Of a DNA stretch of 64,000 nucleotides, positions 1-64,000 are shown in pieces (within the stretch, counting starts at the first letter, position 1; each line of letters opens with the position of its first letter). The notes beneath the pieces were generated by a model. It was given only the letters and a program-made list of their open reading frames with translations, was not told the origin of the DNA and made no database searches. Where the stretch lies: positions 1-64,000 of the IMG/VR virus record IMGVR_UViG_3300017989_006421; one strand, 5' to 3'. The DNA is from a virus. A program made the position numbers and the translations under genes.

Positions 1-639
1 CTACACCTCCGGAATCTGGTTGAAAGCCGCAAATGGTAAAAGGTCAACAAAAATAACCTCTTGGAAACCCGCGTCTTTCAGTTTCTTTTCCCATTCCGCT
101 CGACTAATCCAGACGGAATATGGAGTATCATTAGCTAAGGGTCTACCATGGTCTTCGGAGTCAGGAGTAGCCGTAATGATGAAGGTGAAGTAGCGACTTA
201 TTCTTTGGGATTCACTTAGAAACAAAGCCAGTTCTTCATCAGAACGAGCGTATTGAAAACTGTTGGAGAAAACGATATCGAATGAATTCTCCCGAAAGTT
301 AGGAAGTACATCAACCGAGTCACCCAACCAAACGTCTTCTTGTACTGAGGGGAGGCTATTGGTAATGGCGTACTCAGCACAATCATACCCGCAAGCGAGA
401 ACCCCGGCTTCTGAGAAATCATGGACAACATGACCAAAGGCGCATCCTGCATCCAGCAGTGACTTTCCACGAAGCCAATTTACCATGTCCTCTTTCGGTT
501 TATTAAAAGCTAGACACAGATAAAAAACCAACCAATTAAAGCCAAACAAATGAGCGGAGAGAGTTTTATAGTAGGGTTTCCCATCGCAATAGGTATCAAA
601 ATAGGCTTGTTCAAATCGCTTGTCTATTTGACGGTCCAT
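1..639 (-). CDS. SAM-dependent methyltransferase, class I
   Basis: The 212-residue product has the class I motif I LLDAGCAFGHV near residue 61, followed by an acidic loop and a motif IV-like FDIVFSNSFQY. This is the fold of small-molecule and protein methyltransferases; the substrate cannot be read. The start has GAGG about nine bases upstream, inside the end of the preceding acyltransferase-like gene, so the two are translationally coupled. The last codons are Glu-Val-stop, written GAGGTGTAG, which can serve as a ribosome binding site for a gene beyond the window edge. Confidence 0.75.
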   Translation of the reverse strand: MDRQIDKRFEQAYFDTYCDGKPYYKTLSAHLFGFNWLVFYLCLAFNKPKEDMVNWLRGKSLLDAGCAFGHVVHDFSEAGVLACGYDCAEYAITNSLPSVQEDVWLGDSVDVLPNFRENSFDIVFSNSFQYARSDEELALFLSESQRISRYFTFIITATPDSEDHGRPLANDTPYSVWISRAEWEKKLKDAGFQEVIFVDLLPFAAFNQIPEV

Positions 640-2249
640 ATCCCATCACCTCGTACCAGACCACAATCAGTTAATGGGGCTACTAACTGATCAATATCGT
701 CATAGAAGGTAACCAAATGAGAAACAACCCTTTGTCCCACAGCCTTAATGATCTCCATGTTCTTCTCTTCGGCTAAATCCCAGCACAAGAGAACGGGCGC
801 TGAGATCGGATCCATTTTCCAATCTCCGTCCAAAGCGAATTCTCTGATGAATTCCGGAGTACCCATGGCTAGCCATTCGGGTAAATCCATCCCATAAGCT
901 TCTATTCCACAAGCTCGCAATTCCATAACCGCTTGACCATCCCGACAACCCAGATGGATTACGAAATCCGTTTCAAAATCCAGCTTTCCTGTGCAATATA
1001 GGGTTTTTACGAAATCCACTATCTCCCTGAAGTGGTTTTGATAAGTGTGTCGATAGGCCGTCTGCGTTTTGGTGGGAATCGACGAATCAGATCGCGCGTT
1101 GCTGAATAACAATCGGCTCCGCACCTCGGGAGAGACTCTGTCACAGAACCTTTCTCGGGTTTCAAGCAGTTTTTCTGCAAAAGTAGTCGTCCGATCGCCC
1201 AGATAAAATTTTCCTTCCACACAAACGGGAAGAAAATAAATTAAGGGTACGTTTTCCCACGAAGGAAAAATGCTAAATACTGGGTATGTGGTGTGATGGT
1301 TGTTAAACTTCCGTTTATATGCGGCCCCTGCTTCTTCTCCATAACCTGGGTCGTACCACTCAAATTGTTTTGTGATCGCCAATTGGATCATCTTACAAAC
1401 GACCCAACTCCCAACGTATCTTTTGTTATCAGTCATAACGGGATGGTCTAAATCCCGGATAAAAGCGTGGTCACAAAGACAATTATGAAGAATATTGGTC
1501 AATGAGGTGTTGACACCAAGAACCCTGTCTCCGTCGTTTCCATCTAGAACCAAATGGTATTGCATTCCAGGCAAATATTCTAATAACCCGGTTTCATAAA
1601 CGGAAAACGCGTTCGCTTTAGAACTTTCCCCGTATGTCCAACGAGCTTTAAAAACATCCCGCATGCCCAGATAAGCTTCTTTTGCTGTATCAAAAGAAAC
1701 ACCCTCAAATTTCAAACCGGAATTAGCCTTTAACAGTTTCCGGATAGTTTGGCGAGCTTTCTTTTTTACAGTCGTAAGGTACACATCCCAAGACTCTGGT
1801 ATCTTTACCAATCCCCATTTATCAGTAGGAATAGGAAGGGATTCGTCGTGCAACCGCCAAAATGGAGACTGACCCCATGTTTCAAACGGAACGGGAATGT
1901 GTTTTATCACTTCAGGATGAGCTAATACATCAGGTGTACACGTCGGTAAAAAACCAGCTACCATGTAATAACCCGACGGTTCCCATTTCCTCTCTTCAAA
2001 CCACCCCTCAGTACATAAAACAGCGTGACATCGGTGATCAAGCTCAACCAAAATGGCTTTGGTGCGTTTTGATTTAAGCCACGTCATTTCTCGTCGAATT
2101 AATCGAGTTAGAACATCAGGGTCATGCTCCGGTCTAACTTCTTCACCATCGTAGTATCCCAAATCTTCACAGGACTGGTGTATCCAATAGCGATAGTCAT
2201 CAGACCCTAGCCAATTTTTGTGATAATCCTCAATGGTGATAACTCGCAT
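624..2249 (-). CDS. FemAB/GNAT-like acyltransferase fused to methyltransferase-like domain
   Basis: The product has about 541 residues. The segment KKKARQTIRKLLKANSGL, near residue 165, resembles the CelD/BioF2-type GNAT acyltransferases, as does the later aromatic-rich stretch ending in YKRKFNNHH. From about residue 430 there is a second, methyltransferase-like domain with FVIHLGCRDGQAVMELRACG, a degenerate SAM motif. I chose the second ATG because AGGAC lies a proper distance before it and only one base before the first ATG. It overlaps the methyltransferase gene downstream. It may modify a small molecule, protein or nucleobase; the substrate is unknown. Confidence 0.55.
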   Translation of the reverse strand: MRVITIEDYHKNWLGSDDYRYWIHQSCEDLGYYDGEEVRPEHDPDVLTRLIRREMTWLKSKRTKAILVELDHRCHAVLCTEGWFEERKWEPSGYYMVAGFLPTCTPDVLAHPEVIKHIPVPFETWGQSPFWRLHDESLPIPTDKWGLVKIPESWDVYLTTVKKKARQTIRKLLKANSGLKFEGVSFDTAKEAYLGMRDVFKARWTYGESSKANAFSVYETGLLEYLPGMQYHLVLDGNDGDRVLGVNTSLTNILHNCLCDHAFIRDLDHPVMTDNKRYVGSWVVCKMIQLAITKQFEWYDPGYGEEAGAAYKRKFNNHHTTYPVFSIFPSWENVPLIYFLPVCVEGKFYLGDRTTTFAEKLLETRERFCDRVSPEVRSRLLFSNARSDSSIPTKTQTAYRHTYQNHFREIVDFVKTLYCTGKLDFETDFVIHLGCRDGQAVMELRACGIEAYGMDLPEWLAMGTPEFIREFALDGDWKMDPISAPVLLCWDLAEEKNMEIIKAVGQRVVSHLVTFYDDIDQLVAPLTDCGLVRGDGIWTVK

Positions 2250-2261
2250 TGACATGTCCTG

Positions 2262-3191
2262 TTAAGAAATCAAACCCAGACCTTGGTCCATATCCTGAAT
2301 AGCCGCGCCAATTCGCCCGGTTACTAGCTTCTCTACTCCCGAATCAAGAGTACCAGTTTCCAATCCCGAGATAAAGGGGTCATCTTTTATGTAGCCCTGC
2401 AATTCTTCCAGGGAACAAGCTCCGGTCCACCCCGATGGTAGATACGCTTGATAAATGGTGTCTTCCAATTCGGTCCACCAGAGTTGAGCCCACCCATTTT
2501 CTACTACCCATACTGGGCAACGACTAAGAACAGGGTGTTTCAAATCTTGACTGCGCTTGCCCGGAATTTCAGGGAGAAGCACTCTTTTTCCTGGCGAAGT
2601 AAAATACCTCACAAAGGCAGCGGCTTCATACCAGGGTAACGAGGGAGAGAAGGGGGTGTATTCCTCTTTTTCCAAGTCAGCGTGAAATTGGGCGTATTCA
2701 GCAAATTCGGGGAGATTCGCCCATTGGATACAACTGATCACGCTCTTCACTAGCCGGCGACTGGGCCATTCCTTGTAGAACATTTTAGCCGCACGCCAAG
2801 CTTGAGGACAACCCGGATCAGCTACGATCCCAGAAGGTTGAGGAACTAAAGGATAACATTCACAATCTATAGGCTTCAGCACTCCAGCACTGCATCCAGT
2901 ACAAGCAGCCGTCGCCCCAGTTAAATGGGGGCAATCAACTGGAGCCTTCCACAAGTTCTCTGTAAGAGAGACTTTACGAGTAAAATGGTTCGCTTCGGTT
3001 GAAGTAAGGATAGGTTGAAGAATACAACAAGTACATTCTCCTTGGCACAGGTCATCCCCGAAGTCCAACTTCTGGTATCCCTTTACTCCTGGGCCTATTG
3101 CTCCCAACTGTGGAATCGTGGGTGGTGGATGATCCTCTTCTCCCCAAAGACTTTCATCCCAATGCTCCGGTTCATAAACTGGTGGTGGCAT
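2262..3191 (-). CDS. Hypothetical cysteine-rich protein
   Basis: About 309 residues with no family I recognise. The N-terminal third is rich in Cys: CQGECTCC and later CPHL-TACTGC-CEC, which could bind zinc or an Fe-S cluster. The C-terminal half is Trp- and Pro-rich and looks globular. The start at 3191 has GGAAGGGGG five bases upstream; an in-frame ATG at 3230 is possible but has a weaker site. It overlaps the end of the preceding gene by 20 bases, typical of this operon. Confidence 0.6.
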   Translation of the reverse strand: MPPPVYEPEHWDESLWGEEDHPPPTIPQLGAIGPGVKGYQKLDFGDDLCQGECTCCILQPILTSTEANHFTRKVSLTENLWKAPVDCPHLTGATAACTGCSAGVLKPIDCECYPLVPQPSGIVADPGCPQAWRAAKMFYKEWPSRRLVKSVISCIQWANLPEFAEYAQFHADLEKEEYTPFSPSLPWYEAAAFVRYFTSPGKRVLLPEIPGKRSQDLKHPVLSRCPVWVVENGWAQLWWTELEDTIYQAYLPSGWTGACSLEELQGYIKDDPFISGLETGTLDSGVEKLVTGRIGAAIQDMDQGLGLIS

Positions 3192-3444
3192 GACTACCCC
3201 CTTCCACGAATACGAAATGGCCCGGTTCATCTTGTAAAAATCCTATCTGCTCCTTCAAAATCTCCTCATCTTCCCAGCGACTTTGAACCCCTGATATCCA
3301 TAGCTTTATTATGATTTTAGTCGCACGTACAACGGCATTCATTGAAGGTTCAATCCCTAGAGCTTGCGATCCCCCCAAAATAGCCGCAAATCTATCCAAT
3401 ACCGCGTTGAATTCTACTTTTGATACTGGATGGCGTGGTATCAC
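3172..3444 (-). CDS. Hypothetical protein, GTG start overlapping upstream stop
   Basis: A 90-residue product of unknown function, mostly helical by composition. The GTG start shares the bases GTGA with the TGA stop of the upstream acidic protein, a standard coupling arrangement. A longer reading to 3486 would add a Gly-Arg repeat that is only the other frame of the upstream gene's Glu-Asp repeat, so I rejected it. Confidence 0.6.
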   Translation of the reverse strand: MIPRHPVSKVEFNAVLDRFAAILGGSQALGIEPSMNAVVRATKIIIKLWISGVQSRWEDEEILKEQIGFLQDEPGHFVFVEGGSHATTSL

Positions 3445-3983
3445 GATTCTTCCTCGTCCTCGTCCTCGTCCTCTTCCTCTTCCCACTCGACTTCAAAAAC
3501 AGATTTTTCCCATTTCTCAAAGTCAAACGCATCTTGAAGGCCAAGCACCTCTTTAATGCGATTAGCTGGTTTACAATTGAAGGGGTTACTACCGACTAAG
3601 CCCATAACTGATACTAAATCCTTAATGGGCATTGCAGCCAATTGTTCTGCGGTATATGGGAGTTTAGTGGCTAATCGATGGCGGTTGGCCAGTTTTGTTA
3701 TCTCTTTCTTAGCCGTAACTTGCTCTTCAACTTGCCATTTGGGGACTTCTTCAACTGGCAGATACTCATGATACCTCAAATATCTATCAGTTAGAGACGA
3801 TTTCTCAGCCAATTGCTGAATATGATTTTGCAGTTCTTCAACAGTGATATCAAGCACAACACCCCTACCACTCTTCTTTCCGGTAGCCTTCCGATCCACC
3901 CGATTCAGTTTTCTTGAGAGCGTTAACACTTGATCGCGTAAATTTTGAACCTGTTCCTCAACTTCTGTTAGCCTTGTTTCCAT
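3441..3983 (-). CDS. Hypothetical coiled-coil protein with acidic tail
   Basis: At least 180 residues. Residues 1-35 form a strong heptad pattern (METRLTEVEEQVQNLRDQVL), the middle is basic and the last 20 residues are almost all Glu and Asp, encoded by a GAGGAC-type repeat. The ATG at 3983 lacks a clear ribosome site. The frame stays open upstream to an ATC codon at 4028, six bases after GGAGG, which would add a typical basic N-terminus (ATATEKKKKPIAKK). The true start is therefore uncertain. Confidence 0.6.
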   Translation of the reverse strand: METRLTEVEEQVQNLRDQVLTLSRKLNRVDRKATGKKSGRGVVLDITVEELQNHIQQLAEKSSLTDRYLRYHEYLPVEEVPKWQVEEQVTAKKEITKLANRHRLATKLPYTAEQLAAMPIKDLVSVMGLVGSNPFNCKPANRIKEVLGLQDAFDFEKWEKSVFEVEWEEEEDEDEDEEES

Positions 3984-4029
3984 TTTCTTAGCTATCGGTT
4001 TTTTCTTTTTCTCAGTAGCGGTAGCGATG

Positions 4030-4428
4030 TTACTCCTCCAATACTAATTTGGGACCAGACTTAGACTCGGTTTCCGCTTCGGTTTCCTCGGTCGCCGCCT
4101 GAGCTGCTTCATTCAAATCAGGCAATTTAGTGAAATCGTCGCATATGGAAGCACAGGCGTGTTTTGCCATTTCTTCCATCTTCGACAAAGACCCGTCAAT
4201 CACCATGTGAGATAGGTTGGAATCAGCACGCATCTGCTTGAATGTATTATCCAAACCTAGTGTGATGACTCCCTTTATCGCTTCCGTTCTTTTCGCACGA
4301 TCAGCTTCCTCGGGGAAACATTGTTCAAACATGGCTCTTAAAATCAAAGCCTGAAATGGCGATATAACCATTCCTTGAATTAACTGCTGCGGATCGATAG
4401 ACAATTGTTGCTGTTGTTGACCTGGCAA
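4030..4428 (-). CDS. Hypothetical protein, TTG start
   Basis: A 132-residue product with a Gln-rich N-terminus, a helical core and an Ala/Glu-rich tail. No family is recognised. The TTG start is well supported by AGGAGAAC just upstream. The C-terminus Leu-Glu-Glu-stop is written TTGGAGGAGTAA, so the stop region doubles as a strong Shine-Dalgarno site for the next gene. Confidence 0.6.
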   Translation of the reverse strand: MPGQQQQQLSIDPQQLIQGMVISPFQALILRAMFEQCFPEEADRAKRTEAIKGVITLGLDNTFKQMRADSNLSHMVIDGSLSKMEEMAKHACASICDDFTKLPDLNEAAQAATEETEAETESKSGPKLVLEE

Positions 4429-4438
4429 AAGGTTCTCC

Positions 4439-4837
4439 TTACTTTACTTGCACTTTCGGTAAAGGACACGTAGACGTTTTCATTGGTTTATCGAAATCAA
4501 CGGACCAGCCACCCCCAGGGTGTTCCTCCCATGCTTGACAATGACGCAGTGTTTGCATGATATCCCAGGCCATCTTATGGTCTTCCCCGATGGTTGAATT
4601 GGTAATACCCAAATGGCCGGTGTAGGGCAAACCTGTGGCCAAAGGCTCTAACTGTTTTAGTTGTTCACGCAGATCATTAACATTCTTGGAGGAGAGCCGA
4701 TTATTCTGCGATAAGTGGTCGACCGCCGCGCTCAGTTGACCCATGCCTATCCGCGAAAAACAATCCAGGGCTACGCGTATGACGCGCATTTGTTCAGGTG
4801 TAAACTCGCAGAGGTAAGTGGTAGATGAAGCACCCAT
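4439..4837 (-). CDS. Conserved phage hypothetical protein
   Basis: A 132-residue protein. The pattern TPEQMRVIRVALDCFSRIGMGQL followed by SGL/ITNSTIGEDHKMAWDIMQTLRH resembles a small family I have seen repeatedly in large phages, always of unknown function. The ATG at 4837 has AAAGGA seven bases upstream. A longer frame to 4966 would run far into the deaminase-like gene and lacks support, so it was not used. Confidence 0.65.
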   Translation of the reverse strand: MGASSTTYLCEFTPEQMRVIRVALDCFSRIGMGQLSAAVDHLSQNNRLSSKNVNDLREQLKQLEPLATGLPYTGHLGITNSTIGEDHKMAWDIMQTLRHCQAWEEHPGGGWSVDFDKPMKTSTCPLPKVQVK

Positions 4838-4869
4838 AACCAGTCCTTTTTGTACAAAAATCCTCTTTT

Positions 4870-5268
4870 TTAACGAAGTAAAAGAAGACTGGTCCAAACC
4901 CCACCTTGCCAAAAAATCACTCGTTTTACTCCCGATTCCTGGAGTAATTGCATACACCTTGGACATGGTTTGCTGTTACCAAAAGACCGATTTCCCATAA
5001 CCCGGCATATTAACATGGTGTGGAGTGGTTCTCTGATCTTTGCTAGCAGCCGTTCTTCGGCATGAAGAGTCCATTTGTTCTTGTAACCAAAAACTCGTGT
5101 GTTATGAGTCCTAGAAAGAACATTCCTTAACCGACTGTCTAAACCTAAAGCACTGTGCTTGGATCGTTTAACTTCGCTCTTCAGGGCCTCTTCAATAGCT
5201 ATTTCTAAGACACGCCCTATTGGGGTCCTAAGAGGCTTACCTCGCCAAGATTTGGGCATCGTAGGCAT
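4870..5268 (-). CDS. Cytidine/deoxycytidylate deaminase-like zinc protein
   Basis: The 132-residue product has the two zinc motifs of the cytidine deaminase superfamily: HAEE near residue 70 and PCPRC near residue 101, followed by SGVKRVIF, the usual beta strand. The N-terminal 60 residues are basic and do not match nucleotide deaminases closely, so the substrate could be a free nucleotide or a base in nucleic acid. It differs from the dCMP deaminase at 48674. Confidence 0.6.
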   Translation of the reverse strand: MPTMPKSWRGKPLRTPIGRVLEIAIEEALKSEVKRSKHSALGLDSRLRNVLSRTHNTRVFGYKNKWTLHAEERLLAKIREPLHTMLICRVMGNRSFGNSKPCPRCMQLLQESGVKRVIFWQGGVWTSLLLLR

Positions 5269-5271
5269 ATA

Positions 5272-5922
5272 TTAGTCCGCCTCCGCCTCCGCCTCCGCCT
5301 CCGCTCTCCGCTCCACCTCTTGCCTGAAGGGTTCTTCCATCATGGCCCCCATTAACGATAAGGTCTCTAAAGAAGGTTGTTCAATTTGTTGCAGTTTATC
5401 GGGGAGATCCAGTTTCGTACAACACTCTACACATACCCCGATAACCCCAAAGAGGTCGAGAACTTCTCGAAGGTGACCAGCATTCTTCTTAACCCTCTGC
5501 CACTGGTCTGCAGTTAATTCATCCTTCGTGAAAACGTACATGGGCTTCTTTTCGCCAAAAGACTTTCTAGCTTCATTTATTACCTTAGCGGGGTTAAGTA
5601 ACAGGTTAATGGGTTCACCCCCCATCTCCATTTTCTTACTTATTACCAGGACTTCGGAAAGAATGTCAGAAACCTTTACACTCTCTTGGCCGCAAGTCAT
5701 GCATACCAGTTCCTTCTTGAAGTCCCGTGTTCGATCCGGCTTCGTCTTTGGCTTTCTTGATTTCCGAAGTGTTTCTTGCTGTTGGATCTGAACCTGATTA
5801 GCTTTGTCAACTACCCCCTCATGTTCTTTACAAGCCCGCTCACCATTTCCTACATGAGCAGTCCGAGCCTTGAAGACAGTTTCTCCGCAAATACTGCAAG
5901 TAACTTGTTTTGGCCCTGTCAT
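5272..5922 (-). CDS. Zinc-finger protein with Glu-Ala repeat tail
   Basis: A 216-residue product. CSICGETV with a later CKEH near residue 9, and CMTCG near residue 75 with CVECC near residue 164, form probable zinc ribbons. The C-terminus is an EAEAEAEA repeat encoded by tandem CCTCCG units on the plus strand. Its ATG lies eight bases after the GAGGAG that forms the end of the upstream gene. Function unknown; it may bind nucleic acid or protein. Confidence 0.6.
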   Translation of the reverse strand: MTGPKQVTCSICGETVFKARTAHVGNGERACKEHEGVVDKANQVQIQQQETLRKSRKPKTKPDRTRDFKKELVCMTCGQESVKVSDILSEVLVISKKMEMGGEPINLLLNPAKVINEARKSFGEKKPMYVFTKDELTADQWQRVKKNAGHLREVLDLFGVIGVCVECCTKLDLPDKLQQIEQPSLETLSLMGAMMEEPFRQEVERRAEAEAEAEAD

Positions 5923-5927
5923 CCCAT

Positions 5928-6248
5928 TTACTCCTCATCATCATCCATCGAAGAAAGACCTACCCCTATTATCGCCCCATTGCGATTATTGCATTCTTCT
6001 TGTGCTGCGGAGAAATCTGGAAATAAATCCTTATGGTTATAAACTTGTCGTTCCCCAAACTGGTACTGACACTGAATCTGCAAACCTCCGAGTTTGTCTA
6101 GGGCAGCATGGAGAAATATTCCGGTAAGTTTTTGAGGGACTGTTGTCACCCACCAGTCTTTAGTTAGTTCTTTTATTGCGAATACTGTTGTGCCGGGTCG
6201 AAGCCAACCCTGTTCTACGGCTTGCTTCATAACTCCTTCTATACTCAT
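5928..6248 (-). CDS. Hypothetical protein, acidic C-terminus
   Basis: A 106-residue product of unknown function. The ATG at 6248 is chosen because GGAGG lies seven bases upstream; an extra N-terminal stretch to 6287 lacks a site. The protein ends in Asp-Asp-Asp-Glu-Glu-stop, with the last codons GAGGAGTAA acting as the ribosome site of the next gene. Confidence 0.6.
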   Translation of the reverse strand: MSIEGVMKQAVEQGWLRPGTTVFAIKELTKDWWVTTVPQKLTGIFLHAALDKLGGLQIQCQYQFGERQVYNHKDLFPDFSAAQEECNNRNGAIIGVGLSSMDDDEE

Positions 6249-6293
6249 TATCCAACCTCCGCCCCAAAGATACATCGTGGTGATCATTCATAT

Positions 6294-6734
6294 TCAGTCT
6301 TTAGGCTCACTAACGGTGGTTCCCGTAGCCTTGGCGATTGCGGTACGAGCGAGACTACAAGTAGGACATGGAAATTCGGAATCTTCAGGAGGCACAGCAC
6401 CGTTTTCTGTATGCCATGATTCAAGTCCTGGTCTCGCTCGCATCCCATTACCATTACACCCGAAACATGACGCCACAGTCTTTTTGCACGCTTCCAAGAG
6501 ATCGGGTGCAGCAGCCCTAAGACGAGTCAGTTCAGTATGTACTTCCTTTAGTCGATTGAGCCGACAATAGATCGCCACCATCATATTAAACAAACCCAAC
6601 AAAGCGGTGTCTGTCAGAGAAACGGCTCCTACCCATTCACCCAGGATTTGTCCTGTGATTATAGCCGCGAAAAGAACACAGATCAACAAAAAGACGTATT
6701 CCAGCACCATCCAAAACTGTATCCGCTTAAACAT
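6294..6734 (-). CDS. Membrane protein with C-terminal zinc-binding motif
   Basis: A 146-residue product. Residues about 9-30 and 38-58 are hydrophobic and predict two membrane helices, followed by a basic helix. The C-terminal part has CFGCNGNG and a later CPTC, a DnaJ-like zinc pair, presumably on the cytoplasmic side. The ATG at 6734 has GGAGG seven bases upstream. No function is known. Confidence 0.65.
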   Translation of the reverse strand: MFKRIQFWMVLEYVFLLICVLFAAIITGQILGEWVGAVSLTDTALLGLFNMMVAIYCRLNRLKEVHTELTRLRAAAPDLLEACKKTVASCFGCNGNGMRARPGLESWHTENGAVPPEDSEFPCPTCSLARTAIAKATGTTVSEPKD

Positions 6735-6748
6735 ATCAGCACCTCCAG

Positions 6749-7108
6749 TCAATCCAGCCCACCAAATTCCAATGACGCTTCTACCAACTCCCAACCCGTC
6801 TCCGTCAAATAAGAATCAGAAAGCCACTTGCTTTGTTTTCTAAGAATTTTTCCGGCCTTCTTAATCTTTTTTAACTGAGCGATTGTATTATCGAATAACT
6901 TCTTTCCGCATTCCTCACAATAAAACACCTGTTGATCACGTCCGGAAAATTTATTGAATTGATAGGCCACCAGTCTAGCAGAAAACTGAACTATGGGTTT
7001 CCCACACGCTTTATTAGTACACTTGGCCCTACCAGTTTTGGCTTCTTCCCATACAATCTTAGGTCGCAACAAACTGTTAACGAGCGATTTGCGATTTCTT
7101 TTAGGCAT
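6749..7108 (-). CDS. Zinc-ribbon protein
   Basis: A 119-residue basic protein. CTNKACG near residue 30 and CEECGKK near residue 65 make a four-cysteine ribbon, followed by Lys-rich helices. It could bind DNA or RNA. Its start overlaps the last eight bases of the upstream gene. Confidence 0.6.
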   Translation of the reverse strand: MPKRNRKSLVNSLLRPKIVWEEAKTGRAKCTNKACGKPIVQFSARLVAYQFNKFSGRDQQVFYCEECGKKLFDNTIAQLKKIKKAGKILRKQSKWLSDSYLTETGWELVEASLEFGGLD

Positions 7109-7412
7109 CGGACTCGACTCTTTTGTAAGTCAGTTCAAAAATGTGGTTCCCACATTTTTCCAGGTTCCCTTCATCATCCCGAATGATCCAATCACCGAAG
7201 GACACACGGTGTTCCCCAGTTTGTGTCATGACCGATAGTATACCGGTGCTAGTATTAGGAATCGTAGGATACAAAGAGTTTGTTTTACGACGAGGTAAGT
7301 TCCAAGCCTTGTTCATCCAACTTGGCCAATCCGCATTAGACCTGCGAGTTTCTCTCGTTAGTTGAAAAGCCTCGATAACGGTGGATTGTCTTTTCACATA
7401 CTGGGTATTCAT
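7101..7412 (-). CDS. Conserved phage protein (GDWIIR family)
   Basis: A 103-residue protein with the layout of a widespread small phage family: an N-terminal VIEAFQLTRETR, a W-rich centre, and the signature FGDWIIRDDEGNLEKC followed by FELTYKRV. Members occur in many phages; the function is unknown. The ATG is preceded by GGAGAG, which is part of the stop region of the upstream gene. Confidence 0.7.
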   Translation of the reverse strand: MNTQYVKRQSTVIEAFQLTRETRRSNADWPSWMNKAWNLPRRKTNSLYPTIPNTSTGILSVMTQTGEHRVSFGDWIIRDDEGNLEKCGNHIFELTYKRVESDA

Positions 7413-7415
7413 CTT

Positions 7416-7883
7416 CTATCTCTCCCAAATTATAACGATTTCTCCCAACACCAGGATTTCGGAATTCGTGAACCCCGCCTCTTCGATTACTTCCTTGATG
7501 TAACTAGTAAGCAGGGTGTTATCCCTTTTGAGGTTATCCACGTAATATTCATACAGAGTTCTATTGGTCCCATGATACACTGCTCGCATGGGAATAATTA
7601 GACCCAGTGAATCTCCAGCGGAATTTTCTAACAACTTTTGAAGAGCGTTAGAATAGCACGCCCTAAGATAACCCCCAACGACTACAACAAATCCTTGTTC
7701 ACGTATGTTATGTAATCCTACGGGGGCATTCCGCTCAGTTAGTACGTATTGAGGAGAAAAATGAGGCAACAAGTTTCCTACGATTGGTTCAACCTTATTC
7801 GAACCCTCACATATCCCCTCTACATGAACTACCATGATCGAGGCGTTTTGTAGAGCTAGTAATACCAGAAGGGTCTTGAACAC
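7416..7883 (-). CDS. Hypothetical protein, possible signal anchor
   Basis: Around 155 residues from a GTG at 7883, or 140 from the ATG at 7835. With the GTG start the N-terminus is short, basic and hydrophobic (FKTLLVLLAL), like a signal peptide. Neither start has a strong ribosome site. The frame remains open to 8000 but that part overlaps the divergent gene and is unlikely to be translated. Function unknown. Confidence 0.5.
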   Translation of the reverse strand: MFKTLLVLLALQNASIMVVHVEGICEGSNKVEPIVGNLLPHFSPQYVLTERNAPVGLHNIREQGFVVVVGGYLRACYSNALQKLLENSAGDSLGLIIPMRAVYHGTNRTLYEYYVDNLKRDNTLLTSYIKEVIEEAGFTNSEILVLGEIVIIWER

Positions 7884-7936
7884 AACAACAAATCCGTAAG
7901 AAGAAGGGAGGAGGGGAATTACACAGGAGAAAGCAA

Positions 7937-8233
7937 ATGGGCGTTGATTACCGTTTCGTTTACACTTGTGACAACCCCCACTGTGACAAAAGCGTAACAA
8001 CTGCGACTGAAGATGAACTACCTCTTGGATGGGCTGCGGCCGAGATTACATTATATGATGAAGAATCCGCCGATCATGGGTATCCCTTGAAAAGGGGCCT
8101 AGTTGGCTGTTGTTTTGACTGTCTAAAAGCAACTATAAATGACATGACCTTGGCTGGCCTTCAAGAATCCCGAAACGCCATCATCAGTATGTTAGAAGAG
8201 GACGAAGAGGACGAAGAGGAAAGTGCGTTTTAA
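7937..8233 (+). CDS. Small zinc-binding protein with acidic tail, lone rightward gene
   Basis: A 98-residue product with CDNPHC near residue 10 and CCFDC near residue 58, a likely four-cysteine zinc site, and an EEDEEDEEE tail. AGGAGAAAG stands six bases before the ATG. It is the only rightward gene within the first 16 kb, divergent from the gene at 7883 and convergent with the recombinase gene, whose stop it overlaps by four bases. Its isolation suggests its own promoter. Confidence 0.7.
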   Translation: MGVDYRFVYTCDNPHCDKSVTTATEDELPLGWAAAEITLYDEESADHGYPLKRGLVGCCFDCLKATINDMTLAGLQESRNAIISMLEEDEEDEEESAF

Positions 8234-9363
8234 TCTTCATTTTCTACGGCTTGTTCAATGTCTTTATCAGAGAAATACTGCGCCTCATAGAGGCCCTTAA
8301 ACTCTCCGGTTTCAAGTTGTTTCCGACATTGAACACGGGTCTGCATTAGAAGTTCCCGAAATGCCCCGTCCGAATATCGATAAGATTTCGCCGGTTCTTT
8401 CCCTTCCCACCAAATAGCGTATCTACCACCCACCACCTCCGCTTGATCTGTAGCCAATAAATACTGCCAGGTATCCCACAGCGGATCAAACCCCATTCCT
8501 ATATTCAGACGAGCATCCACCATCCTAAACGGTGGACAATGTCGGGATTTAACCAACCTCAAACGACAATCAATAAACCCAGTTTCTGGCGCTTTTCCTC
8601 GACCTATAGCTGATGACATGATGCGAATATCAGGGGTCAACAACACGGCTTCCCCACCAGGTTCTATAATGGGATTACCGTAGGATGCCATAATGTTCAA
8701 TCGTCGTTGATTAATCATCAGGAATATGGCGTTTTTTAGCCCCACTGAATTTTTGATATCTCCCAACCACTTAGAAGCCATACGAGCATGCAAGGCGGGT
8801 TTTTCACTATCCTCGTCTTCGGTACGAACCCGAGGGGTAAGAGCCTTAAAACTGTCCAGCACTATCAGAGGGCCAGGTTGTTTGTCATCAGGCCAATTCT
8901 CTAACACCCTCTTTATCAGCTTGAAGGCTCCTTCACCAGTCACCGGCAAAGCGTACTGAAAGAGATCCTTGTTGTTGAACTTCACCTTGAACTTTTTCAG
9001 ATAGGGATTGTCTCTCGCTTGTTCCGCATCAACATACAGAACCGGGCGCTTCTGTGCGTGTGCTGCCCCCATCATCAAATTTGCAAAGGTGGTCTTACCT
9101 GATCCCGTCTCCCCGTGGATAGAAGCAAATTTTCCATTGGGAAGGCCCCCATACAACAGGAGGTCGATCATCAACACTCCGGAGGGCAAACCAGTTTTTG
9201 AATTGACGGTTTGTATCTTAGCTTCTTGGATGTTTAAGAGCTTGATCTCGGTGCTAATTTGCCCAGCAGCCTGATCAACCAAATCCGCAAACCCATCTGA
9301 ACTAATAACTGCGGGTTTTTTCTTCTTAGCCAATCTCTTACTCCTAGCCTGGAGATATGTCAA
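8230..9363 (-). CDS. RecA/UvsX-like recombinase
   Basis: A 377-residue ATPase of the RecA fold. The Walker A motif GETGSGKTT is at residues 84-92, the Walker B strand is PLIVLDSF near residue 165, and INQRRLN near residue 220 fits the loop 1/2 region. It probably forms filaments on single-stranded DNA for recombination-dependent replication and repair, as UvsX does in T4. The neighbours are replication genes. The first 20 residues are strongly basic. Confidence 0.85.
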   Translation of the reverse strand: MTYLQARSKRLAKKKKPAVISSDGFADLVDQAAGQISTEIKLLNIQEAKIQTVNSKTGLPSGVLMIDLLLYGGLPNGKFASIHGETGSGKTTFANLMMGAAHAQKRPVLYVDAEQARDNPYLKKFKVKFNNKDLFQYALPVTGEGAFKLIKRVLENWPDDKQPGPLIVLDSFKALTPRVRTEDEDSEKPALHARMASKWLGDIKNSVGLKNAIFLMINQRRLNIMASYGNPIIEPGGEAVLLTPDIRIMSSAIGRGKAPETGFIDCRLRLVKSRHCPPFRMVDARLNIGMGFDPLWDTWQYLLATDQAEVVGGRYAIWWEGKEPAKSYRYSDGAFRELLMQTRVQCRKQLETGEFKGLYEAQYFSDKDIEQAVENED

Positions 9364-9634
9364 TCACAAGTTGATCACATATTTTATTACAGTATTCTTC
9401 CACCACACTAAGAAAATCATCCGCATTTTCGATGCGTGTTGTTCTAAATTGGTAATACACTTTCGGACGTTCCAAATCCACTTTGGAATTATTAGCGATA
9501 AATCCCAAAAGACGAAATACCCCCAGCCCAACGAATAGTTTATCAACCCTGGTACTATTTCTGACCTGACGAATTAAGGCCAGCATTTCCTGTACTTGGT
9601 GATAAATGGCTACAGCTTTTTGTGGTCCGTCCAT
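9344..9634 (-). CDS. Hypothetical protein
   Basis: A 96-residue helical protein overlapping the start of the recombinase gene by 20 bases. No domain is recognised. The tight coupling to the recombinase suggests a replication or recombination role, but this is inference from position only. Confidence 0.55.
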   Translation of the reverse strand: MDGPQKAVAIYHQVQEMLALIRQVRNSTRVDKLFVGLGVFRLLGFIANNSKVDLERPKVYYQFRTTRIENADDFLSVVEEYCNKICDQLVIDISPG

Positions 9635-9651
9635 CTCATATTACTCACTAG

Positions 9652-10056
9652 TCAACACACACTCAAAATGGCAAGCTCTTTCTCAGCGGCTTCCACAGAA
9701 CTACTTGCGTGAATCAGATTCTGCATCCCCATTCCCCAATCTCCCCGGATGGTTCCAGGACTAGCAAAATCACTATCAGTGTCTCCGACTAGTTTCCTGA
9801 CAATCGAAACGGCTCGGACGCCGGAGAGCATCATCACAATGACTGGTCCCGACACCAGGAAGGTTACCAAGTCTTGAAAGAAGGGTTTCTTTTCGTGTTC
9901 AGCATAATGCTCTTCGACCACAAAACGGGGCAGGGTGGTAAGACGTAAGAATTCAATACACAACCCACCTCTCTCAAGACGGTCTATCACTTGACCTATC
10001 AGATGACGACGTATGCAATCAGGTTTCAGTATGACCAATGTCCGTTCAGTTTTCAT
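9652..10056 (-). CDS. ndk: Nucleoside diphosphate kinase
   Basis: A 134-residue protein with full-length Ndk features. It starts ERTLVILKPDCIRR, has the conserved GPVIVMMLSG strand, and carries the phospho-histidine loop NLIHASSS near residue 115. It would transfer the gamma phosphate between nucleotides, balancing dNTP pools together with the RNR and deaminases. The size is slightly below the bacterial norm of about 140 residues. Confidence 0.9.
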   Translation of the reverse strand: MKTERTLVILKPDCIRRHLIGQVIDRLERGGLCIEFLRLTTLPRFVVEEHYAEHEKKPFFQDLVTFLVSGPVIVMMLSGVRAVSIVRKLVGDTDSDFASPGTIRGDWGMGMQNLIHASSSVEAAEKELAILSVC

Positions 10057-10105
10057 TCGTATTCCAAATGGTTCCAGTGGTTCGGGCGATTAGTAGCAGA
10101 CCCAT
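10046..10105 (-). CDS. Possible 19-residue leader peptide before ndk
   Basis: A short frame of 20 codons begins with ATG eight bases after a strong GGAGGAG site. It ends inside the start of ndk, overlapping it by 11 bases. Such an overlap could couple translation of ndk to the upstream gene. No conservation can be judged here. Confidence 0.3.
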   Translation of the reverse strand: MGLLLIARTTGTIWNTNEN

Positions 10106-10108
10106 GAT

Positions 10109-10396
10109 TTACTCCTCCAAGACGTATCCGGCCTCGAACGCCTCGGCAGGGCTGAACGACTTGTAGCCGTCCGCGTAAACGACGTAGTAGCCGCCGGGTT
10201 GGGGATTGTGCTTGTCGATATACTCGCCGGGCACCTCGAAAGGCGCGTAACGATCTTCGCATGGCGTTAGCACAGCAGTCGCCCCGTCTGCGGCCAATTG
10301 TACCGCCGCCAGCTTCAAAGCGTGTACTGTTTTGTAACACCTATACCGGGGCATTTCCAAAGAGCCGCACCGATCAATTTCCTGTGTTTGTTTCAT
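10109..10396 (-). CDS. Conserved small phage protein
   Basis: A 95-residue product with the pattern MPRYRCYKTVHALKLAA in the middle and GGYYVVYADGYKSFSPAEAFEAGY at the end (quoted in parts). This arrangement is common in many phage and prophage proteins of unknown function. It ends in Leu-Glu-Glu-stop, whose codons form GGAGGAG for the next start. Confidence 0.7.
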   Translation of the reverse strand: MKQTQEIDRCGSLEMPRYRCYKTVHALKLAAVQLAADGATAVLTPCEDRYAPFEVPGEYIDKHNPQPGGYYVVYADGYKSFSPAEAFEAGYVLEE

Positions 10397-10437
10397 CAGT
10401 CAATCCTTTCGCCGCGAACACTACATCTTTCTTCTCT

Positions 10438-10602
10438 TCACATTTCGGCCCAACCCCGTAAGTCTGCCGCGCGCCACGCCGCCGCAATCGTACTACGAAG
10501 AGGGCCTCGCCTATGACACCCCGGGCAGACAACACAATGTTGCGTTAGTGTTTGAACAGTACCAACCGCGACAAGTTGATTTTGAAAAGGCTCAGTTTTC
10601 AT
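10438..10602 (-). CDS. Small zinc-ribbon protein, Lar-like
   Basis: A 54-residue product. CVVCPGCHRRG followed by IAAAWRAA recalls the restriction-alleviation (Lar) type zinc ribbons, which end in a Trp-containing helix. The match is short and the second Cys pair is missing, so the call is weak. The ATG lies just after the stop of the nuclease gene. Confidence 0.4.
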   Translation of the reverse strand: MKTEPFQNQLVAVGTVQTLTQHCVVCPGCHRRGPLRSTIAAAWRAADLRGWAEM

Positions 10603-10603
10603 T

Positions 10604-11590
10604 TTAGTATCCCGAGTTATCTCCACCCCCAAGATCCCATTTCCCTAGGGCGTCACTCAGACCCTCCGATTCCCCACCACTGAGAATGTCGGCTACCTTT
10701 GAGTTTCGGCTAGCCGGACTATCACAATTCGCAAAACATCTGTCTGTATGCGGGCAGAAGTAGGTGTTAGCTGTTGAATGACAGATTCCCCATCGCGGTA
10801 CCTTGTTGTTCCGAATGCACTTCCACCCATATTCAATTGCCCGTGCATAGGTTTCATACAATGCCCAGTCTGGTTCAAGACACATCAACTCCCAATTGAA
10901 CCGTCTGGTGCTGACATCTCTATTGATGTAAAAAACAACGATAAAATCAGTTTTGAGATTGTACTGAGCTAGCAGTTTTTCCGCGTAGATTGTAGTCTGT
11001 GTCTGGTGAGAGTATGAGGGATAACCACACATGAATTTCAGACTCTCTGGAGTAGTCGTCTTGTAATCTACAAGAATGATCAGATCTTCCCACCGCCAAA
11101 CTCCATCGCAATGCCCGGTGTGAGGGTGTTCAATCCATTGGTCCCCGTCCTGGAACACTTGGCCTAGTCTTTTGTCCCGAAACTCAAGCTCCACATAGGT
11201 GAGCATCTCTCGCTTACACTTGGGGCACAATCCCTTGTGCCAAACAGGTTCCTTCGTTTTGTACCCGCATCCTGATCTGGGGGAGTTTCCTCCATCACAT
11301 ACCCAATTCCCGAAGGTCTCGATCTTTAGAGGAATCCACCTCTGCATAACCTCGTGGATGGCTGTCCCAACGGAAAGAATCAGGTCACTAGACCAAGAGA
11401 ATTCAGCTTCTGCGGTTTTATCGTTGAAATCATAATACATGGCTCGGGGACAAAAGGGTTGTCGAGACATCCGAGACTGAGGAAAAGTGGGAACCGCCTG
11501 TCCCTCTTTCCAAAGGTGTTCCAACTGAGTCGCGATGTCCTGTAAAAATTGGGGTAATCTTGCCAATTCATCCTCAGCTAATTCAAACAC
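10604..11590 (-). CDS. PD-(D/E)XK nuclease, Cas4/RecB-like, with Fe-S type cysteines
   Basis: About 328 residues. GHCDGVWRWEDLIILVDYKTT (residues about 163-183) is the RecB-family nuclease core with Asp, then Asp-x-Lys. The Cys in FCPRAMYYDF near residue 47 and the C-terminal cluster CHST-FCPHTDRCFANC could hold a 4Fe-4S cluster, as in Cas4 and AddB. An internal CGYK-CPKC insertion looks like a zinc ribbon. The GTG at 11590 abuts a strong hairpin; a TTG at 11566 with GAGG upstream is an alternative start. It probably works in recombination or end processing. Confidence 0.8.
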   Translation of the reverse strand: MFELAEDELARLPQFLQDIATQLEHLWKEGQAVPTFPQSRMSRQPFCPRAMYYDFNDKTAEAEFSWSSDLILSVGTAIHEVMQRWIPLKIETFGNWVCDGGNSPRSGCGYKTKEPVWHKGLCPKCKREMLTYVELEFRDKRLGQVFQDGDQWIEHPHTGHCDGVWRWEDLIILVDYKTTTPESLKFMCGYPSYSHQTQTTIYAEKLLAQYNLKTDFIVVFYINRDVSTRRFNWELMCLEPDWALYETYARAIEYGWKCIRNNKVPRWGICHSTANTYFCPHTDRCFANCDSPASRNSKVADILSGGESEGLSDALGKWDLGGGDNSGY

Positions 11591-11616
11591 CCCGCAGCCC
11601 CAGTGGGACTACGGGG
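11590..11616 (-). terminator. Strong hairpin between HU gene and nuclease gene
   Basis: A 12-bp stem with a three-base loop, read on the minus strand, follows the HU stop codon by about 20 bases. It is followed by TGTTTG, a poor T tract. It may be a terminator or attenuator. It also ends at the first base of the GTG start of the nuclease gene, so it could mask that start. Confidence 0.5.
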
Positions 11617-11634
11617 CGCAAGGAAAGGAAGACA

Positions 11635-11958
11635 CTAGACCAATGCATCCTTAAGAGGTTTCAGAGGACGAATCTTAATTTTCTTCCCTGCGGGTTTGGC
11701 ACGATAAGTAGTGGGTTCCCCAGTGCCAGGATTCACACCTGGACGTTCGGGCATCGCCGGAGTGTGTTTCACATTGATCTTCAATATGCCATACAAGTTA
11801 AATGATTCCGGCCCCTTGGGTGACAAATCCTCAGCAATAATCTCTTGAATAGCTTCAAAAACCGCCCTTACTTCAGCCTTAGTATAGCCCACCCGTTCAG
11901 CGATCTCCGAGACTAATTGAGTTTTGGTCCGGGGTTTTGGTTGTTCTTTCTTCGCCAT
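11635..11958 (-). CDS. HU-family DNA-binding protein
   Basis: A 107-residue protein. The N-terminal helices KTQLVSEIAERVGYTKAEV, the beta turn NLYGILKINVKHTPA and the arm ending RPGVNPGTGEP are those of HU/IHF histone-like proteins, with a basic C-terminus. It likely bends or coats phage or host DNA and helps replication complexes. GGAG six bases before the ATG supports the start. Confidence 0.85.
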   Translation of the reverse strand: MAKKEQPKPRTKTQLVSEIAERVGYTKAEVRAVFEAIQEIIAEDLSPKGPESFNLYGILKINVKHTPAMPERPGVNPGTGEPTTYRAKPAGKKIKIRPLKPLKDALV

Positions 11959-11967
11959 GATCTGCTC

Positions 11968-12330
11968 CTAGATTAGTAGACTTTCAACGAATTCCAAAAA
12001 TGTGTCTTCATGACCAACAACAGGTACAGTTTTTTCTTTGCAAATGTCAAGTGCGTGAGAGAATTCCTCCTTCGGTACCATGACTGTTAATTCCTTGGCA
12101 TTACGAATCCGATTAATTTGAAAACCCACAATCGTAACCTTGATTTCGGCTTCGGCTAAAAGTTGTATCGCCCGACTAAAAAGCGACACTTCATGAGGCC
12201 CACCCATGGTCGCCAACAACAAAGCTCCAAAATCCTCTCGAAAATCCCAGTGAGACTCACCAGAATCGAAACTTACTCCGTGAGATAACTCTTGTCCAGT
12301 CAAGTTACAAAAAGCTTTCGTGACTTTCAT
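11968..12330 (-). CDS. Hypothetical protein
   Basis: A 120-residue protein of mixed alpha/beta character with no recognised family. It overlaps the start of the gene after the primase stop by four bases, so it is in one transcription unit with primase and HU. A role in replication is only inferred from position. Confidence 0.55.
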   Translation of the reverse strand: MKVTKAFCNLTGQELSHGVSFDSGESHWDFREDFGALLLATMGGPHEVSLFSRAIQLLAEAEIKVTIVGFQINRIRNAKELTVMVPKEEFSHALDICKEKTVPVVGHEDTFLEFVESLLI

Positions 12331-13250
12331 TTTCTCACCTTCTTGATCTCTCCGATCATTTCAGCCCAAAAATCAGGTCGCACACTATCTGGGTCTTCTT
12401 TCTCTGGCAACCTGATTTCCTTTGCTGGGACAGGATACTTTGATAACGAATTAAGGATAATCCTGCCTGCTTTCCTGCCTGCTTTGTCTCCGTCCATACA
12501 TATGAAGATTTTTCTGGGAGATTTCGCCAACAGAGAGGTAGCTTTCCCTGGAGACCATCCGGTAGTCCCTAGTATGGAGACCACGTTAAACCCGTACTGT
12601 TTCATCCGCAACCAATCAACTGGTCCTTCTACCAGAACAATTTCTCGGTTGGGTTTCAATCGATCAAACCCCATGAATAGGGCGGACATCTTCAACCCAG
12701 AATTATACAGTATCTTTTTGTATGTCTCGACTTCGGTTGCGTTACTCCTGTTAACCATACAAGCAGCATAGCCATATCGAATTCCCTTCATCTCAATGGG
12801 CATATGAATTCTTGGGATGTACTTGACTATCGTTCCCCGCGAAACATCTTGTTCCCACAGTTTACAACCCATTTCCCCTAAGAAACCGGGGCTAAACCCT
12901 CTCCACTCAAATGTGACGGGGCTCAAACACATTCCATATGTGACCCTTTTTAGGTCTTTTTGCGGGCTAACCGTTTCAAGAAGTTGGTGTATTTCTTGTT
13001 CAGCCGTGTGCTTTTTTCTTTCCTTAACGTCGCCCCCCAAATGACGAACTAGTTTATCGAAAGACCCCTTTTCGCCACAACCAAAACAAAAGAAGAAACC
13101 CTTTTCTTTATTCACATAGAGAGATGGTGTGTTTTCCTTGTGAAAACAACATCGGAAGACGTAATCTTTTCGAGTCTCCTGAGCCTTAGCGGTGTCGAAC
13201 CTAAGCTCATTTAGCCTACGCCAAATTTCTGTCTGAGTTCGAATGCTCAT
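12327..13250 (-). CDS. DNA primase, CHC2 zinc finger plus TOPRIM
   Basis: About 307 residues. The zinc finger is C34-x2-H37 and C55-x2-C58 with TPSLYVN between, typical of DnaG-type primases. The TOPRIM core follows: VLVEGPVDWLRM near residue 220 and FICMDGDKAGRKAG near residue 255. It lacks the helicase-binding domain of bacterial DnaG and is short, like phage primases. It synthesises RNA primers for lagging-strand synthesis. The ATG at 13250 lies just after the protease stop. Confidence 0.85.
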   Translation of the reverse strand: MSIRTQTEIWRRLNELRFDTAKAQETRKDYVFRCCFHKENTPSLYVNKEKGFFFCFGCGEKGSFDKLVRHLGGDVKERKKHTAEQEIHQLLETVSPQKDLKRVTYGMCLSPVTFEWRGFSPGFLGEMGCKLWEQDVSRGTIVKYIPRIHMPIEMKGIRYGYAACMVNRSNATEVETYKKILYNSGLKMSALFMGFDRLKPNREIVLVEGPVDWLRMKQYGFNVVSILGTTGWSPGKATSLLAKSPRKIFICMDGDKAGRKAGRIILNSLSKYPVPAKEIRLPEKEDPDSVRPDFWAEMIGEIKKVRK

Positions 13251-13254
13251 CAAG

Positions 13255-13860
13255 TTACCCAGTATAGGCCGTTGGCAAAGCGTCTTTCCAGGTTGGAGCG
13301 ATTCGGTCAACTAATTTCATTTCGATTGCTTCTTTAGCCCCGATCCATTTATCATTTTCCAAAATCTTCTTTACGCGAGAAAGGGACAACCCCATCTTCT
13401 CCATGTATACACGAGCAAACTGGTCTGACCACTCTTTGTACACCCGTATCGTCTCCATGGCGTCTTTCTTTTTCATGTCAGACATGGAATAAAAACCGTC
13501 ATGAAGCATCAACCAAGAATTGGGGGTTATCACGCGCTCGTCGGCGGCTTGCATAAAGAAACTAGCAGCAGAACACGCAGCACCACACACCACTGTGGTA
13601 ACATGACTCCTACAACCTGAGATTAGATCAAACAGGCTATACCCCGCCAGCACATCTCCACCAAAACTGTGAATCAAAATCCCTATGGGTTTTTCTTCTG
13701 CGGCATCTAGTTCGAGAAGAGCCAGGGAGGCTTTCCTAACCATCTCTGTATCCACCCCGGATTCCTCGTCATCATTTACACCCCGGCCTAAGAAAACTAT
13801 CCTACGATGGCTAAGACAGTTGAGTTCTAATAGGTATGCTTCAAAATCAGGCTTGCGCAA
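13255..13860 (-). CDS. ClpP-like serine protease
   Basis: A 201-residue protein close to the normal ClpP length. The catalytic Ser lies in CGAACSAASFF and the His in WLMLHDGF; an Asp in MKLVDRIAP completes a likely triad. IGILIHSFGGDVLAGYSLFD is the substrate-groove region. It starts with TTG four bases after GAGGTG. In a phage it could form a peptidase barrel that works with host Clp ATPases, process capsid proteins, or redirect host proteolysis. It lies between a helicase and a primase, not near visible capsid genes. Confidence 0.8.
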   Translation of the reverse strand: MRKPDFEAYLLELNCLSHRRIVFLGRGVNDDEESGVDTEMVRKASLALLELDAAEEKPIGILIHSFGGDVLAGYSLFDLISGCRSHVTTVVCGAACSAASFFMQAADERVITPNSWLMLHDGFYSMSDMKKKDAMETIRVYKEWSDQFARVYMEKMGLSLSRVKKILENDKWIGAKEAIEMKLVDRIAPTWKDALPTAYTG

Positions 13861-13868
13861 AATACACC

Positions 13869-16040
13869 TCAGTCTTGTTCCCAGGTTAGATGACCAACCG
13901 GAAATTTATTCTTCCAAAACCGCCAGGAAATATACCTATCATCGGCCAAAAAGACCTGCACACTATCTTTGGGGCCTCGAACACATCGACCAAAGGCTTG
14001 ACGAACTTTTTGATATCCTACCTCAAAAGATAGTAGTTCTCGTGCTACTCCCGCCGACACTCTCTTCTTAATCTGAAGGTATTCTGTTTGGTCATCAGTC
14101 ATGGGAGTGGGCGGGGGAAGAGGAATCCCACAGATGACTGATACATCAAAATAACTTAGTCCCTCTTCATTAACGAATTCAACTCCTTCAGATAGTCTGG
14201 ACCCTGCTACGATACAATAGATGTTTGGCTTTTTTCTAACCCGCAGAGCTTCTAACAAATCAGTTGTGGTCTGATTTGTTTCGTACCACGCCACTGGCGG
14301 CATAAACCTAGCGCAGGCATTCATGAACGCGTTTGAAGTGAAAACGACCAGTGTATTACGAGCAGCTTGCTTGTGCAGTTCTTGAACGATGTCCCCATAA
14401 GTTCTATACGTTTTGTCCCCCCGATCACCCCACTTACTTGTCACCCCTTGAACCTTTAGCACCGATGATGCCCCCACTTTTGCGTTCATTTTTACTAAGG
14501 CGGGAGAGATGCCAAATAAATACCGGAATGAAGCAGGACTGGGTAGAGTTCCACTTAACATCAGCACGACCGAGGTAGCCTTGAAGGCTCTAGCGATGTC
14601 AGGACTGTAATCTAAGGATTGGACTGAGAGGGCTTGGCGTTCAAAATCACAATACGAACGAATGTGATGCCCTTTATCCATCGCCCTTCCTGAAGAGACA
14701 AGAGCAGGATCTATATCCATTTTAGCCAAATGCGCTACCTGCACCGTGGCCCCGAACTTGGGGTGGGTTCTGGCTAAAGACTCGGCTATCGTCCAGACGA
14801 GCTTACCAAAGGTTGCAATTGAAGTCAGGGTTCGTAACAGACCCCTATCTTGATTGTCAAGGGTACCCTTGTGTGAAAGTTGTTTATCTTTGAAAGTGGA
14901 GATGAATATAAAGACGGCCCTAAAATACTCGCATGTCGTCAGAACTTTGTTGACATCCCCAAACAATTGAGTGAAATGTTGGGGTGTAAGCCGTTGCGAT
15001 CCTCTTCCTTTGAAATTCTGCCACCTATCCAAAACAAAATCAATGGTCTGAACCATCCGACCACAGCGTCCAGCAATAGAGGCTGGAATCTGGCTTTTGC
15101 CTTTGCGGTACGCTGCGGATAATCTTTTCAGAATATACACGGACAGAGTGTGATTAGAGTTATCCTTGATTTGGTCCATGTGGTGAGCTTCGTCCATAAT
15201 GACTATGGAGGGATTACCAAGGAATCTCTCGTTGAACATCAGCTCCCGGATGCTGTGATTCAGGATATAAGGGTATGTCAGAATGATAAGGGGATAGTTT
15301 TTCAAAACCGCTTTTACAAGGGGATATGGACAGGCATATGGGAATTCCTTTTTGAAATTCTCACGAGCTTGATCCAGATCCTGAAGGTCTTTCAGGATTT
15401 CAACGAACCTGGCACTTAGACCGTGAGTACGTACCCCAAATTGCTGGTCGTACTCTTCCAAGGCTCCCAAGCGTTTCGCGTGTTTCTTCTTAAACTCCGA
15501 ATCAGTGTTTTCTCGATACGACTCATAAAAGAGGGGATTCATAGGGCACGTGACACAGCGGCCATCCACTGTGTCTTCTATTCTGTCCAGCAACCGCTGT
15601 CGCTCACCGCTGTGTCCTTTGCTTTTTCGAAGCCCCCTCTTTGCTCCTTCAGATTTGGCTTCGGGAATTTCTTCTTCTGCCGTGTTAATCTGATTGTAAA
15701 GCTCGGTTGGATCTTCCAATTCTTTAGTCACATCATTTGGACAACACGTGGATTTAGAAGGTAGCCCAATTGCTGGTATTCCAACAAGAGTGCAATCTCG
15801 AAGAAAAGATTGCATCTGAGAACGAGTACGCACAAAAGCGTATACCCGTGGCCTCCCCTCAGGCGGTAAAGTCCTAATGTGTCGAAAAACAGCGACCAAA
15901 GAGACGATGGTTTTCCCCGACCCTGTTGAACCCTCCAACCCGACGAAAGAGGGACCTTTTGAAGCAAAAGCTTTGTCCATTTCCCGTAACAGCTCAGACA
16001 AGGCTGGTTTTTGATATTCTCTTAGTGTTATTCCGTCCAA
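13869..16040 (-). CDS. DinG/XPD-type superfamily 2 helicase
   Basis: A 723-residue helicase. The Q-motif region REYQKPAL is followed by Walker A GSTGSGKT (residues about 37-44), the DEAH box IVIMDEAHH, and the motif VI QAFGRCVRG near the C-terminus. Four Cys between motifs I and II (CC, CVTC, and later FPYACPY) fit the Fe-S cluster of DinG/XPD enzymes. It would unwind DNA with 5' to 3' polarity. I chose the TTG at 16040 because GGAGAGG lies seven bases upstream; the frame is open to 16124. Confidence 0.85.
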   Translation of the reverse strand: MDGITLREYQKPALSELLREMDKAFASKGPSFVGLEGSTGSGKTIVSLVAVFRHIRTLPPEGRPRVYAFVRTRSQMQSFLRDCTLVGIPAIGLPSKSTCCPNDVTKELEDPTELYNQINTAEEEIPEAKSEGAKRGLRKSKGHSGERQRLLDRIEDTVDGRCVTCPMNPLFYESYRENTDSEFKKKHAKRLGALEEYDQQFGVRTHGLSARFVEILKDLQDLDQARENFKKEFPYACPYPLVKAVLKNYPLIILTYPYILNHSIRELMFNERFLGNPSIVIMDEAHHMDQIKDNSNHTLSVYILKRLSAAYRKGKSQIPASIAGRCGRMVQTIDFVLDRWQNFKGRGSQRLTPQHFTQLFGDVNKVLTTCEYFRAVFIFISTFKDKQLSHKGTLDNQDRGLLRTLTSIATFGKLVWTIAESLARTHPKFGATVQVAHLAKMDIDPALVSSGRAMDKGHHIRSYCDFERQALSVQSLDYSPDIARAFKATSVVLMLSGTLPSPASFRYLFGISPALVKMNAKVGASSVLKVQGVTSKWGDRGDKTYRTYGDIVQELHKQAARNTLVVFTSNAFMNACARFMPPVAWYETNQTTTDLLEALRVRKKPNIYCIVAGSRLSEGVEFVNEEGLSYFDVSVICGIPLPPPTPMTDDQTEYLQIKKRVSAGVARELLSFEVGYQKVRQAFGRCVRGPKDSVQVFLADDRYISWRFWKNKFPVGHLTWEQD

Positions 16041-16180
16041 GGCAATACCTCTCCAATACTTTTTAGAGGTGGAAAAACAATCTTTCCTTTTTGACGAATT
16101 CTTCTTTTTTCCTTCACCAAGCAAAGTTTTTGAATAGAAGTGAAGGCTCTTTAATAACGAAACCCTCCCAGGAGAATACT

Positions 16181-18829
16181 GTGGCTATTGATTATCGTTT
16201 AACAACCACTCGCTATGTGAAACCAGGCGTCTACATTGGTCAGGTTTATATTCCTCGACCAGTAGCTAGCTTAGACATTCCCCGCATCCCATGCTACATT
16301 GGCAGGGGTTGGGAAAGCCGGTTGCTTCAGGATTTCCCACTTGATCGTTCATTCGTTCAAGCCGAATATGTGGCTTTTGTTACTTCTACCGCTCCCTATC
16401 GAGCCGTTCTTGATTTCCCAGTTGACACCCGCTTCACCGGTGAAAGCAATCGAATTCGGCTATACAAGGGACTAACTGAGCAAGAAGAAATTGATCCTCG
16501 CTTCTACACCTTCCTTGAGGATGTCAGTGGTGATCTTCGAATCCTGCAACTAAGTAGTGAGGGATTTGATCAAACCGCCAACTATTACATAGATTACCAG
16601 AGTACAGCAGTCGAGGTCCCAGACCGGTATGGTCAGATTGCTGAAATCACTGGAACCGAACGCATCCTAAGAGTCGGTAGGAATCCCAATACTCGGACTT
16701 ATGAGGAAGACATTGACTTTGAGGTTATCACAGAATTGATTGGTCCTGGCCGAATCGGTCCTGAGCCATTCACTGCCCGAATCCCTGAGCCTGTCTTGGC
16801 CCTACACCCAGACAGCAAGTACAAGGGTGTGACTCGGAAATACACCGTACTAGTAGAAAACGAAACTACCGTTAGTACCCCATTATTCACCAGTGGCCTA
16901 ACATATGTTACTACCGGTGGTGGTGACATGGTTATTGATGATCCCTCCGATTATACTGGAGGTACTGCTGGTACGCTAACCCTGACAATTTCCAATTTCC
17001 AATTGGTTGGTCCTTCCGGTGGTCCAGAATTCGATGTCACCCCATCTGGCCTACACACGGGACCAGCAGTTGCCATTACCAATACCACCAATGAGAATGT
17101 TGAAGTCGTAGCAGGTACGGGACTCTATTGTTCCTTCAGTGATCTGTCCAACTTCAATAATGGTGAAACCATCCTCATCGTGATTGCCATCTCACCCAAA
17201 TCAGTCCTGGATATTTCCTGGTGGTCAGACGACCCGCAGGGTGCCAGTGGCGTATTCGTCGTTGATTACTACAACACCACAATCAACAGTGTGCAGTACC
17301 CCAGAGACCGTATCCCACTAGAAAATGGTGTTTATCTGGCCTTCTCTGATCTGGAAGATTTTGATCCGTCTGATGAATTTGAATTGGACGCCATTAACAC
17401 TGACAGTCTTAACTGGGACATGGAACGAGAGACCAGTGAGATTATTACTTCGGGGGACATCTTCTATGACCACGCAGGTTCAGTCGTTGGCACTCGCCGA
17501 ACCTTTTACCTCTTTGTCAGTGAAACCCAGTTGACCGATGTCATGGGGGTATACAACGCTGATACAGGCGCTCCTATCCCGTTTAGCTGGATCAGTGGAA
17601 CCCCATACATCTCGTTCTCATCTGATCCTGGAGTCGATGTTCGTGCGGATTACAGCTACCGCAATGCACCAGAACCAGGCCAGGGTTACTATCTTACCGT
17701 CCAGTACACCCGACCAGATGAAGCCTACAACGCTGTCACGTTTGTGACTCGGGATACCTGGCGTGATGAGATTGGTTATCCCACTTCAGAAAATCACCTC
17801 TCCGTGATGTTGGATCACGCATATGAGAGTTTTGGCTTCCTTGGGACTTGTGCCTTTATCCAGGTACAGGATCTCGATGGTGATGGGACATACAATAACA
17901 TTGACTATCGCAATGCCATCAACTCAGCCCGGTATAACAAGGAGATTACTGACCTTGTGGTCCTTGGTAACCATGGTGTTCGTGATACTCTTTACCAGGT
18001 TATGATCGAACGTAATGATCCATTCGAAGGCAAAGAGTCCTTGGCTTGGGTTGGTTTCCCTGTTGGAACCGAGATCGGTTTTAGTAATGATGAAGAGGGC
18101 ACACTCGTCAGCTTCTCTGATACCTTCCAGGTCTATGGTGACCAACCTCGTGGTCTCTTCGTTTTGATGGCCAACAACTGGGCAAAGAGAAGTTTCTATC
18201 AGGAAGACAGAACCATTGCTCGTGTAACGTTGGATGGCTCCTTCATTGCTGGAGCGATGGCCGCCTTGCGGGCTAGTTTTGATATGCCGCATGAAACGGA
18301 ATTGAGGAAGATCATTCCTGGTTATGATGATCTTCAGAATTTTGATGAAGAAGAGCAGCGTCGAATCGGTGGTGTGGGCTATTCCTTCCTGGAAAGAAAG
18401 AATGGTTTTAACCGTATCATTGATACCCAAACCATAGACTTCTCTGCTCCGGACTATCACGAAATCAACGCCATGGCACAGAAGCAATTCTGTACCAAAT
18501 ACATCCGTCGGGAACTAGACCGTTTGGTAATCGGTGTCGTCCCCATGAGCGTAGAACATGGTGTGTTCTTGATTCGGGCTGCTTTGGCAGGTCTGTTGAG
18601 AGTCCTCGTATCCCGACAAATCATTGCTCCATACAGTGATGATGCCTCAGCCGGGGTATCGACTGCTACTTCCCGTGACTTAGACCCCAACTCGGATATC
18701 ATTGTCTTCCGGGATGAAGTCGATCCTACGTTGTACCACGTACAATACTGGTTCGTACTGCGTTATGCGATCAAACGAGTGTTCGGTGTTTACTCAGTCG
18801 ATGTGAATGCGTTCAAATCGTCTAGCTAA
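16181..18829 (+). CDS. Contractile tail sheath protein
   Basis: An 882-residue structural protein. The N-terminus VKPGVYIGQVYIPRPVAS is the usual sheath opening, and the C-terminal third (ERKNGFNRIIDTQTIDFSAP, then KYIRRELDRLVIG and the long helix after it) matches the conserved sheath core. It forms the contractile tube around the tail, which assigns the phage to the myovirus type. The GTG start has AGGAG six bases upstream. Extra beta-rich segments in the middle may be surface-exposed insertions, making it longer than many sheath proteins. Confidence 0.9.
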   Translation: MAIDYRLTTTRYVKPGVYIGQVYIPRPVASLDIPRIPCYIGRGWESRLLQDFPLDRSFVQAEYVAFVTSTAPYRAVLDFPVDTRFTGESNRIRLYKGLTEQEEIDPRFYTFLEDVSGDLRILQLSSEGFDQTANYYIDYQSTAVEVPDRYGQIAEITGTERILRVGRNPNTRTYEEDIDFEVITELIGPGRIGPEPFTARIPEPVLALHPDSKYKGVTRKYTVLVENETTVSTPLFTSGLTYVTTGGGDMVIDDPSDYTGGTAGTLTLTISNFQLVGPSGGPEFDVTPSGLHTGPAVAITNTTNENVEVVAGTGLYCSFSDLSNFNNGETILIVIAISPKSVLDISWWSDDPQGASGVFVVDYYNTTINSVQYPRDRIPLENGVYLAFSDLEDFDPSDEFELDAINTDSLNWDMERETSEIITSGDIFYDHAGSVVGTRRTFYLFVSETQLTDVMGVYNADTGAPIPFSWISGTPYISFSSDPGVDVRADYSYRNAPEPGQGYYLTVQYTRPDEAYNAVTFVTRDTWRDEIGYPTSENHLSVMLDHAYESFGFLGTCAFIQVQDLDGDGTYNNIDYRNAINSARYNKEITDLVVLGNHGVRDTLYQVMIERNDPFEGKESLAWVGFPVGTEIGFSNDEEGTLVSFSDTFQVYGDQPRGLFVLMANNWAKRSFYQEDRTIARVTLDGSFIAGAMAALRASFDMPHETELRKIIPGYDDLQNFDEEEQRRIGGVGYSFLERKNGFNRIIDTQTIDFSAPDYHEINAMAQKQFCTKYIRRELDRLVIGVVPMSVEHGVFLIRAALAGLLRVLVSRQIIAPYSDDASAGVSTATSRDLDPNSDIIVFRDEVDPTLYHVQYWFVLRYAIKRVFGVYSVDVNAFKSSS

Positions 18830-18847
18830 GTTCTTTCCTCAGGCTAA

Positions 18848-18886
18848 TTAAGTCCCCTCTTCCGTGAAAAGAAGGGGGGGACTTAA
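18848..18886 (+). terminator. Hairpin after the tail sheath gene
   Basis: A stem of about 15 bp with an eight-base loop, ending in GGGGGGGACTTAA, follows the sheath stop codon by 18 bases. The T tract after it is weak. It most likely ends or stabilises the abundant sheath message before the next gene. Confidence 0.7.
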
Positions 18887-18913
18887 TGTATTTGGTTTCA
18901 CTGAGGTTAGACT

Positions 18914-19894
18914 ATGGCCTTCCACTTACAATCAACCCGCAAACGGGTTTGGCACGGGACATCATCCCGCGCTGCACGGCGTATTCTACGTGAAGGATTT
19001 GTGGTCAACCCTCAAACAAAAGTATGGGATCAAAAAGAATATATATGGAAGGGGTCTTACTCCGGGACTTACCTAACGTTTAATTGGTTCACCGCTTACA
19101 GTAGTGCCAATCGAGCGGTAGAAAAATCTGGTGGTACTCCTGTTATCTTTGAAGTTCAGGTTGAAACCAAAACAGCTTTGCCGGATGAAGATAACTTACC
19201 CATGCCACATGATGCCTTAGCCCCTTCGCTGAAATTGGTTGAGCTTACCAATTATTGGGTACTGGAGTTAAACAAAAATCCTCGGGTGGTCAAGAAAATC
19301 ATCCGACGAGCAGCAGATCACTTTCGCGCTACATTGGATTACCGCGCTACTGGTCGGGGGGATGGTATTCACAAAACCAAGTTTGCTAAGAGCTTTTCAG
19401 ACAAGCGCTGGAAAGCCTTGCGCCCCCACGTCACAAATTATCTATGGGAATACTGGAGAGAACGCGTCGCTCACGCCACACGATATCCTCCTCATTCTGC
19501 TGGGGAAAGAGAATTCTCCAAAGAACAACATTTTACGTCCCTTCTTCGGAGAATGCTAGCCAACTTAATCAAAAAGATGCGTTGGTTCGTAAAAGTTCAA
19601 GAAGTAAAGGGAGACACTGGTTTTCTCAACCTTCGTATTGATGCTCCCATCACTTTTCGTGGTAGTAACAAGATTCTATCCGCCGTGGAATTGCTGCGAG
19701 ATGATTATAGTGAGCGTGAAGCGAAGTTTGATCAAAGGTACCCCACTATCCTTAGACAAATTTACGGTAAGATGAGTCCTGAATTCGTTAAACAATACAG
19801 CACTAGGGTGGGTGACCATTACATTATAGAAAAGGGTGTCCTCGGTAAAACCCCGACTTTTACTGAAAGTCTAACAACATTAGACAAGAAATGA
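18914..19894 (+). CDS. ADP-ribosyltransferase-like protein
   Basis: A 326-residue protein. The N-terminal 90 residues have the layout of the H-Y-E class of ADP-ribosyltransferases: VWHGTS with His14, a following ILREGF helix, GTYLTF with Tyr53, and the strand VIFEVQVE with Glu80 or Glu84. The remaining 230 residues are basic and helical with no family I know. It would transfer ADP-ribose from NAD to a protein or nucleic acid. GAGGTTAG stands before the ATG. It lies behind the sheath gene, so it could be a virion-carried effector, but that is inference. Confidence 0.5.
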   Translation: MAFHLQSTRKRVWHGTSSRAARRILREGFVVNPQTKVWDQKEYIWKGSYSGTYLTFNWFTAYSSANRAVEKSGGTPVIFEVQVETKTALPDEDNLPMPHDALAPSLKLVELTNYWVLELNKNPRVVKKIIRRAADHFRATLDYRATGRGDGIHKTKFAKSFSDKRWKALRPHVTNYLWEYWRERVAHATRYPPHSAGEREFSKEQHFTSLLRRMLANLIKKMRWFVKVQEVKGDTGFLNLRIDAPITFRGSNKILSAVELLRDDYSEREAKFDQRYPTILRQIYGKMSPEFVKQYSTRVGDHYIIEKGVLGKTPTFTESLTTLDKK

Positions 19895-19943
19895 ACCGAA
19901 CCCACAAGATCCGACGCCACAGCAGAATATAGGTAGATCGCAC

Positions 19944-22900
19944 ATGAACAATAAACAGACTCTTCGTGTTATCAAGGCCATCAAACGACTCAATCCGGTT
20001 AATCTTCCGGTCGTGTATGGTTTGAGGACTCTCCTCAATTTTGAACCTGAAGAATGGCCTGTCATATGTCGTTTGCTAATCCAGCTTTGCAAACAAAAAG
20101 GCGTTCTCCCCAATCCCGATTGGACCCGGATTCCTCGAAGCCCTTCCAAATTTGAGGCCGTGCGGGCACGTTTGCACATTGATGCGGAACAAGCAGTGCG
20201 GAGAGCTGAAGCAGAATCCTTGTGGAAAGACGAAGAAGAATGGGATCAAAAGACTGAACTTCAGTCTGCTGGACCACCTGAAAGTAAAAAGGACACTGTT
20301 GTAGAAGAATTGGCCGGGTGGTTAGACAAGACCAGTAAAAAATTTGGCCCCCCAAAAGCCATAAAGTTGTCAAATGGGAAACGCTTTATAATTCGGGACG
20401 GGTGGATCACCCTAGCACAATTTCACGCAATGATAGAAAAGGGTGAGAGCGGTTATGCCTATTGTAACATGGCTGAAGGGGATTTCTTGTATCTCCGAGA
20501 AGGAAAACCTAGATATGAAGATATCTCCGGAGCACAGCCAGTTACCGGCAAGGACATCATTAAGATATTCGAAGACCCCGCGTGTACAATCACGCAAGAA
20601 TTCGTAGATTGGCATATTAATGCGGGTGTTATTTACGCATCGAAGATTTGGAATACACCGGGCTGGGCTCAAGACGGGAAGCCTTCTGTTCTTGAGATTA
20701 TTAGAAAATTCGAGAAAGTCACCCCTAAAACCATCCAAGCGGCGGGCGAAGCCCACATAGGCCGCTTATCTGTCCTCCACCCCCGGTTTATCCTGTGGTC
20801 TCTTCTCATGGAAAATGCGGCAGTCCTTGGAAAATTAACGCAGGAAGTTAAAAACGACAAAAAAACGCGCCTTACCGCTGCTCCTAAAGATTGCCCCACT
20901 GTCCCAAGTTTACCCGATGTTAATTTTATGCCTCATCAGGCGTATGCTCTGGCTGTGTTAGACAAAACTGATGCAGCCATTCTCGACGTAGACACTGGTG
21001 GTGGTAAAACTTTAACGATGCTGGCCGATGCCTTAAACATGCTAGCTAAAGGCAAAGCGACTCGCCCATGCATCGTCATGCCCAATATCCTTATCCCACA
21101 ACAAAAAGATGAAATCCACAATTGGACAAAAGGCCAAGTAAACGTTTTAGTAATTAATTCTGAAACATATCATAAAATGGGGGGTGATAAAGAAACCGCA
21201 TGGGCACAGGCTCTAGAACAAATTAAAAAGGCTCCCCCGAATACAATTGTTCTTACTAGTTATGAATTCTTATCAACTGAATACTATGAATTAGCTACTG
21301 GAGAATTTACTGCTTCAGGTAAACCCAAGTATGTTCGAAATTTTACCCGACCTAAAGACATGATGGCGGCTGGTGTGGATATGGTAAGTTTCGATGAAGC
21401 CCACCGAGCTAAAAACCCCTCCACCAATGTACACCAAGCATGTAAGGCTTTTTCCTCTGTTCCCATCAAACGTGTCGCTTCCGGCACCATCATTTCCAAC
21501 AACCCCACTGATTTAGTAGGTACTATTGGGCTCCTCGACCCATCCATTTTTGGTACTTACAAACAATTTTGCAACAGATACGCCGCAGTTCATGACGCGA
21601 GCAAGGTACTCGTGTGGAAACCCAATGCTCAGAAGAAGATTAGACAAGCGTTACTCGAAGAAGCTGGGGTTAGTATTCGGTCGAGTGCTTGGAGGCATAT
21701 GCTTCCAAAATTAGAGCAAAAAGTGCATTATTGTGATTTTACCACCGCTCAACAAAGAGTCTACGTCGCTGTTGAAAAAGCAGTCGTTAAAGAGATTCTG
21801 GCTGATCCCGAATTAGCAGCAGCGTGGGAGGAATTTCAGGCCGATCCAGAGAATGTAGGAAAGGATTTCGCCCCTAGTAAGATCCTCATTCGTTTATCGA
21901 GGATCTATAGTTATATCAATGATCCAACCAGTGAAAAATTTTCCAAATCTCTAGCAAAAGCGGACATGGTGTCCCCTAAAGTAGGAAAAGTAGATGAGTT
22001 ACTAGGTAAACACTTTGGTAGTGATGGCAAAGGCAAGGTCATTATTTTCTGTGAACAAAAACGTCAAGCCCGTCATATTATGGAACACAGCAGATTTAAG
22101 GGGAAGATGCTGTATTATGATGCGAGTGTCAAAGCCAATATCACCACTTTCCAAACCAGTCCAGAAAAAACCGTTCTAGTAGCTGTCATGCAATCCCTAA
22201 AAGAAGGGCTAAATTTACAAGTAGCCAGTCGGGCCATCTTGTATAGCATGGTTTGGAACCCAGGAGACATGCAGCAAGCATTCGCCCGCGTTTTCCGTCC
22301 TGGTCAGAAAAACCGGGTTTCAGTTGATATTCTGTTGGCTCGAAAGACTGCGGATATGGCCAAATTCGCTCGGTTGGTCACGAAATTGCATGAAAAACGA
22401 AAAGTTGATAGTGATTACACCGATACCACAGAATTTACACTCTTTGGTATGAACTTGGACAACATCAGTACCTTCCGAACAGAAGAGGACATGGCACCTT
22501 ATACAGAACGGTTCCATGACATGGAAGAGCAGCAGAAGGAGGAAGCAAAGGTAGCATTGAAGTTCTTCGGTCCGAAGATGATAGAAAAAAAGACTACCCC
22601 AAAAGCTATCAAGGGTTCCGAGAAGGCAGAAATGCCTCGAATCAGACAATCGGCTAATTACGATTGGGACCCCTATGAAGACGTACCTCATGACAGTGAG
22701 GGGTTGGCTGATCCGGACGATACAACTGATACACTAGATTTGACTATCGTCAATTACCCTGAATCGTTCCACCTGTGGGCACCCGCAGGAAAAACCAAGC
22801 TCAAGAGAGGCAAATACAGATTTTACAACGCCGATCCCTACTGGTTCTTAGAGTGTGGTACAAAAGCACGGGCTAAAAGTGTCCTAAAACGTCTAGCCAC

Positions 22901-23339
22901 TAAATTGGACTTATGGGATGTAACTGGTACCACGGCGTCTGAGGGTGGGGTAGGCTTGACAGAACAATTAAAGTATTTGGGTAAATGGCGAGTGGTCGCC
23001 GCGAAAAAGAAACCCAAAGCATACGTGATCATTACGCTTTTTAACGGGCGACCGGGACTGTTGTGTGATGAATTGGACCCCCAAGCGGCACCCATCCTAC
23101 GAGCCGCAAAATTCCAGTTAGTTCGTCGTAGCCTGTGGCTAGACCTCAAGAAAACGAACAAAACCCTGGTTCTTAAAATACTGGATTACATCGAAGGGTC
23201 TGAACGAAAACCAGGTAAATACTTCCTGCAAAATCAAGCAGAAATCCAAACCGTACTAAAACAGGTTTATACTTTGAATTGGGAAGCCAAACGAAAGGCA
23301 GACGTAGAGGAAGAAGAAGAGGTGGAAGTGGATGATTAA
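19944..23339 (+). CDS. SNF2-type helicase/ATPase
   Basis: An 1131-residue SF2 ATPase. A 300-residue N-terminal region of unknown role is followed by MPHQAYALAVLD, Walker A DTGGGKTLT near residue 352, the DEAH box VSFDEAHRAKN near 480, and a C-terminal RecA lobe with GLNLQVA and motif VI QAFARVFRPGQ. These are the Rad54/SNF2 signatures. It probably translocates on double-stranded DNA. The last 200 residues are a separate mixed domain ending in a Glu/Val-rich acidic tail. Confidence 0.85.
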   Translation: MNNKQTLRVIKAIKRLNPVNLPVVYGLRTLLNFEPEEWPVICRLLIQLCKQKGVLPNPDWTRIPRSPSKFEAVRARLHIDAEQAVRRAEAESLWKDEEEWDQKTELQSAGPPESKKDTVVEELAGWLDKTSKKFGPPKAIKLSNGKRFIIRDGWITLAQFHAMIEKGESGYAYCNMAEGDFLYLREGKPRYEDISGAQPVTGKDIIKIFEDPACTITQEFVDWHINAGVIYASKIWNTPGWAQDGKPSVLEIIRKFEKVTPKTIQAAGEAHIGRLSVLHPRFILWSLLMENAAVLGKLTQEVKNDKKTRLTAAPKDCPTVPSLPDVNFMPHQAYALAVLDKTDAAILDVDTGGGKTLTMLADALNMLAKGKATRPCIVMPNILIPQQKDEIHNWTKGQVNVLVINSETYHKMGGDKETAWAQALEQIKKAPPNTIVLTSYEFLSTEYYELATGEFTASGKPKYVRNFTRPKDMMAAGVDMVSFDEAHRAKNPSTNVHQACKAFSSVPIKRVASGTIISNNPTDLVGTIGLLDPSIFGTYKQFCNRYAAVHDASKVLVWKPNAQKKIRQALLEEAGVSIRSSAWRHMLPKLEQKVHYCDFTTAQQRVYVAVEKAVVKEILADPELAAAWEEFQADPENVGKDFAPSKILIRLSRIYSYINDPTSEKFSKSLAKADMVSPKVGKVDELLGKHFGSDGKGKVIIFCEQKRQARHIMEHSRFKGKMLYYDASVKANITTFQTSPEKTVLVAVMQSLKEGLNLQVASRAILYSMVWNPGDMQQAFARVFRPGQKNRVSVDILLARKTADMAKFARLVTKLHEKRKVDSDYTDTTEFTLFGMNLDNISTFRTEEDMAPYTERFHDMEEQQKEEAKVALKFFGPKMIEKKTTPKAIKGSEKAEMPRIRQSANYDWDPYEDVPHDSEGLADPDDTTDTLDLTIVNYPESFHLWAPAGKTKLKRGKYRFYNADPYWFLECGTKARAKSVLKRLATKLDLWDVTGTTASEGGVGLTEQLKYLGKWRVVAAKKKPKAYVIITLFNGRPGLLCDELDPQAAPILRAAKFQLVRRSLWLDLKKTNKTLVLKILDYIEGSERKPGKYFLQNQAEIQTVLKQVYTLNWEAKRKADVEEEEEVEVDD

Positions 23340-23370
23340 ATAGATTGCCCGAACACTCGTAAGTAACACC

Positions 23371-23541
23371 ATGGCCAAAGATGCTAAGAAAATATCCGAA
23401 GACGTGGTGAAGGGGCTCAAGGAATTGGATCGCAAGGGCGAGTTGGTTCGCGCGGGGGAGAAGGTTGCTAAGGCTATCAACGATCTACGCAAAGAAAGGG
23501 TACTCACTCCACAGAAGTTGAACCGAAGAGCCACTATCTAG
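23371..23541 (+). CDS. Small basic helical protein
   Basis: A 56-residue protein, rich in Lys, Glu and Leu, probably one or two amphipathic helices. It follows the helicase in the same direction after 31 bases and its stop overlaps the convergent gene by eight bases. There is no strong ribosome site. Function unknown. Confidence 0.5.
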   Translation: MAKDAKKISEDVVKGLKELDRKGELVRAGEKVAKAINDLRKERVLTPQKLNRRATI

Positions 23542-23938
23542 TCAATTCTTGGAACCTGTCTTTCCGTTTGATTTGGGTTGCATCAAAGTGTTCTATTAGG
23601 GGGTGCAGTTCCGGGTGGTTCACATCCAATCCACCACCCGCTTTAATCCCAGTCATCAGGGTGACCCACACTTCATCGGACCAAAGATCGATTTGGCAAA
23701 GAAGTGAATCCAGCACGCGCATCGCACCAACCACACAAGGCTGAAAAGCGCGACACTCCGGGGGTCTATTCTCATAATCATCACAGCGGAATCCCCCATC
23801 CCCCCAATATAGATGTGTGCAGACCGTCAAGGAGTCTTTTCCCAGACTCTTGATGGGGAATGCGATACAACAAACCCCGCAAAAAGTACACTCATTATTC
23901 GTACAGAGAGTGTTCTTCACACTACATCCAGTATACAT
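23534..23938 (-). CDS. YkgJ-type cysteine cluster (Fe-S/zinc) protein
   Basis: A 134-residue product with the YkgJ family pattern: CTFCGVCCIAFP near residue 17, CTHLYW, and the signature CDDYENRPPECRAF. These eight or so Cys residues are thought to hold a metal or Fe-S cluster. The role of the family is unknown. The ATG at 23938 has AGGG eight bases upstream; an in-frame GTG at 23956 does not. Confidence 0.75.
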   Translation of the reverse strand: MYTGCSVKNTLCTNNECTFCGVCCIAFPIKSLGKDSLTVCTHLYWGDGGFRCDDYENRPPECRAFQPCVVGAMRVLDSLLCQIDLWSDEVWVTLMTGIKAGGGLDVNHPELHPLIEHFDATQIKRKDRFQELTR

Positions 23939-24004
23939 ACCAGAAACCCTATCCACACCGCTTGGAAAGGTGACATGAGATTTCCCTTTATCCTAACGCT
24001 CAGC

Positions 24005-24062
24005 CGCCACCTGCGACCTCCGGGCTATGAACCCAGCGCGCTACCAACTGCGCCACTCCGCA
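24005..24062 (-). pseudogene. Truncated tRNA-Met(CAU)
   Basis: On the minus strand from 24062 the sequence gives a 5' acceptor strand, a D arm (GCGC, loop AGTTGGTA, GCGC), an anticodon arm CTGGG-TTCATAG-CCCGG with anticodon CAU, and a variable loop AGGTC. The T arm begins GCAGG but then diverges. No 3' acceptor strand follows in the next 60 bases. It appears to be a tRNA that lost its 3' third. Confidence 0.6.
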
Positions 24063-24074
24063 ACAATAGTAAGC

Positions 24075-24102
24075 AGAATACCGCCTCGTCAGCGGTTGTC
24101 AA
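24075..24102 (-). promoter_or_regulatory. sigma70-like promoter before the tRNA-Met remnant
   Basis: On the minus strand TTGACA (24097-24102) is followed after 16 bases by TATTCT (24075-24080), about 13 bases before the tRNA remnant. The -35 is perfect and the -10 is fair. It may now drive the YkgJ-type gene. Confidence 0.5.
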
Positions 24103-24114
24103 ACCCACTACGAC

Positions 24115-24402
24115 TTAACGAGAATACAACAAGAACTCACCAATCTGACCGTCCGGCCGCAAACGCATAGCAATTGGACCGTGGTCGTGGCCCTCCCGGA
24201 AAAACCCATTGATAATCCCCAACACGCCCACATGCGGCTTCGAGCTACCAGGAATAGTTTTTACAACAACTTTGGGGTGCTGAACAAAAAGATCAACACA
24301 TGGCTCGCGGTGTTCAAACAACCGGGTAATAGCTTCCCGATCAATATCCAACAGCTCATTCAACAACTTTACTACTGTCTTCAATTCCACGCGACGCAGC
24401 AT
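24115..24402 (-). CDS. Conserved phage hypothetical protein
   Basis: A 95-residue protein. The pattern AITRLFEHREPC followed by VGVLGIINGFF and GPIAMRLRPDG resembles a family of small proteins of unknown function seen in many phages. GGAG lies five bases before the ATG. Confidence 0.65.
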   Translation of the reverse strand: MLRRVELKTVVKLLNELLDIDREAITRLFEHREPCVDLFVQHPKVVVKTIPGSSKPHVGVLGIINGFFREGHDHGPIAMRLRPDGQIGEFLLYSR

Positions 24403-24434
24403 TACATCTCCACCTACTAGGCAATAGCAAGAAA

Positions 24435-24632
24435 CTAACAGTGATCGCTATTTGGCTGACTATACGGGGGAATCAACATATACGTCTCTGTAGCATCAGG
24501 CGGCTCGTGCTCATCGGCCATCCACTTAATCACTGGCAACAAATCCCTGGATTTGACCATCAACTTAACAACAGCCCAAACCATTTCTTCCGCTGACGGA
24601 ATAAAATGCTCTCCGTGCAACGAACGCCGCAC
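24435..24632 (-). CDS. Hypothetical small protein
   Basis: Up to 65 residues, from a GTG at 24632; an internal ATG encoding MVWAVVKL is an alternative start. No domain is recognised and no strong ribosome site is seen. It is kept because the frame fills the space between two likely genes in the same direction. Confidence 0.4.
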   Translation of the reverse strand: MRRSLHGEHFIPSAEEMVWAVVKLMVKSRDLLPVIKWMADEHEPPDATETYMLIPPYSQPNSDHC

Positions 24633-24704
24633 TCCATCAGGGCTAAACTATCGCGCAGCCAGACCGGAATCCTTGGAAACTATTTGGGGTCGAATTAGGC
24701 GTGG

Positions 24705-24905
24705 TTACTCTGTGGTCTTTATTGGCCGCCAGTTATTCAGTAAAAGTCCGTTGAAACTGTCTGGATTGTCACACCACTGTCCCTTTCCTCTATCGAAGTA
24801 TTCCAAACGACCATCCGAATGGAGACGATTACGATGACCTGCATCATCACTAAACTCAACGTCGGGATTTTTCCGCATCTCAGTTAAAGCGTCCAAAAAA
24901 TCCAT
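24705..24905 (-). CDS. Tad2-like (DUF2829) small protein
   Basis: A 66-residue protein. The opening MDFLDALTEMRKNPDVEF, the central beta hairpin LHSDGRLEYFDRG, and the ending LLLNNWRPIK follow the layout of DUF2829, the family that includes the Thoeris inhibitor Tad2, which binds cyclic ADP-ribose signals. The similarity is short and several usual residues differ. GGAGG six bases before the ATG gives a firm start. Confidence 0.45.
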   Translation of the reverse strand: MDFLDALTEMRKNPDVEFSDDAGHRNRLHSDGRLEYFDRGKGQWCDNPDSFNGLLLNNWRPIKTTE

Positions 24906-24916
24906 GTTGCCTCCGG

Positions 24917-25462
24917 TTATTCAAAAAGGAAGACGGCCGCAGCCACAACTGTGGTCCATTTACCATTCTTATCGCCCTCGGTGGATTGCACAACGGCGCG
25001 TGTTTTGACAATCTGACCACTCATCTTGTAGACTTCGCGGCGTTCATCATAGTCACTGTCGGCGTTGAACTCTATGCCAAGCGTAGTTGCCAACATACTA
25101 GCAGCCATGTCCTCAACGAAATCAGCCGTCTTGAGTTTGGTGAGTCCATACCCGTGATGCTCGGAAATGTAACCATACTGATCCCCCTTGGCGGGTACAG
25201 CAAGTCCTATGCCGGCAGAAACCAATCGATTGGGCTCGTTGGTACGAGTTTCAGCCAAAACACAATAGGTTATTTGACCGGGAACGAGCTTCGCCAACCC
25301 AGCTCGGCGTGAGATGATCTTACATCCAGGTGGATAGATGCTCGATACTTTCACCAAATTGCACAATGCAACCCCCGCATCGCGCAACGCAGCCTCAAAA
25401 GATTCCAGGGGGTGGTGGTGCTTACCCACCCCACGAGTGAAGAAGAGTTGATTCGGAACCAT
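24917..25462 (-). CDS. Pyruvoyl-dependent arginine decarboxylase
   Basis: A 181-residue protein, close to the 165-195 residues usual for the family. It has PNQLFFTRGVG at the start, ESFEAALRDAG, and the self-cleavage site KVSSIYPPG with Ser40-Ser41, where cleavage would make the pyruvoyl group on the beta subunit. GYISEHHGYG is the later conserved substrate region. It converts arginine to agmatine, the first step of a polyamine route. AGGAG lies eight bases before the ATG. No agmatine-using enzyme is seen in the window. Confidence 0.85.
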   Translation of the reverse strand: MVPNQLFFTRGVGKHHHPLESFEAALRDAGVALCNLVKVSSIYPPGCKIISRRAGLAKLVPGQITYCVLAETRTNEPNRLVSAGIGLAVPAKGDQYGYISEHHGYGLTKLKTADFVEDMAASMLATTLGIEFNADSDYDERREVYKMSGQIVKTRAVVQSTEGDKNGKWTTVVAAAVFLFE

Positions 25463-25473
25463 TTCCACGTCTC

Positions 25474-25992
25474 CTAATCTGATGAGACAGGGGCGAATAT
25501 CTCCTGCAACACGCCCGCCAACTCTGTCCTGGGACGATGAGTAGTACATTCCGCGTTGTGGGTTGCCCTTCGCTTGCCTGCCTCACGTGATGCCTCCCAC
25601 GCTTCCTTGATCTGCCGCAATTTCTCTGTCTCTGCGGTTACACCCTTGGTGGGTGGGGTCGAGTGATGGATCGCGTCATAAAAAGTCCGAGGGATTTGTA
25701 TCATCTCTCTGCTACACAACGGACAGTTAGTTTCCTCGCTGGCCTCGCCCCGATTCTTACAGGAGTCAGCTACACAAACCATTACAACCTCAGCCATTAC
25801 TCTCCAGTCCTTAGCTGGATTAGCAATCGTTAAAATCTTCATTGCCAGGTCTCGCATTCCGTCTTGGTACCCCCGACCATACGCGGTCTCGGATTCCGCC
25901 AGGTCGCCTGGTGCAGGTTGGACGAGTCCGCGTCGGCTGTTGGCAATTAACACATCGACTGCTTTCCCCGGAATCACTCTCGCGGCAGTCAC
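25474..25992 (-). CDS. Hypothetical protein with GYxxGxxD motif and zinc pair
   Basis: A 172-residue protein. AYGRGYQDGMRDLAMKIL near residue 37 recurs in variant form in the proteins at 35123 and 41026. It also has CVADSC and CPLCSRE, a likely zinc site. GTG start with AGGAGAAG upstream. Function unknown; coupled to the arginine decarboxylase only by position. Confidence 0.55.
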   Translation of the reverse strand: MTAARVIPGKAVDVLIANSRRGLVQPAPGDLAESETAYGRGYQDGMRDLAMKILTIANPAKDWRVMAEVVMVCVADSCKNRGEASEETNCPLCSREMIQIPRTFYDAIHHSTPPTKGVTAETEKLRQIKEAWEASREAGKRRATHNAECTTHRPRTELAGVLQEIFAPVSSD

Positions 25993-26059
25993 TGTCTTCT
26001 CCTATTTATGGCCTGCGCCGTGGCTTTACCATAATGCGAGCAGTGCTTGGTGATAACCC

Positions 26060-26386
26060 TTACGGTTTCAGTTGCAGCTTCAGATTGCCGCGGACGTCCC
26101 ACACCACGTCTCCTTTCTTCAACATTTGGTTAATCAATCGCCGCGCGTCTGTGGAACCAATCTTAAGCTGGTCTTGAAGATGACAAACATTCGGATGGCC
26201 ATACGCTCGCACGGAGTCCAACGCCTTTTGGTAGAGATCATTTTGTGGCTTCGTTGTCATTTCCCTCTCCACTCCTTCTTCAGTCGGTAGAGTCATGCCC
26301 CGCCGGTCTATCTCCTGTACTACGAGCCTACCGACTGCCGAATTACCAATGCTATCGATTCGTTTGTCATTGCCACTTCCATCCAC
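26060..26386 (-). CDS. Winged-helix protein resembling FtsK gamma domain
   Basis: A 108-residue reading from GTG, or 66 residues from the ATG at 26260, which has GGAGAGG upstream. The segment LYQKALDSVRAYGHPNV followed by LQDQLKIGSTDARRLINQM matches the DNA-reading wing of FtsK gamma domains and similar winged helices. It is likely a small DNA-binding regulator. Confidence 0.55.
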   Translation of the reverse strand: MDGSGNDKRIDSIGNSAVGRLVVQEIDRRGMTLPTEEGVEREMTTKPQNDLYQKALDSVRAYGHPNVCHLQDQLKIGSTDARRLINQMLKKGDVVWDVRGNLKLQLKP

Positions 26387-26467
26387 GATTTTCTATCCTC
26401 CGGTAAAACCGAAACACCCCTCGGATAAGAGTACCGCCTATCCCAACACAGATATCACCGCATGTTG

Positions 26468-27136
26468 CTACATCATTCCACCAAGCGAACATGTCTTCTC
26501 CTCTTGAGGGCTATACTCCAAATCAAATTTGAACCCGTGTGTTTTATCACAATAGACCCCAGGTTTCAACCGATCCAGGTAAGGCTTCAATGAATCGTAA
26601 TAGTCATGGAAATTTTCACCACTAGGTCTAAGACGACCAGCTTCACATTCACCTTGAATCCAGTTAGCCTCATTGCAGGCGGTCAAAATGGTAACCTTAT
26701 CGGGACCAAAGGTTGGCTCATCAATTAATGGAAGGCAATCACTGAAACTCTGAGAGGTAAAATGACCACAGATCGGACAAAACCACCCGGCTTGGCACCC
26801 AGGCAGATTAACGGTAATACCACAGTTACAACAAGAGTCCCCACTCACACCGAAGCCATATTTTACCCGAAACTCAACTAAATTTTCCCTAGTCGCAGCA
26901 AATACCCCTCTGTGTTGAGAGGAATCTTTTGGCCATTTCCAGTCAGATTCAGGCTTGGCCACAAGACGACCACGGCGGCGCAATTCCTCTACCAAAAGAT
27001 TCTCCCGTTCCAGGATAGCCAGAAAAGGTGAATCAGGCGGCAATTGGTGAGGACGACCTACCAGGTCCCGTGCGCAGACTCCCAATTCCTCATGGATGGC
27101 GGATCGTGATAGTTCGCTTAACGTTTCCCGTGACAC
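26468..27136 (-). CDS. Hypothetical zinc-ribbon protein
   Basis: A 222-residue protein from a GTG that lies seven bases after AGGAGG; the frame is open to 27256 but overlaps the GroES-like gene. CCNCG near residue 105 and CPICG near residue 120 form a zinc ribbon. The N-terminal region is helical and acidic-basic mixed. Function unknown. Confidence 0.6.
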   Translation of the reverse strand: MSRETLSELSRSAIHEELGVCARDLVGRPHQLPPDSPFLAILERENLLVEELRRRGRLVAKPESDWKWPKDSSQHRGVFAATRENLVEFRVKYGFGVSGDSCCNCGITVNLPGCQAGWFCPICGHFTSQSFSDCLPLIDEPTFGPDKVTILTACNEANWIQGECEAGRLRPSGENFHDYYDSLKPYLDRLKPGVYCDKTHGFKFDLEYSPQEEKTCSLGGMM

Positions 27137-27230
27137 GAGTGTCCTCCTACCTAAACACGAAAACAAGCACAGATTTGTGGTGAGTAGGACCATAGTATGC
27201 AATTTACGATTGCCATTTCGATCCCCTAGA

Positions 27231-27533
27231 TCAATTGGTAAAAACAGCCACAACATCCTGAACCTGAACCACCATCAGTCTGTCATCGGCCTCGAATCCA
27301 ACAGGCACCGCGTTCTGCGGATTAAAAAGAACCCTGTCATACTGCTTGATTGGGTAGTCGGGGTCACTGTCTACCTTGGCTGATATTTCTACTACCCGAC
27401 CAGTTAGGGTGGGAATTTCCAAAGAACCAGGTAACTCAATTCCGCCTTTGGTGGTGGTTCTGTTCTCGTCTTTCCGGATGAGTACCCGTTCTCCAAGAGG
27501 AATCAAGGTCTCCATTTTCTTTTTCGTTTTCAA
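27231..27533 (-). CDS. GroES-like co-chaperonin
   Basis: A 100-residue protein. IPLGERVLIRKDENRTTTKG with the mobile loop region GIELPG, then TGRVVEISAKVD, YDRVLFNP and the final VQVQDVVAVF, follow the GroES fold. Phage co-chaperonins such as T4 gp31 replace host GroES so that GroEL can fold large capsid proteins. It starts with TTG after GGAGG. No phage GroEL is seen here, so it would use the host chaperonin. Confidence 0.8.
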   Translation of the reverse strand: MKTKKKMETLIPLGERVLIRKDENRTTTKGGIELPGSLEIPTLTGRVVEISAKVDSDPDYPIKQYDRVLFNPQNAVPVGFEADDRLMVVQVQDVVAVFTN

Positions 27534-27763
27534 GCGGGCCTCCTAAGTGAATGAGAGAGGTGATTACAAGATCTACGATTCTCGTCAAGAAAAACCACAT
27601 CTGTAATAGAGCGATTCAAACTGTCGATGCTGGTTTTTATCACCCTTGCCTTCTTCCAAAACTGGCGATTCTGGTCGGGTTGGTCTCCGCCTGCCTGAAC
27701 CCAAGCAAACCCATCAAAAGCGTACGCTTCATCACCCGGTTGAAAAGCGGCCTGGCAACTCAT
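27530..27763 (-). CDS. Hypothetical SH3-like small protein
   Basis: A 77-residue protein. FQPGDEAYAFDGFAWVQ with a later FWKKARVIKT resembles the small beta-barrel proteins that open with a GD turn in many phages. It overlaps the GroES-like start and the upstream methyltransferase stop by four bases each. Confidence 0.55.
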   Translation of the reverse strand: MSCQAAFQPGDEAYAFDGFAWVQAGGDQPDQNRQFWKKARVIKTSIDSLNRSITDVVFLDENRRSCNHLSHSLRRPA

Positions 27764-28275
27764 CGCACACTCAGAACCTTAACCACACGCCAACAAGTTC
27801 CCCTTTTCGCTACATGGTCAGAGAGGATCTCATAGGTGTAGTTCAAATCCAAGGCTTCCAAAAATTCTACGTAGTGGTAAAAACCGTCCAGCAGCAGAAC
27901 CGTCCCTGGCCTCACATTTTTACGATGTAACTCATACCATAGTTTTCGTCTAACCCCATTCGGGCCATCATTGATGATGAGGTCAAATATACCGTCAACA
28001 ATCTGAGCCGGAAAGACTTCCCAGAAGATTGTCTCTATTGAGGAATCCGGGCACACGAAGGTGGGGTCGTTCTCATAGCTAACATAGCGGTAGTCAACGC
28101 TCTTGTCGCGGAGCAATTTTGCTAGAAGCTCAGTGCTCTTTCCTGTTCCGAATTCCAGGATACTGAGTTTATCCACGAAAGTGACTGCGCGGAGTGCCGA
28201 AAGAACAGGGATTTGATCCATACTCCAACCCCCGGTGAATTCTTTGGTATCATCCAACTCAACTTGTAGTTTCAT
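27760..28275 (-). CDS. Class I methyltransferase-like protein
   Basis: A 171-residue protein with SAM motif I LSILEFGTGKSTELLAKLL near residue 37, an acidic YENDP loop, and FDLIINDGPNG as motif IV. It resembles small-molecule methyltransferases of the FkbM or related groups. The substrate is unknown. ATGA overlap with the next gene shows coupling. Confidence 0.65.
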   Translation of the reverse strand: MKLQVELDDTKEFTGGWSMDQIPVLSALRAVTFVDKLSILEFGTGKSTELLAKLLRDKSVDYRYVSYENDPTFVCPDSSIETIFWEVFPAQIVDGIFDLIINDGPNGVRRKLWYELHRKNVRPGTVLLLDGFYHYVEFLEALDLNYTYEILSDHVAKRGTCWRVVKVLSVR

Positions 28276-28286
28276 CGCACCTACTC

Positions 28287-28382
28287 CTAATTAAGTAGTC
28301 CACTCACAATCGCCCCGATGAACCTAGACCCAAAGGCAAGCAACAGGCCAATCATTACAATTCCCAACTGACAGCCGCTCAT
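28287..28382 (-). CDS. Small membrane peptide
   Basis: A 31-residue frame from the ATG at 28382, with GAGG just three bases upstream. It is almost one membrane helix (LGIVMIGLLLAFGSRFIGAIV). The frame is open to 28568, but the longer form would overlap the upstream gene by 139 bases. Confidence 0.4.
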   Translation of the reverse strand: MSGCQLGIVMIGLLLAFGSRFIGAIVSGLLN

Positions 28383-28429
28383 AGTCCTCTTGTAACGCTG
28401 CCCACGTGTTTGCTGCTTCTTGTGGTGTC

Positions 28430-28936
28430 CTACATTTTGGAACGTGATTTTAAGACAGTCAGTGATGGATGATCTTTTGCGAATTGCCGACAGAAAACGC
28501 GATCTTTCACAACCCAATGTTTGGCATATTCTATTGCTTCTTTTCGACGCCAACCCGGCCCCAGCCACGTATTCGCGTGAAGAGTGTTTGGGAAGTAAAT
28601 ATCAAGAGTCCACCCCGTTACTCCCTGTCCATTCCAGTCTTTCCTCACGATACCGAAACGTTTATTCTGAGGAAAAGGACTAGATAGACAAGTTTCATCC
28701 AGCCGGGAGTCCACAACAACAGGTTTTTCTCCTATCCACACGATATCTCGGAGTAAACGAGCTACACTTACACAATCCCCTATTTGATCGTTTAGATGGC
28801 CCAGTAGCCTTTGATTCCTATCCATATCCTTACGAATCTGATCCGCTTGGGCTTCTAGCATTTTCAAAGACGTTTGCACTTGATCCGGGGTCAATCGTCT
28901 CAAATTAGCAGTTGTTAATTTTAAACTGATCTTCAT
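28430..28936 (-). CDS. Hypothetical protein with N-terminal coiled coil
   Basis: A 168-residue protein. Residues about 15-55 form a coiled coil (VQTSLKMLEAQADQIRKDMD). The C-terminal half has aromatic-rich beta segments with TLDIYFPNTLHANTW. The ATG at 28936 has GGAG six bases upstream; an ATG at 28978 has none. Function unknown. Confidence 0.6.
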   Translation of the reverse strand: MKISLKLTTANLRRLTPDQVQTSLKMLEAQADQIRKDMDRNQRLLGHLNDQIGDCVSVARLLRDIVWIGEKPVVVDSRLDETCLSSPFPQNKRFGIVRKDWNGQGVTGWTLDIYFPNTLHANTWLGPGWRRKEAIEYAKHWVVKDRVFCRQFAKDHPSLTVLKSRSKM

Positions 28937-28995
28937 GCGAATCTCCGGTACCTCTCTTATTGGCCGAGTCACTTCCATTACCGAAGGGGGGGGGT

Positions 28996-29042
28996 GGGAT
29001 AGAGCAGGGCGAGGTAGGTACGTGGATGCCCTACTCTATCCC
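28996..29042. repeat. Long hairpin 1 of three
   Basis: An inverted repeat: GGGATAGAG, one mismatch, AGGGC, then a 17-base loop and the matching arms GCCCT and CTCTATCCC. It lies in the 228-base gap between the genes ending at 28936 and 29165. A run of nine G (28986-28994) sits beside it. It is the first of three tandem structures. Confidence 0.8.
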
Positions 29043-29057
29043 GAGGCGAAAAAGAGT

Positions 29058-29093
29058 GGGGAGCAGGGGCTTGTGATGCCAACCCTGCTCCCC
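29058..29093 (-). terminator. Long hairpin 2 of three, terminator-like
   Basis: A perfect 11-bp stem GGGGAGCAGGG with a 14-base loop. Read on the minus strand it is followed by ACTCTTTTT, so it can act as a Rho-independent terminator for the leftward gene at 29165. Read on the plus strand it has no T tract. Confidence 0.65.
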
Positions 29094-29109
29094 AAGTAAA
29101 TGATTCGTC

Positions 29110-29160
29110 CGACGAGGGGGCAGACGTGTCCGGGGAAACACTGCCCGCCCACGCTCGTCG
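29110..29160. repeat. Long hairpin 3 of three
   Basis: Nested inverted repeat: CGACGAG pairs with CTCGTCG, then GGGCAG with CTGCCC, then GTGT with ACAC. The total span is 51 bases. It ends four bases before the stop codon of the gene at 29165. Confidence 0.75.
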
Positions 29161-29164
29161 AATG

Positions 29165-30160
29165 TCAGTTAAGAACATGCTCACCAATAAAGTCATTGGG
29201 GTGATCTACCAAAGTGTCAGCGGCTTCCATCGGATCGCGGCCCCAAAGTTGTATCATGCTTTTAGCCAATTTCTGCTGAACCACTTTCAGTGTGTCTTGC
29301 TTTTTACACACCTCATCTAACTCTGCGTAGATGTCTCCCCTTATGTGGGCCTGAGTATAGAGCACAGCCCCCGGCATGGTTATTCCTTGCACGACATCAA
29401 GATAAACCTGGAGTTCCAGCATCTTGACATAGTTGTCTTTGGCGACCCTACCCTTGAGCTGCCCATAGACAAACGGCAAATCCAACCACCTGTGGAATTC
29501 TTTCATCCATTCCCATTTGTCTTGGAGACGACCACCATGGAACGCTACGAAATCCCACAATCCCCCACCCCGCATACTAGTGAGCCAATTTTGCTCGGCA
29601 CATTTGATATCAACATCAGCGAGAGGAAGGGTGGAGTGGCCACGATTGTTTTGAAGAAGCAGAGAACCATCATGCACATGGAGCCCACATGGAACCCATC
29701 CTGCCCTGCGTCTTCGTCTTTGATTAGACAAAGAATGCCGGGTAAGAATTTCATGATGACTGTTCAAAGCAGGGTACCCAGGTAAGAACACCTGACCACT
29801 GGGTAATACCAGTGATCTCGGTTTTCGTCCACCGGGACCATACAGTTTCTTTCTGGTTTCCCAGGCTTTACGAGCAGCTTCGGACCGACTGGTCTTCTTT
29901 TGCTCATCTCCCAACGCAAGTCCCACCGCCCCGTCACTAGGGAGGTTTTTATCTGGAGCGACAGGGACTGGGTTGCCCGTTTCACCATCTCCTTCAACAT
30001 CGTCGAAGTTACCATCCAAATCCGGTGTTTGGACGGGAATCTCACTTACGAACGCGTGTCCATAAGGGCCACACACATTGCACCTCCTGGTTTTAGGGAA
30101 CAGCGAATAGCTCAGAAAGTTATCGATTTGTCCATAATGTCGATAACAAGGACTGGACAT
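29165..30160 (-). CDS. Hypothetical protein
   Basis: A 331-residue protein. CNVCG near residue 27 may be half of a zinc site. A low-complexity acidic linker follows, then SRSEAARKAWETRKKLYG, a basic helix common in DNA-associated phage proteins, then a globular Trp-rich C-terminal half. A consensus promoter lies 75 bases upstream. Function unknown. Confidence 0.6.
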   Translation of the reverse strand: MSSPCYRHYGQIDNFLSYSLFPKTRRCNVCGPYGHAFVSEIPVQTPDLDGNFDDVEGDGETGNPVPVAPDKNLPSDGAVGLALGDEQKKTSRSEAARKAWETRKKLYGPGGRKPRSLVLPSGQVFLPGYPALNSHHEILTRHSLSNQRRRRRAGWVPCGLHVHDGSLLLQNNRGHSTLPLADVDIKCAEQNWLTSMRGGGLWDFVAFHGGRLQDKWEWMKEFHRWLDLPFVYGQLKGRVAKDNYVKMLELQVYLDVVQGITMPGAVLYTQAHIRGDIYAELDEVCKKQDTLKVVQQKLAKSMIQLWGRDPMEAADTLVDHPNDFIGEHVLN

Positions 30161-30234
30161 CCTCGGACATCCGAACTACCGCTTGGCTTGCGACCTGTTC
30201 CAAACCTCTTAATAAAATGTCTTTCACTATTTCC

Positions 30235-30264
30235 ATTATACCATAAGAGGGGGGTATCTGTCAA
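30235..30264 (-). promoter_or_regulatory. sigma70-like promoter
   Basis: On the minus strand TTGACA (30259-30264) is followed after 18 bases by TATAAT (30235-30240). Both boxes are perfect. It points at the gene at 30160 and resembles the pair at 47602-47694. Confidence 0.8.
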
Positions 30265-30286
30265 TACAACAAAAACCTAACAAGAC

Positions 30287-31810
30287 CTAGCAGGCCACCA
30301 CCCAGTGGTGTATAGATTTACGGCCCAACCCCCCGAAATTCACTTCTTCTATCTTCTGGACCCGATACGGCAGGGCCGCGACAAAATCATCTAAAGAACA
30401 CCCCTGAACCGGCTTGAAATCCAAGATGGCCTTGTCCCGGAGAGTGATTCGCTTGAACGTCTCATGAATCGCGCGTTGATATTGCTCAAGCGAATCATAG
30501 CCCCCATCCCCGTATTCGTCCTTGTTGAAGAAAGGCGGACTAGTAATTACTCCGTCACATTCAACGGGATCCATCTGAGAAGAATCAGCGTGATGAATAC
30601 GTACGCCGGTTAGCCCCATTTCCTTAGCCATGATAACGTTAGCACTACAAGTCCAGGGGTTGATGTCGAATCCAGTGTATGTCTTCCCAATAGCACAAGC
30701 CCCCAACATTCGACCACCAAAACCAGCAAAGGGGTCCACTATCTCCGGCCCGTCAACCATGAGGGCCATTCGCTTACCTAATGAATCCTGGAACATGGTT
30801 GGAACCATGTCAAAAAGCTTAAAATAGCGACGTAGGGAAGTTGGAGACAAATTGGCGTATTTTATTCTATTGGCGGTTATTTTCGCCGGGTTGCACCGCC
30901 AATAGGATATGGGATCAACTTCGGCTCTGGACGTCTTCATTGTCCACAGATGTTTGTGGTACCACTCCATGGCCGTTCTACAATAGCAGAAGCCTTTAAG
31001 GGAAGTAGTCTTTTGTAAACGGGCGTATTGGTCTTGAAAAGCGATTTTGTCGTATGTGAATACAAACGGATTATCGTTGGCCGCACAAAAATCAATGATA
31101 TCGGCTTCCAGCCGCAAACGCTCTTTCGAATCAGGTTCCCCCTCCAAACTCCAACTAATCGGATGAGGAACAAACCCCCGCGACATCAACTGATCCTCGT
31201 GGTCGTTGTCTGTGGAATAGGGATACTTTGGGTTCTGGTATTCAATAGCCAATTTCCCCACTACGAAATCCACGCCCAAGTCTTCACAGAGCTGTTGGTT
31301 ATTGTCCTGAGTTAGATTCAAGATTTCTACCAACAGCTTGGCCCCTCGTTTATTGCGGCACCGCTTAGGTAAGGGCTTTTGGCTAACTGCTTTTTTACAC
31401 CACACGCACTCTTTTTGGACCAAATCCCGGTTGCAGACCTTGCATTTTTTAGATTGCTTACAACTCCCACAAAGACGGCTCTTAGAAGAGTATGTTTCGA
31501 ATAAGGTTTTACAGCGGTGACATTTTTTGGTGTATTTCCCCCTCTTCTTCTGATGCTCTCCTCGAGATAAGGTGTTGCTAATTTTATCGCGAGTTTCTTC
31601 GCTCAATACTCTGGATTTTGCACACCGATTAGAACAAGTTTTACGACCCCGTTTCCCCTTTTTGGTTTTAAACTTTGTTCCACATTGACAAAGCCTCTCC
31701 TCTAAGAAGGACTCTTTATAACACGCTTGAGAACAATACTTCCCCCTCCCCCGAGCCACCTCGGCTTCAGAAATATCAAATGAGGCATTACAATTTTGAC
31801 AAGACCGCAG
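30287..31810 (-). CDS. Zinc-finger, nuclease-like and DNA methyltransferase fusion
   Basis: About 508 residues. The N-terminal 165 residues hold at least six CxxC zinc pairs (CQNC, CSQACY, CQCG, CHRC, CGSC, CKVC). The middle has VDFVVGKLAIEYQNPKYP, which could be a nuclease core of the PD-(D/E)XK/Vsr type. The C-terminal third is a DNA methyltransferase with DPFAGFGGRMLGA, the SAM motif, and VITSPPFF, the catalytic motif IV of N4-cytosine or N6-adenine enzymes. The start is unclear: the frame is open back into the tRNA-Lys gene; a CTG at 31810 or ATC at 31813 follows a GGGGA site. Confidence 0.65.
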   Translation of the reverse strand: MRSCQNCNASFDISEAEVARGRGKYCSQACYKESFLEERLCQCGTKFKTKKGKRGRKTCSNRCAKSRVLSEETRDKISNTLSRGEHQKKRGKYTKKCHRCKTLFETYSSKSRLCGSCKQSKKCKVCNRDLVQKECVWCKKAVSQKPLPKRCRNKRGAKLLVEILNLTQDNNQQLCEDLGVDFVVGKLAIEYQNPKYPYSTDNDHEDQLMSRGFVPHPISWSLEGEPDSKERLRLEADIIDFCAANDNPFVFTYDKIAFQDQYARLQKTTSLKGFCYCRTAMEWYHKHLWTMKTSRAEVDPISYWRCNPAKITANRIKYANLSPTSLRRYFKLFDMVPTMFQDSLGKRMALMVDGPEIVDPFAGFGGRMLGACAIGKTYTGFDINPWTCSANVIMAKEMGLTGVRIHHADSSQMDPVECDGVITSPPFFNKDEYGDGGYDSLEQYQRAIHETFKRITLRDKAILDFKPVQGCSLDDFVAALPYRVQKIEEVNFGGLGRKSIHHWVVAC

Positions 31811-31843
31811 GATGACATTCCCCAGAAGACGTATGACCCCAAA

Positions 31844-31916
31844 TAGGACCGGCAGGATTTGAACCTGCGACCCCCGCCTTAAGAGGGCGGTGCTCTGCAC
31901 ACTGAGCTACGGTCCT
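31844..31916 (-). tRNA. tRNA-Lys(CUU)
   Basis: A complete 73-base tRNA on the minus strand. The acceptor AGGACCG pairs with CGGTCCT and the discriminator is A. The D arm is GCTC/GAGC, the anticodon arm CCGCC-CTCTTAA-GGCGG with anticodon CUU, and the T arm GCAGG-TTCAAAT-CCTGC. CCA is not encoded. It lies 13 bases behind the split tRNA-Lys(UUU). Confidence 0.92.
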
Positions 31917-31968
31917 GAAGATTTATAATTGGGACTGGTGGGGCTCGAACCCACGACTCACGGCTTAA

Positions 31969-32580
31969 CATCCGACATCATGTTTCCATAACCACCAACA
32001 CTAGGGCTGGCTTGTCGGCTGGACCATCTCTTAACCATCTCAGGCTGAGTGCGTATGGCCTCTACGGATCCCGCGTCAGACGGTTTCCTCGGGATTATCG
32101 TGAGCATACTTCTTGTACACTCTTACGACGTTCCCCGATATGGCACTCTCCACTTCTGCAGTTGCACTTTGAAGATTTCTCTTTCTAGCGAAAGAGGTTC
32201 CACAAGACCTGCTACAGCAGGTACAATCTCCCCTCCCCTTCCCTAGGTGAGTTCGATTGTGTTTTCTTGAGAACGATTCACCACAATAGGACAGACGAAA
32301 TCGCACCACTTTTGTTTCTGGTCAAATCCATGTCTCCTAGCGTGTTCGGCGTTAGACAGGAGTTCCAGATTCTTAGGTCGATTATCCTTCCTGTTCCCGT
32401 TCTTGATGAACCACTTCATCGGAATCGAGAAGTCTACCGATCATGTTCTCCATGACGACCCTGTGCATAGGCACGTAATCATGTGCATAAGCTAGGGTGC
32501 TTCCTTACAACAGCGAAGCTGTAAGGACTGGCACTGACAACCCTCTCGATCTTCCACACAGAAGGCTCCTATTTTTCCTG
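31969..32580 (-). other. Group I-like intron, 612 nt
   Basis: It lies inside tRNA-Lys(UUU). The last 5' exon base is U and can form the usual U-G pair with GGAGCC about 16 bases into the intron, which also pairs with the exon GGC. The last intron base is G. AAGAGATGGTCC at about 32020-32031 resembles the S element of the group I core; GGCCAT upstream can pair with its ATGGTC as a P7 helix. A GAAA-loop hairpin lies near the 3' end. These support group I; the full fold was not computed. Confidence 0.7.
32076..32468 (-). pseudogene. HNH homing endonuclease, two frame changes
   Basis: Read across three frames the minus strand gives MHRVVMENMIGRLLDSDEVVH, then KNGNRKDNRPKNLELLSNAE, then YCGESFSRKHNRTH and a four-cysteine finger CTCCSRSC, ending in YKKYAHDNPEETV. 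This is the HNH order of phage homing enzymes (His-His, Asn, Asn-Leu-Glu-Leu). The first frame change falls in the HH-KNG motif near 32403, the second at the CPYCGE finger near 32300. About 131 residues when rejoined. It is most likely inactive. Confidence 0.75.
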
Positions 32581-32653
32581 AAGGCCGTTGCTCTACCAAC
32601 TGAGCTACAATCCCATTACTTCTCCTAACGAATGAGTGACTCCTTCCATTAAA

Positions 32654-32756
32654 GTTGTGGGCCGGACTCCTACCGGCTGTACAAGCAGCACTCGTTTTCC
32701 TACAGGCGGGTATACCGCTCTCCAGTGGCCGAGCCAGCACGCTATGTAGCCACAGC
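32654..32756 (-). other. tRNA-like element of unclear type
   Basis: On the minus strand a T-arm-like hairpin GCCGG-TAGGAGT-CCGGC is followed at once by CCACAAC, which pairs with GCTGTGG at 32750-32756 except for one position. The spacing of hairpin and acceptor is that of a tRNA. A D-arm-like GCTC...GAGC lies inside, but the 103-base length and the anticodon region do not fit. The leader ATTCGTTAGGA before it also precedes the split tRNA-Lys. It could be a decayed or interrupted tRNA. Confidence 0.35.
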
Positions 32757-32790
32757 ATCATTCCTTCCTAACGAATTAAAAAGAAAATAA

Positions 32791-32835
32791 GTGGTAAGGG
32801 CTTGGGCCTCGGGCGGAATTCCTCACCCTTACCAC
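32791..32835 (-). terminator. Terminator between RNA ligase gene and tRNA genes
   Basis: A perfect 10-bp stem GTGGTAAGGG/CCCTTACCAC with a 25-base loop that has inner pairing. On the minus strand TTATTTTCTTTTT follows. It should stop leftward transcription from the RNA ligase gene before the tRNA region, or separate the tRNA transcript. Confidence 0.7.
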
Positions 32836-32918
32836 TCCCGATACCCGCGCCGGTACCGGATCAGCTCTGCTGATTGTCACGCCTGGATTCGGCGGCGTTC
32901 CCTACATCCGTCTGCTTG

Positions 32919-33995
32919 TTAAGCTCCCCTATGACTTTTCTTACCCTCGAGATATTGGTTACTCACAATTTTGAGCTTTACCCGACCACACATATTATCG
33001 CGTCTCTCTTTAATTGGTTGAACCACCACGCCTTCTCTAAGGTGGTTTGCCCCTGGGATAAGGCTGTCCCCCTCCGCCAGCTCAAGAACTTCCTCATTAC
33101 AGAGACCCCGATAAACCACAGGTGCCCAATTCAATCCCGGCACCTCTGAAACAAGGGTGAAGGCTTCATCAAATTCTAACCAATTCCCATCCAGATCAAG
33201 TATATCAAAAACTGCTACAAAGAACTGATTACGATTTGCTCCATATTTGAGACTCTGAACCTGCCCGTACACCTCAGCATAAAGGACCAGTCCAGGATGA
33301 GCGCGACACCAGGTTTCGATAGCCGGATTTTGTTGGAGGGTTTGCCACCAGGGACTCTTTTCGTCCTTTTTCTTCCAATTGGTTCGACTACCACAGAACA
33401 TCCTTAGTGTTTCACTTTCGTTGGGGAAGGCAGCGTCACAAGGACCTATCGGAGTACCATCTGGCCAAGTCTTATCTGACTTGGGGAGAGTACAAACAAA
33501 CCGAGCGTTACAACCATGAATCTTCTCGGTTACTACTATCTCTTCACCCTCAACAAAGATACCGCTGCCATAGCGGCGGTAATTCTCGACATCATACTTG
33601 GGGTAGTAACCATGTGGGCCAGTTTCATTATCTGTGTTGAAACTCGTCGGAAGAGGCGGCTCGTAGCGGGTGATACCCATCAGTTCCATGACATCATCAC
33701 CCTCTTTGGTGCCCTCCGGTGCAAACCATACTAAACCCTGCGACAAAATCCCGCGAAATCGACGTACCCGAATCCGACGCCATCGGTCACTACTGGAGTC
33801 CTTTAGGAACTGAAATGCCTCAATATCAGGTACCATATAGTCAGGTGGAATATAGACGGCTAAATCGCCTTCCTTAAAATCATTCAGCCGTATACAACAG
33901 GACCAACCCCAAATATCGACCAACCCCAGGGTATCCGCGTTAGGGTGTTTTTTCACCTTAGGAATGGTTATGACTTCAATCGCATGAGAACTCAT
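32919..33995 (-). CDS. RNA ligase, Rnl5/DraRnl-like
   Basis: A 358-residue ligase. The N-terminal 110 residues form an OB-like domain, as in the Deinococcus RNA ligase. Motif I is TEKIHG with the adenylated Lys158, motif IV is REGVVVQP near residue 330 and motif V is VKLKIVS. It seals 3'-OH and 5'-phosphate RNA ends using ATP. It starts with GAGGGTAAG before the ATG, which overlaps the stop of the HAD gene. The two lysine tRNAs lie directly downstream, which suggests tRNA repair, by inference. Confidence 0.82.
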   Translation of the reverse strand: MSSHAIEVITIPKVKKHPNADTLGLVDIWGWSCCIRLNDFKEGDLAVYIPPDYMVPDIEAFQFLKDSSSDRWRRIRVRRFRGILSQGLVWFAPEGTKEGDDVMELMGITRYEPPLPTSFNTDNETGPHGYYPKYDVENYRRYGSGIFVEGEEIVVTEKIHGCNARFVCTLPKSDKTWPDGTPIGPCDAAFPNESETLRMFCGSRTNWKKKDEKSPWWQTLQQNPAIETWCRAHPGLVLYAEVYGQVQSLKYGANRNQFFVAVFDILDLDGNWLEFDEAFTLVSEVPGLNWAPVVYRGLCNEEVLELAEGDSLIPGANHLREGVVVQPIKERRDNMCGRVKLKIVSNQYLEGKKSHRGA

Positions 33996-34498
33996 TGACT
34001 TACCCTCAAAACATCCATAAATTCCGAGATGTCATAAGTGGCCTGATTCCAGGGCTGAGGAAAAAGCACAGCTCTAGCCCCCTCTTCGCTACTGAAATCC
34101 TCTACCTGTTTTGGCGTGTCATCAATCAGCAATGTGTGGGGTCGAGCTAACAGATGTTTGTGCCGAGTAAAAACAAACCGATCAAACTGAGAACCGAAGA
34201 TCCTCTTAATCCATCTAACTCTGCCATGAAGAGCAGCAAGAGAGGCAGCAGCGGTACAAAGATACCATGAACCCCGTTTTTCGATCAAATCCACTAGTTC
34301 TTCCAACCATGGATAGGGTTCCAACTCTGCCCACCACGTACTGGATTCATTGAGGGTTTTCCAAAAAAGGGTGGAACTAACCCCAATCAATTTATGTAAA
34401 GCCCTGGTGTCCGCGTCCGTAACATCTACTCCAAACTTATCCGATACCCCCTTGTTGAAGTCAACGATAACGCCATCCATGTCCAAATATGTGATCAC
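33992..34498 (-). CDS. 5'(3')-deoxyribonucleotidase-like HAD phosphatase
   Basis: A 168-residue HAD protein. DMDGVIVDF at residue 6 is motif I with the nucleophilic Asp, LCTAAAS is motif II, and ARPHTLLIDDTPKQV holds motifs III and IV. This is the C-type nucleotidase layout (NT5C). It would remove phosphate from dNMPs or other phosphate ends. It overlaps the RNA ligase by four bases, so the two are made together; a role in trimming RNA ends for the ligase is only a guess. Confidence 0.8.
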   Translation of the reverse strand: MITYLDMDGVIVDFNKGVSDKFGVDVTDADTRALHKLIGVSSTLFWKTLNESSTWWAELEPYPWLEELVDLIEKRGSWYLCTAAASLAALHGRVRWIKRIFGSQFDRFVFTRHKHLLARPHTLLIDDTPKQVEDFSSEEGARAVLFPQPWNQATYDISEFMDVLRVSQ

Positions 34499-34504
34499 GC
34501 GTCT

Positions 34505-34714
34505 TCACCAATGAATAAAGAAGGATTTAACGAATGACGCAACTCTGGCCCGCAACGAACGGGACAAACCCCTTGCGATTATGCTTGTGTCTTGGTCATA
34601 AACCAACAACATGTCCCCACCCGTAGATACAAATAACTTGCCATCGGCTACATGTACTACTAGCTCTTGGTCCTTGACGTTAAGAATTGGCAGGGTACCA
34701 ATTGGTGTTGACAT
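34505..34714 (-). CDS. Hypothetical small protein
   Basis: A 69-residue protein with a beta-rich N-terminus and a basic amphipathic C-terminus (LSRSLRARVASFVKSFF). It lies six bases from the HAD gene in the same direction. Function unknown. Confidence 0.5.
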   Translation of the reverse strand: MSTPIGTLPILNVKDQELVVHVADGKLFVSTGGDMLLVYDQDTSIIARGLSRSLRARVASFVKSFFIHW

Positions 34715-34736
34715 AACTCACATTCCTCTGGGCTTT

Positions 34737-34991
34737 CTAACGAAGTCCACCAACTAATTCTTTTTGCAAAGTCTTAGCGAGAGCAGTTGGGTACGCTCTG
34801 AGTGTAGGTGTGTAAAGTAATCCTCGCGATACCAGATCACGTACACACCAATCGGTGACACACCATGGAGGACGACCGTCGCCTAAAAGACGATACCCAA
34901 GGGGCTGTATGTGTAAAGAGGCTCCGGTTAACAATCGTCGCATCACATTTCGTGGCCCTCTAGAAAGAGCCTGTAATGCAGGGTGTGTCAT
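34737..34991 (-). CDS. Hypothetical protein
   Basis: An 84-residue basic protein, possibly a winged-helix type by its pattern of helices and the turn WCVRDLVSRGLLYTPT. Its ATG overlaps the stop of the small zinc protein upstream as ATGA. Function unknown. Confidence 0.5.
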   Translation of the reverse strand: MTHPALQALSRGPRNVMRRLLTGASLHIQPLGYRLLGDGRPPWCVTDWCVRDLVSRGLLYTPTLRAYPTALAKTLQKELVGGLR

Positions 34992-35065
34992 GAGGCTTCT
35001 CCTTCTTCTGCCATCGGATCAGGCTCACTGCCGTTGCAAATAGGGCACTTTACGATATGAGCCAT
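34988..35065 (-). CDS. Tiny CxxC protein, 25 residues
   Basis: ATG with GGAGG nine bases upstream gives MAHIVKCPICNGSEPDPMAE and five further residues. It has one CPIC pair, so two copies would be needed to hold a zinc. The stop overlaps the next gene's ATG by four bases, which supports real translation. Confidence 0.55.
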   Translation of the reverse strand: MAHIVKCPICNGSEPDPMAEEGEAS

Positions 35066-35139
35066 ACTACTAGACCTCCAAGAATCACACCAGCAATAAC
35101 CGCCGCCCAGCGTTGCCAAGGTTTAATCAACAGTATCAT
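35050..35139 (-). CDS. Tiny membrane peptide, 29 residues
   Basis: ATG with AAGGA eight bases upstream gives a basic start (MILLIKPWQRW) and one membrane helix (AAVIAGVILGGLVVWLIS). It overlaps the Asp-rich 3' end of the upstream gene in another frame and the start of the next tiny gene. Its form suits a small phage membrane protein such as a spanin or holin-like peptide, but no such role is shown. Confidence 0.5.
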   Translation of the reverse strand: MILLIKPWQRWAAVIAGVILGGLVVWLIS

Positions 35140-35341
35140 CGTCGTCGTCCTTTTTAGGTGCTACATCGGGCCTGGCAACTATCAAAACTTCTTGTGCCAT
35201 GTCTTGCCTCCCGTTTTGGTACCCCCGGAGATACGCTTCGGTCAATCTGGCATCGCCCGGTTGTGTGGTTTCTTCCGCTGGTCGTTTCGCCTCACCGCGC
35301 AGGGTTTCAACCATCTCAGGATCAATCAGTATGGGTTCCAT
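35123..35341 (-). CDS. Small GYxxGxxD protein, acidic tail
   Basis: A 72-residue protein. AYLRGYQNGRQDMAQEVLIV matches the motif in the genes at 25474 and 41026. The tail KKDDDDDTVD is strongly acidic. The ATG at 35341 starts one base after the polymerase stop with AAGG upstream. Function unknown. Confidence 0.6.
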   Translation of the reverse strand: MEPILIDPEMVETLRGEAKRPAEETTQPGDARLTEAYLRGYQNGRQDMAQEVLIVARPDVAPKKDDDDDTVD

Positions 35342-35342
35342 A

Positions 35343-38234
35343 TCAACCTTCCTTCTTCTTTTTAGCAAATGGACTCTTTGGTTTACACTCCCGATCAGCC
35401 CCAGCGTCTAGCCACTTTTCGATCAAATCCATGTGCTGGGTAGTAAAATCCCAGGTGATGGTATCAGCGGCGTTTAGACCAATCTCCATGTCCACTTCCA
35501 AGGGCGTAAACTCTTTATCGATCCCGTACCGATCCAACCCTGGATCGAGCATGACATCTTCGATTACCTCAACAGCATCTCTCAGTTCTGTTCTGGGAAC
35601 GACAAAATAGATGGAGTCATGGACTACGTTAACGGCTCGCCAAACCTTTTCATGAGTGTAAACGTACTGCCAGAATTTATACACGGCTAGCATTTGAACG
35701 TCACTGGCAGTAGACTGGATCCCAGAGTTTTGACATTGATTGCGGGCGTGAGTATGCTCACTCTTGATAGACCACGCACCATACGTAGTTCGACGACGTC
35801 CAAACAAGCTGTACACGAATCCCACATTGTCAGCGGCCGCGTTATTCTGCTTGAGGAATTTGGTTAGATTAATGAAGGGACCAAGGAAAGCATCTACCTT
35901 TATCTTAGCTTCTTCTACTGGAATGCCAAGTTTCCCAGCCATTTGGTGCTCGGGGGTACCGGAGAACATGCAACCAAATGTAATCCCCTTGGCTTCAGTA
36001 CGCTGATCTTTGGTAACCTCACCAACCGGGATACCAAACACCCGCGAATAATTCTGTTTGTGGGCGTCGCCTTCCCCATCCACAAAAATGCGCTCGTATA
36101 ATTTCGCGGTGGGCTTCTTACGGAATTTCGCCTTTAATTTACTAATGGCCCTAAACACAGCAGCCATCTTATCATCTTTACTCGTTATGGCCCCAATTCT
36201 CACTTCAGCAGTCGAGTAATCTGCTGCTATGAGAACCCACCCCGGTGGAACGGCCACAATTCGTTTTATCCAGGTTTTAATCTCGTTTTCAGCACGCGGT
36301 ATCTGTTGCAAATTAGGATCAGTACAAGACAACCGGCCAGTAACCGTGGAGTTAATGCGAAAAGACGCCCTTATTCGTTCGTCTGTATTCATCGCAGCGG
36401 CGTCCACAAAACTCTCGATGAACCCCCGCATTTTGTGGGCCTGTTTGTATTCCTTAATCTGTCGAACGACTTCTATTTCCCCGTAGTGTTCTTCAAAATC
36501 CTTACCAGTGGGGAATTTTCCCTCTTCTGCTCCTGGTGGGGGCTGCAACCGCAGGAATTCATAATAGAAAGGGACCAAGTGTTTCTGGGTTTTCATTGGG
36601 TCAAACAGTTGTTCGTTTTCGTCGTCTAACACTTTGAACAGAGTGGGTTTGACTTGCTCGTCGTTAAGCTGCTCGTTAAATTTGGCAACTTTGGAATCTG
36701 TGAACAGATCCGCTCTTTGGCGGTTGATGAGATTCGAAAGCGAGTTTTCCCATCTTGTACCCAGAAGCTTTGTAGCCAAATCCATATCAAAGGGCAGACC
36801 AGCCGACTCTAATTCTGAGACGGAATAGGACAGTTTGGCCATGATCTCCATTGGTGTTTTGAGAAGACCAGAGTCTTTTGCAGCGATTAGCTTCCGCAGT
36901 AGTTTGTACAGACGTAGGGTGTAGCAGGCGTCTTTAGAACCATACCAGATCACATCCTTCCCTGGAACCCGAATCAGACTGCTGCGGTGTTCCTTTGCCG
37001 CTTCCCAATCTGGGTCAACAAAGTCGAGCCAATACTGGACCATCGCGTCTAGCGAAGACCGAAACATGGGGGGGCCACCCGACCGCGTTTTGTCGTTAAT
37101 ATTCTCATCCAGAAGATACTGCATAATCATAGTATCGAACTGGAATTGAGCCACCCTAATTCCAAGACACCCCCGAGCGATGGCTAAGTCAAACTTGGCG
37201 TTGTGAGCGATTTTGGGAACTTTGTTTCGAAGGAGATCCTTGAGCAAACGACGTACTTTGGGTTTCTGTTTTTTCGTCCACCCCGCATCCGGGTGATCAA
37301 CCAGAACTCCCCAACAATCAGTGCTATTGGTTGACCAATGCAGGGATACTATGGCGTTATCCCCCGGACACCTCGATAGACCGGTTGTTTCAAAGTCAAA
37401 CGCCATGACTTTGGCCTTGGATGCTTCTGCCACAGCCTCTCGTAGTTCTGGCAAAGTCTTAGCCCACTTCACCTCCGGCTGCTCTCTCATCTTAGAGATG
37501 TCAAAGGCCGTGTTTGCTGATGCCTTTGTTATGTCAAGGAACAACTGTGATCCCCGATGAGGGTTCCTCACAATCATGGAAGGAGACCAAGTCGCCATAA
37601 CCCGAATAGCGGGGTCAAATTTACACGGATAGAAATTCCCCCGTTTGTTAACCAGCCTGTCCCCCTCTTCTTCATCAATAAGGGCTGACACGGCTATTTG
37701 ACCAAGAGCTATGATAACTCGGGGCCTTACTAATTCGATCTCATGTTGTAGGGCCTCTCGGTTACTTTCAATAGATTCCTCGGTGGGAATCTCAGGATTG
37801 TGTTCTACGATAGGCGGCATCGTGTTGACTACATTAGTCAAATAGATGTTATAAGCCGATTGATCGGAATTTTCGATACAGAACCGAAGTAAATGACCTG
37901 CCCTACCATGGAATACTCGGTTAGCTAAATCATCATCTTTCCCAGGTGCGTCACCAACAAACATAATGGTAGTAACACACTCCTCGGGAAGAGCATAGAA
38001 TTCTGCTGGAATATTGGGGTTGCGTGCCCCCGCCAATCGACCAGGGTCCCTGGCTGGGCGGGGTCGGTTTTCTCGATAGAGCTTCCTTCCGGATTTGGTC
38101 AGATCAACTTTGGGGTAAGGAGTATTCCAGGGGTTTTCTCTGCCACCACGGAATCCACCCCGCCCCTGTCTTTTATAGCCTTTACCCTCAGACCTTTGCC
38201 CCATCTGTTTAGGACCAGATTTTAATAGCCCCAA
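35343..38234 (-). CDS. Family A DNA polymerase with N-terminal UDG-like domain
   Basis: About 963 residues. Residues 80-230 resemble family 4/5 uracil-DNA glycosylases (FVGDAPGKDDD, NIYLTNVV, RVIIALGQ). A 3'-5' exonuclease follows with AFDFETTGL. The polymerase has motif A LIAADYSTAEVRIG, motif B RTEAKGITFGCMFSGT and motif C NVVHDSIYFV. Motif C has Ser where family A enzymes usually carry the Glu after Asp. The TTG start at 38234 lies four bases after GAGGTG. It is the likely replicative polymerase. Confidence 0.88.
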   Translation of the reverse strand: MGLLKSGPKQMGQRSEGKGYKRQGRGGFRGGRENPWNTPYPKVDLTKSGRKLYRENRPRPARDPGRLAGARNPNIPAEFYALPEECVTTIMFVGDAPGKDDDLANRVFHGRAGHLLRFCIENSDQSAYNIYLTNVVNTMPPIVEHNPEIPTEESIESNREALQHEIELVRPRVIIALGQIAVSALIDEEEGDRLVNKRGNFYPCKFDPAIRVMATWSPSMIVRNPHRGSQLFLDITKASANTAFDISKMREQPEVKWAKTLPELREAVAEASKAKVMAFDFETTGLSRCPGDNAIVSLHWSTNSTDCWGVLVDHPDAGWTKKQKPKVRRLLKDLLRNKVPKIAHNAKFDLAIARGCLGIRVAQFQFDTMIMQYLLDENINDKTRSGGPPMFRSSLDAMVQYWLDFVDPDWEAAKEHRSSLIRVPGKDVIWYGSKDACYTLRLYKLLRKLIAAKDSGLLKTPMEIMAKLSYSVSELESAGLPFDMDLATKLLGTRWENSLSNLINRQRADLFTDSKVAKFNEQLNDEQVKPTLFKVLDDENEQLFDPMKTQKHLVPFYYEFLRLQPPPGAEEGKFPTGKDFEEHYGEIEVVRQIKEYKQAHKMRGFIESFVDAAAMNTDERIRASFRINSTVTGRLSCTDPNLQQIPRAENEIKTWIKRIVAVPPGWVLIAADYSTAEVRIGAITSKDDKMAAVFRAISKLKAKFRKKPTAKLYERIFVDGEGDAHKQNYSRVFGIPVGEVTKDQRTEAKGITFGCMFSGTPEHQMAGKLGIPVEEAKIKVDAFLGPFINLTKFLKQNNAAADNVGFVYSLFGRRRTTYGAWSIKSEHTHARNQCQNSGIQSTASDVQMLAVYKFWQYVYTHEKVWRAVNVVHDSIYFVVPRTELRDAVEVIEDVMLDPGLDRYGIDKEFTPLEVDMEIGLNAADTITWDFTTQHMDLIEKWLDAGADRECKPKSPFAKKKKEG

Positions 38235-38276
38235 GTTACACCTCGACTTTAAAATTAACAATAAACTCAAGACGCA

Positions 38277-38594
38277 TCATACCCAATATGCTCCTGATTC
38301 ATAATCGAATTCTTGGTGATCTTGTAAGGTTGGGTCTGCTATCCACTGAAAAATGGAAGTTTCTCCCCCATCGTACTTAATAGACAGGCAAGTAAAAAGT
38401 AGCGGGCCACCGCTCCAGGGAGAAACCTGTAGGGTCTCAACAAGTTTACCAAGGAGGGGCGATTGCCATACTCCTAGGGGAACTTCTTCGTCGAACATTC
38501 CAAGAGTGGTGTTCTTCTCTTCCAACTTAGGAAGAGCTGTGATAAAGGCGGTCGCCTTGGCAGTCAGGCCAATGTATTGTGTAGATCGAGACAT
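38277..38594 (-). CDS. Hypothetical protein
   Basis: A 105-residue acidic protein of unknown family, between the UvrD-like helicase and the polymerase. Three bases separate it from the helicase stop. A polymerase accessory role is possible from position only. Confidence 0.55.
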   Translation of the reverse strand: MSRSTQYIGLTAKATAFITALPKLEEKNTTLGMFDEEVPLGVWQSPLLGKLVETLQVSPWSGGPLLFTCLSIKYDGGETSIFQWIADPTLQDHQEFDYESGAYWV

Positions 38595-38597
38595 AGG

Positions 38598-40553
38598 TTA
38601 TTCCCAGCCTGTGCTAAATTTGCGTTCTTCACGGCGGGCGCGTTTCCTCTCATGAGCACGTTCTTGTATGTCTACCAGACCAATTTCTCCCAGAAATCTA
38701 CTGGGACCTACTTCTCTAACGGAATCCCTTTTTCTCCCATCAGGAATAGTCGCCCGAGAACTGATGTGTAACCAATCCTTAGCCCTAGTCATAGCGACAT
38801 ACATTAGTCGACGTTCTTCTTGATCATCTTCCTCCCCATCCCCTTCAGCTAAAGCCCGGCTGGAAGGAAGAACCCCCTCCTCCACGTCGATCAAAAACAC
38901 GCAGGGCCACTCCAATCCCTTAGCAGAGTGAATAGTGGAGAGAGTGATGACATTTGGGTCGTCCTTATCCTCAGGAGAAGTTAGCTTGGCGTCCCTCAAA
39001 TAAGCATCGGCTGAGTCATACGAGTCTAAACTAATCACAAATTCTTCCACATTGGCAAAACGGTCCACCCCGTCTTCTTCACCCTGACCTTCGTAATAAT
39101 CATAGAATCCTGACTTTTTAAACACACTGTGCATGGTGGTTCGCAGATCGTATTTAGCTTCCTGGTGTTTCGCCAACAACTGGGCAAAGGCCCTCAAATT
39201 AGTTACAGGATTCTTCCCTAAACCAGGAATCTCATCGGCCCGCAAACACGCGGCCAGTATATCACCGTCCGTGTGGGCCTCGGCGAAATTTTCCACTTTT
39301 CCAATTTTCACTGGGCCAACCTGTCGAGAAGGTACCGCGATGGCCTCAGCGAAGGCCATCCCATTCTTTGGATTGGCCAATAAAGTCAAATAGCTCAGAG
39401 CCATTCTGACTTCTTTGCGGTCATAGAAACTGAAACCCCCAGTTATCCGATAGGGAAGATCGGCTAGCCGTAAAGTGGTTTCTATTATGCGTGAAGACCG
39501 GTTTACTCTGTACAGAACAGCAAAATCTTTGGGCCGTTTCCCCGCACCCAACATCTGTTTAATTGTACCAGCAATACTTCTAGCCTGGCCCTCCCCCTCT
39601 TCGAATTCAGCATATTGAACTTCGGCTCCCACTCCCCTGTTAGAAATTAGCTTAACACCAGCCCTACCAGAGTTGTTATGAATTAGAACTTCGGACTTAG
39701 CCAGTATGTCAGCCGTTGACCTATAATTCACAGGTAAAGTGATCACCCGGCAATCCGGGAAATGAATCTGAAACTTGTCTAGGTTATCCGGGCGTGCTCC
39801 CCGCCAACCATAGATACTTTGATCTGGATCCCCAATCATGTAAACGTTTTTGTGCTGTTCCCCCAAGGAACACACTAGATCATATTGGATGCGATTGGTG
39901 TCTTGACTTTCATCGACACAGATGAAGCAGAATTTCTCTTGCAACGCTTTCCGGACTCTACTATTAGTTTGTAATAACTGCCAAGCGAAATACAACAATC
40001 CACTGAAATCAACACAACCAAGTTTAAGAAGCGAATCCAAGTAGGTCATCCCCACTGTGGCAAAATCGGGTGTGTCGAGACGGTTATGGAGTTCCTTAAA
40101 AGGAAGCATTTCCTCCCGAACATAATCTACTTCTCTCACAATTACAGAGGCCCCAGGATCGTTAATCTCTATTCCGTTCTTCCGGGCAATCCGCTTGATA
40201 GCATTCTGCTGGTCTTTTTTATCATAAATGGTGAAATTCGAGGAGAGACCAATGGATTTACCATACTTCGATAGGACCAGGACACACAGCTTGTGGAATG
40301 TACAGACGAGCAACCCCCGGACTTGTTGCTTAGACAACCGCCGTTCGGTTCTCTCCATCATTTCACGAGCGGCTTTGTTAGTGAAAGTCAAACAAAGGAC
40401 CCCCCGCGGATCTTCACCGTGTTTAATTAGCCTAGCTACACGAGAAGTCAAACATCTGGTTTTTCCGCTCCCAGGGACCGCAACCACCAGACAAGGACCC
40501 GTGGTGTGTTTGATGGCTTGTACTTGGTGTTTGTTTAGCTTGATTTTGGCCAT
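38598..40553 (-). CDS. UvrD/PcrA/Rep-type helicase
   Basis: A 651-residue SF1A helicase. Motif I is AVPGSGKTRCLTSR near residue 25, motif II is FICVDESQD, motif III is DPDQSIYGWRGA, and motifs V-VI are TIHSAKGLEW and RRLMYVAMTRAKD. These identify a 3' to 5' DNA helicase. It lies next to the polymerase, so it may act at the fork or in repair. The start overlaps the macro domain gene by 19 bases. Confidence 0.92.
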   Translation of the reverse strand: MAKIKLNKHQVQAIKHTTGPCLVVAVPGSGKTRCLTSRVARLIKHGEDPRGVLCLTFTNKAAREMMERTERRLSKQQVRGLLVCTFHKLCVLVLSKYGKSIGLSSNFTIYDKKDQQNAIKRIARKNGIEINDPGASVIVREVDYVREEMLPFKELHNRLDTPDFATVGMTYLDSLLKLGCVDFSGLLYFAWQLLQTNSRVRKALQEKFCFICVDESQDTNRIQYDLVCSLGEQHKNVYMIGDPDQSIYGWRGARPDNLDKFQIHFPDCRVITLPVNYRSTADILAKSEVLIHNNSGRAGVKLISNRGVGAEVQYAEFEEGEGQARSIAGTIKQMLGAGKRPKDFAVLYRVNRSSRIIETTLRLADLPYRITGGFSFYDRKEVRMALSYLTLLANPKNGMAFAEAIAVPSRQVGPVKIGKVENFAEAHTDGDILAACLRADEIPGLGKNPVTNLRAFAQLLAKHQEAKYDLRTTMHSVFKKSGFYDYYEGQGEEDGVDRFANVEEFVISLDSYDSADAYLRDAKLTSPEDKDDPNVITLSTIHSAKGLEWPCVFLIDVEEGVLPSSRALAEGDGEEDDQEERRLMYVAMTRAKDWLHISSRATIPDGRKRDSVREVGPSRFLGEIGLVDIQERAHERKRARREERKFSTGWE

Positions 40554-40990
40554 GATTTTCTACCAGTGTAAATCCACACCTCTGCATCTATTCCTGACAG
40601 CAAATCAACCATATGAGGTTTAACCACCGCCCAATCAAGACCCCCATACCCACAGCCCAGTAAAGGAACAGCGATCGAATTCCACAAAGGGTGCTGTTCC
40701 ATCACGTTGACGATTTCCTTGATCCCCGACACGATCCATTCAATGCGAGAAACACCCCGCCAGTGGTGCTTAGTAGCAACACATAGAACTGGAGGGCGAT
40801 CCCACACCCAAACGGAACCCGGAAGAATACTGCTACTCTTACACGCCCTCTGATAAGCTTTGAACATAGAAGGAAATGCAAGTTTGAATTGAAGAGCTAT
40901 CCCGGCCCCCATTACCCCCACACAGTTAACCGCGTTAACCAACACATCGGCTTTAGACTTGAACAGATTTCCTTGTCGGAATTCGATCAT
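40535..40990 (-). CDS. Macro domain protein, DarG/TARG1-like
   Basis: A 151-residue protein that is a single macro domain. VLVNAVNCVGVMGAGIALQF at residue 16 is the ADP-ribose loop of the DarG/TARG1 group, and AVPLLGCGYGGLDW is the second loop. Members remove ADP-ribose from proteins or DNA. In a phage it could reverse host ADP-ribosylation defence or balance the ADP-ribosyltransferase-like protein at 18914. Confidence 0.85.
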   Translation of the reverse strand: MIEFRQGNLFKSKADVLVNAVNCVGVMGAGIALQFKLAFPSMFKAYQRACKSSSILPGSVWVWDRPPVLCVATKHHWRGVSRIEWIVSGIKEIVNVMEQHPLWNSIAVPLLGCGYGGLDWAVVKPHMVDLLSGIDAEVWIYTGRKSWPKSS

Positions 40991-41025
40991 GGCCCTTTCA
41001 CTAGCATGTGATTCTCCTAACCCGC

Positions 41026-41496
41026 TTACTTATCCTGCTCCCAAACGTGATCCAGATATTCAAAATCCTTATCACCCAACAAACGAAGGTGACCCCGGCA
41101 CCATATGTCTCCCTCCGGGCTATCATGAGTTTGAAATCTGAAATACAGTATATCGGGTTCTTGTGACACCTCCAATACCTGATGGTAATGAGGATCAAAG
41201 AAACGCCGGTGTTTTGGAGCGCCCGCAGCTATCCAAGCCTTCCAAGCAGTAATGGCTGATTGCATCACCGCCTTGGGGATTGGCTCATCTGGGTCAGGTC
41301 TGAACGGGGGTGGCTCTTCTTTGGGGGGTTGCTTGTCTACGGGTTCAAGAACTTTTAGTATTGAAGTTGCTAATAAGGTCTGACCATCATCAAGGCCATT
41401 TTGGTAATTCCCGCTTTTTTGGGGTATCCTATCCGCCCACTGTCTTAGAATAGCAACCGTTTCTGCTGGGACGATTTTCGCACCCTTCTTCATCAT
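41026..41496 (-). CDS. Hypothetical protein, GYxxGxxD relative
   Basis: A 156-residue protein. NYQNGLDDGQTLLATSILKV near residue 29 matches the motif of the proteins at 25474 and 35123. A Pro-rich linker follows, then a globular part. GAGGAGAAAC before the ATG supports the start. Function unknown. Confidence 0.55.
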   Translation of the reverse strand: MMKKGAKIVPAETVAILRQWADRIPQKSGNYQNGLDDGQTLLATSILKVLEPVDKQPPKEEPPPFRPDPDEPIPKAVMQSAITAWKAWIAAGAPKHRRFFDPHYHQVLEVSQEPDILYFRFQTHDSPEGDIWCRGHLRLLGDKDFEYLDHVWEQDK

Positions 41497-41538
41497 TGTT
41501 TCTCCTCGCCGTTTTCATAGTCCACGCACAAACAACTT

Positions 41539-41799
41539 TCACGACAGCCCACAAGCAGGGCAATTCTTTTCTCCGGGCTCGACGACAGTGAATTTGTCGT
41601 CGGTGAAATCGCCGAACGTGTATCTGGTTGAGGGTGTCCAATGTCGTTTCTCGAAAGATGCACTCAGTTGAAACTCATGGTGATCCGTCTTCCCAGGGTG
41701 TATACGACGCATAACCGCCGCACCATCGCCATTAGCATGAACCCACTTCCCCGCTAACAGCGCTCGCTGGCATTTTGTCATGTCCTGATCTGTCATCAC
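41539..41799 (-). CDS. Hypothetical protein with C-terminal CPACG
   Basis: An 86-residue protein. It has WTPSTRYTFGDFTDDKFTV, a beta-rich segment, and ends in KNCPACGLS. One Cys pair only. The ATG overlaps the stop of the upstream gene by four bases. Confidence 0.55.
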   Translation of the reverse strand: MMTDQDMTKCQRALLAGKWVHANGDGAAVMRRIHPGKTDHHEFQLSASFEKRHWTPSTRYTFGDFTDDKFTVVEPGEKNCPACGLS

Positions 41800-42182
41800 T
41801 TTTCTCCTCCATCAAAATCGTCGAACCCTCCCACGAATTCCCCGTCCGGAAGCGGGAATTCCCAAAAACCATGGGAGTCCAACTCCCCATACCCGTGGGT
41901 AATGAAATCGTGAATGCCGGTGGAAGTCTTTGAAGGGTAACCCTCTGAATGAAGACGTTTTGCCACATCGGATTTGCTAAGACCTAACTGGAGAAGGCGA
42001 TGACCTTCTTGAGTCACCCTTGAATCCACATCTATGTCGAAATATGTCTCAACTTCCCTTGATGTAAACTCTCTGTCCAAACGAAATCGAGTCCCGTCGA
42101 TGTCCATCCAAACATGCCAAGTGCGTTCACCGTCCAGACCGGTGCCCCTTTTCAGCGAGTAAACGGGGTCTTTTTCGGCCAT
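41796..42182 (-). CDS. Hypothetical protein
   Basis: A 128-residue acidic protein with HVWMDIDGTRFRLDREFTSREVE and a GGFDDFDGG tail. A LGLSKSDVAKRLHSEGY segment looks like a helix-turn-helix, but the rest is unfamiliar. Function unknown. Confidence 0.5.
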   Translation of the reverse strand: MAEKDPVYSLKRGTGLDGERTWHVWMDIDGTRFRLDREFTSREVETYFDIDVDSRVTQEGHRLLQLGLSKSDVAKRLHSEGYPSKTSTGIHDFITHGYGELDSHGFWEFPLPDGEFVGGFDDFDGGEK

Positions 42183-42233
42183 CCTTCACTCCTCGATCAT
42201 ACACCAATTTTCTCGGGAACCCAAGCCCAGCCC

Positions 42234-42686
42234 TCAATTTCTTGCTGTACAAGTTGCACAGGAAGTTGGGGTTTCCCACCACTCCACCGAAACCAGAGTT
42301 AGTCCTTTGGGTATGTGGGGATTCAATTGTCCAAAGGCCCACTGAGCAAGATACTCTGCGGTAGGGGGCTTATCGGTAATGATAAACCGTTCATTTCGTC
42401 GTATAATAAAATCCCTATCTGGGTCGTCTTTCCAAATAGCAAACCCATGATCTAGTTTATCGTGGACGAAAGACATGAGAGCTTGTTTAAGGAAGCGGAA
42501 ATCCATGACCATGCCTTCACTGCTGTCTCCTGGCTTGGTACAGATTTCTCCTTCGACATGAGCCACTACTCTAGCTCTATGGCCGTGGAACTGATTGCAA
42601 TAACTGAAGTGATTGGGGAGCGTGTGACCGTAGTCTAGCTGGATTTCCTTAGAGACCTGTATGGATTGCGATTTTGCGATGATCAT
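42234..42686 (-). CDS. queD: 6-carboxytetrahydropterin synthase QueD
   Basis: A 150-residue protein of the PTPS/QueD family. Zinc ligands lie in YGHTLPNH and FHGHRARV, the catalytic Cys in SYCNQFHGH, and the Glu ligand region in SVEWWETPTS. MDFRFLKQAL and KLDHGFAIW are also typical. It makes the pterin precursor of the deazaguanine pathway (7-carboxy-7-deazaguanine), which QueE at 60592 uses. Fully coupled to the clamp gene by overlap. Confidence 0.85.
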   Translation of the reverse strand: MIIAKSQSIQVSKEIQLDYGHTLPNHFSYCNQFHGHRARVVAHVEGEICTKPGDSSEGMVMDFRFLKQALMSFVHDKLDHGFAIWKDDPDRDFIIRRNERFIITDKPPTAEYLAQWAFGQLNPHIPKGLTLVSVEWWETPTSCATCTARN

Positions 42687-43777
42687 TCGTCTTCACCCGC
42701 ATTGCAGGAAGCAATTACTCCCATAATATCGATCAAATTACTTCCAACAGTGATAGGCTTGTTGGGACCACTCAAACCAATCACGACTTTAGGAGCATCC
42801 AAGGCTTGAACAAACTCCCGAAGATATTTGACGTTCAGAAGGATTTCAACAGCGTCACCCGCTAAGTGAACAGGCGTCTCTGTAGAAACAGGGCAGAAGT
42901 CAGAAACAGGACCAGATATAAGAACACCCGCGATGGTCGTCCCGTTTTCCCGAAAATCGAAAACGCCATTGTCTACTCCCACCGCCTTAAAAGACACCAA
43001 CGATTCCAACAGGGGGAGTCGATCAAAAGTAGCATAAGTTTTTGCTTTCCCCACCGGAATCTTGGATTGCCAATCAGGGAAATCTCCCAGGAGTAAACGG
43101 GATGAGAACTCATATGGCCCTACCCGAATAGAAACTCCCGCCTTATAAAAGAAAACGTCCGCGATCTCGTCTCCTTCGATATCGCTGAAGACTTCGAGGA
43201 TCCTTTTAGGCACGATAGCCGACAACTTCTTTCCCTCAACGGGGGTACCAGAAGCCAGAGCTATGCGTTTGGTGTCCGTCGCGACCAGTTGTAACTGCTC
43301 GGACTCCTGTTGCCAGAGTATTCCCCAAAGTGGGTGCCCTTGGTAACACACGGAACCGGCGGCGTATATGACCTGTTGGACCATGTGTCGAAGCACGGCC
43401 CCTTGTATCCTAAGAGAAGGGTGAGTGCCCGTTTCTGGAGGGAAGGAACCAGGACAATCATCTTTAAGGAGTGTAAACACAACGCCATTCGACCGGACCT
43501 CCATTACATCAGCAAACGTGTGAAGGTCCACCACGCCACCCCGGGGTAAACTCCCAATAATCTTGTAAAAGGAGTCAAAAGAAACAGCCGCTTGCCCTTC
43601 GTTGCGGATAAACGACTTATCCGTCTGAAACGAAGTAGCAAAATCACCATCCGCACAGCCAATAGTGGTTATGCCTGAATTGGCCTTGATATCAATTAAC
43701 TGATGACGTGATGATGAAAATTTAACCAACACCTGGAGTACAGGAGCCAATTCTGCTACTGACAGGGCGACATGCAA
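42683..43777 (-). CDS. dnaN: DNA polymerase III beta-type sliding clamp
   Basis: A 364-residue protein, the bacterial beta clamp length. The three repeats are seen: HVALSVAELAPVLQ with GDFATSF, QLVATDTKRIALASG with AIVPKRILEVF, and FSSRLLLGDFPDWQ with NVKYLREFVQAL. It forms a ring that holds the polymerase on DNA. The TTG start at 43777 lies just after GGAGGTG, whose last bases are the stop of the upstream gene. Frame upstream to 43936 was rejected. Confidence 0.88.
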   Translation of the reverse strand: MHVALSVAELAPVLQVLVKFSSSRHQLIDIKANSGITTIGCADGDFATSFQTDKSFIRNEGQAAVSFDSFYKIIGSLPRGGVVDLHTFADVMEVRSNGVVFTLLKDDCPGSFPPETGTHPSLRIQGAVLRHMVQQVIYAAGSVCYQGHPLWGILWQQESEQLQLVATDTKRIALASGTPVEGKKLSAIVPKRILEVFSDIEGDEIADVFFYKAGVSIRVGPYEFSSRLLLGDFPDWQSKIPVGKAKTYATFDRLPLLESLVSFKAVGVDNGVFDFRENGTTIAGVLISGPVSDFCPVSTETPVHLAGDAVEILLNVKYLREFVQALDAPKVVIGLSGPNKPITVGSNLIDIMGVIASCNAGEDE

Positions 43778-43778
43778 T

Positions 43779-43994
43779 TTACACCTCCTCCGCCTTGCGA
43801 GACACCCGCGCGAGAAAAAAAGTACATTTTCCGGTCTGAAGATTGCAGGGATCACGAACGTAGAAAGTACATTCTCGCTCCTGGAACTCTCCCGCAGACC
43901 ACCTGTCACATTTTTGACGAAGGGGACACCTAACACTCTTACAAAGAGTAATGCCCTCCGCCGCCACCCGTTCTGGGGGTGTACCGGCCTTCAT
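43779..43994 (-). CDS. Small cysteine-rich protein
   Basis: A 71-residue protein with CKSVRCPLRQKCDRW, then CTFYVRDPC and CTFF: six Cys that could bind zinc or an Fe-S cluster. It ends Glu-Glu-Val-stop, the codons of which form the ribosome site of the clamp gene. AGAGGAAC before the ATG. Confidence 0.6.
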   Translation of the reverse strand: MKAGTPPERVAAEGITLCKSVRCPLRQKCDRWSAGEFQERECTFYVRDPCNLQTGKCTFFLARVSRKAEEV

Positions 43995-44011
43995 AGTTCC
44001 TCTCCCAGTAA

Positions 44012-44671
<660 letters not shown>

Positions 44672-44708
44672 GATACTCTCCATATAAGAATAAACGAACC
44701 AACCACAA

Positions 44709-45972
44709 TCATCGCCTCTGCCTCGGCTTAGGCACAGGCAAATTAATAACTTTCCCAGGCAACTGAAGGTACGGTTTTCTGGTTAGAAGCCATACCCACC
44801 GATTTGGGTATTTCACCTCGACTGGAGAACCCATACCATCTGTTAAAACCATTATGCAATCTGGATAACGAAGTCCAGACAAGCAGTGTCTTTCTAATTG
44901 TTTGAAACAGGTGCCTCCCCCGCCCCGGAAAACAAATTTTCCGTTACGGTCTTTCGTAAGCGGATAAACCCCCATAGAGGGGCGATCTACCTTCCACCCT
45001 GTGTCAAACGTGAATACTTCCATTTCGAAGTGGTTGGTGGGGACAGTTTCCAAAACTAAACTGAACCTTTCCAACAAATCATACCCACCCCGGTACCGGG
45101 CCGAGACAATCGATCCACTGGTGTCCATGTACACTCGGAGTCTGTATTTAAGACCCGAACTTACAGCCTCAACAGGTAGATAAGTATCCGGCCAAAATGC
45201 GGCTATCCTGGGATTCATTGGCCCCCACACCTCGTTTGTTCTTTCCCCCATTACTGTCCTAACGGCGTCCTTGAACCACTGCTCTACAGGGTATTTTTCC
45301 TTGTCAAGATTCTGCGCCTTGCTAGGAACAAGAAACTCGTTTCCCAATGACGTGTTACCGGCCCTCAAAAATTCGTCAACCTGATTGCGAAAAGTTGGAT
45401 CCTCCAACAGTTTGTCGATAGCTTCTCCAATCGCACCAGCAGAATCTTCCCCGAACTTGTGATCGTCCAACGTGTTCTTTTTGGATAAATTGGTCTCCCC
45501 AAGAAGCCCATACACCTGCTCGGGTATAATCGCCAGGGGGTAGACCATTATTAGCCAAAAGCTGGGGCCTGAAAGATGCTGATTGCAACGACCTGCCCTC
45601 GTCACCAAACGTTGGCATGCGAAGCAGCATTTCGTTAATCACGATATCACAAGCTATGTTCCATCTGTGGTGGTCTCGAATCCAGTTTACCTTGTGGCAA
45701 TGCCCCAACATAATGTGACACGCCTCATGCAGGGCAACGAACGCTATCTGAACATCAGTGAGACCAGACATGAATTGCGGGTTAAAGATGAATTGCAGCC
45801 CTTGTTTGGGACTGTGAGACACTGCGGCCGTCTCGGTTAACGTCGTCCACAAAGGAGTCCCTATCCGGTAGAGGTGAGATGACCACGCCAGTGCGTGTGA
45901 ACAATCAATGATATCGACTACGCGATTCCATTTCTCGGTCAGCTCAAATTGGTTTAGCAATTGCGGAGCCAC
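44709..45972 (-). CDS. VWA/metallopeptidase-like protein (DUF2201 type), split by a +1 shift
   Basis: Two frames give one family protein of about 420 residues. The first (from GTG 45972, GGAGG seven bases before) has HEACHIMLGH, a metallopeptidase motif, then IACDIVINEML. The second has YRLRVYMDTSGSI, the VWA metal site, and IMVLTDGMG. Joining needs skipping one base at CTACCCCC near 45536-45540. It is either an indel in a C5 run or a programmed +1 shift. It overlaps the MoxR ATPase by 29 bases, its usual partner. Confidence 0.7.
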
Positions 45973-47209
45973 TGTTCGCCCTCCATTCTTCTTTATCCCG
46001 AACGACAGTGTCCCCGTTTTTCCAACCAAATTTACCCCCGTGTCGCTCTCCTGGACTGACATAATACCAGGAAGGCTCAGTGATTAAACCCGAGTAATCG
46101 GCAGTTATGGAACTAGTGATGCCCGCCAAATCTCCGGTTTTGTCTAGGGCTTGTTGCAGATTAGGCAGATCGGCGATGTTTTCTCCTACCTCTGTTTTGA
46201 TCTCCGAATTAGTCCTGATGATCCCAGAGAGCACTTCACTGGGCAAAACAGCTAGCGCATCCAGAATCGGTTTGCGATCCTTAGGTTTCATAGCCTCAAT
46301 TTGGTTACGAAGCTTCATGGCCTTTACTTGGTCTAGAAACTCAGCCTGCAACTCCCCGAATCCCGCTGGAGTTGCTAACGCCTGAACGACCCTCGGGACG
46401 ATAGAAATCTGTTTCAGCAATTCATCCAGGGCTGCGACTGGTACTCTATTTGGCGGAAGAGCTTGATCTGGGGGAACGCCCTGCATATACTGCCGACCTA
46501 TGTATTCCAATCGCCGGGGTGAGACTAGGCGTTTAGCATCAGGGGCAAGCGTTCGCCACCATTCAACCAAAGCCTGAGAGATTTCTGGGGTAATCCCAGC
46601 GACTTCGGTCATCCACTTTCGATCAGGGTTGGCTTCTAGTTGAATCTGGATATGAAACCTATCTTCCAACGCCGGGTCCAATTCAACCGAGTCATAATCT
46701 CGACCAAAGTTCCCGGCTGCCCAAATCATCTTCAAGTTAGGAAGTTTCTCCCCATTCAGAGAGCCGAACTGGATTAACTCAAACATGGCGTTCAGAATCC
46801 GGGGGTGACCACGCCCGATTTCATCAAAGAAGATAATCTCTGCATCGTCCACATCATGGGGACGAATGAACCGCAATTGACGGGTGCCTTTCACTAAGCC
46901 CAGCGCCTTGGCCAAATGTGTGAACGAGGTGTGTTTGGTTTTGATCTTCTCCAGTGCTTTGATGGCGGAGGCGAGCAGAATTTGCTCCTCGGGCACTTCT
47001 TCAGGATAGGGTATCCCTATGAATTGTGTTTGGGGGTCCATGGTGGGAACGGAGTAATACTTCAGCCGCAAACCTACTTCTCTCGCGGCTTCTAGTATCA
47101 CGGATGTCTTGCCTACCCCATGGTCTCCCCGAAACAAGACGTTATACTCCTGGCGCATCCATTTGGAGATTGATGGAAGAATACTTTGGATAGTAACTTT
47201 CTTTGCCAC
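45944..47209 (-). CDS. MoxR-type AAA+ ATPase
   Basis: A 421-residue AAA+ protein. Walker A is GDHGVGKTS at residues 28-36, Walker B IIFFDEIGRG, sensor 1 WAAGNFG, and an arginine finger region LEDRFHIQI. The C-terminal part is helical. MoxR ATPases act with VWA proteins to insert metals or remodel complexes; the next gene is such a VWA protein. In phages similar pairs have no agreed role. Confidence 0.85.
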   Translation of the reverse strand: MAKKVTIQSILPSISKWMRQEYNVLFRGDHGVGKTSVILEAAREVGLRLKYYSVPTMDPQTQFIGIPYPEEVPEEQILLASAIKALEKIKTKHTSFTHLAKALGLVKGTRQLRFIRPHDVDDAEIIFFDEIGRGHPRILNAMFELIQFGSLNGEKLPNLKMIWAAGNFGRDYDSVELDPALEDRFHIQIQLEANPDRKWMTEVAGITPEISQALVEWWRTLAPDAKRLVSPRRLEYIGRQYMQGVPPDQALPPNRVPVAALDELLKQISIVPRVVQALATPAGFGELQAEFLDQVKAMKLRNQIEAMKPKDRKPILDALAVLPSEVLSGIIRTNSEIKTEVGENIADLPNLQQALDKTGDLAGITSSITADYSGLITEPSWYYVSPGERHGGKFGWKNGDTVVRDKEEWRANSGSAIAKPI

Positions 47210-47222
47210 CTCGAATCCTCCC

Positions 47223-47582
47223 TTAAAAAACGGTTTCTATCCATGTGGAAGGAACCTTGTACACATCGTCTTCAGAACCAACAGTAGCTTTGTCTTCGTC
47301 AAACGCCACCAACACTCGCCCGGTTTCGGAATCCACCGCTATCAATTCCGCGTCGAGTAGTTCTTTACGACCCTCGAAGTGACATTTCACTTTGCGGTGT
47401 ATAAAGCTGGTCAATTCCTTAGAGCGGTTGACCATTTGTTCTCTGACGACTCCGTTCGCCAGTTCTGGTAATTGACGAAGATCCGTGTTAGACAGCGCTT
47501 CTACGAGTGTCAAGATGTGTAACAATTCTGATGATGTCCCACGCGGGGCGGGCTGCTTTCGCTTTCGTATCGGTTTTGCCAT
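47223..47582 (-). CDS. Hypothetical protein, first gene after tandem promoters
   Basis: A 119-residue protein. The N-terminus is basic (AKPIRKRKQPAPRG), the C-terminal half has a small barrel-like LLDAELIAVDSETGRVLVAFDED. AGGAGG lies before the ATG. It is the first gene of the leftward block from the promoters at 47602-47694. Confidence 0.55.
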   Translation of the reverse strand: MAKPIRKRKQPAPRGTSSELLHILTLVEALSNTDLRQLPELANGVVREQMVNRSKELTSFIHRKVKCHFEGRKELLDAELIAVDSETGRVLVAFDEDKATVGSEDDVYKVPSTWIETVF

Positions 47583-47601
47583 TTCCTACCTCCTTATTCC
47601 C

Positions 47602-47630
47602 ATTATATCATGGCGGGGTTGTTTTGTCAA
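47602..47630 (-). promoter_or_regulatory. sigma70 promoter P1, leftward
   Basis: On the minus strand TTGACA (47625-47630), 17 bases, TATAAT (47602-47607). All twelve bases and the spacing match the consensus. It lies 20 bases before the first leftward gene. Confidence 0.88.
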
Positions 47631-47665
47631 TACGCAAGATGGGGGTTCAACCCTCTCTATTATCT

Positions 47666-47694
47666 ACTATAGCAGAGAACAGCCAGTTTGTCAA
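47666..47694 (-). promoter_or_regulatory. sigma70 promoter P2, leftward
   Basis: On the minus strand TTGACA (47689-47694), 17 bases, TATAGT (47666-47671). It stands 64 bases upstream of P1. Two such promoters in a row suggest strong early transcription of the leftward replication block. Confidence 0.85.
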
Positions 47695-47817
47695 GACCTC
47701 CTGAGAAGTCAAGGAGAGCCCCTATTACCTAACAAAAACCCAACAGAAACTAGTTAGACTAGACAAAATGGGGTTAGGCAGTCATTCGTTATAAAACCAG
47801 CAGATAAGGAGCCCCTC

Positions 47818-48327
47818 TTGCAAGATGCCCTAAACTCTATTCGAGTGGACCCCCGGATCGCCAATATTATAGGACGGGTTGAACGTGTATCTAAGAAAAT
47901 TGACATAGAAGAAATTCAACGTGAAATTCTTAGATATGGTCAAATCGACGTTCCTCTTTTAGACCCCAATAAGAAATCCATTCGCCGGGCCAACCAAACC
48001 ATCCAAGAATGGGCCGCTAGATTGTCTCGACTTGGATTGGTATACTCCCGGCTAACCATCGCTTATACGGAAATAAACATTCTTTGCCAACGCGCCAAAA
48101 CATACATCTATGACAAAGAAGCGTTTACTAAGTTTCGGAACAATGAAACGAGAGAAGCCGCTTTGTGGGGTATTTTAAAAGAACCCCTTACTCTCTTGGA
48201 AAGAATGCGGGGGGTGTATGAAATGATCGAGAGGATATCAAAAGACCTCACTTCTAGTAGACAAGCAGTTCAAGTTCAACAAGAGAATCTTAGGGTCATT
48301 GGGTCATCAATTCGTGCAGGTAAATAG
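47818..48327 (+). CDS. Hypothetical coiled-coil protein
   Basis: A 169-residue, fully helical protein with TTG start and AAGGAG six bases upstream. Heptads run from residue 25 to the end. It opens the rightward block of likely virion genes. Function unknown; could be a tail or head assembly protein. Confidence 0.6.
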   Translation: MQDALNSIRVDPRIANIIGRVERVSKKIDIEEIQREILRYGQIDVPLLDPNKKSIRRANQTIQEWAARLSRLGLVYSRLTIAYTEINILCQRAKTYIYDKEAFTKFRNNETREAALWGILKEPLTLLERMRGVYEMIERISKDLTSSRQAVQVQQENLRVIGSSIRAGK

Positions 48328-48350
48328 AAATGGGTGCTTTCTCAAACTAA

Positions 48351-48677
48351 ATGGTAATGACAAGAGCAAGGATTTCGCTACCGACATCACCTAATCCGAT
48401 GATGGGGTGTGTACAATCTTACTATCACAGTATCGGAAGCCAAGATTTACAAGAGTTTACGGAACACTTCAAGGCCAATTTCAAAGCCTTTCCCACGGAA
48501 ACGCAAACAATCTCTTGCTATAGAGCATTTCGAAGAGGGTGGCGAATAGAGGAAAGCCTGATCTGGTTGCTTCTTTGCCTGGACGTGTTTCTATCTCTCC
48601 ATGTTGATTCTCACAAACTGGTAGTCTTCGCCCGAAAAGAAGTACCAAGGTTGATCAAGAGGATAATTGCGCAATGA
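48351..48677 (+). CDS. Hypothetical protein
   Basis: A 108-residue protein with a central hydrophobic segment (LIWLLLCLDVFLSL) that might be a membrane helix or a buried core. The start lacks a clear ribosome site. Its stop overlaps the dCMP deaminase start as ATGA. Confidence 0.5.
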   Translation: MVMTRARISLPTSPNPMMGCVQSYYHSIGSQDLQEFTEHFKANFKAFPTETQTISCYRAFRRGWRIEESLIWLLLCLDVFLSLHVDSHKLVVFARKEVPRLIKRIIAQ

Positions 48678-49312
48678 ATAAGAAATTCACGGACAAGCCT
48701 GGATGGGACGATTATTTCATGACGATGGCTTTTTTGGTGGCCATGCGGTCTCCCGACCCAGATACGAAACACGGGTGTGTGTTCGTTGATCAGAAAAATC
48801 GTATCTTGACCCTTGGCTATAATGGAGCACCCCGAGGTTGCCGAGATGATCTTATTCCTTGGGATAAGAGGCCGGACAAATACTACTTCTCTACCCATTC
48901 AGAAGAAAACGCTTTTGCTAATGCCAACGGGTCCAATCTGGAAGGTTCGACTATCTATGTGACCGGATTCCCCTGTCACCGTTGTTTCGCTCAGCTTCTA
49001 CAATATGGCGTGGCCAAAATCGTCTATGGAAAACAGGGGAGCTACTTTGGCAGACAAAACGAATACAGCCAGGGGGACTGTGATTCAGAATGGGCCGTGC
49101 AACTCATGCTTAAGGGTCATGAGGATTTGTCCATCGTTGCGTACGAGGGGAATCCTTTGGAACTTTTCGCATCCTGCATGCTGTATTACGCAAATCGAAT
49201 TGAAGGCGATCATGCTTTAGAACAGAACCTCCATGAGTTTAGGGTTGGCTTAACGCCGACCGCTGGATGGTCGGGGCCTGACCCAACGAACGAGAGCACG
49301 ACGAATGGCTAG
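48674..49312 (+). CDS. dCMP deaminase
   Basis: A 212-residue protein of the deoxycytidylate deaminase family. The zinc site is HSEENAFANA plus FPCHRCFAQL, and NRILTLGYNGAPRGCRDD is the usual substrate strand and loop. It converts dCMP to dUMP, feeding thymidylate synthesis. The last 40 residues are an extra tail. ATGA overlap with the upstream gene. Confidence 0.88.
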   Translation: MNKKFTDKPGWDDYFMTMAFLVAMRSPDPDTKHGCVFVDQKNRILTLGYNGAPRGCRDDLIPWDKRPDKYYFSTHSEENAFANANGSNLEGSTIYVTGFPCHRCFAQLLQYGVAKIVYGKQGSYFGRQNEYSQGDCDSEWAVQLMLKGHEDLSIVAYEGNPLELFASCMLYYANRIEGDHALEQNLHEFRVGLTPTAGWSGPDPTNESTTNG

Positions 49313-50276
49313 TCACGCAACACCGTACAACCTTGCCAGATTCAAAATCCCTTTCTCCGACACTCCCCGGAGTAAAACTGAAGCACTGGTTGCAGATACC
49401 CCTCGACAGAGCAAACCCCTAGCAACCCTCAAGATTATCTTAGAGGAACTGTTCGGGGAATTCCTGTCTAAATCTGGGAAACACCGAACTTTCATCAAAG
49501 CCAATCCCAACCTAGCAAATTACGCTACGGATGCAGATGAAAACATGGGGGAAGTCAAGATTCAATTCCGAGTTCACAACCAGGAAATAGAGAAGATCAC
49601 CCCGGCTATTCAGTTTGTGCTGGGGATTCCTGTGTTACAGCCGGATCTCAATACTGGTTTTGAAAGAAACCGGCACATAGTCCAAAGGGCTCAGGTGGCT
49701 TTTCGTAGTGCCTATAAGGTCAATTGCATCCTGTTCACTACAGCCCATTCCGGATCAGTGATGGCAGATCTGGGCCACCTAGCAGATAACATAATCACCA
49801 AATACATCCCCGCGATCTTTGGGGGAAGAATCCTGAGCCCGCAACAAAATTGGCAGTTGTGTTTCCCCAAGATGACTCAACCCAGCGACATTATCAATCG
49901 TCGAGAGGAAGTTCGCGCATCCTTCTCTCAGATTCATTGGGGAGAGAGAACACTGGAATTATTCTTCGAACAAGTTGATTATGTCAATCTGGGTGAAGCC
50001 CCCATAACCGAAGTCCCTGTCGAATTCGGGCTAGACGGGAACCCAATGTGGTCAGGCCCACAGTCTATTCTGACTGGCACCAAACACCAGTTCGTTTTAA
50101 CGGGCCGACAAGATGCCATACCTTTGAGTGTAACCTCCTCAGACCCCAAAATTTTACAACTCCGTAAAATAGGCACCTTCACATATGAGGGGAGAGGCAG
50201 GATTCCAGGACGTATTTTGTTGCAAGCGGTATATGAAAACTTCGAGCCTGCTCAACTGGAAGTAGAAATTGCATAA
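49305..50276 (+). CDS. Probable virion structural protein
   Basis: A 323-residue protein with a mixed N-terminal half and a C-terminal Ig-like beta sandwich (GPQSILTGTKHQFVLTGRQD, PLSVTSSDPKILQL). Such Ig-like ends are common in phage capsid and tail proteins. It overlaps the deaminase stop. A direct function cannot be given. Confidence 0.5.
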   Translation: MASHATPYNLARFKIPFSDTPRSKTEALVADTPRQSKPLATLKIILEELFGEFLSKSGKHRTFIKANPNLANYATDADENMGEVKIQFRVHNQEIEKITPAIQFVLGIPVLQPDLNTGFERNRHIVQRAQVAFRSAYKVNCILFTTAHSGSVMADLGHLADNIITKYIPAIFGGRILSPQQNWQLCFPKMTQPSDIINRREEVRASFSQIHWGERTLELFFEQVDYVNLGEAPITEVPVEFGLDGNPMWSGPQSILTGTKHQFVLTGRQDAIPLSVTSSDPKILQLRKIGTFTYEGRGRIPGRILLQAVYENFEPAQLEVEIA

Positions 50277-50535
50277 ACGATACTGCTCAGAAAACGATGG
50301 GTGCAGGTGGCTTTTCTATTGTGATGCAGGCGGAAAAAGAAATGCAAAACGCATAATCCTCGAAGCGATAGCCAAACGATACCCCATTTGTGCTACCATT
50401 CGATATGAAATTGCCCACACACAACACAAGTTTTCCGATTGGGTAACTAGAGAAAACCTGGACATCGTCGGAGATGCTATCGATTTCGCTGTCTCTGATA
50501 TTCGGATTTATGATATGTCGGACAAACTCACATAG
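50269..50535 (+). CDS. Hypothetical protein, TTG start
   Basis: An 88-residue protein. TTG start six bases after GGAAG, overlapping the end of the upstream gene by eight bases. The fold looks alpha/beta; no family is recognised. Confidence 0.5.
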   Translation: MHKRYCSENDGCRWLFYCDAGGKRNAKRIILEAIAKRYPICATIRYEIAHTQHKFSDWVTRENLDIVGDAIDFAVSDIRIYDMSDKLT

Positions 50536-50546
50536 GCAGATTTATT

Positions 50547-52526
50547 GTGGATAGAATCAATTGTCAAAAAGTCGGGATCAGAGTCACTTCTGACTTGATT
50601 CATTTTCTCCAATCTTCTATCGAGGGGGAATTAATCAATCGGACCACCGAGTTCTCTACTCCTGGAATCATCGATCCGGATAATCCTAGTGTCCCTCAAT
50701 TGGAAAGCCCCTTCTATGTTGAACCCAATCCGTCTTTAACGGGAGTCATCGTTCACTCGGGGACTGTTCTGTTTGAGAATGGTAACCTCCATTCATTTGA
50801 GACTACCGAGGTCACATTCCCCAGCACCAAAGCCGATCATTTTCTGGTAGCAAAATTTGTTGAAGAAGAGCAGGACGATCAGCTATCTGATTACAATGAG
50901 ATCATAAAAACTCGGATCGTTGGAACCGGAGAAATCGAAACAGTTCCGATAGGTTCCTATGTCCAGGAAACCAATGAAGAAGTAATCGCTGTCTTGGCAT
51001 ACATAGCCTCTGATGATTCTTGGACAATTGAATTCAGTGGGTCTTACACAGTTTCTATTCGCAGATGGGCTACACCGGTTGATATCACCCACCGCAGTGA
51101 TTTGGGAACGGGGGAACAAACACCCTCTAACCCGCATGCGATTAGTTTCAACGACCTAACCCTGAAAAATGACTTGCGTTTCTGGGATTTGATTACCGGT
51201 GATGGGATTGTAGTTGGTAACATGGAAAGACATTTTCATGGAAAACGAGTTGCTGATACTATCCCCAGTACCCAGTTCGAAAGTGTTGGTGCCCTCAAAC
51301 AAGCCACTCTGTCCTACTTCCCCAACTCTTTCATCGAAACTTCCGAGAGCGGTGTGGAAAAATACTCTGCATTCGCGCCTTCTCAAAAACAGGTTCAGTT
51401 TTTCCACGCCGGGGGCAGCAATATCATATTCGAATATACCACTGTGTATGCGGGTCAAGTTAAACCAATCCCCGGAACAACCACAGAATTTGAAGTGTTA
51501 GCCCCTGTCGAGAAAGAAGTCGTGATTTCGGAGGGAGCAGCCGTTGATTTGACTCAACAGATTCACTCCACGAAAGAATTCGTCCATTTCCCCTTGGACA
51601 TGGGAGTCATTGTCAACTCAACTGGTACAACTCGACTGACACCTAGTTTGGCCACAGAAGTTGCTTTGTTGTCCGATTTTCAAGTACCGGAGGGCATTTC
51701 CGTCAACGTTGAGTTGCCCTTCCCCTCTAAATTGATAATTGGAATCGCGGAAACTAATTCCTTTACTGCCAATGTTGTTGTTACCTTATCCGGTACTGAT
51801 GCCTCTGGTACCAACATATCTGAGACGGTTATCCTAAATGATTCTAGCGCATGGACTGAAGCCCCCACCAGTCATGTAGGATACTTCCCCGATCAGTATG
51901 TCGAAGGCACCAACACTTTCAAGACCCTAACTAAGATTCGCGTTGACTCAATTTCTGGGACAGGTGGGCCTTCAATCAACACCATCCTCGCCGTTTTCAA
52001 CGAAGAAGTTTCTCCCCCAGGTCTACGGTTGGCCACAATCAAAACTAGCCGAGGCAGTGGAATTGCATCGTTACAGGATGATCGCCCCATTATCTCTGCA
52101 CTGCAACAGAAATTCCACAACGACCAAGATACCATCCTATTCGATTGCACTACCAACCCTATGTTGGGTGGAAATGGATGTGAATGGGATCCAGAGAGTA
52201 CCTCTCTGATTCGGGGAATTTACCAAACACGTCCATTGATAGTTCAATCTGTTGGTTCCGCTCCATACATCGTTCTGAACACTGATCAAGAATTCCGCAG
52301 TCCTACTGATGTGGAGGTTCTAATCAGTATCGGGTCCACAGAATATACGTGTACCCCGGAGACTTCCCTTACCGACGCTTGCCCCCAAGTCGCTGCCAGA
52401 GTTCAAAACAGACGGTGGACTTTACCCAGCGAAGCCATTCTTCATATGAACGCCAATGAGGTTTTTCATATTCGTATTACCACATTGACTACCAGAATCC
52501 CATTTTGGGCTTTGGTCGCAGGATGA
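50547..52526 (+). CDS. Large beta-rich virion protein, tail or baseplate
   Basis: A 659-residue protein from a GTG start. It is beta-rich throughout with Thr/Ser-rich repeats (TGTTRLTPSLATEV, VVTLSGTDASGTN) and a jelly-roll-like pattern. This fits a baseplate, tail fibre or appendage protein of a myovirus, but no specific family is clear. It lies in a run with two more such genes. Confidence 0.55.
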   Translation: MDRINCQKVGIRVTSDLIHFLQSSIEGELINRTTEFSTPGIIDPDNPSVPQLESPFYVEPNPSLTGVIVHSGTVLFENGNLHSFETTEVTFPSTKADHFLVAKFVEEEQDDQLSDYNEIIKTRIVGTGEIETVPIGSYVQETNEEVIAVLAYIASDDSWTIEFSGSYTVSIRRWATPVDITHRSDLGTGEQTPSNPHAISFNDLTLKNDLRFWDLITGDGIVVGNMERHFHGKRVADTIPSTQFESVGALKQATLSYFPNSFIETSESGVEKYSAFAPSQKQVQFFHAGGSNIIFEYTTVYAGQVKPIPGTTTEFEVLAPVEKEVVISEGAAVDLTQQIHSTKEFVHFPLDMGVIVNSTGTTRLTPSLATEVALLSDFQVPEGISVNVELPFPSKLIIGIAETNSFTANVVVTLSGTDASGTNISETVILNDSSAWTEAPTSHVGYFPDQYVEGTNTFKTLTKIRVDSISGTGGPSINTILAVFNEEVSPPGLRLATIKTSRGSGIASLQDDRPIISALQQKFHNDQDTILFDCTTNPMLGGNGCEWDPESTSLIRGIYQTRPLIVQSVGSAPYIVLNTDQEFRSPTDVEVLISIGSTEYTCTPETSLTDACPQVAARVQNRRWTLPSEAILHMNANEVFHIRITTLTTRIPFWALVAG

Positions 52527-52654
52527 CAAAGAAACGAGTTTATCCCACTCCCTTAGACCGAGGGTATCAACCTTTGTTTATCCCAAAGATCCACACTACT
52601 TTCCTCGTACTCCCCAACCAAATGGGATATGGCCATTCAACCACCAGCAGTTAA
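52523..52654 (+). CDS. Small hypothetical protein, 43 residues
   Basis: ATG overlaps the upstream TGA as ATGA. The product begins MTKKRVYPTPLDRGYQPLF and is rich in Pro and Tyr. Its placement between two structural genes suggests a small virion part. The ribosome site is weak. Confidence 0.45.
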   Translation: MTKKRVYPTPLDRGYQPLFIPKIHTTFLVLPNQMGYGHSTTSS

Positions 52655-52677
52655 AACCAATACAGGTAGGGTTAGCC

Positions 52678-53541
52678 GTGGCTAAACAACTAAGATGGTG
52701 GGATTTCTTATCCCCTATGCCCTTCAACAAACTAAATGCTTGGATGCAACACATCATTCCGAGAGGTGTCTACCGTTCACCACCGATTCAGATAGACACC
52801 AACAACAGCACTTTGGTTGTACACTCTTCTGAATCGGTTGGATTCAAATACATGTATGCCTCTGGTAAAGTGATCGAAGAACAGCAACTAATCACTTTAC
52901 CGTTGCCTACTGTCAGCAAAGGGTCTCTTGCTTCCTTCACGGTTGTGGCCTACTCGATTCTAGGAACCACTACAAGAAGCTCAGAATCCAAATACATGAT
53001 AGTCGAAGGGTTCCTGTCTGATGAAAACATGGACATTTTGACCTATCAAGATTTGGGCCTGTTAGAGGCGGAGTATGAGTTCCTCGTCATAGGTCATATG
53101 CAATGGCTCTCTGGATCAGACCCTGATGACTGGTATTGGATTGTCCAACCAACAGAATTGAGCGTGATTGATGCTGCCAAGGCGGTGGAAAAGAAAATCC
53201 CGCCTTTCCATTACCACCTAAGTTCTTCGACCGATCTGACTTTGGTAGTGAATGATTTTGGTCCAGTGTATGAAACCAGTGGAGCCCAGATTCAGATCGG
53301 GTTGGCGGGTGTTATCCAATCCGCTTGTATTCGGGTAATCGGATCTATAGGTAGCACAGTAAAGATTGAATTGTTACCCAACTATGAGTATGTGCAAACC
53401 TTTAGTTGTACCGGAGCAGTGGATTCGTTTGAGATCCAACCGCTAATCAGTCAACAAGCCCCCACTCTAGCGAACACTATTCTGGATTTGCTTTTGGTGG
53501 GTGACATTCAAATACTAGATATCACTACGAATAGGATCTAG
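52678..53541 (+). CDS. Beta-rich virion protein
   Basis: A 287-residue protein from GTG with AGGTAGGG upstream. It shows a beta-rich pattern and a short Trp-rich start (QLRWWDFLSPMPFNKLNAWM). It resembles the gene before it in layout and likely belongs to the same baseplate or fibre group. Confidence 0.5.
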   Translation: MAKQLRWWDFLSPMPFNKLNAWMQHIIPRGVYRSPPIQIDTNNSTLVVHSSESVGFKYMYASGKVIEEQQLITLPLPTVSKGSLASFTVVAYSILGTTTRSSESKYMIVEGFLSDENMDILTYQDLGLLEAEYEFLVIGHMQWLSGSDPDDWYWIVQPTELSVIDAAKAVEKKIPPFHYHLSSSTDLTLVVNDFGPVYETSGAQIQIGLAGVIQSACIRVIGSIGSTVKIELLPNYEYVQTFSCTGAVDSFEIQPLISQQAPTLANTILDLLLVGDIQILDITTNRI

Positions 53542-53543
53542 TT

Positions 53544-53834
53544 ATGGCGAGAGCGTACAGGCCAGATCTTGTCATGCGGTTTTTGGAAACTCAGGGTGTT
53601 GACGCAACGGAGTTGTCTAAAAAGAAGAAGCTGGTGTATAACGTTAGCCAACAAAAAGAAAAAGATAGGTTCGTTTATAAGGTAAGACTATCTCTCCAAA
53701 TATGGCAAGATAATTTCATTACCACAGAAGCCAGTTCGCCTTCCGTAGAGGATGCCCATTCCTCTGCTTCTCGCCAGCTATTAGAAATGTTAAAAGAAAT
53801 TGCTGAATTCATAAATTCACTTCTGAAAGTGTAA
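53544..53834 (+). CDS. Hypothetical protein
   Basis: A 96-residue helical and basic protein. It starts two bases after the preceding stop. Its mid-part KVRLSLQIWQDNFITTEASS is beta-like. Function unknown. Confidence 0.5.
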   Translation: MARAYRPDLVMRFLETQGVDATELSKKKKLVYNVSQQKEKDRFVYKVRLSLQIWQDNFITTEASSPSVEDAHSSASRQLLEMLKEIAEFINSLLKV

Positions 53835-53843
53835 GGTGTCGCG

Positions 53844-54404
53844 TTGAAAACAGTAATCAAGTTTTTTCGCAATGATAACCCCACAAAAGGTAACATCATT
53901 TGTTCAGCCACCCTGGGGAAAATCGCAGTCCCAGACCGTATCTGGTTAGACGATAACCAACACCGCATCAAAGAATTAGAGAATGCCTTTTGGTTAGTAG
54001 ACGTGACCAAGGAAACAGAACCCGGCCAGCCTCGGGGGTGTTTCATCACCACACCTATAAAACCTCTCACCAAAAACCCACCGGAAGACTGGCCCCAGAA
54101 ATTAACACCCGGTTTCTTCATTCGAAGCTTCTTTAACGGTATGCAAATTGTTACCGTTAATGCAGATCACAGGGATTATTTCTGGATCGTACCCCTGTCA
54201 CTGAAGCGTAAGTGGCGACAGGAAAATCCAGAGACCTATGCGATTGTCGTGGATTTGTATGGCACAGGAATAGACTTCCTGGATGCTTACAGCGTTATCC
54301 CCCCGACCAAACGATTTGGTAACATCTTGCCCAAGTCCCCAACCCCGCCAGTACCACCACCTGTTTCCCGTCCTAATAATTCACCCCCACCGGATCCGGA
54401 GTGA
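53844..54404 (+). CDS. Hypothetical protein, Pro-rich tail
   Basis: A 186-residue protein from TTG with AAGGTG upstream. The C-terminal 25 residues are mostly Pro (PTPPVPPPVSRPNN). The core has DYFWIVPLSLKRKW and a small alpha/beta pattern. Function unknown; may be a linker-bearing virion protein. Confidence 0.5.
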   Translation: MKTVIKFFRNDNPTKGNIICSATLGKIAVPDRIWLDDNQHRIKELENAFWLVDVTKETEPGQPRGCFITTPIKPLTKNPPEDWPQKLTPGFFIRSFFNGMQIVTVNADHRDYFWIVPLSLKRKWRQENPETYAIVVDLYGTGIDFLDAYSVIPPTKRFGNILPKSPTPPVPPPVSRPNNSPPPDPE

Positions 54405-54501
54405 ACCAAATGCTTATCGCTGGCGGCTACGACCATAATGGCTAAGTTTGAACGAACGATCCATCATCTAACAATGGCATTTAAGGTGAGGTAGAAGAGT
54501 C

Positions 54502-54873
54502 GTGTCACGGACAATTACCACACACATAGCGGATGAAGAACGAAACAGTATAGCTATTGAAGTTATAGATGAACCCGGTCCCGGAAACGCTTGTCATGTG
54601 TACGATATAAACTGGGGGCCTAAAATGAGTCCAGAGCAGGGGGTCACCGTTAACTTCCAACACGGTCCCCTTCAAGAAGCCGGTCCAAACGGTCTGACAA
54701 ATGAATCTCTATTGGCTGTTGTAATTGACCGCTTAGAAGGGTTTCAACAAGGCAAATACGCCTGTGAAGCAAACGCGAAGGCTTTAACGAGTGTTAAACT
54801 TGCTTTGATGAACCTGAAGATTCGTACAACAGAACGTATCTCTCGCGGAGTTGAAGGTAGTAACGAACAATAG
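54502..54873 (+). CDS. Tad1/Acb2-like cyclic nucleotide sponge
   Basis: A 123-residue protein. The C-terminal half VNFQHGPLQEAG, GLTNESLLAVVIDRLEGFQ, YACEANAKALTSVKLAL and ISRGVEGSN is the Acb2/Tad1 hairpin domain. The N-terminal ~50 residues with NACHVYDINWG are an extra part, as in Tad1. These proteins bind cyclic nucleotide alarm signals and block CBASS or Thoeris defence. GTG start with GAGGTAGAAG upstream. Confidence 0.75.
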   Translation: MSRTITTHIADEERNSIAIEVIDEPGPGNACHVYDINWGPKMSPEQGVTVNFQHGPLQEAGPNGLTNESLLAVVIDRLEGFQQGKYACEANAKALTSVKLALMNLKIRTTERISRGVEGSNEQ

Positions 54874-54974
54874 CCGGTGATTTGCTATGTGTCATAATGT
54901 GTGTTGCGCATCTTCGCGGCGTCTTTGCTTTGTCATACCCCCAAAACAGATGACAGTAAGGAAGGGACCGATTG

Positions 54975-55307
54975 ATGAGAAGGATCATTACTAATGGTCT
55001 GCCTGTCCTAATTGGATTTCTAGTTGGGTTTGGAATCATCGAAAGCTTACGTGAGACATCCGCACAGATGACCAGTGAGCCAATAGAAGATGGTGTGCCT
55101 GCTGTTGTATCTGGCGAACCTGGTGTGTTATCTGTAACCAGTGTGTCAGTTTGTTGTTTTCTATTGCCGTGGTTAGAGGGTCATACTGACCCCGATGACT
55201 GTCTTGGTTATGATGTGGTGACTGGCAGATTTCACAATGTAGTAGAGGGGGTGGAGTTATTGAACATCCAAATGACGATATGTAGCTCACCTGCCATGTG
55301 TTGGTAG
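54975..55307 (+). CDS. Small membrane-anchored protein
   Basis: A 110-residue protein. Residues 9-27 form one membrane helix (LPVLIGFLVGFGIIESL) after a basic start. The rest would lie outside or in the periplasm with three Cys. AAGGGA precedes the start. It ends just before a strong terminator. Function unknown. Confidence 0.55.
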   Translation: MRRIITNGLPVLIGFLVGFGIIESLRETSAQMTSEPIEDGVPAVVSGEPGVLSVTSVSVCCFLLPWLEGHTDPDDCLGYDVVTGRFHNVVEGVELLNIQMTICSSPAMCW

Positions 55308-55313
55308 AGTTCC

Positions 55314-55345
55314 GACGCCGTCTGTTAGGCGGCGTCAGTTTTATT
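55314..55345 (+). terminator. Rho-independent terminator
   Basis: Stem GACGCCG/CGGCGTC with a nine-base loop, then AGTTTTATT. It follows the stop codon by six bases and should end the transcript of the membrane-anchored protein. Confidence 0.85.
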
Positions 55346-55383
55346 CGTAATGGTAAAATTGGGTTCGATTCCCAATGCGAATG
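55343..55383 (+). pseudogene. tRNA minihelix remnant
   Basis: ATTCGTA pairs over seven bases with TGCGAAT (one T-G). Between them are ATGGTAAAA and a perfect T arm TTGGG-TTCGATT-CCCAA. This is the acceptor and T arm of a tRNA without D, anticodon and variable regions; ATGGTAAA resembles a D-loop scrap. It is 41 bases long. Confidence 0.6.
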
Positions 55384-55513
55384 TGGTTTTAGACAATTCA
55401 TTGATTGATCCAGTCCCAGGTCGATATCATCTGGGTTGCCCACTTGTTGTGGGGAATGAGATCGCGAGTTTATTAATCAATGGAATACATCGCGACAAGA
55501 CGTAGGTTTAGGT

Positions 55514-56587
55514 TTGACCCTGGTATATAGCAGAGCACGTGTTAGTCAACTGATTAACGACGAACCTATTGCCATGACGACTGTGTCAGGGGTGGTACTC
55601 ACGCCTGACACGACTACCGTCAAATCTATCCCACTATTGCTGATAGATTATGACTATCGCAGTACACTGACTCCGGAGCCGAGCAGTACACAGGGCAGGT
55701 TGGAAGATATACCAACTACATGTGCCTACCGAGCTTCTCATCCCCTTTTTGGTCTGATGCCGCGACATCACCAGAAGGAATCAGGATATCTCAAGCCAGA
55801 AGAGATAGCCCAAAGCGTAGCTGGCAAATTACGTGGTTATTGCGGTGCGCACCACGTGTCTACAACTAGGCGTTGGAGCCCGTCCCCGGAAGTCAATTCC
55901 GTAGTGGTGGCCAATGTCAAAGTCCTTGCCTCGTCGATCCATATTTCGCGTTACCCTTCCGAGAGCAGTGGAGACCGGGCAGGAAATGATTCTGTGGCTA
56001 AGTTTAACTCGTGTAGCAGTCGTGGTCAGGTAAGTGGAACGATGTTTCCGAAAGTAAAGACCGGTAAAAAAGTTAATCCGAGTCGAACAAGTAGCCACCC
56101 AAAAGGGCGATCATTCAGGCATTCAACAACCCCTATGCAGTATAAAAGGAGGCACCGTTCAGGAGCGACACACTCCGACCGGCGGAATCCATTGCGTAGA
56201 GTATGTAATGCGTTTTCGGTTCGGCTATGCCTGTCCGAACCAGGTAACGAATCATTTCTACTAATTGAATATTACAGGGATAGTAGGTTGGTTTCATTGA
56301 TCGAATTCCCCGCTGCTGCCATTAACTGCGGTGGTGGGTGGGTTGGATCACCATTAGGAAGCTCTCTTGAAGTTAATTTGAAGTTACCGTCCGATGTGGA
56401 GCGTGTGCACGTTGACGCCCCTTGGACGCTTAACGGATCTTGTCTTGGGAGTTACCACAAGTCCTTCTTTTTATTGCGATGGACTGGTGGATCGATTTTT
56501 GTCCTCCCTGGGACTGAAGCGTGTCTCAGGAACAAAGTAGTAATGCAGATTTGGTTACCTGCATTACAAATTGCTTCTAATTCTTAA
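55514..56587 (+). CDS. Orphan protein, about 357 residues
   Basis: A long frame with no family I recognise. The first 230 residues are Ser/Arg-rich and unlike the neighbours; the last 110 look like a folded beta-rich domain (LIEYYRDSRLVSLIEFPAA, TGGSIFVLPGTE). The TTG start is poor; an ATG about 21 residues on is an option. It sits in an orphan region. It could be recently acquired or only partly coding. Confidence 0.45.
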   Translation: MTLVYSRARVSQLINDEPIAMTTVSGVVLTPDTTTVKSIPLLLIDYDYRSTLTPEPSSTQGRLEDIPTTCAYRASHPLFGLMPRHHQKESGYLKPEEIAQSVAGKLRGYCGAHHVSTTRRWSPSPEVNSVVVANVKVLASSIHISRYPSESSGDRAGNDSVAKFNSCSSRGQVSGTMFPKVKTGKKVNPSRTSSHPKGRSFRHSTTPMQYKRRHRSGATHSDRRNPLRRVCNAFSVRLCLSEPGNESFLLIEYYRDSRLVSLIEFPAAAINCGGGWVGSPLGSSLEVNLKLPSDVERVHVDAPWTLNGSCLGSYHKSFFLLRWTGGSIFVLPGTEACLRNKVVMQIWLPALQIASNS

Positions 56588-57202
56588 ATTTAATCAAGGG
56601 ACGGACCCAAGCATCCATAGAGTGATGCCCCGTTCCCCCCGCCCCCCAATTCGGCGATGCGCAATAATCGGCAATAAACCCTTATATGCGTAATACTGAT
56701 TAATTTTAATCATTAATGGACAAATTTTTACCTTTTGGTTGAACCCCTTCTAGGGGTTGTATGTCCATCTCCTGATGTACGTTGTAAGAGTTGATACGTC
56801 CTGATTCTCAGGTCTCACAACTCTTACTGTCTTGACTATTTCATAGCCAATACCAAACTCCCGCCGGGAGGAGATGGAGCTATTGGCCCCTCCGTCAACC
56901 GGTGTGCGAGGTGTGATCTTGATAGTCGTCAACACGAGGTGGATGGGTTTAGTTTTGGGCAGTCTGTTTTTCAACCTAAAAGGGCTCGTCTCTGCCAGGA
57001 TGTCTTTGGCAGTGGAACCCTAGTGGGGGAGGTCGGGGTAGTACAAGTCTGTTTCGGGGATCAACTTGAAGTACAACCCCCGGCGCAAACGCTTTGGTTA
57101 CTCTTTGGTCAGGAGAGATAGAAGTTGCAATGAATGAACTTAGAAGTATTGGTTCGTTATAAATCATACCACATAAACAATAACCTTTAATAGAGTGTTC
57201 CT
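56588..57202. other. 615-base region without a sure gene
   Basis: It holds an AT-rich palindrome TGATTAATTTTAATCA (56696-56711), an AACCCC/GGGGTT hairpin at 56742-56759, and TTCGTTATAAA near 57149, also found at 47783 before another rightward TTG gene. Frames of 60-85 codons exist on both strands, none with a good start. It likely carries the promoter region for the RNR gene. Confidence 0.5.
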
Positions 57203-59695
57203 TTGAAAAATATACCGGTTGCACCCCCAGCAAATGTCGAATTAACCGCGCCTCAGATAACTCCTAACGCCAAAAAGGTGCTGGAAACTCGCTATGTAGC
57301 GCGAGATGCCGAGGGCAAGACGACAGAAGAACCTGAAGATGTCTATCGCCGAGTAGCGTGGGCGATAGCTTCAACAGAGGCTAAACAGGGATGGATATCA
57401 CGAAAACGGGATTTAACTGAGTTATACGCCAATTTCCATGATTTAATGGCTACTGGGAAATTTCTTCCCAACACTCCGTGTCTGATGAACGCGGGAAGAA
57501 ACGGGAAGTTGGGGTTGTCCGCCTGTTTTGTTTTGGCTCTCGATGATGACCGCGAGTCCATCATGAAATGTGCCAAGGATATTTGTGACATTCAAGCGGG
57601 GGGCGGCGGGACGGGCATCCCCCTGGATCGTCTCCGCCCAACCGGGGACATCGTTTCTAGCACCGGGGGCCGGGCAGGCGGACCCATCTTATTCTGGGGG
57701 GTGTTAAATGCTGTAACAGACGCCATTTCCCAGGGTGGTAAGCGTCGGGGGGCCAACATGGGAATGATGAATGTCTTTGCCGTGGACATACTGAAATTCC
57801 TGTTTGCTAAACAAGACCTCGCCCTATTTAATTCATACAATATTTCTGTGAAGATTCCGGAGTGGTTCATGTATGAACTTCGGAAGAAACCAGAAAATCC
57901 TTTACGGGTGGTTAACCCGCGAAACCACGCAGAATACTACTTGCCTCACCGTTTGATCGATGTTTGTCGCAAGGCGGCGGAGGTGTCGGCCAATGGAATA
58001 CACGATTATAAACTTATCAATTCGTGTTATTCGCTTGATGATTTGTTCCCAGTTGAGGATGGTACTCCTCAAGAACAAGTCATAACTGTAGCCGATATAT
58101 GGGAAATCATTGTACAGAACGCTTGGCAAACCGGGGAACCGGGGCTATGCTTTATCGACCGCGTGAACAATGATTTCCCACTGCCCATCGAAATTGAAGC
58201 CACGAACCCGTGTGGCGAGACGCCGCTCCCCCCGAACGGCGCATGCGTCTTAGGTTCGATTAACGTGTCTGCCTTTGTATTCGAAGATGCGAATGGAATC
58301 CCCCAAATTGACTGGGACGCCTTACACCAATGCACCCTCGACGCTACTCGATTCCTGGATAACGTGGTTTCAACTAGTTCTTGGGCAACTCCAGAAATAG
58401 CCAAAGTAACCGCTGTGACTCGGGACATTGGGTTAGGTATTATGGGCTTGGCTGATCTCTTTTATAAATTACGAATTAAATATGGTTCGGGAGAGAGTTT
58501 TGATCTGGCCGAAAAGATCATGCAATTTATCCAAGAGACTTCTCACGAAGCTTCGGAGTGGTTGGGTGAGAACCGGGGGTACTATGGGGCTTATAATGAA
58601 TACAAAGATGAAGGGGCGCCCCGGCGTAGAAACATTCGTATCACGACTGTCGCTCCTACTGGGACTATTTCTATACTGGCTGGGTGTAGCGGGGGAGTAG
58701 AACCCTTGTTTGCTTTGGTGTTCGATCGTAATATTATGAAGGAACGGGAGGACAGCAAACCCTTGTTGGAAATCAACCCAGTTTTCCAAGAAGTATTGAG
58801 GCAAGAGGGGTTGTTAACTGATGAAGTGTTGATAGAGGTTTCTAAAAATCAGTCTCTCCGGGACGTGGAATCAATCCCGCAGCAAATCAAAGACGTGTTT
58901 TTAACTACTGCTGATATCACCGCTGATCAGCACGTAATGATGCAAGCGGCTGTACAAAAGTTCACCGATAACGCAGTTTCAAAGACTGCGAATTTGGATA
59001 AGGATTGTGAGCCTGGTGCAGTTGACCGGGCGTACCAATTAGCCTATGATTTGGGGTGCAAAGGAATTACGATTTATCGCGATGGATCACGGTCCAGTCA
59101 ACCCATGTCTATGGGAAACAGGGTGGAAGATTTAAGCAAATCCAGACAAATTGATCCGGATCCCACTCCTCGATTCACTGCTTCTATTAAACTCAGACAG
59201 ACTTCTCCATTCGGGAACCTGCATATTCACGTCTCAATTGACCCCCAACAAGACCGGGAGTTAGAAGTTTTTGCTCAATTGGGGAAAGGTGGAGAAATCG
59301 CAGCCGCTGATTTGGAAGCCATTTGCCGGTTGAGTAGTCTGTATCTGCGATCCGGGGGTTCTCTTAAGTACATTATCCGTCAGTTAAGTGGAATTAGTAG
59401 TACCTTGCAACTTCCATCTAAAGATGGCAAAATTGGGTCACTAGCGGATGCACTAGCCAAGGCTCTAAGCAGATATGCTATTGCTAAAGAAAAATTCGGT
59501 GTAAAGGCTCTGTTGTTGGGTGAATCTACTTTGTCGGCTGATGAATTAGACAAATTAGAAACGGCTGGGCAGTTTGGTGGTAGTAACCAAGCCGATGACG
59601 CGTTTGAACTTCGGTGCCCAGAATGTGGTAATCGTTTGGTTGTAAGTGAAGGCAAATGCGTTAAGTGTTATGCTTGTTCATACTCTGCTTGCTAG
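57203..59695 (+). CDS. nrdJ: Ribonucleotide reductase, class II (B12-dependent)
   Basis: An 830-residue protein. PNTPCLMNAGR and SACFVLALDD open the barrel, NPCGE at residues 335-339 is the catalytic site, and TVAPTGTISILAGCSGG the substrate loop. A zinc-ribbon tail CPECGN...CVKCYACSYSAC is typical of NrdJ and shuttles electrons. It reduces ribonucleotides to deoxyribonucleotides using adenosylcobalamin and needs no small subunit. No intein is seen. TTG start with a weak site. Confidence 0.9.
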   Translation: MKNIPVAPPANVELTAPQITPNAKKVLETRYVARDAEGKTTEEPEDVYRRVAWAIASTEAKQGWISRKRDLTELYANFHDLMATGKFLPNTPCLMNAGRNGKLGLSACFVLALDDDRESIMKCAKDICDIQAGGGGTGIPLDRLRPTGDIVSSTGGRAGGPILFWGVLNAVTDAISQGGKRRGANMGMMNVFAVDILKFLFAKQDLALFNSYNISVKIPEWFMYELRKKPENPLRVVNPRNHAEYYLPHRLIDVCRKAAEVSANGIHDYKLINSCYSLDDLFPVEDGTPQEQVITVADIWEIIVQNAWQTGEPGLCFIDRVNNDFPLPIEIEATNPCGETPLPPNGACVLGSINVSAFVFEDANGIPQIDWDALHQCTLDATRFLDNVVSTSSWATPEIAKVTAVTRDIGLGIMGLADLFYKLRIKYGSGESFDLAEKIMQFIQETSHEASEWLGENRGYYGAYNEYKDEGAPRRRNIRITTVAPTGTISILAGCSGGVEPLFALVFDRNIMKEREDSKPLLEINPVFQEVLRQEGLLTDEVLIEVSKNQSLRDVESIPQQIKDVFLTTADITADQHVMMQAAVQKFTDNAVSKTANLDKDCEPGAVDRAYQLAYDLGCKGITIYRDGSRSSQPMSMGNRVEDLSKSRQIDPDPTPRFTASIKLRQTSPFGNLHIHVSIDPQQDRELEVFAQLGKGGEIAAADLEAICRLSSLYLRSGGSLKYIIRQLSGISSTLQLPSKDGKIGSLADALAKALSRYAIAKEKFGVKALLLGESTLSADELDKLETAGQFGGSNQADDAFELRCPECGNRLVVSEGKCVKCYACSYSAC

Positions 59696-59704
59696 GAGAT
59701 TCAC

Positions 59705-59971
59705 TTGTTAGTGGACGTAATTGATCAGATAAAAGAAATTGTCCTAGGGGTTTATGGTATCATCACCACTATCGCTGTGATCTGGCAAAGGAAGACGGTT
59801 AGCAAATGGAAACAGACCGCTGTCTATTTGAAGGCAGAACGAGAAGGCCATTTGGCGGCTCACTCACTGGACACACGATATTCTACTAAACCCACCGCTA
59901 AAGCGGTGAAGAAGGCTTTGGTGGAGCTTGATTTAGGGAAATACCAGAAAAATTCCAGGAAGACACGATGA
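59705..59971 (+). CDS. Small membrane protein
   Basis: An 88-residue protein with one N-terminal membrane helix (IVLGVYGIITTIAVIW) and a basic, helical rest. TTG start with GGAG six bases upstream. Its stop overlaps the next start as ATGA. Confidence 0.55.
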   Translation: MLVDVIDQIKEIVLGVYGIITTIAVIWQRKTVSKWKQTAVYLKAEREGHLAAHSLDTRYSTKPTAKAVKKALVELDLGKYQKNSRKTR

Positions 59972-60153
59972 TAACAAATCTGCTTATCCTGTTTATCAAG
60001 TGGTTGTGTTTGACGATAACAGCGGGAGTTGGATACAGTATCACAGTTAAGATGACTAGAAACCGATTCCAACCCAGGATCAGTGCTGGTTTATTTTGGC
60101 TGTGGGGAATGGCGGTTGCGACTTTCATCACATTACAATGGATGTTACCATGA
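59968..60153 (+). CDS. Small membrane protein, two helices
   Basis: A 61-residue protein with two predicted helices (LLILFIKWLCLTITAGVGYS and AGLFWLWGMAVATFITLQW) and a basic loop. Overlaps neighbours on both sides. Holin-like in form, but also common among phage orphans. Confidence 0.55.
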   Translation: MITNLLILFIKWLCLTITAGVGYSITVKMTRNRFQPRISAGLFWLWGMAVATFITLQWMLP

Positions 60154-60602
60154 TAGTCCAAGCGGGTGTGCAACATCTTTCGATCATCGCGTGTCTGAAT
60201 GAACAATTTCATCTTGATATGCCGGGTTTTTGTTGGGACCGGGAAGATTGGATTAGCCGTCAAATTGAACAAGGTGATTTTTGGCTCCTTCTTGGGGACG
60301 ATCAGGACAACCAAGTTACTGGGGCTCTGTGTCTCAAACATAAACCAGATGACGAATTGCACATTTTGACTTTGGCTGTATCCCCCAGGGGTGAAGGTCG
60401 GGGTGCCTGTTTAGTTGAATTTGCCAAACAGCGGGCCGTGCAATTAGACTGTGCTCGGTTAACCGTGGATTCTTTTGAGGAGTATGGGCTGTTAGATTTC
60501 TACCAGGGGCAGGGGTTTGAAGTGGTGGGAACAACAGGACCACGAGAATGGACTTCCTATAGTTTCGTCTGGTATACAGAGGCTGATACTCATGTTGAAT
60601 GA
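60150..60602 (+). CDS. GNAT acetyltransferase
   Basis: A 150-residue protein. LHILTLAVSPRGEGRGACLVE is the acetyl-CoA binding motif A, and YGLLDFYQGQGFEVVG the usual C-terminal motif B. The target is unknown. The ATG overlaps the upstream stop as ATGA. Confidence 0.8.
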   Translation: MIVQAGVQHLSIIACLNEQFHLDMPGFCWDREDWISRQIEQGDFWLLLGDDQDNQVTGALCLKHKPDDELHILTLAVSPRGEGRGACLVEFAKQRAVQLDCARLTVDSFEEYGLLDFYQGQGFEVVGTTGPREWTSYSFVWYTEADTHVE

Positions 60603-61305
60603 GCATTTCGTGTCTATCCAGGGAGAAGGTCCTTCGACTGGGCATCCCGCTACTTTTATCCGTTTTGCTGGGTGTAATCTCAAATGCGCATGGTGTGACA
60701 CACCTTACGCCCAGAAAAAGGATGGAGGAGTCCAGATTACTGCAGAGGAATTGGCTCGTAAAGTAATCCAGGGGCCACAGCTTTGTGTGTTTACCGGTGG
60801 GGAACCTATGCTTTACCAAGAGACTATACAGAGAGTAATTGCTCTTTGTGCTCCGTTGGGCCATCGTTTTGAGATTGAGACGAATGGGACTATTGGTCCT
60901 AAGAATGGGTCTGCTGGTGAATATCTTGAGGTGTGGACGACCCGACTCCCTAGAACTGGCCCTAATTGGGAACACCAAGAATCGGGGGTTACCCCTGTTT
61001 TGCGAATGGTTTTTAGTCCCAAATTCGAGTGGGTCAAACAAGACTACATGAGAGAAGATTTTGTGTGGGCACGAAACTACACCATCAAAGCTCCAGTACG
61101 AAATCGTGATGAAGTTCAAGCACTGGAAATTTGGCTTAAAAAATTGAATCTATCCTTTGACGATGTTTGGTTGATGCCTTTGGGGACCACCGCGAGTAAG
61201 ATTAGGAAAGAAGCAGATTGGTTAATTCAGGCCGCCATCGAATTTGGTTTCAAGGTCAGTTTTCGCACTCACGTGCTACTGTGGGACAACAAACGAGGCG
61301 TATGA
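60592..61305 (+). CDS. queE: 7-carboxy-7-deazaguanine synthase QueE
   Basis: A 237-residue radical SAM protein. It begins NEHFVSIQGEGPSTGHPATF, then CNLKCAWCD with the CxxxCxxC cluster, and FTGGEPMLY as the SAM-binding GGE. It turns the QueD product into 7-carboxy-7-deazaguanine (CDG). Phages use this route for modified DNA bases or tRNA queuosine. It overlaps the GNAT gene by 11 bases. Confidence 0.9.
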   Translation: MLNEHFVSIQGEGPSTGHPATFIRFAGCNLKCAWCDTPYAQKKDGGVQITAEELARKVIQGPQLCVFTGGEPMLYQETIQRVIALCAPLGHRFEIETNGTIGPKNGSAGEYLEVWTTRLPRTGPNWEHQESGVTPVLRMVFSPKFEWVKQDYMREDFVWARNYTIKAPVRNRDEVQALEIWLKKLNLSFDDVWLMPLGTTASKIRKEADWLIQAAIEFGFKVSFRTHVLLWDNKRGV

Positions 61306-61345
61306 TTGCGCCTAAGATAGAACCGGTGACTTGAGGAGATGGCTA

Positions 61346-61639
61346 ATGGATGAAGAGCCGCAATCGCAGATGGACGTTGCGAAGTGGGAATATTTGCAGA
61401 AACGTCTGGTAGAGATCATAAAGGCCGCAGAAGAAAAATTGGAGTTGGCACTTCATAGAGTACATGCGGTCCATCACGTAGATATCCTTGTCCAGGAGGC
61501 GGCAGCCAATTTTGGTAAGGCTATAGATGAACAGCGAACAGCACTCTTGGATAAGTACCTTTTCGGTGAGAAATTTGATGTACTCGAAGCGATCAAGTGT
61601 TTTGAAACATTTTGTAGTGAACAGGTGAAAAGGCGATGA
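61346..61639 (+). CDS. Hypothetical helical protein
   Basis: A 97-residue protein with a long coiled-coil-like helix (LQKRLVEIIKAAEEKLELAL). GGAG lies seven bases before the ATG at 61346. Overlaps the next gene as ATGA. Function unknown. Confidence 0.55.
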   Translation: MDEEPQSQMDVAKWEYLQKRLVEIIKAAEEKLELALHRVHAVHHVDILVQEAAANFGKAIDEQRTALLDKYLFGEKFDVLEAIKCFETFCSEQVKRR

Positions 61640-61821
61640 AGAATCGGGGCAGGCAAACACGTGTGGTGAACGTGAGTGTCGGGTGGAACGCCCCCAGAAG
61701 GTGGAATGCCCTCGGTAGGCGAGCAGCCGCTGTGTCGTTGAAAACGGATACCGCTTACCCTTGTGATGCACAATGCCGGTATAAAACGTCTCGTGGCTAT
61801 CATTTAGCGCAGTCGCAATAA
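61636..61821 (+). CDS. Hypothetical basic small protein
   Basis: A 61-residue, Arg-rich protein. The coupling ATGA overlap supports it; composition is otherwise unusual and no family is known. Confidence 0.4.
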   Translation: MKNRGRQTRVVNVSVGWNAPRRWNALGRRAAAVSLKTDTAYPCDAQCRYKTSRGYHLAQSQ

Positions 61822-61831
61822 GAGGTAAATG

Positions 61832-61978
61832 ATGAAACTAAAATGTGTATCGCCGCAAGTTGGGGTAACTTGGTTTTGGGGATTTGCCTTGGGCGTGACG
61901 ATAGTAGCGGTAATTCTATTGAACAACCGGGTCAAGGAGTTAAGTCAGGTTGTCAACGATCTATTGCAGGCTCAATAG
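61832..61978 (+). CDS. Tiny membrane protein, 48 residues
   Basis: ATG with GAGG seven bases upstream. VTWFWGFALGVTIVAVILL is one membrane helix, followed by a short amphipathic helix (NRVKELSQVVNDLLQAQ). It resembles small phage membrane anchors such as i-spanin-like peptides; role unknown. Confidence 0.55.
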   Translation: MKLKCVSPQVGVTWFWGFALGVTIVAVILLNNRVKELSQVVNDLLQAQ

Positions 61979-62026
61979 TCGGGAACTTGAAGCATCGCGG
62001 TAGGGTTTAGCTTGTAAGCTGGGGTA

Positions 62027-62038
62027 ATGTAACGCGTT
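62027..62038. promoter_or_regulatory. Perfect 12-base palindrome
   Basis: GTAACGCGTTAC lies in the 92-base gap before the Ala-rich gene. It may be an operator, but it is short and no second copy was noticed. Confidence 0.3.
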
Positions 62039-62070
62039 ACAGCGGTGGAATTCAACAATTGGAGGAAACG

Positions 62071-62661
62071 ATGTTCTTTAGTCGGATAAAAAAGCTATTG
62101 GACGCGTTGTTGTACGAGAATACAGCCGCAGAGTACTGGGCGACGTGCAATATTGCAGCTAAGAGTGCCGCGGAAGTAGCCAGGCAAAGACCCACGGATG
62201 AGAACGTTAGAGCAGCGGAGGTTTCTGCGGCTGAGTTTGCGGCACTAGATAAACCACATCTAGATGTTTCAGCGGCTGTTCTAGCCGAGGCTTGGAAAGA
62301 CGCCCCTTCGTGGACTGCTTTTGAAGAGGCTTGTAATGAGCTATACCGGGCTATTGACGAAAACCGAGTATATCAGCAGGCTCAGTATGCGTATGACGCA
62401 GCTGGGGCGAAGAGGGTTTCATGCGAGTGGGTGTGTAAGCGAATAGCTGATCCTGACAGAGCAAAAGCAAAGAAAGCTGCTGCCAGAGCGGTCGAAGCAG
62501 TGAAAGAAGCTAAGCGTGCGCGTGATGCTTTGCCAAACCCCAGTCTAGCAGCAGTGCATCGCAAGTGGTGTCAAGAATTTCAGCAGCTACTAGCTAGCGA
62601 TTTGCCCACGGAGACTTGCGTGAGCAGACCGCATTTTGCGCGACCCAAGCGGCCACGGTAG
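62071..62661 (+). CDS. Ala-rich helical protein
   Basis: A 196-residue protein dominated by Ala, Glu and Lys, predicted all-helical (AKKAAARAVEAVKEAKRARD). GGAGG lies before the ATG. Function unknown. Confidence 0.6.
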   Translation: MFFSRIKKLLDALLYENTAAEYWATCNIAAKSAAEVARQRPTDENVRAAEVSAAEFAALDKPHLDVSAAVLAEAWKDAPSWTAFEEACNELYRAIDENRVYQQAQYAYDAAGAKRVSCEWVCKRIADPDRAKAKKAAARAVEAVKEAKRARDALPNPSLAAVHRKWCQEFQQLLASDLPTETCVSRPHFARPKRPR

Positions 62662-62665
62662 CTAG

Positions 62666-62761
62666 ATGTGTAGGTTGAGTCGTTTCGTCGTTAGCTTCTA
62701 CGGAACACGTACGCTTGCGGCGGTTGCGGATGGGATTGTCCGAGAAGAAATGGGTCACTAG
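62666..62761 (+). CDS. Possible 31-residue protein
   Basis: A short frame MCRLSRFVVSFYGTRTLAAV and 11 more residues fills the gap before the DHH gene. There is no good ribosome site, so translation is uncertain. Confidence 0.25.
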   Translation: MCRLSRFVVSFYGTRTLAAVADGIVREEMGH

Positions 62762-62773
62762 CTGGAGAAGAAT

Positions 62774-63886
62774 GTGGATATCGCGTCCTGGAAACCCAAC
62801 CCAGTAGTTGAAGCCCAATTTGAGGGGTTTTTGGCTTTAGTAGAAGCGAATAAGACCAAGAAGTGGTTTCTATTCAGTCATGACGCCCCTGATCCGGATT
62901 CTATGGCCTCGATTATGGGTCTGGAATTCCTTCTTAAGATGCTGGGCGTAGAGTCGATAGTAGGTTGTCACTTTGGTCCGATCGGGGATCATCGAAATAT
63001 GGCTATGAAATCGGTTCTGGATATTTCGTTGAATCAACTAAGTTCTAAATCACTTCAAGAGTGTGATTGGAACGACTCAGTTATTGTACTGTTGGATTGT
63101 AGTCCAGGTAGTTCCAATATTTCTTGCTTAGGTTCGATTCCTGCACCGAAGTTGGTAATTGATCACCACCGCACCGATCAAAAACATGCAGAGGACTGTC
63201 TTTACATCGTAGATATGGTAGGAGCCACCTCTACTTTGATTTGTAATTTGGGACACCAGATAGTTGCTTATCTGCGTGAAGGGGATCATGACTTCTTGTC
63301 TGGGGAAACACAAGATCTTGCTACTGCGTTGGCTGTGGCGATTAAAACAGATACTAGGGATTTTCGATCTGATAACGTGACTCCAGGGGATTTTCGTGCA
63401 TACCAATTCGCTAGTCAATACGCTAGCGAAGATGATTTAGACCAGATCGTAAATTACCAAATCCCTTCGTATGTAATGGATTACTTGATGCAGGGGTGGA
63501 AAAACCGGCTTGAGCCTCACGCCCCCAATTTCATAACCGGTATTGGTTTTATCAACCCCGACCACAAAGCTTGCCTGTCTCTTCTGGCTGAAGAATTCCT
63601 GCAAGTTGAAGGGGTTGGTTTGGTTGTAGTCTACGGCTTAGTGGAAAATGCTCTAATGGCTTCTGTTCGCATTAGACAACAGAGCACACGTGATGCTAGA
63701 CTGGTAATTGATGGTGTCTTCGGTAAGGAGTTTGGAGGAACTAAAGCGAAAAATCGGGTGGGCGGGGCTGCGGTTCCTTTCAACATTTTTGATGTCAGCG
63801 GTTTTGGTGAATCTGACAAAGCCCAGTTCTGGGGACTTGTAAAAACTCAGGTCGAGTCTAAGTTTATCCAAACATTGTCGAAATAA
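62774..63886 (+). CDS. DHH-family phosphoesterase
   Basis: A 370-residue protein. FSHDAPDPDSMAS is motif I, LLDCSPG motif II, LVIDHHRTD motif III (DHH), and the DHHA1 end has AKNRVGGAAVP. It belongs with NrnA/RecJ-like enzymes that cut short oligonucleotides or cyclic dinucleotides, such as nanoRNA or pAp. In a phage it might degrade signalling dinucleotides, which is inference. GTG start with GGAGAAG upstream. Confidence 0.85.
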   Translation: MDIASWKPNPVVEAQFEGFLALVEANKTKKWFLFSHDAPDPDSMASIMGLEFLLKMLGVESIVGCHFGPIGDHRNMAMKSVLDISLNQLSSKSLQECDWNDSVIVLLDCSPGSSNISCLGSIPAPKLVIDHHRTDQKHAEDCLYIVDMVGATSTLICNLGHQIVAYLREGDHDFLSGETQDLATALAVAIKTDTRDFRSDNVTPGDFRAYQFASQYASEDDLDQIVNYQIPSYVMDYLMQGWKNRLEPHAPNFITGIGFINPDHKACLSLLAEEFLQVEGVGLVVVYGLVENALMASVRIRQQSTRDARLVIDGVFGKEFGGTKAKNRVGGAAVPFNIFDVSGFGESDKAQFWGLVKTQVESKFIQTLSK

Positions 63887-63891
63887 CCTAT

Positions 63892-64000
63892 ATGTCAAAG
63901 AAAGTCCAAATTGTTCCCTCGTTCACTTTACCTTGTTATCTTCATGGCGAGACTGTAGAATCTGAGGTTCTAAGGAAAAAATGTTTCTTTGGATTCGAGG
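63892..64000 (+). CDS. Partial protein at the right edge
   Basis: An ATG six bases after the DHH stop opens a frame that runs off the window. The 36 residues begin MSKKVQIVPSFTLPCYLHGE and cannot be assigned. Confidence 0.45.
   Translation, partial: MSKKVQIVPSFTLPCYLHGETVESEVLRKKCFFGFE

What the first reader, a model, noticed from the sequence alone, without database searches (positions are those of the whole stretch)
28996..29160. Three long hairpins in tandem in one gap
Within 165 bases there are three separate, near-perfect inverted repeats of 36 to 51 bases with different sequences and about 15-base spacers. One terminator would be enough. The set may be a stable non-coding RNA, an RNA-processing site, or a structure for DNA packaging or replication.
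Basis: seen in the sequence. Interest (0 to 1): 0.6.

Follow-up and report, generated by a model that had tools for sequence, protein, structure and literature searches.

The report
Triple RNA hairpin after phage gene
Directly after a strongly promoted gene of a large virus of bacteria, the message folds into three very stable hairpins in a row, most likely a heavy-duty stop or brake for RNA polymerase and a cap for the message end; this is unusual in size but probably an ordinary kind of device.

Summary
The three hairpins are real. In transcript (window minus-strand) order they are H3 (29162-29108, 24 bp including 5 G-U), H2 (29094-29057, 12+3 bp) and H1 (29042-28996, 15 bp). They are separated by 13 and 14 nt and begin 2 nt after a stop codon. 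The gap folds far beyond chance on the transcript strand (z -8.4; 0 of 200 shuffles) and much less on the other (z -2.9). Wobble pairs also point to RNA: across the 262-kb phage genome, strong gap stem-loops carry 17 sense G-U mismatches against 3 A-C, while coding hairpins show no bias (61 against 51). The upstream gene (no known family) has its own perfect sigma-70-type promoter. H2 is followed by CUCUUUUU; H1 and H3 have no U-run. Single stem-loops just after stop codons are a habit of this genome. A triple of this strength is unique among five jumbo-phage genomes searched. Neither flanking gene, nor the array, has a relative in any collection searched, so covariation cannot be tested. Best reading: a tandem-hairpin transcription terminator/attenuator that also protects the upstream mRNA's 3' end. 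A 3'-UTR-derived small RNA remains possible. DNA packaging or replication use is disfavoured. Interest is modest.

The parts
30235..30264 (-). Perfect 12/12 sigma-70-type promoter TTGACA-18-TATAAT with TG before the -10; presumed promoter of gene A
   Evidence: one of five 12/12 matches in the 262-kb genome; 38-nt near-identical copy (97%) at G001 156778-156815
29165..30076 (-). Gene A, 303 aa from a GTG with AGGAGG 6 nt upstream (331 aa if from the ATG at 30160); no known family; TGA stop at 29167-29165
29108..29162 (-). H3, first hairpin in transcript order: 24 bp including 5 G-U pairs, 4-nt loop, starts 2 nt after the stop codon
29095..29107 (-). 13-nt spacer CGAATCATTTACT
29057..29094 (-). 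H2, second hairpin: 12 bp plus 3 inner bp, GC-rich, -27.0 kcal/mol
29043..29056 (-). 14-nt spacer CTCTTTTTCGCCTC: U-run after H2, terminator-like tail
28996..29042 (-). H1, third hairpin: 15 bp with one G-U, 17-nt loop, -28.0 kcal/mol, followed by ACCCCCCCCC
28430..28936 (-). Gene B, 168 aa (ATG preceded by GGAG), downstream of the array; no known family; no promoter of its own seen in the 59-nt leader

Best explanation
The three hairpins are one RNA element in the message of gene A. RNA polymerase starts at the perfect promoter at 30264-30235, reads gene A, and straight after its stop codon makes H3, H2 and H1 in turn. H2 with its CUCUUUUU tail acts as the main intrinsic terminator. H3 and H1 add pausing or destabilisation and block 3'-to-5' exonucleases, so gene A gets a stable, sharply ended message and genes B onwards get only read-through, i.e. 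the array is a strong attenuator between A and the downstream genes. Shown: anatomy, predicted fold, strand bias, promoter-like and U-run sequences. Inferred: termination, its efficiency and the protection of the message.
For: Folding is specific to the transcript strand, with G-U pairs on that strand (H3 5, H1 1). Genome-wide, strong stem-loops in co-directional gaps have 17 G-U against 3 A-C on the sense strand (p 0.003; 0.006 after correcting for base composition), with no bias in coding hairpins, 61 against 51. 12 of 20 such stem-loops lie within 30 nt of a stop codon, and 5 of 20, H2 among them, have at least 6 T in the next 9 nt. Gene A has a perfect sigma-70-type promoter. No promoter-like site lies between the array and gene B. 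Spacers of 13 and 14 nt and a start 2 nt after the stop fit the hairpin-cluster terminators of PMC8355165.
Against: H1 and H3 lack U-runs; H1 is followed by C9. The H1 loop (17 nt) exceeds the 13-nt limit used for canonical terminators (PMC12207403). H2's U-run is set back from its GC stem (ACUCUUUUU). Genes B onwards have no other evident sigma-70-type promoter until about 24.1 kb, so complete termination would silence them unless they use phage-specific promoters. No transcript data exist, and no relatives allow a covariation test.
Confidence: 0.6

Rival explanations
1. Intercistronic processing and stabilising element: RNase III or another nuclease cuts in the long stems, and the hairpins protect the gene A message, with little true termination. 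A and B stay co-transcribed but end up at different levels.
For: H3 is 24 bp, long enough to be a double-stranded substrate; most strong stem-loops of this genome sit in short gaps without U-runs between co-directional genes; gene B has no promoter of its own.
Against: H2 does have a U-run; H3's helix is broken by small bulges; no host is known, so its nucleases are unknown.
Confidence: 0.22
2. A small non-coding RNA made from the 3' end of the gene A message (or from its own promoter), about 170-190 nt with three stem-loops, acting in trans or as a protein-binding scaffold.
For: Exceptional stability and compact three-hairpin layout; small RNAs from mRNA 3' ends are common in bacteria (PMC9438474).
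Against: No Rfam match at gathering score, and relaxed hits are no better than chance; no promoter-like site just upstream; no second copy or relative.
Confidence: 0.13
3. DNA-level structure: cruciform, packaging site, replication origin or recombination site.
For: Inverted repeats can extrude as DNA; the gap is non-coding.
Against: H3 is a good hairpin only with G-U pairs on the transcript strand; z -8.4 against -2.9; single copy, far from the terminase gene.
Confidence: 0.03
4. Assembly artefact or chance.
For: None found.
Against: The gap is identical in two contigs; 0 of 200 and 0 of 3000 shuffles reach it.
Confidence: 0.02

Closest known systems
Hairpin-cluster intrinsic terminators, including tandem U-shaped hairpins (Gupta and Pal 2021, PMC8355165)
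   Same: Several hairpins less than 15 nt apart, starting within 80 nt of the stop codon, U-run not required.
   Different: The cluster paper's introduction defines short hairpins of 2-10 bp; these have 15, 15 and 24 bp. It studied bacteria, not phages. Termination is not shown here.
Canonical intrinsic (L-shaped) terminator
   Same: H2 has a GC-rich stem, a short loop once its inner 3 bp form, and a U-run.
   Different: H1 and H3 have no U-run, and H1 has a 17-nt loop.
Single intercistronic stem-loops of the same phage genome
   Same: G-rich 5' arm, 10-24 bp, mostly directly after stop codons, sense G-U bias.
   Different: Those are single; here there are three in a row.
Small RNAs derived from mRNA 3' ends (PMC9438474)
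   Same: Structured RNA at the end of an mRNA.
   Different: No transcript, processing site or target is known here; no Rfam match.

Membership tests
Hairpin-cluster intrinsic terminator (PMC8355165) | Neighbouring hairpins less than 15 nt apart | tested here: met
   Spacers of 13 and 14 nt
Hairpin-cluster intrinsic terminator (PMC8355165) | Unit lies within 80 nt downstream of the stop codon | tested here: met
   H3 starts 2 nt and H2 starts 70 nt after the stop; H1 starts at 122 nt
Hairpin-cluster intrinsic terminator (PMC8355165) | Short hairpins, stems of 2-10 bp (the paper's introduction; its methods accept any size) | tested here: inconclusive
   Stems here are 15, 15 and 24 bp; the paper is not consistent on this point
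Hairpin-cluster intrinsic terminator (PMC8355165) | Drop of RNA-seq coverage at the unit | not testable with these tools
   No transcript data for this uncultured phage
Canonical intrinsic terminator | GC-rich stem, loop 3-13 nt, U-run behind it: H2 | tested here: met
   12+3 bp, loop 6 nt in the sense fold, tail CUCUUUUU; criteria from PMC12207403
Canonical intrinsic terminator | Same features: H1 and H3 | tested here: not met
   H1 loop 17 nt and tail ACCCCCCCCC; H3 tail CGAAUCAUUU without an unbroken U-run
Any Rfam RNA family | Covariance-model score at gathering threshold | tested here: not met
   Only a tRNA in the whole window; nothing better than E 0.59 in the region with relaxed search
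3'-UTR-derived small RNA | Discrete RNA with a defined 5' end and a target | not testable with these tools
   Needs small-RNA sequencing
Conserved structured RNA | Compensatory changes in relatives | not testable with these tools
   No relatives of either flanking gene or of the array

The most novel reading that the evidence does not exclude
The array is a dedicated structured non-coding RNA of a new family, made at high level from the gene A promoter during infection and released by processing, with its own role beyond ending the gene A message.
Probability: 0.12. Interest if true: 0.6.

Novelty: new member of a known kind. Interest (0 to 1): 0.27.

Why it matters
It shows how a jumbo phage that uses host-like promoters may insulate one strongly expressed gene from the next inside a long same-strand gene series. 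The whole genome shows a reproducible habit: G-rich stem-loops right after stop codons, selected as RNA. That habit is testable by 3'-end sequencing and could say whether phage stem-loops without U-runs terminate transcription or only shape messages. The locus itself is probably a very strong version of a known device.

Tried and rejected
Relatives were sought by protein (gene A in viral contigs, phages, bacterial genomes and 30 contigs with related terminases; gene B in viral contigs, phages and the same 30 contigs), by hairpin sequence patterns, and by distant blastn. Only the same phage was found, so no covariance model was built. The H2 stem sequence also occurs in five other viral contigs, mostly between genes; I take this as convergence of G-rich stem-loops, not kinship, but did not test it further. 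H1, H2 and H3 were compared for common descent: scores 18, 17 and 16 are no better than between unrelated stem-loops of the genome, so a tandem duplication is not supported. Structure prediction of genes A and B from single sequences was poor (mean pLDDT 34 and 56) and was not searched further. Local minimum-energy scanning was too slow and filtered the array out, so it was replaced by a stem-scoring scan. A first gene-calling script missed many genes and was replaced. The window's own genome was not available as a file, so the near-identical 262-kb contig was used instead.

Full report
SETTING. The window is part of a 93.6-kb virus record. It matches, at 99.997% over all 64 kb, the 262,650-base contig IMGVR_UViG_3300029267_004162, called G001 here; window 1-64000 corresponds to G001 253626-189625. 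A distant terminase match to jumbo myoviruses such as Erwinia phage Y3 (about 28% identity), with portal, ribonucleotide reductase and helicase genes, marks it as a jumbo tailed phage with no close cultured relative. I called genes in G001 with a script (311 genes, 89% coding).

THE OBSERVATION. The gap lies between two minus-strand genes. Gene A ends with TGA at 29167-29165; gene B starts at ATG 28936 behind GGAG. Read as the transcript, the order is H3 (29162-29108), a 13-nt spacer, H2 (29094-29057), a 14-nt spacer, H1 (29042-28996), a C9 run, then the gene B leader. H1 and H2 are found as DNA inverted repeats. H3 is a clean hairpin only as minus-strand RNA: 24 bp with 5 G-U pairs at -34.1 kcal/mol, against -23.2 on the other strand.

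CHANCE. The 186-nt gap folds at -93.4 kcal/mol on the minus strand, z -8.39, 0 of 200 shuffles as good. The plus strand gives z -2.90. None of 3000 first-order shuffles with the gap's composition has three stems of score 33 or more. With a threshold of 32, this is the only set of three stems within 200 nt in five jumbo-phage genomes (about 1.4 Mb, both strands), apart from its own mirror on the other strand.

RNA OR DNA. I scanned all gaps with a strand-symmetric score that treats G-T and A-C mismatches alike. In the 20 strongest stem-loops of co-directional gaps the mismatches are G-U on the sense strand 17 times and A-C 3 times (p 0.0026; 0.0059 against the composition of the gaps). The same scan inside genes gives 61 and 51 (p 0.40). 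So this genome's gap stem-loops appear to be kept as RNA on the transcribed strand. The array's own share of that count is small (H1 one G-U; H3 is not among the 20), so its strand-specific fold is separate support.

CONTEXT. Gene A has a perfect TTGACA-18-TATAAT promoter with an upstream TG (30264-30235), one of only five perfect matches in G001. A 38-nt near-identical copy stands before another gene at G001 156778. No promoter-like site lies in the array or in the 59-nt leader of gene B, and the next one in this direction is at about 24.1 kb. Strong stem-loops elsewhere in the genome sit within 30 nt of a stop codon in 12 of 20 cases. Five of 20, H2 among them, have at least 6 T in the 9 nt behind the stem. 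H2 therefore looks like an intrinsic terminator. H3 and H1 do not on their own.

MECHANISM. I propose that the array ends or strongly attenuates transcription from the gene A promoter, mainly at the U-run behind H2, and shields the gene A message. Clusters of hairpins less than 15 nt apart, without a required U-run, have been proposed as terminators in bacteria from RNA-seq of 13 genomes. The same paper cites two tandem hairpins behind gyrA in M. smegmatis that terminate better than either alone (PMC8355165). The present spacers (13 and 14 nt) and position (2 nt after the stop) fit; the stems are longer than the 2-10 bp in that paper's introduction. Termination itself is inferred.

LIMITS. Genes A and B match no Pfam or PHROG family and have no relatives in the viral and phage collections searched; gene A has none in bacterial genomes either. 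Nor has the array. The shuffles and the wobble test speak for RNA structure, not for a particular function.

VERDICT. A real and unusually strong RNA hairpin array, most likely a tandem terminator/attenuator and 3'-end protector, with nuclease processing or a processed small RNA as the main open alternatives.

Noticed in passing
G001 153841-153894 and 156670-156727 (outside the window; locus L012): Two very long inverted repeats (21-24 bp) with nearly the same sequence, each about 40 nt upstream of a nearly identical 11/12 promoter on the minus strand: a duplicated hairpin-plus-promoter cassette, one copy downstream of a tRNA-like 3' end.
   Followed up: partly
30264-30235 (-): Perfect sigma-70-type promoter; five such in 262 kb, sharing TTGACA...TATAATGG, probably the phage's strong host-polymerase promoters.
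   Followed up: partly
54876-57202: A 2.3-kb stretch with no confidently called gene, holding an ARAGORN-only tRNA-Asn call (55295-55384 +) and several stem-loops; Rfam finds nothing convincing.
   Followed up: partly
28986-28994: A run of nine C (nine G on the + strand) right behind H1, in the leader of gene B; same length in both contigs.
   Followed up: no
31844-31916 (-) and 32919-33995 (-): A tRNA-Lys gene about 1 kb from an RNA ligase gene (PF09414 with PHA02142 OB-fold domain), which may point to tRNA repair.
   Followed up: no
27231-27533 (-) and 24917-25549 (-): Phage-borne GroES-like co-chaperonin and pyruvoyl-dependent arginine decarboxylase downstream of the array.
   Followed up: no
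L005:8398-10884: The large terminase and some relatives differ by a long insert between the N-terminal and ATPase parts, possibly an intein.
   Followed up: no
about 45522: The window's record lacks 2 bases present in the 262-kb contig, the only difference over 64 kb.
   Followed up: no
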